Assembly: GCA_027365525.1 (NCBI GenBank)
Contig: DAHXMJ010000021.1
Location: 1 to 36,632, forward strand
DNA: 36,632 nt
Direction of reading: 5' to 3'
DNA from: Acidithiobacillus sp.
Lineage (GTDB): Bacteria; Pseudomonadota; Gammaproteobacteria; Acidithiobacillales; Acidithiobacillaceae
In this document: one piece after another, positions 1 through 36,632 of the stretch
How the letters are laid out: every line of letters begins with the position of its first letter
Numbering within the stretch: the first letter of the stretch is position 1
The notes under the pieces: generated by a model
Told to the model about the DNA's origin: nothing
What the model saw: only the letters and a program-made list of their open reading frames with translations
Database searches by the model: none
Program-made: the position numbers and the translations under genes

Positions 1-1031
1 ACTGCATGGTGGGCCGTCAGGGCGCGCCCGGATTCAGAAATGATCATGGGCTGCGGCAGCCGTTCCTCACGGCAGATTTCTGCCATGGCCCCGACCACGG
101 CATGGGCGTAGTCCGCCATGCCATAATTGGTGGAGCAGTACGCGCGTGAATGGGTACCTTCATAGTCCACGCCCAGTCCCCCGCCGACATCCACGATCTG
201 CAGGTTGACCCCCAGGACCCGCAGTTCGGCATAGAGCCTCGCGCATTCGCGCATTCCTCCATGGATGTGCTGGATGTTGGGAATCTGGGAGCCCAGATGG
301 AAATGCAGGAGCTGGAGGGCATCCATGGCACCGGCAGCAGACAGCTGCCGGACCAGGGCGAGAATTTCGCTCGACGAGAGACCGAACTTGGATTTTTCCC
401 CGCCGGTATTCTGCCATTTTCCAGCCCCGGCAGAGGCCAGCCGCGCCCGGACCCCGATGCGTGGGCGGACGCCCATTTCCCGGCTGACGCGCAGGATGAG
501 CGGCAGTTCCGAGCCCTTCTCCACTACAAGATAGACGTGCAGCCCCAGCTTTTCACCCATGAGGGCGAGACGGACATACTCGTCATCCTTGTAGCCGTTG
601 CAGATGACGGTTCCTCCGGGCGCCGTTAGCGCAAGGACCGCCAGCAGTTCGGGCTTGCTCCCCGCCTCCAGGCCGACCTTCCCCTCGCCCGCTCCCAAGA
701 TTTCTTCCACCACCCGACGGTGCTGGTTCACCTTGACCGGATACACGGGTGTGTAGCCTCCCTGGTAATCCAGCCCGGCCATGGCACCGGCAAATGCCGA
801 CCGGAGCGCCTGCACCTGCTGCTGCAGGATCTGGGGAAATCGCAAAAGGCAGGGAAGGCGCAGTCCCTGGCCAGGAAGCCGGGCTACAACGTCTGCAAGA
901 CCCGCCCTGGCACCATGGTCCGGACCAAAAGGTTCTACCCAGACCTGCCCGTCAGGCCCCACATTGAAATATCCCTCACCCCAATAGGGCAGATTGTACA
1001 GGCTGCAAGCCGCCTCTGTGGACCAGGCCAT
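1..1031 (-). CDS. speA: Biosynthetic arginine decarboxylase, N-terminal part (runs off the left edge)
   Basis: PLP-dependent decarboxylation of arginine to agmatine, the first step of the agmatine route to putrescine. I translated the minus strand by hand. About 343 residues are present, roughly the first half of a protein usually near 630 aa. Visible family marks are YPVKVNQ around residues 97-103 (K100 is the PLP lysine), HFHLGSQ, a glycine-rich VDVGGGLGVDYEG stretch and SESGRALTAHHAV at the edge. The chosen ATG at 1031 follows a purine-rich GAGAGGGAGG. An in-frame ATG at 1058 would add nine residues and overlaps the stop of a tiny upstream ORF. The gene lies 86 bp downstream of the PhoH gene on the same strand. 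Identification is firm; the exact start is less so. Confidence 0.95.
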   Translation of the reverse strand, partial: MAWSTEAACSLYNLPYWGEGYFNVGPDGQVWVEPFGPDHGARAGLADVVARLPGQGLRLPCLLRFPQILQQQVQALRSAFAGAMAGLDYQGGYTPVYPVKVNQHRRVVEEILGAGEGKVGLEAGSKPELLAVLALTAPGGTVICNGYKDDEYVRLALMGEKLGLHVYLVVEKGSELPLILRVSREMGVRPRIGVRARLASAGAGKWQNTGGEKSKFGLSSSEILALVRQLSAAGAMDALQLLHFHLGSQIPNIQHIHGGMRECARLYAELRVLGVNLQIVDVGGGLGVDYEGTHSRAYCSTNYGMADYAHAVVGAMAEICREERLPQPMIISESGRALTAHHA

Positions 1032-1057
1032 CCTCCCTCTCCCGCCGGGAACCGGCA

Positions 1058-1117
1058 TCAGTCTATCCAAGTGCTAGAGCCAGCCTGAGCCTTCCCGAAC
1101 ACGGCCCCCAGCTGCAT
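1058..1117 (-). CDS. Tiny 19-aa ORF between phoH and speA (possible leader peptide)
   Basis: The ORF starts at an ATG that directly follows the phoH stop (TGAATG). It ends in a TGATG that overlaps the upstream candidate start of speA. A GGGGCG lies about 8 nt before its ATG. The peptide contains no arginine codons, so arginine attenuation is not suggested. It could be a coupling ORF or chance. I do not recognise it. Confidence 0.2.
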   Translation of the reverse strand: MQLGAVFGKAQAGSSTWID

Positions 1118-2500
1118 TCACAGCGCCCCATTGGCAAAATCGGCGAGACGCGAGCGTTCTCCCCTGCGGAGGGTAATATGGCCGCTGTGTTCCCAGGACT
1201 TGAAGCGATCTACGACATACGTCAGGCCAGAAGTCGTTTCGGACAGGTAGGGCGTGTCGATCTGGGCGATGTTTCCGAGACACACCATTTTCGTGCCCGG
1301 CCCGGCTCGGGTAACCAGGGCCTTCATTTCCTTCGATGTCAGATTTTGGGCCTCGTCTACGATAACAAATTTCTCGAGAAAAGTGCGGCCACGCATGAAG
1401 CTCATGGACTTGATCCGGATGCGCTTGCCAATGAGGTCCTGGGTTGCGCTCCGTCCCCAGCTGCCTCCAGCGTCACTGCCGCGGGCCAGGATCTCGAGGT
1501 TGTCCTCAATCGCTCCCATCCATGGCTGCATTTTTTCTTCCTCAGTGCCGGGTAGAAATCCAATTTCATCTCCGATGGGCACGGTCGCCCTGGTAATAAT
1601 TGCCTCACCGTACCGCCGGTCCTCAAAGATCTGCTGGAGAGCCGCTGCCAGGGTCAGCAGGGTCTTGCCGGTGCCGGCCGGGCCCAAGATGCTCACGAAA
1701 TCGATTTCTGGATCCATGAGCAGTTGCAGCGCAAAACCCTGCTCCTGGTTTCTGGCCCGTACTCCCCAGACGCTCTGGTGCTCGCGGCGAAAATCTGTAG
1801 CGCGTTCCACCACGGCATGGTCTGGGTGGACGGCACGGACGATGGCGGAAAACTCCTCCCCCTGTCCATCCCCTGAAGGAAGCACGAGGAACTGGTTGGG
1901 ATACCAGCCAGAAACCCCGGGGCCGGTTATCCGGTAAAAACTCCGCCCACTTTCCTGCCAGGCATCAAGGTCCCGGCCATGGGAGTCCCAGAATCCGGAC
2001 GCCAGCGTGGTAATTCCCGTATAGAGGAGATCTGCATCTTCCAGGGCCCGGTCGCTCTGGTAGTCCTCCACCCGGATCCCCAGCGCCCGTCCCTTGATGC
2101 GGAGGTTGATGTCCTTGCTGACGAGAATGACCTCGGTATCCGGGCGCTGATCCTGCACCGCAAGGGTCACGGCAAGGATCCCGTGATCTGCCTTGCCGCC
2201 GGCCAGATCTTCCGGAAGCCTCTGATGTCGGTATGCGGAGGTCTGAAAAAACAGGCGGCCCTGGGCATAGGGCAGGGCCAGACCCGCTTCAAGATCCGTC
2301 AGCCCTCCAAGCATTTCGTCCAGATAGCGGCTGACCTGACGGACATTGCGGGCCTGTTCACTGAGGCCTTTTTTGTGCTGGTCCAGCTCTTCCAGAACGA
2401 CCATGGGCAACAGGATGTCGTGCTCCTTGAAGCGGAACAGCGACGCGGGATCGTGCATCAGGACATTGGTGTCCAGGATGTACAGTCGGGGGAGAGCCAT
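1118..2500 (-). CDS. PIN-domain / PhoH-type ATPase
   Basis: A cytoplasmic 460-aa protein with an N-terminal PIN ribonuclease-like domain fused to a PhoH P-loop ATPase (PhoH2/YlaK-type architecture). The PIN domain opens with LDTNVLMHDP (D10) and extends to about residue 160. The PhoH domain carries Walker A GPAGTGKT (273-280) and Walker B VIVDEAQN (379-386). Mycobacterial PhoH2 is an RNA helicase/RNase, so an RNA-processing role is a family-based inference. Despite the name, nothing here ties it to phosphate control. It lies 35 bp downstream of bcp and 86 bp upstream of speA. The ATG at 2500 has only a weak AGGA about 15 nt upstream. Confidence 0.9.
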   Translation of the reverse strand: MALPRLYILDTNVLMHDPASLFRFKEHDILLPMVVLEELDQHKKGLSEQARNVRQVSRYLDEMLGGLTDLEAGLALPYAQGRLFFQTSAYRHQRLPEDLAGGKADHGILAVTLAVQDQRPDTEVILVSKDINLRIKGRALGIRVEDYQSDRALEDADLLYTGITTLASGFWDSHGRDLDAWQESGRSFYRITGPGVSGWYPNQFLVLPSGDGQGEEFSAIVRAVHPDHAVVERATDFRREHQSVWGVRARNQEQGFALQLLMDPEIDFVSILGPAGTGKTLLTLAAALQQIFEDRRYGEAIITRATVPIGDEIGFLPGTEEEKMQPWMGAIEDNLEILARGSDAGGSWGRSATQDLIGKRIRIKSMSFMRGRTFLEKFVIVDEAQNLTSKEMKALVTRAGPGTKMVCLGNIAQIDTPYLSETTSGLTYVVDRFKSWEHSGHITLRRGERSRLADFANGAL

Positions 2501-2535
2501 GCGGACATCATCCTGCCGGATCTGCCGGCGGTAGG

Positions 2536-3015
2536 TCAGGGGAGGCTGTGAACGGTTTCCAGGACCTTAGCGGCGTGGCCAGCCGCCCGGACCTTGCGCT
2601 GCACCCAAGCCAGCCGGCCTTCCCGGTCAATGACAAATGTGCTGCGTTCAATCCCGAGATAGGTTTTCCCGTAGTTTTTCTTTTCCCGGATCACGTCGTA
2701 CGCGCGACACAGTGCCTCGCTGGCATCGGAGACCAGGAGGAACGGAAATCCGTATTTGTGGGCAAATTTCTCGTGACTGTCGATAGAATCGCGGGAGACG
2801 CCGATCACTTCCGCACCAGCCGCCTGGAATTCTGGATACAGCGCAGCAAATTCCTGGCCTTCTGTGGTGCAACCGGGGGTATCGTCCTTGGGGTAGAAAT
2901 ACAGGACCACTTTCCGGCCCCGGAGGCCGGAAAGTGAAATTTCCCGACCTCCACTGGCCGGAGCGGAAAAATCGGGAGCAGACGTTCCCGGAACCAGGGT
3001 TTCTGGAGAAGACAT
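2536..3015 (-). CDS. bcp: Thiol peroxidase, Bcp/PrxQ family
   Basis: A 159-aa thioredoxin-fold peroxiredoxin reducing H2O2 and organic peroxides in the cytoplasm. The peroxidatic cysteine is C49 in YPKDDTPGCTTEGQ. In E. coli Bcp the resolving cysteine lies five residues later; here that position is Q54. The only other cysteine is C103, so the enzyme is either 1-Cys or uses an atypical partner. The start at 3015 is supported by GGGAGGTGA 11 nt upstream. A longer in-frame ATG at 3273 would run through the fur start and is rejected. It is divergent from a Fur-family gene, which may regulate it (inference). Confidence 0.93.
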   Translation of the reverse strand: MSSPETLVPGTSAPDFSAPASGGREISLSGLRGRKVVLYFYPKDDTPGCTTEGQEFAALYPEFQAAGAEVIGVSRDSIDSHEKFAHKYGFPFLLVSDASEALCRAYDVIREKKNYGKTYLGIERSTFVIDREGRLAWVQRKVRAAGHAAKVLETVHSLP

Positions 3016-3047
3016 CGGCAAATTCACCTCCCTCGGGCCTTGACCAC

Positions 3048-3077
3048 AATCTATCGCGGGCATCGCTCTGATGTCCA
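3048..3077 (-). promoter_or_regulatory. Candidate sigma70 promoter for bcp
   Basis: Read on the minus strand: TGGACA (3077-3072), an 18-bp spacer, then TAGATT (3053-3048). This would give a short leader of about 25 nt containing the strong bcp SD. The call rests on hexamer matching only. Confidence 0.35.
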
Positions 3078-3109
3078 GCCCGGCAGGGCAAGGGATAATG
3101 GAGCCACTG

Positions 3110-3138
3110 CTGACCCGGACAACCGCATGCAGTAATAT
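3110..3138 (+). promoter_or_regulatory. Candidate promoter for the Fur-family gene (possibly leaderless)
   Basis: CTGACC (3110-3115), a 17-bp spacer, then TAATAT (3133-3138). Transcription would start at or within a base or two of the ATG at 3145. This fits the absence of a Shine-Dalgarno sequence in front of the gene. Each hexamer matches 4 of 6 consensus bases. Confidence 0.3.
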
Positions 3139-3144
3139 GGGTAG

Positions 3145-3630
3145 ATGGGAAAACCCGTTCGATTCTCCCGGCCCGACGCGGCCAAATACATCCGGGCCGC
3201 CGGAAAAAGGGCCACGCCATTTCGCGTCCAGGTCCTGCAGGTCCTGCTGGAGGTGGGACACCCTATCAGCCATCTGGAAGTCCAGGAACGGATGGCGGAC
3301 AGAGATACAGGGCCTGTCGACCGCGTTACCCTCTACCGTAACCTGGAATGGCTGGTCCAGCAGGGCCTAGCCCACAGGATTACCGCAGACGACCGGATCT
3401 GGCGTTTCAGCGCGGCCCGGGTAAACCATCCGGCCCATCCGCACTTCCACTGTTTGAGCTGTGGGCAAATTCTCTGCCTTCCCAAATCCCGTCTTCCCTC
3501 ACCTGAACTGCCAGAAAATTATGCCGTGCAGGATGTCGAAATGGTGGTCAACGGGATCTGTCCCGGCTGTCAGACCACCACGGGTTCCAAGTCTCCTGCT
3601 GTGGGCAACCTTGGGAGTAACACAGGGTAA
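3145..3630 (+). CDS. Fur-family metalloregulator
   Basis: A 161-aa DNA-binding repressor of the Fur/Zur/PerR superfamily. The N-terminal winged helix runs to about residue 85, with the recognition-helix region VDRVTLYRNLEWL. The C-terminal part holds the metal/dimer motifs: HPHFHCLSCG, supplying His ligands and the first CxxC, and a second CxxC, CPGC, near residue 139. The structural zinc site is therefore intact. Whether it senses Fe, Zn or peroxide cannot be told from sequence alone. It is divergent from the peroxiredoxin bcp across 129 bp, which makes an oxidative-stress role plausible but unproven. No clear SD precedes the ATG. Confidence 0.88.
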   Translation: MGKPVRFSRPDAAKYIRAAGKRATPFRVQVLQVLLEVGHPISHLEVQERMADRDTGPVDRVTLYRNLEWLVQQGLAHRITADDRIWRFSAARVNHPAHPHFHCLSCGQILCLPKSRLPSPELPENYAVQDVEMVVNGICPGCQTTTGSKSPAVGNLGSNTG

Positions 3631-4057
3631 CCCATTGCCACTCGGTATCACGGGGGCGAGCGATAGGGCGTCCAGCTGCCGCAATGGTCAAAATGCAGCA
3701 GGCGGAAACAGGGAAGCACTGCAGGGGCACCGGAAATACCACAAAGGCATTTTCCCGTCCGCGGGTTCCCGCGTACCAGAACCGCTGTCAGCCATGTCCG
3801 CCAGTACGCAAGCTTTCAGGGGAAACAGTAGACCACCGGACGTGAAGGGACAGGGACGCCAGGCACGTCCCAAACGGGCAGAAATCTGTGGAGGGACAAA
3901 ACGGTAGTCCTGGCCATTCCCAAGGGCTTCCACAAGGGCCATGGCGGCATGGAGCAGGGGCTGTCCACGGGACTTAACAGCAGGAACCCTCCAGCCAGAA
4001 GAGCCAGAGTCTCCCATGCACCCCGCAGGAAGACTGCATGAAAAGGGGCTATGCCGT
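3631..4057. other. 427-bp stretch without a convincing gene
   Basis: This lies between the stop of the Fur-family gene (plus) and the stop of the CbbY-like gene (minus), so both flanking genes point into it. I see no clear rho-independent terminator, tRNA, repeat or recognisable protein on either strand. The only sizeable minus-strand frames are a 109-codon one (listed separately) and a 92-codon one that begins inside the phosphatase gene. It may be a degraded gene or untranslated 3' sequence. Confidence 0.5.
3688..4017 (-). CDS. Doubtful 109-codon ORF of unknown nature
   Basis: An open frame downstream of the CbbY-like gene in the same direction, with a GGGG about 8 nt before its ATG. I recognise no domain, signal peptide or membrane helix. 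By hand count about 56% of third codon positions are G or C, which looks weak for this GC-rich neighbourhood. It could be a small lineage-specific gene, a decayed gene or chance. Confidence 0.15.
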   Translation of the reverse strand: MGDSGSSGWRVPAVKSRGQPLLHAAMALVEALGNGQDYRFVPPQISARLGRAWRPCPFTSGGLLFPLKACVLADMADSGSGTREPADGKMPLWYFRCPCSASLFPPAAF

Positions 4058-4831
4058 TCAGCCTGGGAACGGGGTTCCTGGCCCGGCCATCCACTGGCGA
4101 AGCAGGGAAAGGTCCACTACCACCTGGGCACCAGTTTCCTCACCCTGGACAATCTGGGCCATGTCCCCAGGATCCCCAAGACTGCTAAGGACACGAAGGG
4201 CACCCTGGAAATCCTGGTTTTCGGTGTATTCCGTCCGGGTCACCAGCACCTGCAGGCCAGCCCCGAGAGCCGAACGCAGACCATTGTTCGAATCCTCGAT
4301 AGCCACGCAGTCCGCCGGGTCCAGACCAAGTCTTCCTAGCACATGGACATAGATGTCAGGCGCTGGTTTCTTGTGTTTCACAATGCCTCCGGCACCAATA
4401 CAGGAAAAACGTTCCTCCGCACCCGGGCCCAGGGTAGTACGGAGCAGCGTGGAAACATTCTCGGGCGTGGTAGTGGTCGCAATGGCGGCCTGGATCCCTG
4501 ATGCCGCCATCTCATCCAGCAGGCGCAGGACCCCTGGGCGGAGAGAAAGGCGGCCGCTACGGACCATTTCTACGTAGAAATCTGTCTTTCGCCGGTGAAT
4601 GCGGGCGATATCCGCGTCACTGAGCTGCGGTTGGTGAGGATGATCATCCAGAAACTCCCGCATCCGCTCCTGCCCGCCTGTCACCCGCAGGTACTCGCCG
4701 TACGTCGGAATATCCCATGAAAAAGGCAGGCCTGCCTCCCGGAAGGCCTCGTTGAAGGCGACACGGTGGGCATCCCGTTCCGTATCCGCCAGGGTTCCAT
4801 CCACATCAAAAATGACTGCCTGCAGGGACAT
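4058..4831 (-). CDS. cbbY: HAD-superfamily phosphatase, CbbY type
   Basis: A 257-aa haloacid-dehalogenase hydrolase. Motif I is FDVDGTLADTE (nucleophile D9, acid/base D11), followed by a helical cap. Motif II lies in AIATTTTPENVS, motif III lysine in KHKKPAPDIY, and motif IV is AIEDSNNG. The cap segment FNEAFREAGLPFSWD and TGGQERMREFL closely resembles CbbY of autotrophs, which removes the Rubisco inhibitor xylulose-1,5-bisphosphate. That substrate is inferred from resemblance. No rubisco genes lie in this window. The ATG at 4831 has GGAG 8 nt upstream and gives the normal HAD N-terminus; an in-frame ATG at 4894 adds 21 unlikely residues. It is divergent from dksA. Confidence 0.85.
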   Translation of the reverse strand: MSLQAVIFDVDGTLADTERDAHRVAFNEAFREAGLPFSWDIPTYGEYLRVTGGQERMREFLDDHPHQPQLSDADIARIHRRKTDFYVEMVRSGRLSLRPGVLRLLDEMAASGIQAAIATTTTPENVSTLLRTTLGPGAEERFSCIGAGGIVKHKKPAPDIYVHVLGRLGLDPADCVAIEDSNNGLRSALGAGLQVLVTRTEYTENQDFQGALRVLSSLGDPGDMAQIVQGEETGAQVVVDLSLLRQWMAGPGTPFPG

Positions 4832-4904
4832 TAGGTGCACTCCCGGAATGGTCTGGTAGCCTCGTTTCTGCCATCCCGCTTTCCGGCATGGCACGCGCTG
4901 GGGA

Positions 4905-4934
4905 ATTTAACCACAGGTACCCATAAATTGCCAA
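4905..4934 (-). promoter_or_regulatory. Candidate promoter for the CbbY-like gene
   Basis: Minus strand: TTGGCA (4934-4929), an 18-bp spacer, then TTAAAT (4910-4905). The -35 hexamer lies on top of the plus-strand -35 of the dksA promoter, so the two promoters are back to back. Confidence 0.35.
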
Positions 4935-4956
4935 AGCCGGGGAAATCTGCTAAATG
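4928..4956 (+). promoter_or_regulatory. Candidate sigma70 promoter for dksA-pyrC
   Basis: TTGCCA (4928-4933), a 17-bp spacer, then TAAATG (4951-4956). Transcription would begin near 4963, after the upstream in-frame ATG at 4954. This supports translation from the ATG at 4990. Confidence 0.4.
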
Positions 4957-4989
4957 TTAGGGTTATTTATCGGAACCAGGAAGCCATCC

Positions 4990-5454
4990 ATGACGGAAAG
5001 CACCCCGACCACCAAGCCCGGACCTGCCGGAACCACCCAGCAGTTCAGTGCCTTTACCCCCTACAAACAGGCCCCTGGGGAAGCCTACATGAGCCCGGGC
5101 CAGGTATCCCATTTCCGCAAGATTCTGGAAGACTGGCGGAATGAGCTCATGGCCGAGGTTGACCGCACTGTACAGAACATGCAGGTGGAAAACGTCAACT
5201 ATTCGGATCCGAACGACCGCGCCAGTCTCGAAACTGACATTGGCCTTGAACTGCGGGCACGGGACCGCGAGCGCAAGCTCATCCGCAAGATCAACCAGGC
5301 CCTGGGCCGTATTGATGCTGGCGAGTACGGATACTGCGAGTCCTGCGGCGTGGAAATCGGCCTGCGACGTCTGGAAGCCCGTCCCACAGCAACCCTCTGC
5401 ATCGACTGCAAGACCCTGGAAGAAAAGCGCGAAAAACAGATGGCGCAAGAGTAG
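4990..5454 (+). CDS. dksA: RNA polymerase-binding transcription factor DksA
   Basis: A 154-aa secondary-channel factor that works with ppGpp to tune rRNA and amino-acid promoters. The coiled-coil tip carries D73-P-N-D76-R-A-S, matching the E. coli DPVDRA tip aspartates. The following helix contains LELRARDRERKLIRKI. The zinc finger uses C116, C119, C137 and C140 (CESCG and CIDC). The N-terminus is Thr/Pro-rich and variable. I chose the ATG at 4990, with AGGA upstream. The ATG at 4954 falls inside a likely -10 element. The gene is followed 2 nt later by the dihydroorotase gene, so the two are probably cotranscribed. Confidence 0.96.
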   Translation: MTESTPTTKPGPAGTTQQFSAFTPYKQAPGEAYMSPGQVSHFRKILEDWRNELMAEVDRTVQNMQVENVNYSDPNDRASLETDIGLELRARDRERKLIRKINQALGRIDAGEYGYCESCGVEIGLRRLEARPTATLCIDCKTLEEKREKQMAQE

Positions 5455-5456
5455 GG

Positions 5457-6809
5457 ATGCGTCTTCTCATCCGCAACGCCCGGATCGCACTGCCATCGGG
5501 GGAACTTTATCTTGGAGACCTGCTGGCCACGGGCGGAAAGATTGCGACTATCGACCGGGAGATTGACCAGCCCGCAGATGAAGTCCTTGATGCCCACGGG
5601 CATGTCCTCCTGCCCGGGGTCATGGATCCCCAAGTCCATTTCCGGGAACCCGGGAACGAACACAAGGAGGATCTGGGCAGCGGATCGCGTGCAGCGGCAA
5701 AGGGAGGCGTTACCAGCTTTCTCGAAATGCCCAATACCAGCCCTCCGACCATCAATGCCGTGGCCATGGCAGACAAGCTCGCCCGGGCGGCGGAAAAATC
5801 CGTGGTCAACTACGGGTTTTTTATTGGCGCCACACCGGACAATCTTGACGATCTTGTCACCGACACCCTCGCCTGTGGCATCAAGATTTTTATGGGGGCC
5901 AGCACGGGAAACCTGCTGGTGGACCGCGAGGAAGATCTTGAAAACATCTTCGCCCACGGTTCTAGTCTTATCGCTGTGCATGCAGAAGATGAGGCCAGAA
6001 TCCGCTGCCGGCAGCAGGAGTTTGCCGGCAGCTGTGACCCGGCCAGCCACAGCCGGATTCGTGATGGAGAGAGCGCCTTTCTGGCAACTCGCCGCGCCGT
6101 TGGGCTGTCCCTGAAATACAGGCGCCGTCTCCATGTGCTGCACCTGTCTACTGGCCGCGAAATGCGCTACATTGCCATGCACAAGCAGCCTTTCATCTCC
6201 TGCGAGGCCCTGCCCAATCACCTGTTCCTGAATACCGATGCCTACGCCAGGTCCGGTGCCCTGGTCCAGATGAACCCGCCCATCCGCAGTGAGGAAGACC
6301 GTCTTGCACTTTGGGAAGGCCTCCGCAGCGGCGTCATTGACTGCATTGCAACCGATCACGCACCCCACCGCCTCGAAGAAAAGGCCCTGGGTTATCCCCG
6401 TGCCCCCTCAGGCATGCCTGGCGTCGAAACCAGCCTTCCACTCATGCTCACGGCCATGCGCGACGGCCACTGCAGCCTGGCCGAACTCCAGCGCTGGATG
6501 TGCTATAACCCTGCCCGGCTCTATGGAGTCAAAAACAAGGGACGTATTATTCCCGGCTGGGATGCGGACCTGACCCTAGTGGATATGGTGCACGAAAAGC
6601 CGGTCCGGAATGGAGACCTGTTTACCCGGGTGGGATGGAGTCCCTTCTCCGGCTGGATACTGACCGGATGGCCACTGACCACCATTGTGGGCGGCAGGGT
6701 GGTATACCATGAAGGTGAAATCCGCCCAAATGCCCACGGTTCTGCCCTGCAGTTTTCTTCTCCTACACCTCTGGAAGAAGCTGGGGGAAAAGCCACCGGG
6801 TCAGCCTGA
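5457..6809 (+). CDS. pyrC: Dihydroorotase, class I-like, with altered HxH motif
   Basis: A 450-aa amidohydrolase-superfamily enzyme that should interconvert carbamoyl aspartate and dihydroorotate in pyrimidine synthesis. Metal-site motifs are DPQVHFREPG (Q59, H61), KIFMGAST (K143), AVHAEDE (H175), LHLST (H229) and DHAPH (D300). In most dihydroorotases the first motif is HxH; here the first His is Gln. I recall QxH variants in other proteins annotated as dihydroorotase, so activity is not excluded. An inactive PyrC-prime-like subunit is the alternative. The start lies 2 nt after the dksA stop, with AGAGTAGGG as SD. Its 3' end overlaps tilS by 9 bp, tail to tail. Confidence 0.88.
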   Translation: MRLLIRNARIALPSGELYLGDLLATGGKIATIDREIDQPADEVLDAHGHVLLPGVMDPQVHFREPGNEHKEDLGSGSRAAAKGGVTSFLEMPNTSPPTINAVAMADKLARAAEKSVVNYGFFIGATPDNLDDLVTDTLACGIKIFMGASTGNLLVDREEDLENIFAHGSSLIAVHAEDEARIRCRQQEFAGSCDPASHSRIRDGESAFLATRRAVGLSLKYRRRLHVLHLSTGREMRYIAMHKQPFISCEALPNHLFLNTDAYARSGALVQMNPPIRSEEDRLALWEGLRSGVIDCIATDHAPHRLEEKALGYPRAPSGMPGVETSLPLMLTAMRDGHCSLAELQRWMCYNPARLYGVKNKGRIIPGWDADLTLVDMVHEKPVRNGDLFTRVGWSPFSGWILTGWPLTTIVGGRVVYHEGEIRPNAHGSALQFSSPTPLEEAGGKATGSA

Positions 6810-8189
6810 GGAAGAGCGGAGCCAGAGCCATAGACCCGGCCCTCCGGGATGCCCCCTTGCCCATGGGGCAGTATAGAAACCAAGGATCAGGACCAGACGC
6901 CCTTCCGGATCCCACAGGAGCGGTACCGAGTCGCGCAGAAAAGGAGGGACGCCGGCCTCTAGCAGCAGTTTCTTCACCGGACGGTGCCGACCGTTCCCGT
7001 CTATGTAGCTCTCCCCTGGGCATCGACTCCGCCAGTGCAGCAGGTGGGGAAGAGCCAGGGGATTCAGATGGTGGGCCCCCGGAGACGGGGCCGGTCCGGG
7101 AGGCAGGGTACCCCGGTCCACTTCCCAGGCAAAAAATCCTCCCACCCCGCTGTCACCACTGCGTGCCCAGTCCTGGCTGGAGAACTCCGGAAATGCGGAC
7201 GCTGCATGCCAGAGCCAGAGCCTACCCCCCTGGAGCCAAGCCTGTCCTCCCTTCCACTCGATGCACCGCCCTCCCCGGCCGTCACCGAGGTGCAGGCGGA
7301 GACGTTCCAGAGCTGCCCGTTCGGGAACGGCAACCCCCTGGTACCGGATCCAGTGGCGCAGGAAAACCCGCAGGACGGCCGGTTCCATCTCCAGCAGGAA
7401 AGCCACCGGAAGACCAGGGCGGGGGCGGCCTGCCTCGATCCCTGGAAAGCGCCGCCGGAGACCGGCAAGGCGGTCCACAAACCACCAGGATTCCGTCTGG
7501 AGCGCATCACCCAGGTTTTCTGCGGTGCGGGCCAGGACCCGGGATGCCTGGGTCCATCCCAAGGCTTCCAGGCGGGGCAGCAGGTCCCTGCGGATCCGGG
7601 TACGGGCAAAACGATCCTCCTGGTTGGCGGGATCTTCCCGCCAGGGAATGCCAAGCGCACGGAGATAGGCGCGCAAGTCCTCCCGCCCCAGATCAAGGAA
7701 GGGCCGGGCGAGGGTTCCGGCTCCCAGGGGGCGGAGGGACGGCATGGCAGCCAGACCTTCCAGACCGGAACCCCTGAGGAGCTGCAGCAGAAGGGTTTCT
7801 GCCTGGTCATCCCGGTGCTGTGCAACGAGCAGGAAATCCCCTGGACGGAGCCGGGAGGAAAGCAGGGCGTAGCGCCCCCGCCGCGCAGCGTCCTCAGGGC
7901 CCTCTCCCTCCGGCGTGCCTTCCAGCCGCAGCACGGTGCAGGGTACTCCCAGGCCTTCCGCCACCCGCCGGCACTCTTCGGCCCAGAGGGCACTTCCGGA
8001 GTGCCAGCCGTGATCCACATGTATGGCCTGGACCGGCTGGCCTATGCGGTGGAGCGCATGGAGCAGAGCGGTGGAATCCGCACCTCCGCTGTATGCAGCC
8101 CACAGGGGGCGCTGGGGCGGAAGCTCCCATTCCTCCCGGAGTTTTTTCCGGAGATGGTTCTCGAGATCAGGCGGCGCCAACGACGCCAT
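6801..8189 (-). CDS. tilS: tRNA(Ile)-lysidine synthase
   Basis: Uses ATP and lysine to convert C34 of the CAU-anticodon tRNA-Ile to lysidine, making it read AUA; this is an essential function. It has 462 aa against about 430 in E. coli. The N-terminal PP-loop is SGGADS at residues 34-39, followed by [10 protein letters not shown] and a C-terminal substrate-binding part. It overlaps the accA 3' end by 23 bp. I chose the ATG at 8189; an in-frame ATG at 8207 adds six residues (MSALCT). Neither has a strong SD, which suggests coupling to accA. It is the last gene of the long envelope/replication cluster and meets pyrC tail to tail. Confidence 0.92.
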
Positions 8190-9117
8190 AGTGCATAAGG
8201 CGCTCATAACGCCGGGCAAGCAGCCGGGACTGCTCCAGCCCTCCCAGTTCCTCCAGCGCATGCTCCAGTCGGCCGCCCAGTTCGGCAAACACGGCTTCCG
8301 GCTCACGATGGGCTCCTCCCAGTGGTTCTGGGACAATCTCATCCGCAAGGCCCATGCTGTGCAGCCGGCGGGCCGTGATTCCCAGTGTTTCCGCTGCCTC
8401 TGATGCTTTTCCCGCATCCTTCCAGAGGATTGAGGCACAGCCTTCCGGAGAAATGACCGAATAGACGCTGTACTCAAGCATGAACAGGCTGTCGGCCACA
8501 CCGATGGCGAGTGCCCCCCCCGAGCCGCCCTCGCCGATCACCACCGAAATCACCGGAACCGGAAGATCCGACAGAACGGCCAGATTCCGGGCTATTGCCT
8601 CACTCTGCCCACGCTCTTCTGCCCCAATGCCGGGGTACGCTCCAGGCGTATCAATAAAGGTCAGGACCGGCAAACGGAAACGCTCGGCCAGCCGCATCAG
8701 CCGCAGTGCCTTTCGGTATCCCTCTGGTCTCGGCATGCCGAAATTCCGCAGGATTTTCTCGCGGGTATCCCGCCCTTTCTGGTGGCCCATCCATACCACC
8801 CCACGCCCCCGGAACCTTGCAAGGCCCCCTACTATCGCCTGGTCGTCGGCAAAGGCACGGTCGCCGGCCAGTATCTGGACATCCTCGAACAGCGCCTGCA
8901 CATAATCCTGTGTATAAGGCCGCTGCGGATGGCGTGCCACCTGAACGGTCTGCCAGGCACCCAGACGGCTGTAAAGCCGCTGCAGCTCCTTGCGCGCCTT
9001 GCCTTCCAGACGCCGGATATCCTCTTCAATTCCGGGCTGATTCAGGGCTTTCAGTTCTTCCACCTTGCCTTCCAGCTCGGCAAGGGGCTGCTCAAAATCC
9101 AGATAGTGCAGTTTCAT
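8167..9117 (-). CDS. accA: Acetyl-CoA carboxylase carboxyltransferase subunit alpha
   Basis: With AccD it forms the carboxyltransferase that moves CO2 from biotin to acetyl-CoA, giving malonyl-CoA for fatty-acid synthesis. It has 316 aa, normal for AccA. An N-terminal helical segment ([16 protein letters not shown]) is followed by the crotonase-like core with [43 protein letters not shown] and [15 protein letters not shown]. The ATG at 9117 has AGGAG 9 nt upstream, located inside the end of dnaE. The 26-bp overlap with dnaE suggests coupled expression of replication and lipid synthesis genes, an order known from E. coli. Confidence 0.97.
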
Positions 9118-12100
9118 GCAGGAATCTCCTAGGTTCAGGCGGTGTACGCAGGCGGCTTTCTGGCGGCACCGGCTCCCGGAATCCATTTTTCCCCACAGTG
9201 CGCCAGGTCCAGTGCTGCCGTTCTGGTGGAACCAGCCGGTCCAGGGCTTCCATAAACGCGTTTGTAGGGGTAATGGACCAGCCAGGAGCCACTTCCAGGA
9301 GGGCCAAAAATTCCCCGGCCACCTGCAGCCGCAGCCGGATACGTACCGGACCGCTCCCGTACGGGCGCAGGCATTCGGCAAGATCCATAGCCCCGAGACC
9401 GCCGGGAAGATCCAGTTCTACGCTCTCCGCCAGTTCTCTGCGTGCCCCTTCTAGGGAAAACAGCCGCTGCGCGTTCAGGCGGAGTCCACCGGAGAACTGG
9501 TCTTCCGCCAAATCTCCGAAAACAAGAACCGGGACATCGTCCACCAGCGCCAGCCGCGAGCCGTTCCAGATTTCGGAAAAGATCACCACATCCACGCGGC
9601 CAGTTTCGTCTTCCAGGGTCACAAAGTGGATACGGTCACCCTTGCGCGTCCGCGTGCTGCGACGCGCGACCGGCAGTCCTGCCACCAGGACTCCTGTCCT
9701 TTCAGAGAGACTCCCCAGTGGAGTCACGCCCATATTCTGCAGGGTCTGGCGGAATTCTGCCATGGGGTGGCCGCTCAGATAAAGCCCCAGACTTTCCCGC
9801 TCGCCCCTGAGAGTATCGGCCAGATTCCAGGACGGATTATCGACCCATGCCGGGGGCGCCGGGCTGCTCTCTTGGGCGCCGAACAGAGAGGACTGGGCAC
9901 TTTCGGCAAGACGCTGGGCCTGGGCAGCGTTTTCCAGAAACAGGTCCAGTGAGGCCAGCAGCCGGCCACGGGCTCCACCCCAGAGATCCAGGGCTCCTGC
10001 CCGGATCAGGGCTTCGAGGCTGCGGCGGTTCAGTTTCTGGCCGTCCACCTGGCAGAGAAAGCCATAAAAATCCGGGAACCCGTCCACGTCACGCACCTGG
10101 AGGATGGCCTGTACGGCAGCCCGACCGAGTCCCTTGATGGCCCCCAGTCCATAGCGGATACCGTTTTCTTCCGGCTGGAACGCAAGACGGCTGCGCCCCA
10201 CACAGGGAGGAAGCAGGGTTATACCCATTCGCCGGCACTCCCCGATCATGGCGACCACCTTATCCGTATGGTCCATGTCGGCCGTGAGCACTGCTGCCAT
10301 AAACTCCAGGGGGTAGTGGGCCTTCAGGTAAGCGGTCTGATACGAAACAAGAGCATATGCCGCCGAGTGGGACTTGTTGAAACCGTATTCGGCAAATTTT
10401 TCCATGAGATCGAAGATCGCACCTGCCTGGTGTACGTCAATGGAATTTTTGGCTGCTCCGGCGAGGAAAATTTCACGCTGCTTGGCCATTTCCTCCGGCT
10501 TTTTCTTCCCCATGGCCCGACGCAGCAGGTCAGCCCCGCCCAGTGAATACCCGGCCAGCACCTGGGCGCACTGCATCACCTGTTCCTGATAGACAATGAC
10601 CCCATAAGTTTCCTTCAGGATCGGTGCAAGAGCAGGATGCGGATAGGTAACCGGCGCCCGGCCATGCTTGCGGGCAATGAAGTCGTCCACCATTCCCGAC
10701 TGCAGGGGGCCAGGGCGGAACAGTGCCACCAGCGCCACGATATCGCCGAAATTGTCTGGCTGCAGACGGCGGATGAGGTCACGCATCCCGGACGACTCCA
10801 GCTGGAAGACCGCCACCGTCTCCGTAGAGCGGAGCAGGTGGAAAGTCTTGGGATCATCCAGAGGAATTTTCTGAATGTCCAGAGGCGGCTCGCCACGACG
10901 GGCACGGTCAGCATTGATACCCGAAAGCGCCATGTCGATGATGGTCAGGGTTCGCAGACCGAGAAAATCAAATTTCACCAGGCCCATTTTTTCGACATCG
11001 TCCTTGTCGAGCTGGGTGACGTTGCCGCCGTTTTCCGAACCATCGGTGAAGAGGGGCAGCCTGTCGGCGAGCGGTTCCGGAGAAATGACCACGCCACCCG
11101 CATGGGTAGAGGCATGGCGGGGCAACCCTTCCAGACGCAGGGCAATGTCCAGGAGTTCCCGGACATCATCCTCTTCTGCCTGGCGCCGGCGCAGCTCCTC
11201 GGATTCCGCCATGGCCTTTGCCAGAGTCATGCCCAAATCCGCAGGGACAAGCTTGGCCATCTGGTCGACGAATCCATAGGGAAGATTCATGACCCGGCCT
11301 ACATCGCGGACCACTGCCCGGGCCTTCATCGTTCCAAATGTAATGATCTGGCCCACCCGCTCGCGCCCGTATTTTTCCGCCACATACTGGATGACCCGGT
11401 CCCGCTGGTCCATGCAGAAATCAACGTCAAAGTCCGGCATGGACACCCGCTCCGGATTCAGGAAACGCTCGAACAGGAGAGCGTTGGCCAAGGGATCAAG
11501 ATCCGTGATCCGCAGCGCATAGGCGACCAGCGAACCGGCTCCGGATCCGCGTCCAGGGCCTACCGGTACCCCGTTGTCCTTGGCCCACTGGATAAAATCC
11601 GCCACGATCAGGAAATATCCTGGAAAGCCCATCTGCTCGATGACATCCACCTCCCGCAGAAGCCGCTCGCGGTAGGGCAGCGCAGCGGGACCCTTAATGC
11701 CAAGTCCTTCCAGCCGCTCCTCCAGCCCCCGCTGGGCCGCCTGGCGGAAATACTGCGGCAGGGGGGTGCCGTCAGGCGTTGGATAGTCGGGCAGGGTATA
11801 GTGTCCAAGGGTCAGTTCCAGATTGCAGCGTCGGGCGATCTCGACCGTGTTCTGGCATGCTTCCGGCAGATCGGCAAACCGTCGCCACATTTCATCTGGT
11901 CCTGGTAGACAGTGGCCTGGATTGAAGCGTCGGGGCCGCCGCTCATCACCTAGGGTATGTCCGGAAGCAATGCACTGCCGGGCATCAAAGGCGGAAAAAT
12001 CCTCCGGATCCAGAAAATGTGCGTTGTTGCTGGCCACTACCGGCAGATCTAGTTTCTCTGCGAGGTCCAGGACTGCCCCATTGAGCTGTTCCTGGCCTGG

Positions 12101-12619
12101 CTCCCCGTTGCGCTGGATTTCCAGATAGAAGCGGTCGGGGAAAAGCGCTGCATACGAGCGAGCCAGCGCTTCGGCCGCCTGCGGATTTCCTGGAAGACAA
12201 CGGCCAATTTCTCCCCGGCCCGCGGCAGACAGCGCAATGAGCCCCCCGTGATGCTCAGACAGCCATTCCCGGCAGATCTGGGGCTTTCCCCCGGCCATTC
12301 CCTCCAGATAGGCTCTGCTCAGCAGGCGGCTGAGATTCCGGAATCCTCCCCGGTCCATGCACAGAAGAACCAGCCCTGAAGGCTCCTGCGGATGCTCCCC
12401 ATCATGCACCCAGACCTCACTGCCGACAATGGGCTTGATCCCTGCCGCACGGGCGGCCGAATAGAATTTCACAAGGGCAAAAAGATTGGCATGGTCGGTC
12501 AGTGCTACGGCTGGCATTCCGGACTCGGCGCAGCGGGCCACCAGCTTCCGGACTGGGATAATTCCGTCTTCCAGGGAAAATTCCGAATGAACGTGCAGAT
12601 GGACGAAACTAGGTTCCAT
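9092..12619 (-). CDS. dnaE: DNA polymerase III subunit alpha
   Basis: Replicative polymerase catalytic subunit, 1175 aa (E. coli 1160). The N-terminal PHP domain opens [13 protein letters not shown]. The catalytic aspartates are D396 and D398 in PDFDVDF and D551 in VKFDFLG. The helix-hairpin-helix region is followed by a beta-clamp motif QSSLF (909-913), an OB-fold ([12 protein letters not shown] onward) and the C-terminal tau-binding region. The PHP metal site is partly lost (see findings), as is usual where a separate DnaQ proofreader exists. The ATG at 12619 has GGAG 9 nt upstream and overlaps the rnhB stop by 11 bp. The longer in-frame opening from 12976 runs antiparallel in frame through rnhB and is not used. 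Confidence 0.98.
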
Positions 12620-13193
12620 GGCCCATTCTCCCTGTCCGTGCGACCGGTCCAAAATCCCTCCGGTGAAATGGCGTGGGCCCATAACGTCCAAGGGCCTCCA
12701 CATGACGGGCCGTCGGATAGCCGCTGTGCGCGGCAAACCCATACAACGGATAGTGCCTGTCCAGAATCCGCATCTCCCGGTCACGGGCCACCTTGGCCAG
12801 AATGCTGGCCGCAGCAATGGCATCAATGATGCCATCACCCTGGATGACTGGTTCGGCCTTCCAGTGGGGCAGAACCCGGTTTCCATCCACCAGAATCCGG
12901 GCCGGCCGACAGGGCAGGTGCGCGAGGGCGCGATCCATGGCCCGCAGGGTGGCATGCAGGATATTGTAGCGCGCAATTTCCCATGTCCCCGCAGAGACGA
13001 TGGCCCAGGCCAGTGCCTCCTCCCGGATTTTCTGGGCCAAGGCTTCCCGCCGGATGGGCGCCAGTTTTTTTGAGTCCCTGAGGCCTGGCAGTGGCCGCGA
13101 CAGCACGACTGCAGCTACAGTCACCGGCCCGGCCAGCGGCCCCCTACCCGCCTCGTCCACACCCGCCACCCCAGGACCCAGATGCTCAAGCAC
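12609..13193 (-). CDS. rnhB: Ribonuclease HII
   Basis: Removes RNA from RNA-DNA hybrids and initiates excision of misincorporated ribonucleotides. The catalytic signature is GVDEAGRGPLAGPV, with a second acidic residue in LRDSKKLA and later aspartates in ILVDGN and AIAAASILAKVARDR. With the GTG start at 13193 the protein is 194 aa, matching E. coli (198). That GTG has GGGAG 9 nt upstream and overlaps the lpxB stop by 8 bp. The longer ATG at 13259 would overlap lpxB by 74 bp and add a basic, non-conserved tail, so I rejected it. Confidence 0.95.
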   Translation of the reverse strand: MLEHLGPGVAGVDEAGRGPLAGPVTVAAVVLSRPLPGLRDSKKLAPIRREALAQKIREEALAWAIVSAGTWEIARYNILHATLRAMDRALAHLPCRPARILVDGNRVLPHWKAEPVIQGDGIIDAIAAASILAKVARDREMRILDRHYPLYGFAAHSGYPTARHVEALGRYGPTPFHRRDFGPVARTGRMGHGT

Positions 13194-14331
13194 CGGCCGG
13201 TTCTCCCAGGAGGATCTGCCGCAGGCCCTGGGCAACTGCTTCCTCCGAATCACCCTCAAGCAGGGCCCGCAGGGAACGTAGCGCCTTCACCTGCGAATCG
13301 CCCTCACCCTGAAGCAGCTCCTCGAGCAGGGCGGCGATCTGGCCGGGGTCGACCTCCTCCTGGAGCAGTTCCGGGTAGATGCGCCGGCCAAGAAGCAGGT
13401 TGGGGAGGGCCACGAAGGGAACCCGGACCAGCCAGCGTGCCACGCGGTAGGTCAGGGCCTGCATGGCATAGACTACCACAGCTGGCCGGGCCATGAGTGC
13501 CGTTTCCAGAGTGGCGGTCCCTGAAGCGACCACTACGAGGTTGGCAGCAGCCAGCACATCCGTACTCCGCCCTGCCACCTGGACGATTCCGGCTCCGGCC
13601 GGTCCGGCACACTCAAGCCACTGGTCCGCCAGTTCTTCCCGGGCCAGGGCGACGACAGTACACAGGTCTGGGTGGCGCTGGCGCAGCCTCACGGCCGCCT
13701 CGGCCATGGGCCGGGCGAGCCGGGCAATCTCGCTACGCCGGCTGCCGGGTAACAAGGCCAGTACCGGACCTTCTGCCGGCAGTCGCAGTGCCTGCCGGGC
13801 AGCCTCCCGCTCCGCGGCCGCAGCCGTTGCGGCGAGAAGTGGATGGGGCAGCACCTGGGCTGGGATCCCGGCCTCGGCGTAGATGGGGCGCTCAAAAGGA
13901 AACAGCAGAAACATCCGGTCCACTACTTCCCGGATCCTGTGAATCCGGTGCTGCCTCCAGGCCCATATCTGGGGTCCAACAATATACAGGACCCGGATTC
14001 CAAGCCTTTTGGCCTCACGAGCCACCCGTAAATTGAAGGCAGGGTGGTCGACCAGTACCACAGCATCCGGACGCTCCTGGTTCAGATAACGGACAACCTG
14101 GCTGTACAGCCGCCGCAGGGCGCCATAGTGGCGCAGGACTTCCACCAGGCCCATAACCGCCAGTACTTCCCCATCCGCCACCTCCTTTACTCCTGCGGCG
14201 GCAAGACGTGGCCCCACAATTCCACTCCACTGCGCGGTAATTCCGGCCCGGGCACAGCGCTCGAGTATGTCTATGCCAAGGGTTTCCCCGGAGCGTTCCA
14301 CGGCCACCAGAAACACCCGGGGCACAGCCAT
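13186..14331 (-). CDS. lpxB: Lipid-A-disaccharide synthase
   Basis: A GT19 glycosyltransferase condensing UDP-2,3-diacyl-sugar with lipid X to form the beta-1,6 disaccharide of lipid A, acting at the inner face of the cytoplasmic membrane. It has 381 aa. Conserved parts include PQIWAWRQHRIHRI, LLPGSRRSEIARL, VASGTATLE and LPNLLLGR. The usual N-terminal AGEASGD motif reads AVERSGE (residues 10-16). The DAPDFN motif reads DHPAFN, with the key aspartate kept at D95. In this operon its substrates probably carry a 3-amide rather than a 3-ester. Its ATG overlaps the gnnB stop (TGATG); no independent SD is visible. Confidence 0.94.
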   Translation of the reverse strand: MAVPRVFLVAVERSGETLGIDILERCARAGITAQWSGIVGPRLAAAGVKEVADGEVLAVMGLVEVLRHYGALRRLYSQVVRYLNQERPDAVVLVDHPAFNLRVAREAKRLGIRVLYIVGPQIWAWRQHRIHRIREVVDRMFLLFPFERPIYAEAGIPAQVLPHPLLAATAAAAEREAARQALRLPAEGPVLALLPGSRRSEIARLARPMAEAAVRLRQRHPDLCTVVALAREELADQWLECAGPAGAGIVQVAGRSTDVLAAANLVVVASGTATLETALMARPAVVVYAMQALTYRVARWLVRVPFVALPNLLLGRRIYPELLQEEVDPGQIAALLEELLQGEGDSQVKALRSLRALLEGDSEEAVAQGLRQILLGEPAGA

Positions 14332-15440
14332 CAGACCGCCAGATGCTGCCGGATGACGCTGGCGATGTGCTCGACCTGCTCCTCCCGTAGCTCCGGAAAC
14401 ATGGGCAGGGAAAGAACGTTTCCGCTCAGGAAGTCCGATATCGGACAGGAGGCCGGAGGCAGATCGGCGAAGGCGCGCTGCCGGTGACCCGGGATAGGAT
14501 AGTAAATGGCGCTGGCAATTCCGGCAGCCTGCAGGGCCACACGCAGTCTGTCCCGATCCCGGATCTGGAGGGTGTACTGGTGAAAAACATGCCCATAACC
14601 TTCCCGCCGTGGGGGGAGAACCAGGTCAAGATCTCCAAGGGCAGCGTCGTACAGGGCGGCAGCCCGCTGGCGTCCGGCAGTATATTCCTGGATCTGCGGC
14701 AGCAGACGGCACAGTATCAGGGCTTGGATTTCGTCCAGCCTGCTGTTGTAACCCAACACGTCATGGTGATAGGTTTTCCAGGATCCGTGGTTGCGCAGTC
14801 CCCGCAGCCGTTCCGCGAGATCACCGCTGCTGGTGACAACCATCCCACCGTCACCGGCCCCCCCTAGGTTCTTGCTTGGAAAGAAGGAAAAACAGCCCAG
14901 CTGTCCAAAGCTGCCCACCGGCCTGTCCCCTATGGTGGCTCCAATGGCCTGGGCACAGTCTTCCACCACAAGAAGCCCTTTCTCTTGTGCAAGGGCCATG
15001 AGGTCGTCCATCGGGGCTGGAAGACCGTAGAGATGGACCGGAATGATCGCCCGGGTCCGGGAGGTCATAGCCGCCTCTACCCCCTCGGGTGTGAGGGTGT
15101 AGTACCGGGGGTCAACATCCACAAACACCGGCGTGGCCCCCACATACCGTACGGCCTCTGCCGTCGCGATAAACGTAAAAGAGGGAACAATGACCTCGTC
15201 TCCCGGACCGATTTCGAGGGCCCGCAGTGCCAGCATCAGAGCGTCAGTTCCGGAGGCGCAGCCAATGCCATGCGCGGTCCCAGACAGGGTGGAAACCCTG
15301 CTTTCCAGTGCTCGCCCCTGTTCGCCCAGGATGAAGCTCGCCTGGTCGAGAATCTGGCCAATACCCTGCAGAATCGACTCGCGCAGGGGAGCAAAATGGC
15401 TGCGGAGATCCACCATGGGGATGGGTGAAGCTGATGGCAT
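14331..15440 (-). CDS. gnnB: UDP-GlcNAc3N transaminase GnnB (DegT/DnrJ/EryC1 family)
   Basis: A PLP enzyme, 369 aa, of the sugar aminotransferase family. D161 (VVEDCAQ) should bind the pyridine nitrogen and K190 (FPSKNLGG) is the Schiff-base lysine; GTDALMLAL contacts the phosphate. On its own it could be any sugar-nucleotide aminotransferase. Its place after gnnA and between lpxA and lpxB matches the A. ferrooxidans GnnB described by the Raetz group, which aminates 3-keto-UDP-GlcNAc with glutamate to give UDP-GlcNAc3N. The ATG at 15440 has a perfect AGGAGG 8 nt upstream, the best SD in this stretch, so it may be translated strongly. It lies 30 bp after gnnA. Confidence 0.88.
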   Translation of the reverse strand: MPSASPIPMVDLRSHFAPLRESILQGIGQILDQASFILGEQGRALESRVSTLSGTAHGIGCASGTDALMLALRALEIGPGDEVIVPSFTFIATAEAVRYVGATPVFVDVDPRYYTLTPEGVEAAMTSRTRAIIPVHLYGLPAPMDDLMALAQEKGLLVVEDCAQAIGATIGDRPVGSFGQLGCFSFFPSKNLGGAGDGGMVVTSSGDLAERLRGLRNHGSWKTYHHDVLGYNSRLDEIQALILCRLLPQIQEYTAGRQRAAALYDAALGDLDLVLPPRREGYGHVFHQYTLQIRDRDRLRVALQAAGIASAIYYPIPGHRQRAFADLPPASCPISDFLSGNVLSLPMFPELREEQVEHIASVIRQHLAV

Positions 15441-15470
15441 GGAATTTTCCTCCTGGAGGACACTAGGGGT

Positions 15471-16415
15471 TCAGGCTGGATGGAGAAAAGAGTCAACCGC
15501 GCGGCGCACGTCCAGGGCTGCCGCAAGCGCTTCCCGGCCGGCGGAGGCATCGCAAAGGATATCCCCCTCTCCAAGGACAGCAGCCAAAAAGGCCTGGATT
15601 TCCACTTCAAGGGCATCTGTACGGGGCAGATCCACCACGTCCCCGACCACACCCGGAATGCCTGGGACCGCCCCCGGGCCATGGCGGTAGAAAGTCAGCC
15701 GGTTCTGCAGGAAGTCCACCGAGGCATACCGGTCCTCCCAAAAAAGGCGCATGCGTCGTACCGGCTCGCGGACAGCACGGGATACGGCCAGATTCGCGAC
15801 GCTGCCGCTGTCGAGAGTAATCCAGGCGTTAGCCATGTCAGCCTGTGTCGTCACTGCTGCGACTCCCACAGCACGGATATCCCGGGGTCGGCAGCCTGTC
15901 AGCATCATCACCAGGTCAAGGTCATGAATCATGAGATCCATGATCACGTCCACATCCAGGGAACGGGGCTTGAAGGGAGCCAGACGTTCACCTTCTAGGT
16001 AGCGGGGGGGGCCGAATTCCTGGGTGCGCAGGTACTGCATAACCGGCTGCGCGCGCTCGATATGGCCGACCGCCAGCACACATCCCTGGTCACGGGCCAG
16101 CCGTATCAGTGCATCTGCTTCCTGGAGATCCAGGGTGAACGGCTTTTCCACCAGACAGTGGACCCGCTGCTCCAGGGCTTCCCGTGTCACCCCATAATGG
16201 GTAGAGGTTGGTGTGACCACTGAAATGGCATCCACCTCGGAAAACAGCGCCTCCGGCGATGAAAAAACCCGGCAGCCAAGTTCGGCAGCCACGTCCTGGG
16301 CACGGGAGACATCGGAATCGTAAATGCCCTGGAAGGCCGAGCAGCCGGCGTATTTCTGGGCGTGGAAACGGCCAAGGTGTCCGGCGCCAATCACGCCTGT
16401 ACGCAGATTTCTCAT
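15471..16415 (-). CDS. gnnA: UDP-GlcNAc 3-dehydrogenase GnnA (Gfo/Idh/MocA family)
   Basis: A 314-aa NAD-dependent oxidoreductase. The N-terminal Rossmann fold has VIGAGHLGRFHA (GxGxxG at 10-15), the family EKPF motif (residues 90-93) and a C-terminal sugar-binding alpha/beta domain with MDLMIHDLD. In A. ferrooxidans the gene at this position oxidises the 3-OH of UDP-GlcNAc for GnnB to aminate; I infer the same here from context and family. The ATG at 16415 overlaps the lpxA stop (ATGA). GGAGG lies upstream with a somewhat long 12-nt spacer. An in-frame ATG at 16484 would extend into lpxA and is rejected. Confidence 0.87.
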   Translation of the reverse strand: MRNLRTGVIGAGHLGRFHAQKYAGCSAFQGIYDSDVSRAQDVAAELGCRVFSSPEALFSEVDAISVVTPTSTHYGVTREALEQRVHCLVEKPFTLDLQEADALIRLARDQGCVLAVGHIERAQPVMQYLRTQEFGPPRYLEGERLAPFKPRSLDVDVIMDLMIHDLDLVMMLTGCRPRDIRAVGVAAVTTQADMANAWITLDSGSVANLAVSRAVREPVRRMRLFWEDRYASVDFLQNRLTFYRHGPGAVPGIPGVVGDVVDLPRTDALEVEIQAFLAAVLGEGDILCDASAGREALAAALDVRRAVDSFLHPA

Positions 16416-17194
16416 GGTCGTGTAATTCCCCTCCGGCTGGCACGGATGAAGGACAGCAGGCTCTCTACCTCCGGGGTATTCCAACCCCGCCGTACAACCT
16501 CATCCATGGCTTCCTCCAGCCGCAGGCCGGAGCGGAACAGCAGCCGGTAGGTCCGCTTGATCTGGGTGATGGTATCCCGGGAAAATCCCCGTCTGGCAAG
16601 ACCGCGGACATTGATGCCGTGCAGGCTTGCGTGGTTTCCGGCGGCCATCATGTAGGGAGGAACGTCCAGGGGCGCCATCGTTCCTCCGCCCAGGATCGCA
16701 TGGGCTCCCACACGGGCGAACTGGTGGACCGCAGACAGGCCGCCAAGAATGGCATCGTCTTCTACCGACACGTGCCCAGCCAGGGTGGCGGCGTTGGCCA
16801 TCACGACCCGGCTGCCGATCTGGCAATCGTGGGCCACGTGGCAGTAGGCCATGAAGAGGTTATGGTCCCCAATCCGGGTGACGCCACCCCCCTTGACGGT
16901 TCCGCGGTTGATGGTAACAAATTCGCGAAAGGTGTTGTGGCTGCCAATCCGAAGTTCTGTGGGCTCCCCGCAATAGCCGAGGTCCTGCGGAGCCGTACCA
17001 ATGGAGGCGAAAGGAAAAATGCGGTTGGCCTCTGCCATATGGCATGGGCCCTGGACCACGGCATGGGCTCCCACCTCGCAGCCCGGGCCAAGCACGACAT
17101 CCGCCCCGATAACGGCAAAAGGTCCGATTACGCAGCCTGCGCCGATCTGTGCCCCCTCCTCTACCGCAGCCCGGGGGTCAATCCCGGCACTCAT
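16412..17194 (-). CDS. lpxA: UDP-GlcNAc/GlcNAc3N acyltransferase LpxA
   Basis: First committed acylation of lipid A: transfers an R-3-hydroxyacyl chain from ACP to position 3 of the sugar nucleotide. It has 260 aa, made of left-handed beta-helix hexapeptide repeats plus a C-terminal helical part (RRGFSRDTITQIKR). The catalytic base is H122 in CHVAHDC, with H119 beside it. The chain-length ruler glycine of E. coli (G173) is kept as G170, which suggests long acyl chains of about C14. Next to gnnA/gnnB it is expected to acylate the 3-amino group of UDP-GlcNAc3N. The ATG overlaps the fabZ stop (ATGA). Confidence 0.96.
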   Translation of the reverse strand: MSAGIDPRAAVEEGAQIGAGCVIGPFAVIGADVVLGPGCEVGAHAVVQGPCHMAEANRIFPFASIGTAPQDLGYCGEPTELRIGSHNTFREFVTINRGTVKGGGVTRIGDHNLFMAYCHVAHDCQIGSRVVMANAATLAGHVSVEDDAILGGLSAVHQFARVGAHAILGGGTMAPLDVPPYMMAAGNHASLHGINVRGLARRGFSRDTITQIKRTYRLLFRSGLRLEEAMDEVVRRGWNTPEVESLLSFIRASRRGITRP

Positions 17195-17637
17195 GCATCA
17201 CGCTCCCGCAGGGTGGCCATCAGCAGGGCGGAAGCCACCTCGGTACCGTCCACCATGGCAACAGTTTCCATCTGCCACATGCCAGCTTTTCTCCGGGCGA
17301 CCTTTGCGGTCAGCAGAAGGCTGTCCCCGGGAATTACAGGCTTGCGGAACCTGGCCTTGTCAATGCCGGCAAAATATACGGCAGCGTTTTCGCCGTACTT
17401 GTCCTCAGACACAAACGCGAGAATGGCAGCGGCCTGGGCGAGAGATTCGACAATCAGCACCCCCGGCATCACCGGAAACCCCGGAAAATGACCCTGAAAA
17501 TGGGGTTCATTCATGGTGACATTCTTGACAGCCTGCAGGCTCCGGCCCGGTTCAAGCTCCAGAATCCGGTCCACAAGCAGAAAAGGATAGCGGTGGGGCA
17601 GCCGTCTGAGAATTTCGTGTATGTCAAAACCTTCCAT
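17191..17637 (-). CDS. fabZ: 3-hydroxyacyl-ACP dehydratase FabZ
   Basis: Dehydrates 3-hydroxyacyl-ACP in type II fatty-acid synthesis and competes with LpxA and LpxD for 3-hydroxyacyl-ACP, which explains its place in this cluster. It is a 148-aa hot-dog protein with catalytic H50 (GHFPGFPVMPG) and E64 (IVESLAQ), as in the family. GAGGAG lies 11 nt before the ATG. The ATG overlaps the lpxD stop by one base (TGATG). Length and motifs are typical. Confidence 0.97.
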   Translation of the reverse strand: MEGFDIHEILRRLPHRYPFLLVDRILELEPGRSLQAVKNVTMNEPHFQGHFPGFPVMPGVLIVESLAQAAAILAFVSEDKYGENAAVYFAGIDKARFRKPVIPGDSLLLTAKVARRKAGMWQMETVAMVDGTEVASALLMATLRERDA

Positions 17638-18704
17638 CAGTTTTCGGACTCCTCGTCTGCCGGTGGGGGGAACTGTGCCAAGTGTTCGCAGCGCTGGAGC
17701 CGCTGAGCCATGCGGTCGAGACCGTTCAGGCGTGCGACCATCCGCCGCCATTTCCGCGCTTCTTGGGCCGGTATGACCCCCGAATAGACGCCGGCCTGGC
17801 GGAGATCGTGGGTGATGGCACTCTGGCCGGCAATCACGGTACCATCTGCGATCCGCAGATGCCCCGCAAAACCAACCTGGCCGCCAATCCGGCAGTGCGC
17901 GCCAATCCAGGTGCTGCCAGCAATCCCTGTCTGGCCCGCAATCACGGTATGGGGACCGATGTGGACGTTGTGACCGACCTGAACCAGGTTGTCAATCTTG
18001 ACGCCTTCCCCAATGAGGGTATCGTCCAGGACCCCGCGGTCAATGCAGGTATTGGCACCAATTTCCACATTATTGCCGAGGATAGTCCGCCCGGCATGGG
18101 GAATCTTTACATAACTGCCACTTTCTGGCGCAAATCCGAAGCCGTCTGAACCAATCACTGCATTGGCGTGCACGATGCAGTTACGGCCTATGATGCTGCG
18201 GGCATAAACTTTCACTCCGGGGTAGAGGTGGCTGCCACTGCCAATGCAGGCATGACGGCCAACCACGGTACCAGACTCCAGCCAGACTCCAGCACCGATT
18301 CTGGCGCCACTGTCTACCCGGACAAAGGCCTCAACTCGGGCCCCTGGATCAATTTCGGCATCCGGGGCAATCTCGGCCTGGGGAGACCGGTATCCACAAT
18401 CGGGGACTTCTGGAGGGTGGAACAGCTGCATGGCCCGGGCAAAACTGGCATAGGGATTGGGACTGACCAGACAGTTTCCCGAAAAGGCACCAGCTGCCTC
18501 CTGCGGGAGGATGACAGCCCCGGCGGCAGATCTGGCCAGCAGACTGGCCAGTCGGGGGTCCTGGAAAAATGCGAGATGGCAGGCTTCCGCCCGTTCGAGG
18601 GGAGCAATCCCGGAAATAGCTACTAGGGGGTCTCCCCGAAGCTCAAGTCCAAGGAGTTCAGCAAGCCTGTCCAGACGGACGGGGACGGGTTCCGTAAGGG
18701 CCAT
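17637..18704 (-). CDS. lpxD: UDP-3-O(N)-acyl-glucosamine N-acyltransferase LpxD
   Basis: Adds the second 3-hydroxyacyl chain, at N-2, in lipid A synthesis. It has 355 aa. An N-terminal uridine-binding domain (to about residue 105) precedes the hexapeptide-repeat beta-helix. The catalytic His is H245 in VGHNVHIG, and the second conserved His lies in FAGHLRIAD. The C-terminus has the usual helical tail (VYSGVIPAQEARKWRR). The start at 18704 has AGGTGAGCA just upstream, with AGGAGG further back. It sits 3 bp after skp. In the Gnn pathway its acceptor carries a 3-amide. Confidence 0.96.
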   Translation of the reverse strand: MALTEPVPVRLDRLAELLGLELRGDPLVAISGIAPLERAEACHLAFFQDPRLASLLARSAAGAVILPQEAAGAFSGNCLVSPNPYASFARAMQLFHPPEVPDCGYRSPQAEIAPDAEIDPGARVEAFVRVDSGARIGAGVWLESGTVVGRHACIGSGSHLYPGVKVYARSIIGRNCIVHANAVIGSDGFGFAPESGSYVKIPHAGRTILGNNVEIGANTCIDRGVLDDTLIGEGVKIDNLVQVGHNVHIGPHTVIAGQTGIAGSTWIGAHCRIGGQVGFAGHLRIADGTVIAGQSAITHDLRQAGVYSGVIPAQEARKWRRMVARLNGLDRMAQRLQRCEHLAQFPPPADEESEN

Positions 18705-18707
18705 TGC

Positions 18708-19253
18708 TCACCTGCCTCCTGCTGCCCTGGCCTGGTGCCGTTCCATGGCGGAAACCACCTGCTGGGTAAGATCGGTGGCCCCGCTCACGTACAGAACAGA
18801 CTTGTCATTGAGAATCAGCGTGTACTTTCCATCCCGGCCAATCCGGCTGACTACCTGAACAAGCTGGTCCTGGATATTTTCTAGGATATGGTTGCGCTCT
18901 ACGTTGATTTCGTCCTGGGCCTGCTGCTGCGCTTTCTGCAGGTGCATGACCATGGACTGCAGCTGCGCCTCTCGGGCCTGGCGCTGGACGTTGTCCAAGA
19001 CCGGGAGGCTTTTTTCCAAGTCCTTCTGGTAGGACACAATGCGCTGCCTCGACGCGTCAATCTGTTTCTGCTTCTGGGCAATGAGCCGGTTTAGACTGAC
19101 CGCTCCGGCACGGGCCTCCGGCAGTTCCCGCAAAGCCTGGTCGAGATTGACAAATCCGATTTTCGTCGGTGTGGCCGCGGCGGGGACAGCAGTCTGGAGC
19201 AGAAACAGGGCCAGCATCCCAAAGGTGCTGAGAACAGAACCTCTCCGGACCAT
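18708..19253 (-). CDS. skp: Periplasmic chaperone Skp/OmpH family
   Basis: Trimeric jellyfish-shaped chaperone holding unfolded outer-membrane proteins on their way to BamA. It has 181 aa, with a signal peptide of about 27 residues cleaved near VPAAA-TPTK. The conserved start of the mature protein is KIGFVNLDQAL. A long Gln-rich coiled-coil tentacle (about residues 60-130) follows, then the return strand YTLILNDKSVLYV. The start overlaps the bamA stop (TGATG). Position between bamA and lpxD matches other proteobacteria. Confidence 0.92.
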   Translation of the reverse strand: MVRRGSVLSTFGMLALFLLQTAVPAAATPTKIGFVNLDQALRELPEARAGAVSLNRLIAQKQKQIDASRQRIVSYQKDLEKSLPVLDNVQRQAREAQLQSMVMHLQKAQQQAQDEINVERNHILENIQDQLVQVVSRIGRDGKYTLILNDKSVLYVSGATDLTQQVVSAMERHQARAAGGR

Positions 19254-21601
19254 CAGAACGCATTGCCCACAGTAAACTGCAACGGCTGGGTCAGGTCACC
19301 TGGCTGTTTGTTAAGGGGAACCGCGATGGACAGACGCAGCGGACCCATGGGACTAATCCAGAGCAGACCGACCCCCGCCGTCGCCCGCAGATTGCCCAGA
19401 CTTGGCAGATAGCTGTTGGAGTAAACATAGCCCCCACTGGTGCCGAAAGGACTGACACCGTAGACCCAGCCGCTGGCCACAAAGACGGACAGCCGGAAAT
19501 TCTGGTTGTCTTCAAGACCTGGCAGCGGAAAGTACAGGTTCGCGTCCATCAGCAGCTCACGGGTCCCCCCCACCGGATACCCGTCAATCTGTGGGCCCAG
19601 GGCATAGGTCTGGTAGCCGGGCAGGCTTCTCGGGCCTCCGAGGTAGTAGTTGTCAAAAAACGGTACGGGTTTTGACCCATAGCTGTTGATAAACCCATAG
19701 CGCAACCCCAGACCGCCCGTAAGCCAAGACGTGAAGGGATGGTAGTAATGGGCCCGCAGCTGTGTCTTGTACCAGCGCAGTCCCCCCGGAGGCACCGCCG
19801 CCCGGAGTGACAGTTGCCCGTACACCCCGCGGGTCGGGAAAATGGGGGAGTTGGTGCTGTTGTACACGAGGCTGTTGCCTACGGTTACCGAGTTTGTGGA
19901 ATTTCCGTATGTGTTGATGTAATCCGAGTAGAGGGGAATATTGGTGCCAGACTGCAGGTTAATGGTGGTATGGCTGTAGCCCAGGGAAAAATAGTCGTAA
20001 AGGTGCTGCGCCACCGGAATACCCAGGGTGGTGTTCGCTCCATAGTCGATTTCCTGGTAAGGCGCCACCGCGAGGGTGGACAGATTTGTATCATTACGGT
20101 AGATGTTGAAACCCAGACTGATGCCATCCGGCGTAATGTAGGGATTTGTGTAGGACAGGTTGAAGGCGCTCCCTAGCCCCCCCACGTTGGCCGAAAAGGA
20201 CAGGGCGTTTCCCGTCCCTAGAAAGTTGTTCTGGCTGATGGAGCCGTTAAAAAGCATTCCCTCGGCATTAGAATAGCCCACACCGATGCTGAAGCTGCCC
20301 GTGGGACGCTCGTGGACCATAACATCCAGGTCCAGCTGGTCAGGATGTCCCGGTACCGGCACGGTCTTTGTATTTACTTTCTGGAAAAAACCGGTCTGCT
20401 GGAGACGGAGCTTGGAACGGTCAATCAGCTGCCGGTTGTAGAGACCTCCCTCCATCTGCCGGAACTGGCGGCGCACCACGTAGTCCCGGCTCTTGTTGTT
20501 GCCGGAAATCTCGATACGCCGGATATACACACGGTGACCGGGATCGATCTGGAAGTTCAGTGCCACCAGCCGTTTTTTCGCATCCACAGTCGGAACCGGC
20601 GTGGTATTGGCAAACGCAAATCCCAGATCGCCCAGCCGGTTGGCTATGGCCCGGTTGCTGGCCTCAATCCGGGCCTTCGAGAAACGCTCCCCGGGATGGA
20701 CGGTAATGAGTTTTTTGAGCTTCTGCCTGGGCAGGACAAAACGGCCGCTCAGGGAGACACGGCTGATATGGTACACAGGACCTTCGTGAACATTGACCGT
20801 CAAATAGATGTACCGGCGGTCGGGACTGACCTGGACCTGGGACGACTCCACAGCGAAATTGAGATAACCCCGGTCCAGATAAAAGCTGTTGAGCTTTTCC
20901 AGACCGTGAACAAACTTCTCCCGCGAATAACGGTCGTTGTCACTCAGAAAGGAAAAGGCGTTCGGTGCCCCAAGGGCAAAAAGGCTGCGCAGACGCCTTT
21001 CACTGAAAGCATGGTTGCCGACAATGGTCAACTGCCGGATTGTTGCCTGCTGGCCCTGGTCGACACGGATATAGATTGCCACCCGGTTGCGGGGCAACTT
21101 CTCCACTTGGGTGTGGATATGGGCATTGTAGTACCCCATGCCATCATACTGCTGCCGGAGACCCTCTACAGCCTGGTCCAGCGTGGCGCGGTTGAAAATA
21201 TGGCGGTCTTCGAGCCCAAGCGCCTCGAACGATCCCTTGATCTCTTTCTTGGAAAAGGCCTTGAGGCCCTGGGTCTGGATCGCCGCAATGATCGGGCGTT
21301 CTTCCACGATCACCAGCAGCTGGTGTCCAGAACGGGCAATGCTGATATTTCGGAAGAAGCCGGTCGAGTAGAGCTTGCGGACCGCTTTTTGGGCAAGTCC
21401 CTCGTCCACCTGTTCGCCAATATGGAGCGGAAGATAGTTGTATACCGTCCCGGGAGCAATGTGCTGCAGACCACGGATTTCGATGTTCCGTACCGTAAAG
21501 GGGGCGAAGCCCCAGGCAGGCAGGGTCCAGGCAGTTCCAAGAATGGCTGCTCCAGCAGCGAGCACACGGATGGTACGGGTCGGTTGGCTGCGTTTTTTCA
21601 C
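19253..21601 (-). CDS. bamA: Outer-membrane protein assembly factor BamA
   Basis: Central component of the BAM complex, inserting beta-barrel proteins into the outer membrane. It has 782 aa, with a signal peptide ending near PAWG-FA. Five POTRA repeats (about 35-410, starting FTVRNIEIRGLQ) are followed by the 16-strand Omp85 barrel, ending in the outer-membrane signature QFTVGNAF. The lid-loop motif normally VRGF reads LPGY at residues 660-663 (positions 19613-19624), so the conserved Arg661 is Pro. The start codon is GTG, overlapping the rseP stop as GTGA. There is no good SD, pointing to translational coupling. Confidence 0.97.
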   Translation of the reverse strand: MKKRSQPTRTIRVLAAGAAILGTAWTLPAWGFAPFTVRNIEIRGLQHIAPGTVYNYLPLHIGEQVDEGLAQKAVRKLYSTGFFRNISIARSGHQLLVIVEERPIIAAIQTQGLKAFSKKEIKGSFEALGLEDRHIFNRATLDQAVEGLRQQYDGMGYYNAHIHTQVEKLPRNRVAIYIRVDQGQQATIRQLTIVGNHAFSERRLRSLFALGAPNAFSFLSDNDRYSREKFVHGLEKLNSFYLDRGYLNFAVESSQVQVSPDRRYIYLTVNVHEGPVYHISRVSLSGRFVLPRQKLKKLITVHPGERFSKARIEASNRAIANRLGDLGFAFANTTPVPTVDAKKRLVALNFQIDPGHRVYIRRIEISGNNKSRDYVVRRQFRQMEGGLYNRQLIDRSKLRLQQTGFFQKVNTKTVPVPGHPDQLDLDVMVHERPTGSFSIGVGYSNAEGMLFNGSISQNNFLGTGNALSFSANVGGLGSAFNLSYTNPYITPDGISLGFNIYRNDTNLSTLAVAPYQEIDYGANTTLGIPVAQHLYDYFSLGYSHTTINLQSGTNIPLYSDYINTYGNSTNSVTVGNSLVYNSTNSPIFPTRGVYGQLSLRAAVPPGGLRWYKTQLRAHYYHPFTSWLTGGLGLRYGFINSYGSKPVPFFDNYYLGGPRSLPGYQTYALGPQIDGYPVGGTRELLMDANLYFPLPGLEDNQNFRLSVFVASGWVYGVSPFGTSGGYVYSNSYLPSLGNLRATAGVGLLWISPMGPLRLSIAVPLNKQPGDLTQPLQFTVGNAF

Positions 21602-22953
21602 GGTTTCAGCAATCTCGAAAGGTCATTGTAGAAGGCGAAGAGCAGAAGCACCACGAGCAGAACTATACCGATCATCTGGGCTTTTTGCACCACCGCCGGG
21701 GAAACTGGCCGCCCGGTTATCCATTCAATCCCGTGGAACACCAGGTGGCCTCCGTCCAGAATGGGAACCGGCAGCAGGTTAAGGATGGCCAGGCTGACGC
21801 TGATGAGTGCCAGAAAGGAAAAGTAGGGCCCTACCCCGAGCTCGAGGGATTCCCCGGCCATCTGGGCAATGCTGATGGGTCCACTGATGTTGCTCGTGGA
21901 TGCCACTCCCTGCACCATCTGCCACAACATTTCCAGGGTCAGCCGTGATATGCGCACGGTTTCTCCGAAACCATATCCTAGAGCCTGTATGGGAGGGCGC
22001 CGGTGCAGAACTATGAGACTGGCCGGTAGCGGCGCAAGAGTGACTCCCATCCGCCCGATCGGCTGGCCATGGAACAGGTAAAGCCCTGGTTGCACCGATC
22101 CATGCTGTACCTGCCCCCGCATATCCTGCCAGCGCACCCGGATTTCCTTCATGGGGTTGGCTTCCACCGCTCTGGCAAAAAACTGCCAGCTGGGGACCAG
22201 CTGACCGTTCACGGCAAGTATGCGGTCCCCAGGCCGAAGTCCAAGTCGGGCAGCAGGGCTGTGCGGCACCACCGAGCCGATCACCGGTGGCAGGTAGGGT
22301 CCCAAACCCACGACCCGGGAAATAAACCCGCTGCTGATACTGTCCGGAGGCAGATGTCCAAAACCCATCTGCAGCCGCTGGCGGGTACCGCCCGGGGTCC
22401 GGACCTCCAGGATCACCACAGTACCGCCTACAGCCGCAGCCAGCAGCCGCATGCGCAGATCCTGCCAGTCGGATACGGTGCTCCCATCAACCGCGAGAAT
22501 CCTGTCTCCGGGCTGTAGCCCTGCTCCTGCGGCTACTCCCCTGGGCTCCACCTGGCCCACCACCGGTGCAATTCCTGGAATGCCGGCCATGGCCGTAACC
22601 GCATATGCGACCACAGCCAGCACCAGATTTGCCAGTGGACCCGCGGCAGCCACCAGAAATTTTTGGGCCGGGTGCAGCCCGGTGAAGGACCGGAACCGGT
22701 CGGCTGGCTCCAGAAGATCCTCAGGCGTTTCCCCGAGCATTTTTACGTACCCTCCGAGGGGAATCGCAGCAATGCCATATTCGGTCTGGTCGGAGCCCAG
22801 ACGGCGGCTCCAGAGAAAAGGGCCAAAACCGATGCTGAAACGAAGAATCCGGACATGGAACAGCCGGGCCATCCAGAAATGTCCCAGTTCATGAAACAAG
22901 ACCAGAATTCCTGTGGTCAGCAGGAAAGCCAGCAGGGTGAAGAGCACTTGCAT
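21598..22953 (-). CDS. rseP: Site-2 metalloprotease RseP
   Basis: Intramembrane zinc protease that cleaves anti-sigma factors such as RseA in envelope stress. It has 451 aa. The zinc site HELGH (21-25) lies in the first membrane helix, and the third ligand Asp is in NLLPVPILDGG. Two periplasmic PDZ domains (each with LxPGDRILAV) sit between the membrane segments. The last helix is IGIVLLVVLLLFAFY. The start at 22953 lacks a clear SD and lies 18 bp after dxr. No rseA or rpoE is in the window. Confidence 0.95.
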   Translation of the reverse strand: MQVLFTLLAFLLTTGILVLFHELGHFWMARLFHVRILRFSIGFGPFLWSRRLGSDQTEYGIAAIPLGGYVKMLGETPEDLLEPADRFRSFTGLHPAQKFLVAAAGPLANLVLAVVAYAVTAMAGIPGIAPVVGQVEPRGVAAGAGLQPGDRILAVDGSTVSDWQDLRMRLLAAAVGGTVVILEVRTPGGTRQRLQMGFGHLPPDSISSGFISRVVGLGPYLPPVIGSVVPHSPAARLGLRPGDRILAVNGQLVPSWQFFARAVEANPMKEIRVRWQDMRGQVQHGSVQPGLYLFHGQPIGRMGVTLAPLPASLIVLHRRPPIQALGYGFGETVRISRLTLEMLWQMVQGVASTSNISGPISIAQMAGESLELGVGPYFSFLALISVSLAILNLLPVPILDGGHLVFHGIEWITGRPVSPAVVQKAQMIGIVLLVVLLLFAFYNDLSRLLKP

Positions 22954-22971
22954 GGAAAAAGTCAGAGCCGG

Positions 22972-24141
22972 TCAGGAAGAAAAGGTCTGCCGGATCCTGT
23001 CTTGGGCGGTTCGCCGGGCCTCTCCGTCAATGGCAAGAACCGCTTCCAGGCTTTCCGGAACCCGGGATTGGCAGTGCTCCAAGGTCTCCTCCACCACCCG
23101 GGCAATTCCCGTAAAAGGGATCCGCACCTCCAGAAATGCCTGTACGGCTACCTCGTTTGCAGCATTCAGAACGGCAGATGCGCCGGCTCCCTGTTCCAGT
23201 GCCTGGAAAGCCAGCCCCAGGCAGGGAAAACGTCCGAGATCAGGTTCCTCAAACTGCAGCGCCGGCCCCTGGGCGAGATTCAGGGAGGACACGCCGCTTT
23301 CCATGCGCATTGGCCAAGCCATGGCGTGGGCAATGGGCGTACGCATGTCGGGATTGCCCAGCTGCGCAAGTACGGATCCGTCCAAGTATTCGACCATGGA
23401 GTGGATGATGCTCTGGGGATGGATAAGGACGCTGATGCGGTCGGGCGCCAGGGAAAACAGCCAGTGTGCCTCAATCACCTCGAGACCCTTGTTCATCATG
23501 GTCGCAGAATCCACAGAAATCTTTCGTCCCATAACCCAGTTGGGATGGGCACAGGCCTGTTCCGGGGTCACGCCAGCCAGCCGCTCCAGCGGCCACTGCC
23601 GGAACGGCCCACCGGACGCCGTGAGGATGATGCGGCGGACACCCTGCCCGTCTCCCAAACACTGGAAAATTGCGTTGTGCTCGCTGTCTATCGGCAGCAG
23701 GATCACCTGGTTCCTGCGCACTTCCTCCATGAATAGCCCTCCGGCCATAACGAGGCATTCCTTGTTGGCCAGATAGACCTTTCTACCCGCCTTCACGGCG
23801 GCAAGGGTCGGCAGGAGTCCCGCAGCGCCAACAATGGCTGCCATCACCTCATCCACACCGGGCATTGTGGAGGCTGCTACCAGGGCTTCCATCCCGCTTT
23901 CCACCAGAATGTGGTTGTGGCCATGTGCGGCAAGGGCCTCGCGGAGCTTCGCCGCCGCCCCTGCATCCACCATCACGGCCAATTCCGGATGGTGGCGCAG
24001 GCAGAGGGGGAGCATTTCTTCTACCCGGGTACTGCCGGTCAGGGCCACTACCCGGAATTCACCCGGATGTCTGGACACCACATCCAGAGTGTTCTGTCCA
24101 ATAGATCCGGTCGCTCCCAGAATGCAGATGCCACGCGTCAT
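22972..24141 (-). CDS. dxr: 1-deoxy-D-xylulose 5-phosphate reductoisomerase
   Basis: Second step of the MEP isoprenoid pathway, giving 2-C-methyl-erythritol 4-phosphate with NADPH. It has 389 aa. NADPH-binding GATGSIG is at residues 9-15, followed by [11 protein letters not shown], the metal/substrate motifs PIDSEHNAI and [13 protein letters not shown], and a C-terminal helical domain with NAANEVAV. The ATG at 24141 overlaps the cdsA stop (ATGA); the in-frame ATG at 24264 would overlap cdsA heavily and is rejected. It supplies precursors for UppS, which lies two genes upstream. Confidence 0.97.
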
Positions 24142-24944
24142 GTCCACCAACCCTGAAAATAGGAAAACAGAAAAAATACCGGCAGGCCCGATGTCATGGC
24201 GTCTATCCGGTCGAGAATGCCTCCATGCCCCGGCAGCAGCGTGCCACTGTCTTTTTTTCCGCAAGACCGCTTGAGCAGGCTCTCGAGCAGGTCACCCAAA
24301 ACCCCGTATCCCGACACCACCGCACCCGTAGCCGCGCCCATGGCCAGCACACCTGCGTGCATCCCGTAGAGCAGACCAGCGCCCAGTGTGCCTACGAGCG
24401 CCCCGGCTATCAAGCCTCCCCAGAGCCCTTCAACAGTTTTCCCAGGACTAAGCAGGGGTGCCAGGCGTCGGCGGCCGAAGCGGCGCCCGGCGAACATGGC
24501 CCCGACATCGGATGCGCTGATCAGGAGAATTCCCCAAAGCAGGAGTCCGCCATGGAAACCCTGCACCCAGGCGGCCAGCAGGAACGGAGGCAGCAGGACC
24601 GGAATGGAGAGAAAACGGGAAAAGACAGCAGACAGGGGGCGCAGGCCGGGACCCGGCCGAACGGCTCGGGCCAGAAGCAGGGGAATCAGGGTCCAGAAGA
24701 GGCTGGCTCCGAGTGCCAGGATGGGAGGAGCCAGCCTGTCCGGGATGGCCCCAATTCCAGAAAAGGTGGCCGCAAGCAGAGCTGGTGGCCAGGGGGAGGA
24801 AACCCGTGCGAGAAGCCACCATTCCCGGGCGGCCAGAAACAGGACAACGGCCAGAATGGCGATAAAGGCCGGTGACGGAGCCCGGAGCGCCAGCAGTGTA
24901 ACCAGCACTAGCAGAAGCGCGGCTGTGACTATTCGCTGGCGCAA
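24138..24944 (-). CDS. cdsA: Phosphatidate cytidylyltransferase (CDP-DAG synthase)
   Basis: Membrane enzyme making CDP-diacylglycerol from phosphatidic acid and CTP, the branch point of phospholipid synthesis. It has 268 aa with about eight hydrophobic helices. The family signature is [13 protein letters not shown] followed by [13 protein letters not shown] near the C-terminus. The start is a TTG at 24944 inside the uppS 3' end (16-bp overlap), since no ATG fits the conserved N-terminus [19 protein letters not shown] upstream is only a weak SD. Confidence 0.94.
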
Positions 24945-25690
24945 GAACCGTCCAGGATCTGGTCGCCAGTGCGACCGAACCGCCGTTGCCGCTGCCCAAA
25001 GGAGCGCAGGGCCACTTCCAGCGACTCCCGTCCGAAATCCGGCCAGAGCGTATCGGTAAAATAGAATTCCGTATAGGCCAGTTGCCAGACAAGAAAATTG
25101 CTGATGCGCTGCTCTCCGCCGGTGCGGATAAGCAGGTCGGGGTTTGGAGTATCCGCCAGGGAAAGATGCGCTGCTATCCGCTCCTCTGACAGGTGTCCGG
25201 GATCTTCTCCGGCTGCGCGCAATTCCAGCACTGCCTTCCGGGAGGCCTGTACAATGTCCCAGCGGCCGCCATAGTTCACGGCAAGGTTCAGATGAAGACG
25301 GCGGTTGCCAGCAGTCAGCGATTCCGCCCCCCGGATCATTTCCTGGAGGTCGGGCTCCAGGGAGTCACGGTCTCCGACAATGCGCAGGCGGACACCATTG
25401 TCGTGGAGTTTCCGGATTTCCCGCCGCAGCAGAAGACGGAAAAGATTCATCAGCAGGCGGACCTCAAGGGGGGGGCGCCGCCAGTTCTCTGTGCTGAAGG
25501 CAAAAAGAGTCAGGTGGGGGATGCCGTTTTCGGCGCAGGCCTGGACCATTTCCCGCACCACCTCCGCTCCCCGCCTGTGTCCCGCAACCCTAGGCAGGTG
25601 CTGGCGGTAGGCCCAGCGGCCATTGCCGTCCATGATGATAGCGATGTGCTTGGGTCGAGGAATGGACCCTGGTATCTCGTGTCCCGGCAC
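24929..25690 (-). CDS. uppS: Undecaprenyl diphosphate synthase
   Basis: Cis-prenyltransferase making the C55 carrier lipid for peptidoglycan and O-antigen from FPP and eight IPP. It has 253 aa. Hallmarks are IIMDGNGRWA (catalytic Asp, phosphate binding), GHRRGAE, LFAFSTENWRRP, DLLIRTGGEQRISNFL and WPDF. The start is GTG at 25690 with GGAGG 8 nt upstream, placed just after the frr stop. It overlaps cdsA by 16 bp. Confidence 0.97.
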   Translation of the reverse strand: MPGHEIPGSIPRPKHIAIIMDGNGRWAYRQHLPRVAGHRRGAEVVREMVQACAENGIPHLTLFAFSTENWRRPPLEVRLLMNLFRLLLRREIRKLHDNGVRLRIVGDRDSLEPDLQEMIRGAESLTAGNRRLHLNLAVNYGGRWDIVQASRKAVLELRAAGEDPGHLSEERIAAHLSLADTPNPDLLIRTGGEQRISNFLVWQLAYTEFYFTDTLWPDFGRESLEVALRSFGQRQRRFGRTGDQILDGSCASE

Positions 25691-25693
25691 GGT

Positions 25694-26979
<1,286 letters not shown>

Positions 26980-27855
26980 TCAGGATCCCCGTACCTGCGC
27001 CATAACCTCCGAGGCAAAATCGGCCGCCGGCCCCTTCTCGATTCCCTCTCCCACTTCAAAACGCACGAATTCCCGCACCTGGCAGCCCGGGAAAGACGAC
27101 ACCAAGGCTCCCACAGTCTGGTCAGGATTCTTGACAAACGGCTGCCCGGTAAGTGCAATTTCGCCCAGCAGTTTGTTCAGACGGCCGGAGATCATTTTTT
27201 CCACGATGTCGGCCGGCTTGCCGCTGTCGGCAGCCTGGGCTACCAGGATCTCCTTTTCCCGCGCTACCCTCTCGGACGACACATCTTCCGGACGGACAAC
27301 CTCCGGACGGGAGGCCGCTACGTGCATGGCCAGGTCACGGACCAGTTCCGCCGTCGCTGCGGCTCCTTCTACGGCGACCAGAACCCCAATACGTCCGCCA
27401 TGAAGGTAGGCCCCGACCAGACCACTGCCCACGTCGAGGGAATGAAAACGTCGAAGCGCGATGTTCTCACCCAGCCTGCTGACCAGCTCCTTCCGCTGCT
27501 CCTCCAGGGCACCTGTCCCCAGTGCCGCCACATCGGCGGCACCACCGGCCAGCACCTGCTCGGCGCCCCGCCGGGCAAACGCCAGAAACTCTTCGTTTTT
27601 GGCGACAAAGTCGGTTTCGCAGTTGACTTCCAGAAGAACCGCGCGCTTCAGGTCGGCGCTGGTAGCCGTCACGACCACACCTTCCGCCGCTACCCGACCA
27701 GCCTTCTTGTCGGCCTTGGCCAGCCCGCGCTTGCGCAGCAGATCAATAGCCACTTCCATATCCCCACCAGCCTCGGTCAGGACTGTCTTGCACTCCATCA
27801 TTCCGGCGCCGGTCCGTTCCCGCAATTCCTTTACTTGCTGCGCACTAATTGTCAT
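26980..27855 (-). CDS. tsf: Translation elongation factor Ts
   Basis: Guanine-nucleotide exchange factor for EF-Tu. It has 291 aa. The N-terminal UBA-like domain contains VKELRERTGAGMMECK, and the EF-Tu-binding motif TDFVAKNEEF follows. The coiled-coil and second core domain follow as in the family. GAGGAG 5 nt before the ATG at 27855 is a strong SD. It follows rpsB after 34 bp and is almost certainly cotranscribed with it. Confidence 0.98.
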   Translation of the reverse strand: MTISAQQVKELRERTGAGMMECKTVLTEAGGDMEVAIDLLRKRGLAKADKKAGRVAAEGVVVTATSADLKRAVLLEVNCETDFVAKNEEFLAFARRGAEQVLAGGAADVAALGTGALEEQRKELVSRLGENIALRRFHSLDVGSGLVGAYLHGGRIGVLVAVEGAAATAELVRDLAMHVAASRPEVVRPEDVSSERVAREKEILVAQAADSGKPADIVEKMISGRLNKLLGEIALTGQPFVKNPDQTVGALVSSFPGCQVREFVRFEVGEGIEKGPAADFASEVMAQVRGS

Positions 27856-27889
27856 AACTGCTCCTCATTCCGGGAAAAGAAACCGCCAT

Positions 27890-28645
27890 TCAGCCTGCAT
27901 CAATATCAATGGCGTCTTCCTCAACCTCGACGAACTCGTCGAGCAGGTCCGATTCCATCCCCTGGCGCCCGGCCAGAATGACTTCGGCCGCAAGACTGGC
28001 GTAGAGACGTATGGCACGGCCCGCGTCGTCGTTGCCAGGAATGGGATAGTCAACAGGCGATGGATTGCAGTTGCTGTCCACCACGCCCACCACGGGAATT
28101 CCGAGCTTTTTCGCCTCGGACACCGCAATGTTTTCGTGGCCTACGTCAATCACAAAAATGGCATCCGGGATGCCGGTCATCTCCTTGATACCCCCAAGAC
28201 TGCGTTCCAGCTTCTCGAGCTCCCGGCCCCGGTCCAGTGCTTCCTTTTTGGTCAGCTTGTCCATCGTGCCATCCACCTGCATCTGTTCCAGCTCTTCCAT
28301 ACGGCGGAGAGACTGTCGGATGGTCTTGAAATTGGTCAGGGTGCCGCCCAGCCAGCGCTGGTTTACATAGAAAGCACCGCAGCGCCGGGCTTCCTGCTCC
28401 ACCGCTTCCCGGGCCTGACGCTTGGTACCCACGAACAAGACCCGTCCGTGCCTGCGGGAAATCTGCTCAAGGAAGGCCAGTGCCCCGCGGAGCATGGGCA
28501 GGGTATGCTCAAGGTTGATGATATGGATGCGGTTTCGCTCGCCAAACAGGTAGGGTGCCATTTTCGGATGCCAGTAGCGAGACTGGTGCCCGAAATGGAC
28601 TCCGGCTTCCAGCAGGGCGCGCATGCTGACCGTAGGACTGCTCAT
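27890..28645 (-). CDS. rpsB: 30S ribosomal protein S2
   Basis: Small-subunit ribosomal protein, 251 aa. Signature segments are [19 protein letters not shown] and the C-terminal [16 protein letters not shown]. The ATG at 28645 has AAAGGAG 7 nt upstream. The in-frame ATG at 28825 lies beyond the candidate promoter and is rejected. It is the first gene of the long minus-strand cluster. The roughly 110-nt leader could be the site of S2 autoregulation known from enterobacteria, but I cannot fold it confidently. Confidence 0.98.
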
Positions 28646-28755
28646 AAAAATACTCCTTTTAAAGGGTTGGTTGCCGCCACCGACCCCAGGGGGCCATCCC
28701 GGAGGACACCCGGCCACCTGTGCCGATCGGTGTGTGAATTTGGGCTGTTCAGCCT
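28646..28755 (-). promoter_or_regulatory. rpsB 5' untranslated leader
   Basis: About 110 nt lie between the predicted transcription start and the rpsB ATG. It contains GC-rich, self-complementary blocks (for example GGCC twice and CCCCTGGGG), then an A/T-rich SD region. Long structured rpsB leaders mediate S2 feedback in enterobacteria; a similar role here is inference only. Confidence 0.35.
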
Positions 28756-28761
28756 GGGCGT

Positions 28762-28790
28762 TTTTTAGCATAAAAAGCCGGTACCGGCAA
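28762..28790 (-). promoter_or_regulatory. Candidate rpsB promoter
   Basis: Minus strand: TTGCCG (28790-28785), a 17-bp spacer, then TAAAAA (28767-28762), with an extended -10 TGC just before it. Its -35 lies in the loop of the upstream terminator, so the terminator and promoter share bases. Confidence 0.45.
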
Positions 28791-28800
28791 ACCTCCGGCT
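28771..28800 (-). terminator. Rho-independent terminator after dedA
   Basis: Immediately after the dedA stop, AGCCGG (28800-28795) pairs with CCGGCT (28781-28776), followed by a run of T (TTTTTA). An internal GCCGGT-ACCGGC palindrome offers an alternative pairing. It should end the hscA-to-dedA transcript. Confidence 0.6.
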
Positions 28801-29406
28801 TCAGGACGGAGGGCGGCTCCGCCACCAGAAAAAAAGCACGGCGAGCGCGACTGCTCCCAGGAGGGCCATCTGCAGATGATGCAGCTCACCAAGCATCAGC
28901 GGAATGGAAGCCCCCAGCAGGTAGCCCGCCACCGCAACAGCCGCAGACCAGACCAAGGCTGCAAGTATGTTCAGCCACCAGTAGCGCCGCAGTGGATAGC
29001 GGTGTATGCCAAGCAGGATGGGGGTAACCGTCCGTGTACCATATAGGAAACGGAACACCACGGTAATGCCATCACCAAAGCGCCGGATAAAGCCTTCTGC
29101 GCGTGCTGCGTGGCGTGCGAAAATCCTGGGCAGCCAGCCAAGCACCTTTTCCCCGTAGCGGTAGCCCAGCTGGTAGAGGGCCTGGTCATTCAGGGTACTG
29201 CCTGCCCAGGCGGAAAGAATGACACCGCCCAGATCCAGGACTCCGGCATGTGCCAGTACGCCCGCCACCAGAACGACCGCTTCTCCCTCAAGAAGGGTAC
29301 CGAGAAAAAGAATCCCATAGCCGTACCTGCGCAGGAAAAGGGTCACTTCCTGAAGAGTAAGGGGGGACAGGCCCAGGAAATGCAATATCCAGTTCAGGGA
29401 ATCCAT
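28801..29406 (-). CDS. DedA-family membrane protein
   Basis: A 201-aa inner-membrane protein of the DedA / SNARE-associated (VTT domain) family. Some members flip undecaprenyl phosphate or phospholipid; which applies here is unknown. Visible parts are the re-entrant segment with [20 protein letters not shown], the amphipathic stretch [23 protein letters not shown] (in which the usual RFxPGxR reads RFLYGTR) and three C-terminal hydrophobic helices. The ATG at 29406 has only weak GGAAC upstream. An in-frame ATG at 29544 would overlap ppx and is rejected. It ends the pho group and is followed by a terminator. Confidence 0.88.
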
Positions 29407-29425
29407 GCGTTCCGGGAGCGGGAGG

Positions 29426-30946
29426 TCAGCAGAGAATCTGGAAGTCCGGGCTGACCAGACCCTGCTCATTCTCGAGCTCTGCCGCCAGAAGCGGAACCCT
29501 GCGCATCCACCCGGGAGCAAAACGAAAGTGCAGTGTCCGCCCAAGGACCATCATCCCAGGTTCCTCACCAAGGCCATCTGCACCCCGCTGGAACAGGATA
29601 CCCAGCCGCAGCAGAATGGCCAGATGGCGTACCGGGCCAATGTCCTCTTCCTGGATCCCCATTGCGCCTACCTGCACTTCCGATGGCAGCTTTTTGCGCT
29701 GCAGCCGCACGAGCGCCGCCATGATCTGCTGCTCACGGCGGGAAAAGCCGGCGATATCGGCATTGCGCCAGATATATTCTCCATGCCGGTGAAACCCCGA
29801 GTGGGCAATGTCCAGACCGATATCGTGGGTGGCAGCCGCCCAGGAAAGCCAGCGCCAGTGGTACTCCTGCAGGTTCCACACGGGTCCCGCAATGCGGAAA
29901 AACCGTTGTGCCCAGCGTCCGGCTTCCGCGTTACGCTCCCGCTGGCTGTGAAACCGTTCCTGCAGGTTCAGGATACCCAGCTCACGCGTATCCTCATGGT
30001 GGATGCGTCCAAGAAGATCATAGATTACGCCTTCCCGCAGAGCTCCTTCAGAAAAGCGCATTTCCCCGATCTGCAGAGCATCGAACAGCGCACAGAGAAT
30101 GGCCAGGCCGCCCGGAAACACCGCACCCCGGTCGGCCTTGAGTCCGCGGATCTGCCCCAAGGCCTGGACATCCCCCAGGCGAAGAATCTCGCCCCGGAGC
30201 CAGACGAGCCCGGTATGCGTGATGCGGGGGCCACGCCCATTTTCCTGCAGAATCCGGAGAATGGCCTTGACCGTTCCAGAAGAACCGATTGCCTGGTCCC
30301 AGCCAAAACGGAGGTAGGCAGCCAGGGACGCTTCCATGGCCAGCCGGACCTGGCGGTAAAGCGCCTCAAAACTTCCCCGGGTGATTCTCCCAGAAGGAAA
30401 ATGTGCGATGGTGGAACCAACGCATCCAAAATGCAGGCTTTCCATGACCTCCGGAGTAAATCCCCGTCCTGCCACAATCTCGGTACTTCCTCCGCCAATA
30501 TCCACGACGAGGCGGCGTTCTCCCGGATCGACCGCAAGGGCATGGGCAACCCCCAGATAGATCAGTCGCGCCTCTTCGCGTCCCGCGACAATTTCTGCAG
30601 GAACGCCAAGAGCCGTCTCGATCCCCTGGAGAAAGGAATCGGCGGACCGGATCTGGCGCAGGGTATTGGTGCCGACAACGCGAATCCGGTCTTTTGGAAT
30701 CCCGCGCAACCGCTGTCCAAAGCGGGCAAGGCATTCCAGGGCCCGATACTCGGCTACGGGATCGAGGGTGCCGTTCTTCCGCAGGCCTGCAGCGAGCCGC
30801 ACCCCCTCCCTGAGCCGGTCGAGCAGCCGAATCTCGGTCCCTACCTCCTCCGCCACCACCATATGGAAAGAATTGGACCCGAGATCCACAGCCGCCAGCA
30901 GTGTGGATGCAGGAGAGGTGGCCGGCCCTTCTTCCATCGGGTGCAC
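29426..30946 (-). CDS. ppx: Exopolyphosphatase / pppGpp phosphohydrolase family
   Basis: Ppx/GppA enzyme, which hydrolyses polyphosphate end-wise or pppGpp to ppGpp. It has 506 aa, close to E. coli Ppx (513). The ASKHA-fold N-terminal half has VDLGSNSFHMVV, TNTLRQ and VVDIGGGSTEIV. The C-terminal HD-like domain has AATHDIGL and HSGFHRHGEYI. The length with a C-terminal HD-like region fits Ppx, but GppA activity is not excluded. The GTG start at 30946 has AGGA 8 nt upstream; the ATG at 30937 is the alternative. It directly follows phoU, linking it to phosphate homeostasis. Confidence 0.92.
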   Translation of the reverse strand: MHPMEEGPATSPASTLLAAVDLGSNSFHMVVAEEVGTEIRLLDRLREGVRLAAGLRKNGTLDPVAEYRALECLARFGQRLRGIPKDRIRVVGTNTLRQIRSADSFLQGIETALGVPAEIVAGREEARLIYLGVAHALAVDPGERRLVVDIGGGSTEIVAGRGFTPEVMESLHFGCVGSTIAHFPSGRITRGSFEALYRQVRLAMEASLAAYLRFGWDQAIGSSGTVKAILRILQENGRGPRITHTGLVWLRGEILRLGDVQALGQIRGLKADRGAVFPGGLAILCALFDALQIGEMRFSEGALREGVIYDLLGRIHHEDTRELGILNLQERFHSQRERNAEAGRWAQRFFRIAGPVWNLQEYHWRWLSWAAATHDIGLDIAHSGFHRHGEYIWRNADIAGFSRREQQIMAALVRLQRKKLPSEVQVGAMGIQEEDIGPVRHLAILLRLGILFQRGADGLGEEPGMMVLGRTLHFRFAPGWMRRVPLLAAELENEQGLVSPDFQILC

Positions 30947-30950
30947 AGGT

Positions 30951-31661
30951 TCAGTCCTGGATCTCTTTTGCCACCTGCTCAATGGGGACATGACGAACAT
31001 TCATGCCCTTGGCCAGATAGATCACATACTCACAGACATTGCGCGCATGATCTCCCACCCGCTCGATGGCCTTGGCGATAAAAAGAGCATCAATCGCCGG
31101 AGTAATGGTCCTGGGATCCTCCATCATGTAGGTAATAAGGCGGCGCATGGCGGCCCGATACTCCTGGTTGAGTTCCTCATCGCCCTTGGCGATCTCGATC
31201 GCAAGATCGACATCAGCACGGGCGAGGGCATCCATGGAACGGTGCAGCATGCTGAGGGCAAAGTCGCCCATGACCTTCACGTCCCTGAGAAAGCCCGGGT
31301 GGATGCTGCGGGCGCCATGCGACATGGAAATCACCATGCTGCCGATCTTGACCGCCTTGTCTCCAATGCGCTCCAGATCGGCGATGGACTTGATTAGGGT
31401 CATGACCAGCCGCAGGTCCCCTGCCGCCGGCTGCCGCCGTGCGAGGATTCCGATACACTCGTCCTCAATGCGCACCTCGTAACCGTTGACCACCGAGTCA
31501 CCGCTGATGACCTCGCTGGCCAGTTCCAGATCCTGGTTCTGCAAGGCAATCAAGGCATTGCGGAACTGCTCCTCAACCACTCCAGCCATGGTATGGACCA
31601 GATCGTGGACCCCGTGCAGCTCCTCGTCAAAACGCTGGGAAGTATGGCGGGCGATACTCAT
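30951..31661 (-). CDS. phoU: Phosphate signalling protein PhoU
   Basis: Cytoplasmic negative regulator linking the Pst transporter with PhoR. It has 236 aa as two repeats of a three-helix bundle. The metal-binding helices contain DLERIGDKA in the first half and AIERVGDHARN in the second, the family E/DxxxD pattern. The start at 31661 has AAGGAG 6 nt upstream, overlapping the pstB stop region; the in-frame ATG at 31679 overlaps pstB and lacks that SD. It is followed by ppx after 4 bp. Confidence 0.97.
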   Translation of the reverse strand: MSIARHTSQRFDEELHGVHDLVHTMAGVVEEQFRNALIALQNQDLELASEVISGDSVVNGYEVRIEDECIGILARRQPAAGDLRLVMTLIKSIADLERIGDKAVKIGSMVISMSHGARSIHPGFLRDVKVMGDFALSMLHRSMDALARADVDLAIEIAKGDEELNQEYRAAMRRLITYMMEDPRTITPAIDALFIAKAIERVGDHARNVCEYVIYLAKGMNVRHVPIEQVAKEIQD

Positions 31662-31671
31662 CTCGGACTCC

Positions 31672-32454
31672 TTAGCCATAGCGGCCGGTGATGTAGTCTT
31701 CGGTCTGTTTCTGCCGGGGGTTCGTAAACAGCTGTTGTGTCGGCCCGTATTCTACCATCTCTCCAAGGTACATGAACGCCGTGTAGTCCGATACGCGTGC
31801 CGCCTGCTGCATGTTGTGGGTCACCACCAGCAGCGTAAACTGCTGGCTCAGTTCACTGACGAGTTCCTCGATCTTGAGGGTGGCAATGGGATCGAGAGCG
31901 GAGGTAGGCTCATCCAGCAGGATGATTTCTGGGCGCACGGCAACGGCACGGGCAATACACAGACGCTGCTGCTGGCCACCGGACAGGCTCAGCCCGCTTT
32001 TGCGCAGGCTGTCCTTCACCTCGTCCCACAGGGCTGCCTGGCGCAGGGCCTGCTCTACCCTTTCATCCATCTCCACCTTACGCAATTTCTCATACAGGCG
32101 GATGCCGAAGGCGATATTTTCATAGATGGACATGGGAAACGGCGTGGGTTTCTGGAACACCATGCCTACCTTCGTACGCAGCAGATTGGCGTTGGTTGAC
32201 GGGGAAAGGATGTTTTCCCCATCCAGAATGACCTCTCCGGTAGCCCGCTGTCCTGGGTATAGAGAATACATGCGGTTGAACACACGCAGGAGGGTAGACT
32301 TGCCACATCCGGATGGGCCAATGAAGGCTGTCACCTGGTTACCCAGGAGCTCCATATTGATGTCTTTCAGGGCCTGTGTCTGGCCGTAGTAAAAATCCAG
32401 GCTGCGGACCGAAATCTTGCTCGACCGCTTCTCTGTCACGGGAGACTGCTCCAT
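31672..32454 (-). CDS. pstB: Phosphate ABC transporter ATP-binding protein PstB
   Basis: ATPase of the high-affinity phosphate importer, 260 aa. Walker A is GPSGCGKST, the signature LSGGQQQR, Walker [14 protein letters not shown] and the switch His in VVTHNMQQA. PstB usually follows pstS, pstC and pstA; none is present here, and it instead follows phoR after 37 bp of AT-rich DNA. The ATG at 32454 has AAGGAGTGA upstream. It would need PstSCA encoded elsewhere, or could mainly serve signalling with PhoU and PhoR (inference). Confidence 0.96.
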
Positions 32455-32482
32455 CAAGGGTCACTCCTTAAATACTGCGAAT

Positions 32483-32500
32483 TGCATAATTTTATGACGC
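32483..32500 (-). promoter_or_regulatory. Possible degenerate PHO box upstream of pstB
   Basis: Read on the minus strand, GCGTCAT then AAAA then TTATGCA spans the phoR stop codon. The first 7-mer matches 5 of 7 bases of the PhoB half-site CTGTCAT, with the usual 4-bp AT spacer; the second half matches poorly. It also contains the inverted repeat CATAA-AA-TTATG. This is weak evidence. Confidence 0.25.
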
Positions 32501-33844
32501 ACGCGTAGCCTTGGGTCGGCCGGCCTCCGGGCTCCGGAGCGGATGGCGCTCCAGCTGCAGAGGAAACCGCACCTGGAAGCGGGATCCCTGGCCTGGATCG
32601 CTCTGGATCTGCAGCTGTCCGCCGTAGCGCTCGGCTGCGTGGCGCACGATGGAAAGGCCAAGCCCGGTGCCTCCCATCCTCCGCGAACGTCCACGGTCCA
32701 CGCGGTAAAACCGCTCGGTGATGCGTTGCAGATGCTCTGGAGCAATTCCTTCGCCTGAATCTGTCACCCGGAATAGCAGTCCAAGTCCATCCTGCCCCCA
32801 AAAAACAGTAATGTCCCGACCAGAAGGAACGTATTTGACGGCATTTTCCATCAGGTTCTGGACGATGCTGCGGAGATCGAGCGGTTCCATGAAAATAGCC
32901 AGATCCCTATCAAGATCCAGGCGGAGGAGGAGATTCTTTTCGGCGATCTGCCCAGCCAAAGATTCCCGTGTTCTTTCAATAATTTGTGAAACATGGACCA
33001 TCTCGCAGCGCTCCGGGTCCGGATCCGCCGACTCCATGCGGGCCAGGGAAAGAAGATCCTCCACCAGCGACTGCATCCGCTGCCCCTCCGCTTCCATGAG
33101 ACGGAGCTGCGGACCGGCATCCAGGTCCTCTCCCAAGGGTCCATCCAGCAGATTCTCCAGGAACCCGAGGATGACTGTCAGCGGACTGCGAAGCTCGTGG
33201 GAAACGTTGGCAACAAAATCCTGGCGCACCTGCTCCAGCTGCCGCAACCGGGTCACATCCTGGAAAAGAACCAGAACCCCTGCCCCATCCAGCGGGTACC
33301 GCAGGCCCTCCAGCACCCTGGAGTCTCCTTCCGGCAGGGTAAGAGTAATTGCCGCCGGCCCGTCTCCAGCCAGAAAGGTACGCACACCGGGCATCCTGAG
33401 CCAGAGCGAGAGCGGAGTTCCGGAATCCTCTGGCCAACGCAGGTGGAGAAGACGTACGGCAGCCGGATTGACCCACAGCAGCCGGCCCTCGCGGTCCATG
33501 AGCAAAAGGGCATCTGGGAGGGCCTGCAGGGCATCCTGCAGCTGGCCGACCTGGGCATTCAGCTGCTGCCGCTGGATTTCCTGGTGTCTCCGCCAGTGAT
33601 ATCCCTCCGCAAAAGTTTCCTCCCAGATCCCATGGCTCAGGGGAGGCATGCGTGTCCGCTTTTCCCGGAACCAGCTGCGGAAGCGCAGGGCCTCTTGGCG
33701 GTGCCACCCGACCCAGAACGACATTACGGTCAGTCCAATGCCCGCCGGCACCAGCAGGGAGGACTGCACTCCCCACAGAGCGCCCCAGGCCGCAAACAGC
33801 GTCGGCGGGATGACGGCCGGAATCCATGCCCGGAAAAGGCTCAC
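32492..33844 (-). CDS. phoR: Phosphate regulon sensor histidine kinase PhoR
   Basis: Membrane histidine kinase, 450 aa, phosphorylating PhoB when phosphate is scarce. Two N-terminal hydrophobic helices (about 6-46) have almost no periplasmic loop, as in E. coli PhoR. A PAS domain follows (about 100-195), then the dimerisation helix with phosphorylated H216 in VSHELRSPLT. The C-terminal ATPase contains QNLMENAVKYVP, DSGEGIAPEH and GGTGLGLSIV. The GTG start at 33844 overlaps the phoB stop (GTGA); a purine run GGGGAGG sits very close to it. Further in-frame codons upstream lie inside phoB. Confidence 0.95.
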   Translation of the reverse strand: MSLFRAWIPAVIPPTLFAAWGALWGVQSSLLVPAGIGLTVMSFWVGWHRQEALRFRSWFREKRTRMPPLSHGIWEETFAEGYHWRRHQEIQRQQLNAQVGQLQDALQALPDALLLMDREGRLLWVNPAAVRLLHLRWPEDSGTPLSLWLRMPGVRTFLAGDGPAAITLTLPEGDSRVLEGLRYPLDGAGVLVLFQDVTRLRQLEQVRQDFVANVSHELRSPLTVILGFLENLLDGPLGEDLDAGPQLRLMEAEGQRMQSLVEDLLSLARMESADPDPERCEMVHVSQIIERTRESLAGQIAEKNLLLRLDLDRDLAIFMEPLDLRSIVQNLMENAVKYVPSGRDITVFWGQDGLGLLFRVTDSGEGIAPEHLQRITERFYRVDRGRSRRMGGTGLGLSIVRHAAERYGGQLQIQSDPGQGSRFQVRFPLQLERHPLRSPEAGRPKATRAS

Positions 33845-34578
33845 GCCTCCCCGCTGTCCGGATGGGGTTTCCTGCACGCTGCGGGGTTGCACCGGTATCC
33901 CTCCCCCCGCACTGTTTCGATGATGTCGGCGTATTCGGCCGTTTCAAGGGAACGGCGGAGACGGCGGATATGGACATCCACTGTCCGCTCTTCCACATAG
34001 GCCTGCCTCCCCCAGACCAGGTCCAGCAGCGCCTCACGGGAATAGACACGGTCGGGATTGGAAACAAACACCCGCAGCAGGCGGAATTCCGTGGGGCCCA
34101 GGCTCAGCGGCCGGTCGCCGACAGTGACACGGTGGGCACGGAGATCAACGTGGAGATCGCCCACCTGCAGCCGGCTCGGCATCAGCTCGCCATGGCTGCG
34201 CCGCAGAAGCGCCTGCACCCTGGCAACCAGTTCACGGGGAGAAAAAGGTTTGGCCATATAGTCATCGGCTCCAGACTCCAGGCCATGCACACGGTCTCCC
34301 TCCTCCCCACGCGCCGTAAGGAGGATGATGGGGAGGGTCCGCAGGCTTTCGCGCCGGCGCAGGCTTCGGCACCAGGCCACCCCGCTTTCCCCCGGCAGCA
34401 TCCAGTCGAGAATCAGGAGATGCGGAATCCCGGCCTGCAGAAAGGCTTCCGCAGCTTCCACACTGGGGGCTGCAGTTACTTCATGCCCCTGCTTCTCCAG
34501 GGTCAGGCGGAGAAGTTCCCGGATGCCCTCTTCATCCTCCACCACCAGAATACGATAGGAATTCTGCTCGTCCTGCAT
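33841..34578 (-). CDS. phoB: Phosphate regulon response regulator PhoB
   Basis: OmpR-family response regulator, 245 aa. The receiver domain has acidic pocket VVEDEEG, phosphoacceptor D58 in LILDWMLPG, T in LLTARG and K in MAKPFSP. The C-terminal winged helix carries LSLGPTEFRLL and the recognition region RTVDVHIRRLRRSL. The ATG at 34578 has GGAG 11 nt upstream; the GTG at 34587 is an alternative. It overlaps phoR by 4 bp, so the two are coupled. Confidence 0.96.
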   Translation of the reverse strand: MQDEQNSYRILVVEDEEGIRELLRLTLEKQGHEVTAAPSVEAAEAFLQAGIPHLLILDWMLPGESGVAWCRSLRRRESLRTLPIILLTARGEEGDRVHGLESGADDYMAKPFSPRELVARVQALLRRSHGELMPSRLQVGDLHVDLRAHRVTVGDRPLSLGPTEFRLLRVFVSNPDRVYSREALLDLVWGRQAYVEERTVDVHIRRLRRSLETAEYADIIETVRGEGYRCNPAACRKPHPDSGEA

Positions 34579-34610
34579 TCCGGCCACCGCTCCCGTTCCT
34601 GTTCCGGGCC

Positions 34611-34640
34611 ATTCTCTCCTACACAGGCCCTGTCTGCCAA
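34611..34640 (-). promoter_or_regulatory. Candidate phoB promoter with palindrome in the spacer
   Basis: Minus strand: TTGGCA (34640-34635), an 18-bp spacer, then GAGAAT (34616-34611), about 33 bp before the phoB ATG. The spacer contains the 11-bp dyad ACAGG-G-CCTGT (34633-34623), a possible operator. No recognisable PHO box is present. Confidence 0.35.
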
Positions 34641-34647
34641 GCGCCTG

Positions 34648-35718
34648 CTACTCTCCATCCCCAGAAACGGCAATCCATCCTCCACCAAGAAGCCGGTCGC
34701 CGTCATAGCAGACCGCTGCCTGGCCGGGAGTCACTGCTCTCTGTGGCTCATCCAGGAGCAGTTCACCCCGCCCTTCCGGAAGAAGGTACAGCCGGGCGGC
34801 GGCTGGCTGGGCCGCATAGCGCAGCTTCACCTGGACGGCGTAGGAAGCGGATCCACCACCATCCCAGTCTGGGACCAGCCATCGGCAGCCATGCAGGGAG
34901 ACACGGTCCCGGAACAGGGCGCTTGCCGGTCCCACCCGGATTTCATTGCGGTTCGCATCCAAGCCCACAACATACAGGGGTTCCCCGCTGCCACCGCCAA
35001 GCCCCCGCCGCTGCCCTACCGTATAGCCGGAAATGCCGTCATGCTGCCCGACGATTTCCCCGTCCATACGGACAATATCTCCGGGAAGGGCTCCCGTGGC
35101 TCCGCCCTGTTTCCCGAGGAAAGCCCGGTAATCTCCTCCCGGAACGAAACAGATGTCCTGGGAATCGGACTTCCCTGCCAGAGGGATCCCCAGCCTGCGG
35201 GCGATACCGCGTACGGTCTCCTTGTCCATCTCCCCGACCGGAAACCGCAGATGGGGAAGAATTTCCCGGGACACACCGAACAGGAAATAGGACTGGTCTT
35301 TGCGCTGGTCCACCCCCCGCAGCAGGACTGGGGCACCGTTCCAGTGCCCCAGCCTTGCGTAATGGCCAGTCGCAAGTATGTCCGCACCCATGCTCCTCGC
35401 TTCCTGCCATAGGGCATCGAACTTGAGCAGCTGGTTGCAGCGGGCGCAGGGATTAGGTGTCAGCCCGGCCGCATATCCGGCAATGAAGGGATCCACCACC
35501 ATCTCCCGGAAACGCTCCCGGTAATCAAGAACCCGATAGGGAATTTCCAGCCGGGCGCAAAGATCTGCAGCGTCTTCAATATCCTTTTCGTCGCAGCAGC
35601 GGCTCTGGGGCCACAGGCGCATGGTAACACCAGTGAGCTCCACTCCCTCCTCCTGCAGGAGGACCGCCGCCACGGCAGAATCTACCCCTCCTGACAGGGC
35701 AACAACGGCTTTGGGCAT
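34648..35718 (-). CDS. mnmA: tRNA-specific 2-thiouridylase MnmA
   Basis: Adenylates and thiolates U34 of the Glu, Gln and Lys tRNAs, with sulfur ultimately from IscS. It has 356 aa. The PP-loop is SGGVDS (9-14). Catalytic cysteines are C91 in NPCARCN and C190 in DSQDICFV, giving both members of the persulfide pair. KDQSYFLFGV and GQHDGISGYTVGQRRGL are also conserved. AGGAAAGG precedes the ATG at 35718. It follows iscX after 18 bp, so the sulfur-transfer and tRNA-thiolation genes are probably cotranscribed. Confidence 0.97.
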   Translation of the reverse strand: MPKAVVALSGGVDSAVAAVLLQEEGVELTGVTMRLWPQSRCCDEKDIEDAADLCARLEIPYRVLDYRERFREMVVDPFIAGYAAGLTPNPCARCNQLLKFDALWQEARSMGADILATGHYARLGHWNGAPVLLRGVDQRKDQSYFLFGVSREILPHLRFPVGEMDKETVRGIARRLGIPLAGKSDSQDICFVPGGDYRAFLGKQGGATGALPGDIVRMDGEIVGQHDGISGYTVGQRRGLGGGSGEPLYVVGLDANRNEIRVGPASALFRDRVSLHGCRWLVPDWDGGGSASYAVQVKLRYAAQPAAARLYLLPEGRGELLLDEPQRAVTPGQAAVCYDGDRLLGGGWIAVSGDGE

Positions 35719-35736
35719 ACGCCTTTCCTGTGCCTT

Positions 35737-35931
35737 CTAGTCCCGTTCGGCAAGCCAAGTCATCTGGATCGCCTCCAAGATGCGCTCGCTGGATTTTTCC
35801 GGATCATCCTGAAAACCCGGAAGTTCCAGAACCCAGCGGTGCAGGTCAGTAAAACGCAGGTGCGCGACATCACAGCCAGGGTGGTGTTCTTCCAGGGCCA
35901 GGGCAATTTCCTGCGTATCTGTCCATCGCAT
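35737..35931 (-). CDS. iscX: Fe-S assembly protein IscX
   Basis: A small acidic ISC-operon protein, 64 aa, that binds IscS and iron and modulates cluster assembly. It is recognisable by the N-terminal MRWTDTQEIA, the RFTDLHRWV segment, the LPGFQDDPEKS loop and the C-terminal ILEAIQMTWL. The ATG overlaps the fdx stop (TGATG). The fdx-iscX order is that of the enterobacterial isc operon. Confidence 0.95.
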   Translation of the reverse strand: MRWTDTQEIALALEEHHPGCDVAHLRFTDLHRWVLELPGFQDDPEKSSERILEAIQMTWLAERD

Positions 35932-36269
35932 CAGTGGCGTTCCTTTTCCAGGTTGATGGTGTATTTGGGGATCTCCACGACGAGATCGGTGGCCTGGACC
36001 GCCGCCTGGCAGCTCAGGCGCGAGTCAGGTTCCAGGCCCCAAGCCCGGTCAAGGAGATCCTCCTCCTTGTCCTCCGCCGGCAGGAGGCTGTCAAAGCCTT
36101 CCCGCAGGATTACGTGGCAGGTCGTACACGCGCAGGACATTTCACAGGCGTGTTCGATGGCCACCCCATTCCGCAGGGCAGCAGCAATAATAGTTTCCCC
36201 CGGTTCCGCCTCAAACTCTGCGCCTTTCGGGCAAATTTCCGGGTGGGGCAGTATGCGGATTCTGGCCAT
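35931..36269 (-). CDS. fdx: ISC-system [2Fe-2S] ferredoxin
   Basis: Electron donor for Fe-S cluster assembly, 112 aa. Cluster ligands are C42, C48 and C51 in HACEMSCACTTCH, plus C87 in SRLSCQAA. C46 is also conserved in Isc ferredoxins. REGFDSLLPAEDKEEDLLD is typical of the family. The ATG immediately follows the hscA stop (TGAATG). It lies in the order hscA-fdx-iscX. Confidence 0.97.
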   Translation of the reverse strand: MARIRILPHPEICPKGAEFEAEPGETIIAAALRNGVAIEHACEMSCACTTCHVILREGFDSLLPAEDKEEDLLDRAWGLEPDSRLSCQAAVQATDLVVEIPKYTINLEKERH

Positions 36270-36632
36270 TCAGTCCTTCCATTCCTCAACAGAGTGCCCG
36301 GCCACCGCCTCACGGATGGCACGGTCCATGCGCTGTTCCACCAAAACTTCCGCCGCTTTTTCCACTGCTGCAGCCGCAGCCGCCATGGCTTCGGGACTAT
36401 CGCCCCCGAGACATTCCTGCAGGCGCCTGCGCGCTTCCCGGATCCTGTCCAGCTCGGCTTTTCCGAGAAATTCCGCGTCTCCGGACAGGACACCGTCCAG
36501 TGCTTCCAGCACCCGCTGTGCCTCGACCCGGGCTTCGGCGATCCGTCTGTGGGCCACATCCTCCTCGCCATGCTGCAGGGCGTCCTGCAGCATCCGTGCA
36601 ATGTCCGCATCGTCCAGGCCATAGGTGGGCCG
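36270..36632 (-). CDS. hscA: Fe-S chaperone HscA, C-terminal 120 residues (runs off the right edge)
   Basis: Hsp70-type ATPase that, with HscB, releases clusters from IscU. Only the C-terminal helical lid is inside the window. It begins in frame at RPTYGLDDADIARMLQDA and contains the alanine-rich, charged helices RIAEARVEAQRVLEAL, DRIREARRRLQECL and VEKAAEVLVEQRMDRAI, ending SVEEWKD. The HscA rather than DnaK assignment comes from the adjoining fdx and iscX. The ATPase and substrate domains are missing because of the window edge. Confidence 0.88.
   Translation of the reverse strand, partial: RPTYGLDDADIARMLQDALQHGEEDVAHRRIAEARVEAQRVLEALDGVLSGDAEFLGKAELDRIREARRRLQECLGGDSPEAMAAAAAAVEKAAEVLVEQRMDRAIREAVAGHSVEEWKD

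Follow-up and report, generated by a model that had tools for sequence, protein, structure and literature searches.

The lipid A operon of an Igneacidithiobacillus-like genome carries gnnA and gnnB between lpxA and lpxB and, with a probability of about 0.9, is an Acidithiobacillus ferrooxidans-type GlcN3N lipid A operon, in which UDP-GlcNAc3N would be made and used by an amine-preferring LpxA to produce a lipid A with all four primary chains amide-linked. The operon lies in a stretch of 36,632 nucleotides (contig DAHXMJ010000021.1; hereafter the window). We infer the enzyme activities, the acceptor selectivity and the lipid structure from the genes that were read, their order and relationships, and one residue of LpxA. 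As judged from homology, GnnA would oxidize the 3-OH of UDP-GlcNAc in an NAD+-dependent manner, and GnnB would convert the 3-keto product to UDP-GlcNAc3N by transamination. LpxA would transfer a 3-hydroxyacyl chain to the 3-amine of UDP-GlcNAc3N, and it is predicted to prefer or require the amine acceptor because it lacks a sugar-contacting lysine (Lys76 of E. coli LpxA is replaced by Gly73). LpxD would add the second amide and LpxB would join two acylated units, so that all four primary chains would be amides.

In the ORF list of the window, lpxA, gnnA, gnnB and lpxB form one tight minus-strand operon (Table 1). The junctions were read directly: the lpxA stop and the gnnA start share ATGA, gnnA and gnnB are separated by a spacer of 30 bases, and the gnnB stop and the lpxB start share TGATG. 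Together with the family matches and the conserved gene order described below, these readings agree with the earlier note, which had placed the pair within the lipid A operon with overlapping ends toward lpxA and lpxB and a Shine-Dalgarno sequence on gnnB. The gnnA ORF as listed extends to a TTG at 16484, and its start was taken as the downstream ATG; the fabZ ORF is listed to 17751, and homology begins just past the in-frame ATG.

Table 1 Features of the lipid A operon in the window
Feature	Position	Strand	Evidence
lpxB, lipid A disaccharide synthase	13186..14331	-	TIGR00215 265.4 bits, above cut-off; PF02684
gnnB	14331..15440	-	369 aa; PF01041 376.5 bits; predicted aminotransferase for 3-keto sugar
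gnnB Shine-Dalgarno AGGAGG	15449..15454	-	8 bases before gnnB ATG; sequence read
gnnA	15471..16415	-	314 aa; ATG at 16415; PF01408 and PF22725; 7bvj match
lpxA	16412..17194	-	TIGR01852 and NF003657 above cut-off; ungapped alignment with E. coli LpxA
fabZ, upstream, same run	17191..17637	-	NF000582 and TIGR01750 above cut-off; in-frame ATG at 17637
lpxD, upstream, same run	17637..18704	-	TIGR01853 above cut-off

GnnA belongs to the Gfo/Idh/MocA oxidoreductases and is predicted from its relatives to be an NAD-dependent UDP-GlcNAc 3-dehydrogenase. It matches PDB 7bvj, which we take to come from A. ferrooxidans, with 441.7 bits and 64% identity over 309 aa. EKP (residues 90-92) and His164 are conserved in all 139 rows of the GnnA tree, and the EKP lysine and this histidine are presumably the motif residues with roles in GnnA. 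In that tree (FastTree, SH-like supports), from which characterized O-antigen dehydrogenases were left out, window GnnA falls with a branch support of 100 into a group of 26 rows consisting of Acidithiobacillales rows and G150; 7bvj lies inside this group and adjoins A. ferruginosus, and window GnnA thus groups with the A. ferrooxidans-type enzyme. None of the matching NCBIfam models is named GnnA or GnnB, and the best one for GnnA, an archaeal UDP-GlcNAc 3-dehydrogenase model, falls short of its cut-off of 450 with 142.6 bits. GnnB, encoded next to gnnA, is a DegT/DnrJ/EryC1/StrS PLP-dependent aminotransferase and is predicted to aminate the 3-keto sugar. Among PDB entries its best relatives are 7b0d, at 353 bits, and those of WbpE, at up to 292 bits. 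A single GnnA and a single GnnB were found in the window genome, at E<=1e-20 and E<=1e-90, respectively.

The order of these genes is conserved across Acidithiobacillales beyond chance. Counting the window, gnnA directly follows lpxA in all 30 loci, gnnB comes next in 29 and lpxB is seen in 27; the few loci without gnnB or lpxB are cut by contig ends. The split gnnB of Candidatus I. taiwanensis, which gave two separate matches in the locus survey, was discarded as a broken gene because stretches of N in the assembly account for its gaps. Of 143 genomes sampled from the class, 57 have a relative of GnnA at E<=1e-35; in at least 33 of them, the window included, lpxA or lpxB lies on the same 3-16 kb stretch. 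The earlier statement that most Gram-negatives have nothing between lpxA and lpxB therefore holds for the majority but is too strong. A GnnB-like transaminase (E<=1e-40) is a weak marker of the pathway: all ten genomes carrying a lone, lpx-linked gnnA have one, but at this threshold so do 6 of 14 gnnA-negative genomes.

GnnA and GnnB might instead make an amino sugar for O-antigen or capsule, their position in the operon being incidental. Enzymes of this kind do occur in the wider families; WbpE, which we assume to act on O-antigen, is one of the closest PDB relatives of GnnB, and in the stretches read from other lineages gnnA-gnnB lies away from lpx genes. However, the lpxA-gnnA-gnnB-lpxB order is kept throughout Acidithiobacillales, window GnnA sits with 7bvj in an lpx-linked group of a tree free of characterized O-antigen dehydrogenases, and the residue change in LpxA tracks gnnA, which makes a role in another glycan highly improbable.

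The earlier note had related the predicted lipid A to very acidic habitats, and this rationale does not stand. Both genomes of the sister family of Acidithiobacillaceae have the same operon, and this family is most likely that of Thermithiobacillus, a neutrophile. Judging by their record titles, lineages with GnnA relatives also include some from the sea, lakes and sediments. On these two grounds we rejected the idea that gnnA and gnnB originated as an adaptation to acid. Because the operon is kept in all readable genomes of the order, most likely including a neutrophilic family, acid life is probably not what brought it in. The rationale is further weakened by Leptospira, which is not an acidophile and has a fully amide-linked lipid A. 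Calling such a lipid A resistant to acid was also loosely worded, since amide and glycosidic bonds hydrolyze in acid as well.

Ungapped alignment places Gly73 of window LpxA at the site of E. coli Lys76. A distance of 3.0 Å separates this lysine from the glucosamine ring O (PMC6286764), and PMC4322802 lists it as essential. Window LpxA keeps the catalytic histidine (His122, His125 in E. coli) and has Gly170 at the Gly173 acyl-chain ruler; a methionine proposed at this chain-length site was dropped because numbering against E. coli gives glycine. Asn96 occupies the His99 site, and this change was rejected as an acceptor mark because Asn is common there in gnnA-negative genomes. The Lys76 site is Gly in all 28 Acidithiobacillaceae genomes read and Lys in both sister-family genomes.

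Of 136 genomes of the class, 39 of the 57 with gnnA and 5 of the 79 without it have one or more LpxAs that lack Lys76 (Fisher p 6.5e-15, with genomes treated as independent). An independent-pairs test gave a modest association (median p 0.021, range 0.006-0.29), which was not significant on well-supported branches, where only 4 pairs are available. Lys76 loss may be lineage noise, or track for example acyl chain length, and say nothing about amide selectivity. This view is favored by the modest test, the five gnnA-negative exceptions and the 18 of 57 gnnA-positive genomes with no non-Lys copy; beyond the class, Lys76 is retained in most of the gnnA-positive LpxAs that were read, and Gln104 outranks Lys76 in two of three column scans. 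We regard it as a serious possibility while leaning away from it. In all 15 gnnA-positive genomes with two LpxAs and a readable site in both, exactly one copy keeps Lys76. A clade of LpxA paralogues is non-Lys in 16 of 16 cases, all from gnnA-positive genomes, and among solved structures its profile matches Leptospira LpxA best, about 36 bits above E. coli. Parsimony needs 18 changes at residue 76, so the loss is not confined to one lineage.

We propose Lys76 loss as a mark, and possibly a cause, of amine selectivity; a one-residue change in LpxA may thus mark the switch to the amide-forming substrate. In its full form, which is held tentatively and at slightly less than even odds, Lys76 loss would be a recurrent convergent switch to an amine-selective LpxA, made once in the LpxA' clade and many times elsewhere, mostly with gnnA. 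In Acidithiobacillales the operon would predate acidophily because the sister family has it with Lys76 kept, and Gly would have been fixed on the acidophilic branch, turning a possibly mixed into an all-amide lipid A.

A mixed lipid A could also be the present state in the window genome, if LpxA accepts both UDP-GlcNAc and UDP-GlcNAc3N and the sugar pools set the ester/amide ratio. E. coli LpxA is not known to distinguish the two acceptors, the sister family retains Lys76 alongside the same operon, and a GlcN3N-GlcN hybrid is described in Capnocytophaga canimorsus, which has gnnA and gnnB. That organism has two lpxA genes, whereas a single LpxA was found in the window genome and in each of genomes G001-G007, with a completeness of at least 91% in six of these seven; window LpxA also has the Leptospira-like Gly. 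A mixed product is therefore unlikely. Another Acidithiobacillaceae genome (G008) has two LpxAs, and the window genome is a MAG of 62% completeness, from which additional copies of any gene may be absent. A search for E. coli lpxA by DNA similarity gave no match. The earlier proposal that GnnA and GnnB supply UDP-GlcNAc3N for an amide-forming LpxA is backed by homology, operon conservation, the single LpxA found and the residue shared with Leptospira, which correlates with use of the amine without proving it.

The operon widens the range of a known lipid A variant by one genus, and it is kept in every Acidithiobacillales genome with a readable region. The LpxA result matters more, since what determines the choice between a hydroxyl and an amine sugar can be probed at a single residue. 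Lipid A linkage might be predictable from genomes; if the proposal is true, residue 76 would help to tell from sequence whether a lipid A is ester-linked, hybrid or all-amide.

The operon layout is not new, and the pair is known from relatives of this bacterium. The gnnA-gnnB lipid A genes of A. ferrooxidans were reportedly described by Sweet, Ribeiro and Raetz in 2004; they belong to the same two enzyme families as those of the window, and the named Acidithiobacillus loci show the same gene order as far as their contigs reach. Apart from the other genus and the MAG source, no difference from the A. ferrooxidans system was found. In C. canimorsus, GlcN3N genes are likewise present, but there are two lpxA genes (lpxA and lpxA') and a hybrid backbone there, and hence gnnA and gnnB do not guarantee a full amide set. 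Leptospira lipid A has all its primary chains amide-linked (PMC10248169). L. interrogans LpxA (PDB 3hsq) aligns with Gly at the Lys76 site, as window LpxA does, and a table in PMC7072397 gives this residue as Gly71. Because window LpxA scores higher against E. coli LpxA (284.6 bits) than against 3hsq (168.8 bits), and because the E. coli His99/Glu200 sites are Asn/Arg in the window and His/Val in Leptospira, the alignments suggest that this glycine is convergent between the two enzymes.

The genes lpxD, fabZ, lpxA, gnnA, gnnB and lpxB form a single run on the minus strand of the window according to the ORF listing and family models. Domain models place GnnA among the Gfo/Idh/MocA oxidoreductases and GnnB among the DegT-family aminotransferases. 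The gnnA start overlaps the lpxA stop in a shared ATGA, gnnA and gnnB are 30 bases apart with AGGAGG 8 bases before the gnnB ATG, and the gnnB stop overlaps the lpxB start in TGATG. The ORFs and junctions, read directly, agree with the coordinates and junction claims of the earlier note, and the gene run from lpxD to lpxB confirms the presence of gnnA-gnnB in the lipid A operon. The proposal that this pair makes UDP-GlcNAc3N, allowing LpxA to attach the 3-acyl chain as an amide, is supported as a predicted function. Published work describes the function of gnnA/gnnB, with cases in C. jejuni, C. canimorsus, Phyllobacterium and Granulibacter.

The window's own genome (assembly of 1.37 Mb, 62% complete) has the MAG YF4.bin20 as its closest named relative (GnnA 92%), and genomes of its genus correspond, judged by where the matches lie on their contigs, to Candidatus Igneacidithiobacillus taupoensis, Candidatus I. 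taiwanensis and strain YTS05. It is probably an Igneacidithiobacillus-like species of Acidithiobacillaceae. Of 57 genomes, this one counted, 42 contain GnnA at E<=1e-20. In the 30 Acidithiobacillales loci, including the window, gnnA always lies directly 3' of lpxA, followed by gnnB in 29 and lpxB in 27, the missing genes being cut off by contig ends. A FastTree phylogeny of 139 GnnA rows was built from 137 of the 138 loci given, the window and the solved GnnA-type structure 7bvj; one locus, by the listing the partial L058, scored below the limit. Window GnnA falls in a 26-row group with branch support of 100 (the window and 7bvj were labelled by hand), which consists of Acidithiobacillales rows and one other genome, G150, and whose GnnA genes adjoin lpx genes and gnnB. 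EKP and His164 are invariant in all 139 rows. Grouping with O-antigen enzymes, which would have spoken against the proposed function, is not seen among these rows, which include no characterised O-antigen dehydrogenases.

The earlier note had explained the pathway by very acidic habitats, and this rationale does not hold. NCBI's named families of Acidithiobacillales are Acidithiobacillaceae and Thermithiobacillaceae, and a second family of the order supplies 2 of the 30 lpxA-gnnA loci. One of its genomes, with 67.7% GC over the 11 kb read, fits T. tepidarius, whose published draft has 66.84% GC and which grows at pH 5.2-8.0 with an optimum of 6.8 (PMC5037610). The class has been described as having a neutrophilic ancestral origin (PMC8886135, whose main text lacks the terms gnnA and lpx). 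Because of this ancestry and the fit of a sister-family genome to T. tepidarius, the gnnA-gnnB operon is most likely older than acidophily.

Among 143 class genomes, all of different family codes, GnnA is found at E<=1e-35 in 57, and in at least 33 of these (32 tabulated plus the window) the stretch fetched also contains lpxA or lpxB; in one, G041, lpxB is about 4 kb from gnnA. Outside Acidithiobacillales, G131 and G165 repeat the gene order of the window, and so does G150, where some 0.8 kb separate lpxA from gnnA. Further layouts in the class are gnnA-gnnB-lpxB and gnnA-lpxB without gnnB; outside the class, gnnA adjoins lpxB without gnnB in many Desulfobulbaceae-type and Omnitrophota loci. 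An unlinked GnnB-like gene is present at E<=1e-40 in all ten genomes picked for a lone lpx-linked gnnA. Because 6 of 14 gnnA-negative control genomes also have a GnnB-like gene, this association is only suggestive.

Coordinates and layouts of the lpx and gnn loci
Locus	Coordinates	Strand	Feature	Remark
Window	17194-16412	minus	lpxA	
Window	16415-15471	minus	gnnA	GnnA 64% identical to 7bvj
Window	15440-14331	minus	gnnB	
Window	14331-13186	minus	lpxB	
L149 (G008, Acidithiobacillaceae)	321-1187		second LpxA	45% identical to window LpxA; Thr at Lys76 site; among other large ORFs, on a contig different from that of the G008 lpx operon
L238 (G057)	3151-6953		lpxA-gnnA-lpxA'-lpxB	second LpxA, in the place of gnnB in the window order, has Ser at Lys76 site
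L059, L063-L067, L069, L071-L075, L077-L080, L105-L107 (delta-type, Omnitrophota, Oligoflexia)			GnnA-like gene before lpxB	gnnB not found on stretch; in L059, L077 and L078 lpxA and gnnA are about 0.9 kb apart, with perhaps lpxI in the gap
L093, L094, L095, L110, L150			gnnA-gnnB-lpxB tail to tail with lpxD-fabZ-lpxA	gnnA-gnnB pair goes with lpxB, not lpxA; lpxD not seen in L094
L070, L085, L089, L100, L101, L104 (Endozoicomonas records)			gnnA-gnnB	lpxA and lpxB not found on stretch

Window LpxA retains the catalytic histidines and has Gly in place of E. coli Lys76, whose distance to the glucosamine ring oxygen is 3.0 A (PMC6286764). The same Gly occurs in all 28 Acidithiobacillaceae genomes read; the search covered 29, and in G012 (71% complete) neither GnnA nor LpxA was found at the limits used. 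Both sister-family genomes have Lys. The LpxA of L. interrogans has Gly71, and those of H. pylori and A. baumannii have Lys (PMC7072397); our alignment places Gly at this site in L. interrogans and Lys in 4eqy of B. thailandensis. Every primary chain is amide-linked in the lipid A of the 31 Leptospira species examined (PMC10248169). The literature passages found on residue 76 (K76 or Gly71) do not tie it to the amine acceptor. We claim no priority for this link because the Leptospira LpxA structure paper may well discuss the residue.

LpxA was read in 136 of the 143 class genomes, namely all 57 gnnA-positive and 79 of 86 gnnA-negative ones (of the other seven, four lack any LpxA match and three fall outside the matches listed). 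At least one copy without Lys76 is present in 39 of 57 gnnA-positive versus 5 of 79 gnnA-negative genomes (Fisher p 6.5e-15), so that loss of Lys76 without gnnA is rare in the class sample. One of the five exceptions, G129, may simply lack gnnA through incomplete assembly, because it is 67% complete and its LpxA clusters in the tree with two non-Lys rows from gnnA-positive genomes. A pair of LpxA genes is found in 19 of 57 gnnA-positive versus 1 of 86 gnnA-negative genomes (p 4.3e-8), the latter, G149, showing 6% contamination. Where both copies are readable at site 76 (15 of the 19), one is always Lys and the other non-Lys. An LpxA tree built without the residue-76 column contains one 16-row paralogue clade in which every row is non-Lys and gnnA-positive; over the whole of it, residue 76 requires 18 changes. 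A profile from 7 of these 16 rows finds Leptospira LpxA as the top solved structure (329 bits versus 294 for E. coli).

Statistics that treat genomes as independent overstate this association. When pairs are drawn at random over the whole tree, the non-Lys side is gnnA-positive in 9.0 of them on average, the reverse holds in 1.1, and 7.9 are ties; the p value has a median of 0.021 and ranges over 0.006-0.29. Limited to well-supported branches, the test has 4 pairs and is not significant. In a scan of about 260 LpxA columns, residue 76 ranks first over all copies, and second to Gln104 with the paralogue clade removed and in single-LpxA genomes. Gln104 (E. coli numbering) is the commonest residue at its position in gnnA-negative genomes; single-copy LpxAs retain it in 4 of 40 gnnA-positive versus 54 of 78 gnnA-negative genomes, a stronger contrast than that of Lys76 in these single-copy LpxAs.

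No non-Lys copy was found in 18 of the 57 gnnA-positive class genomes. Outside the class, 12 gnnA-positive genomes chosen via named loci were searched, and LpxA was obtained in all but one. Lys is present in all eight single-copy genomes (three Bacteroidota and one each of Acidobacteriota, Zixibacteria, Omnitrophota, Azoarcus and Endozoicomonas); of the 12, those from Azoarcus, Endozoicomonas, Granulosicoccaceae and Burkholderiales may belong to the window's class under the taxonomy scheme used. Three genomes have two or three LpxAs, two of them pairing Lys with non-Lys and one being all Lys. Lys76 is also lost in two of seven additional delta-type and Oligoflexia loci in which lpxA lies close to gnnA. 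Since Lys76 is mostly kept in gnnA-positive genomes outside the class, coexistence with gnnA does not require its loss.

LpxA of E. coli is not known to discriminate between UDP-GlcNAc and UDP-GlcNAc3N. The pattern is consistent with, though no proof of, a non-discriminating ancestral LpxA with amine-only descendants, and the LpxA residue is the part that deserves a bench test. The system in the window itself is of a known kind, occurring here in a further genus.
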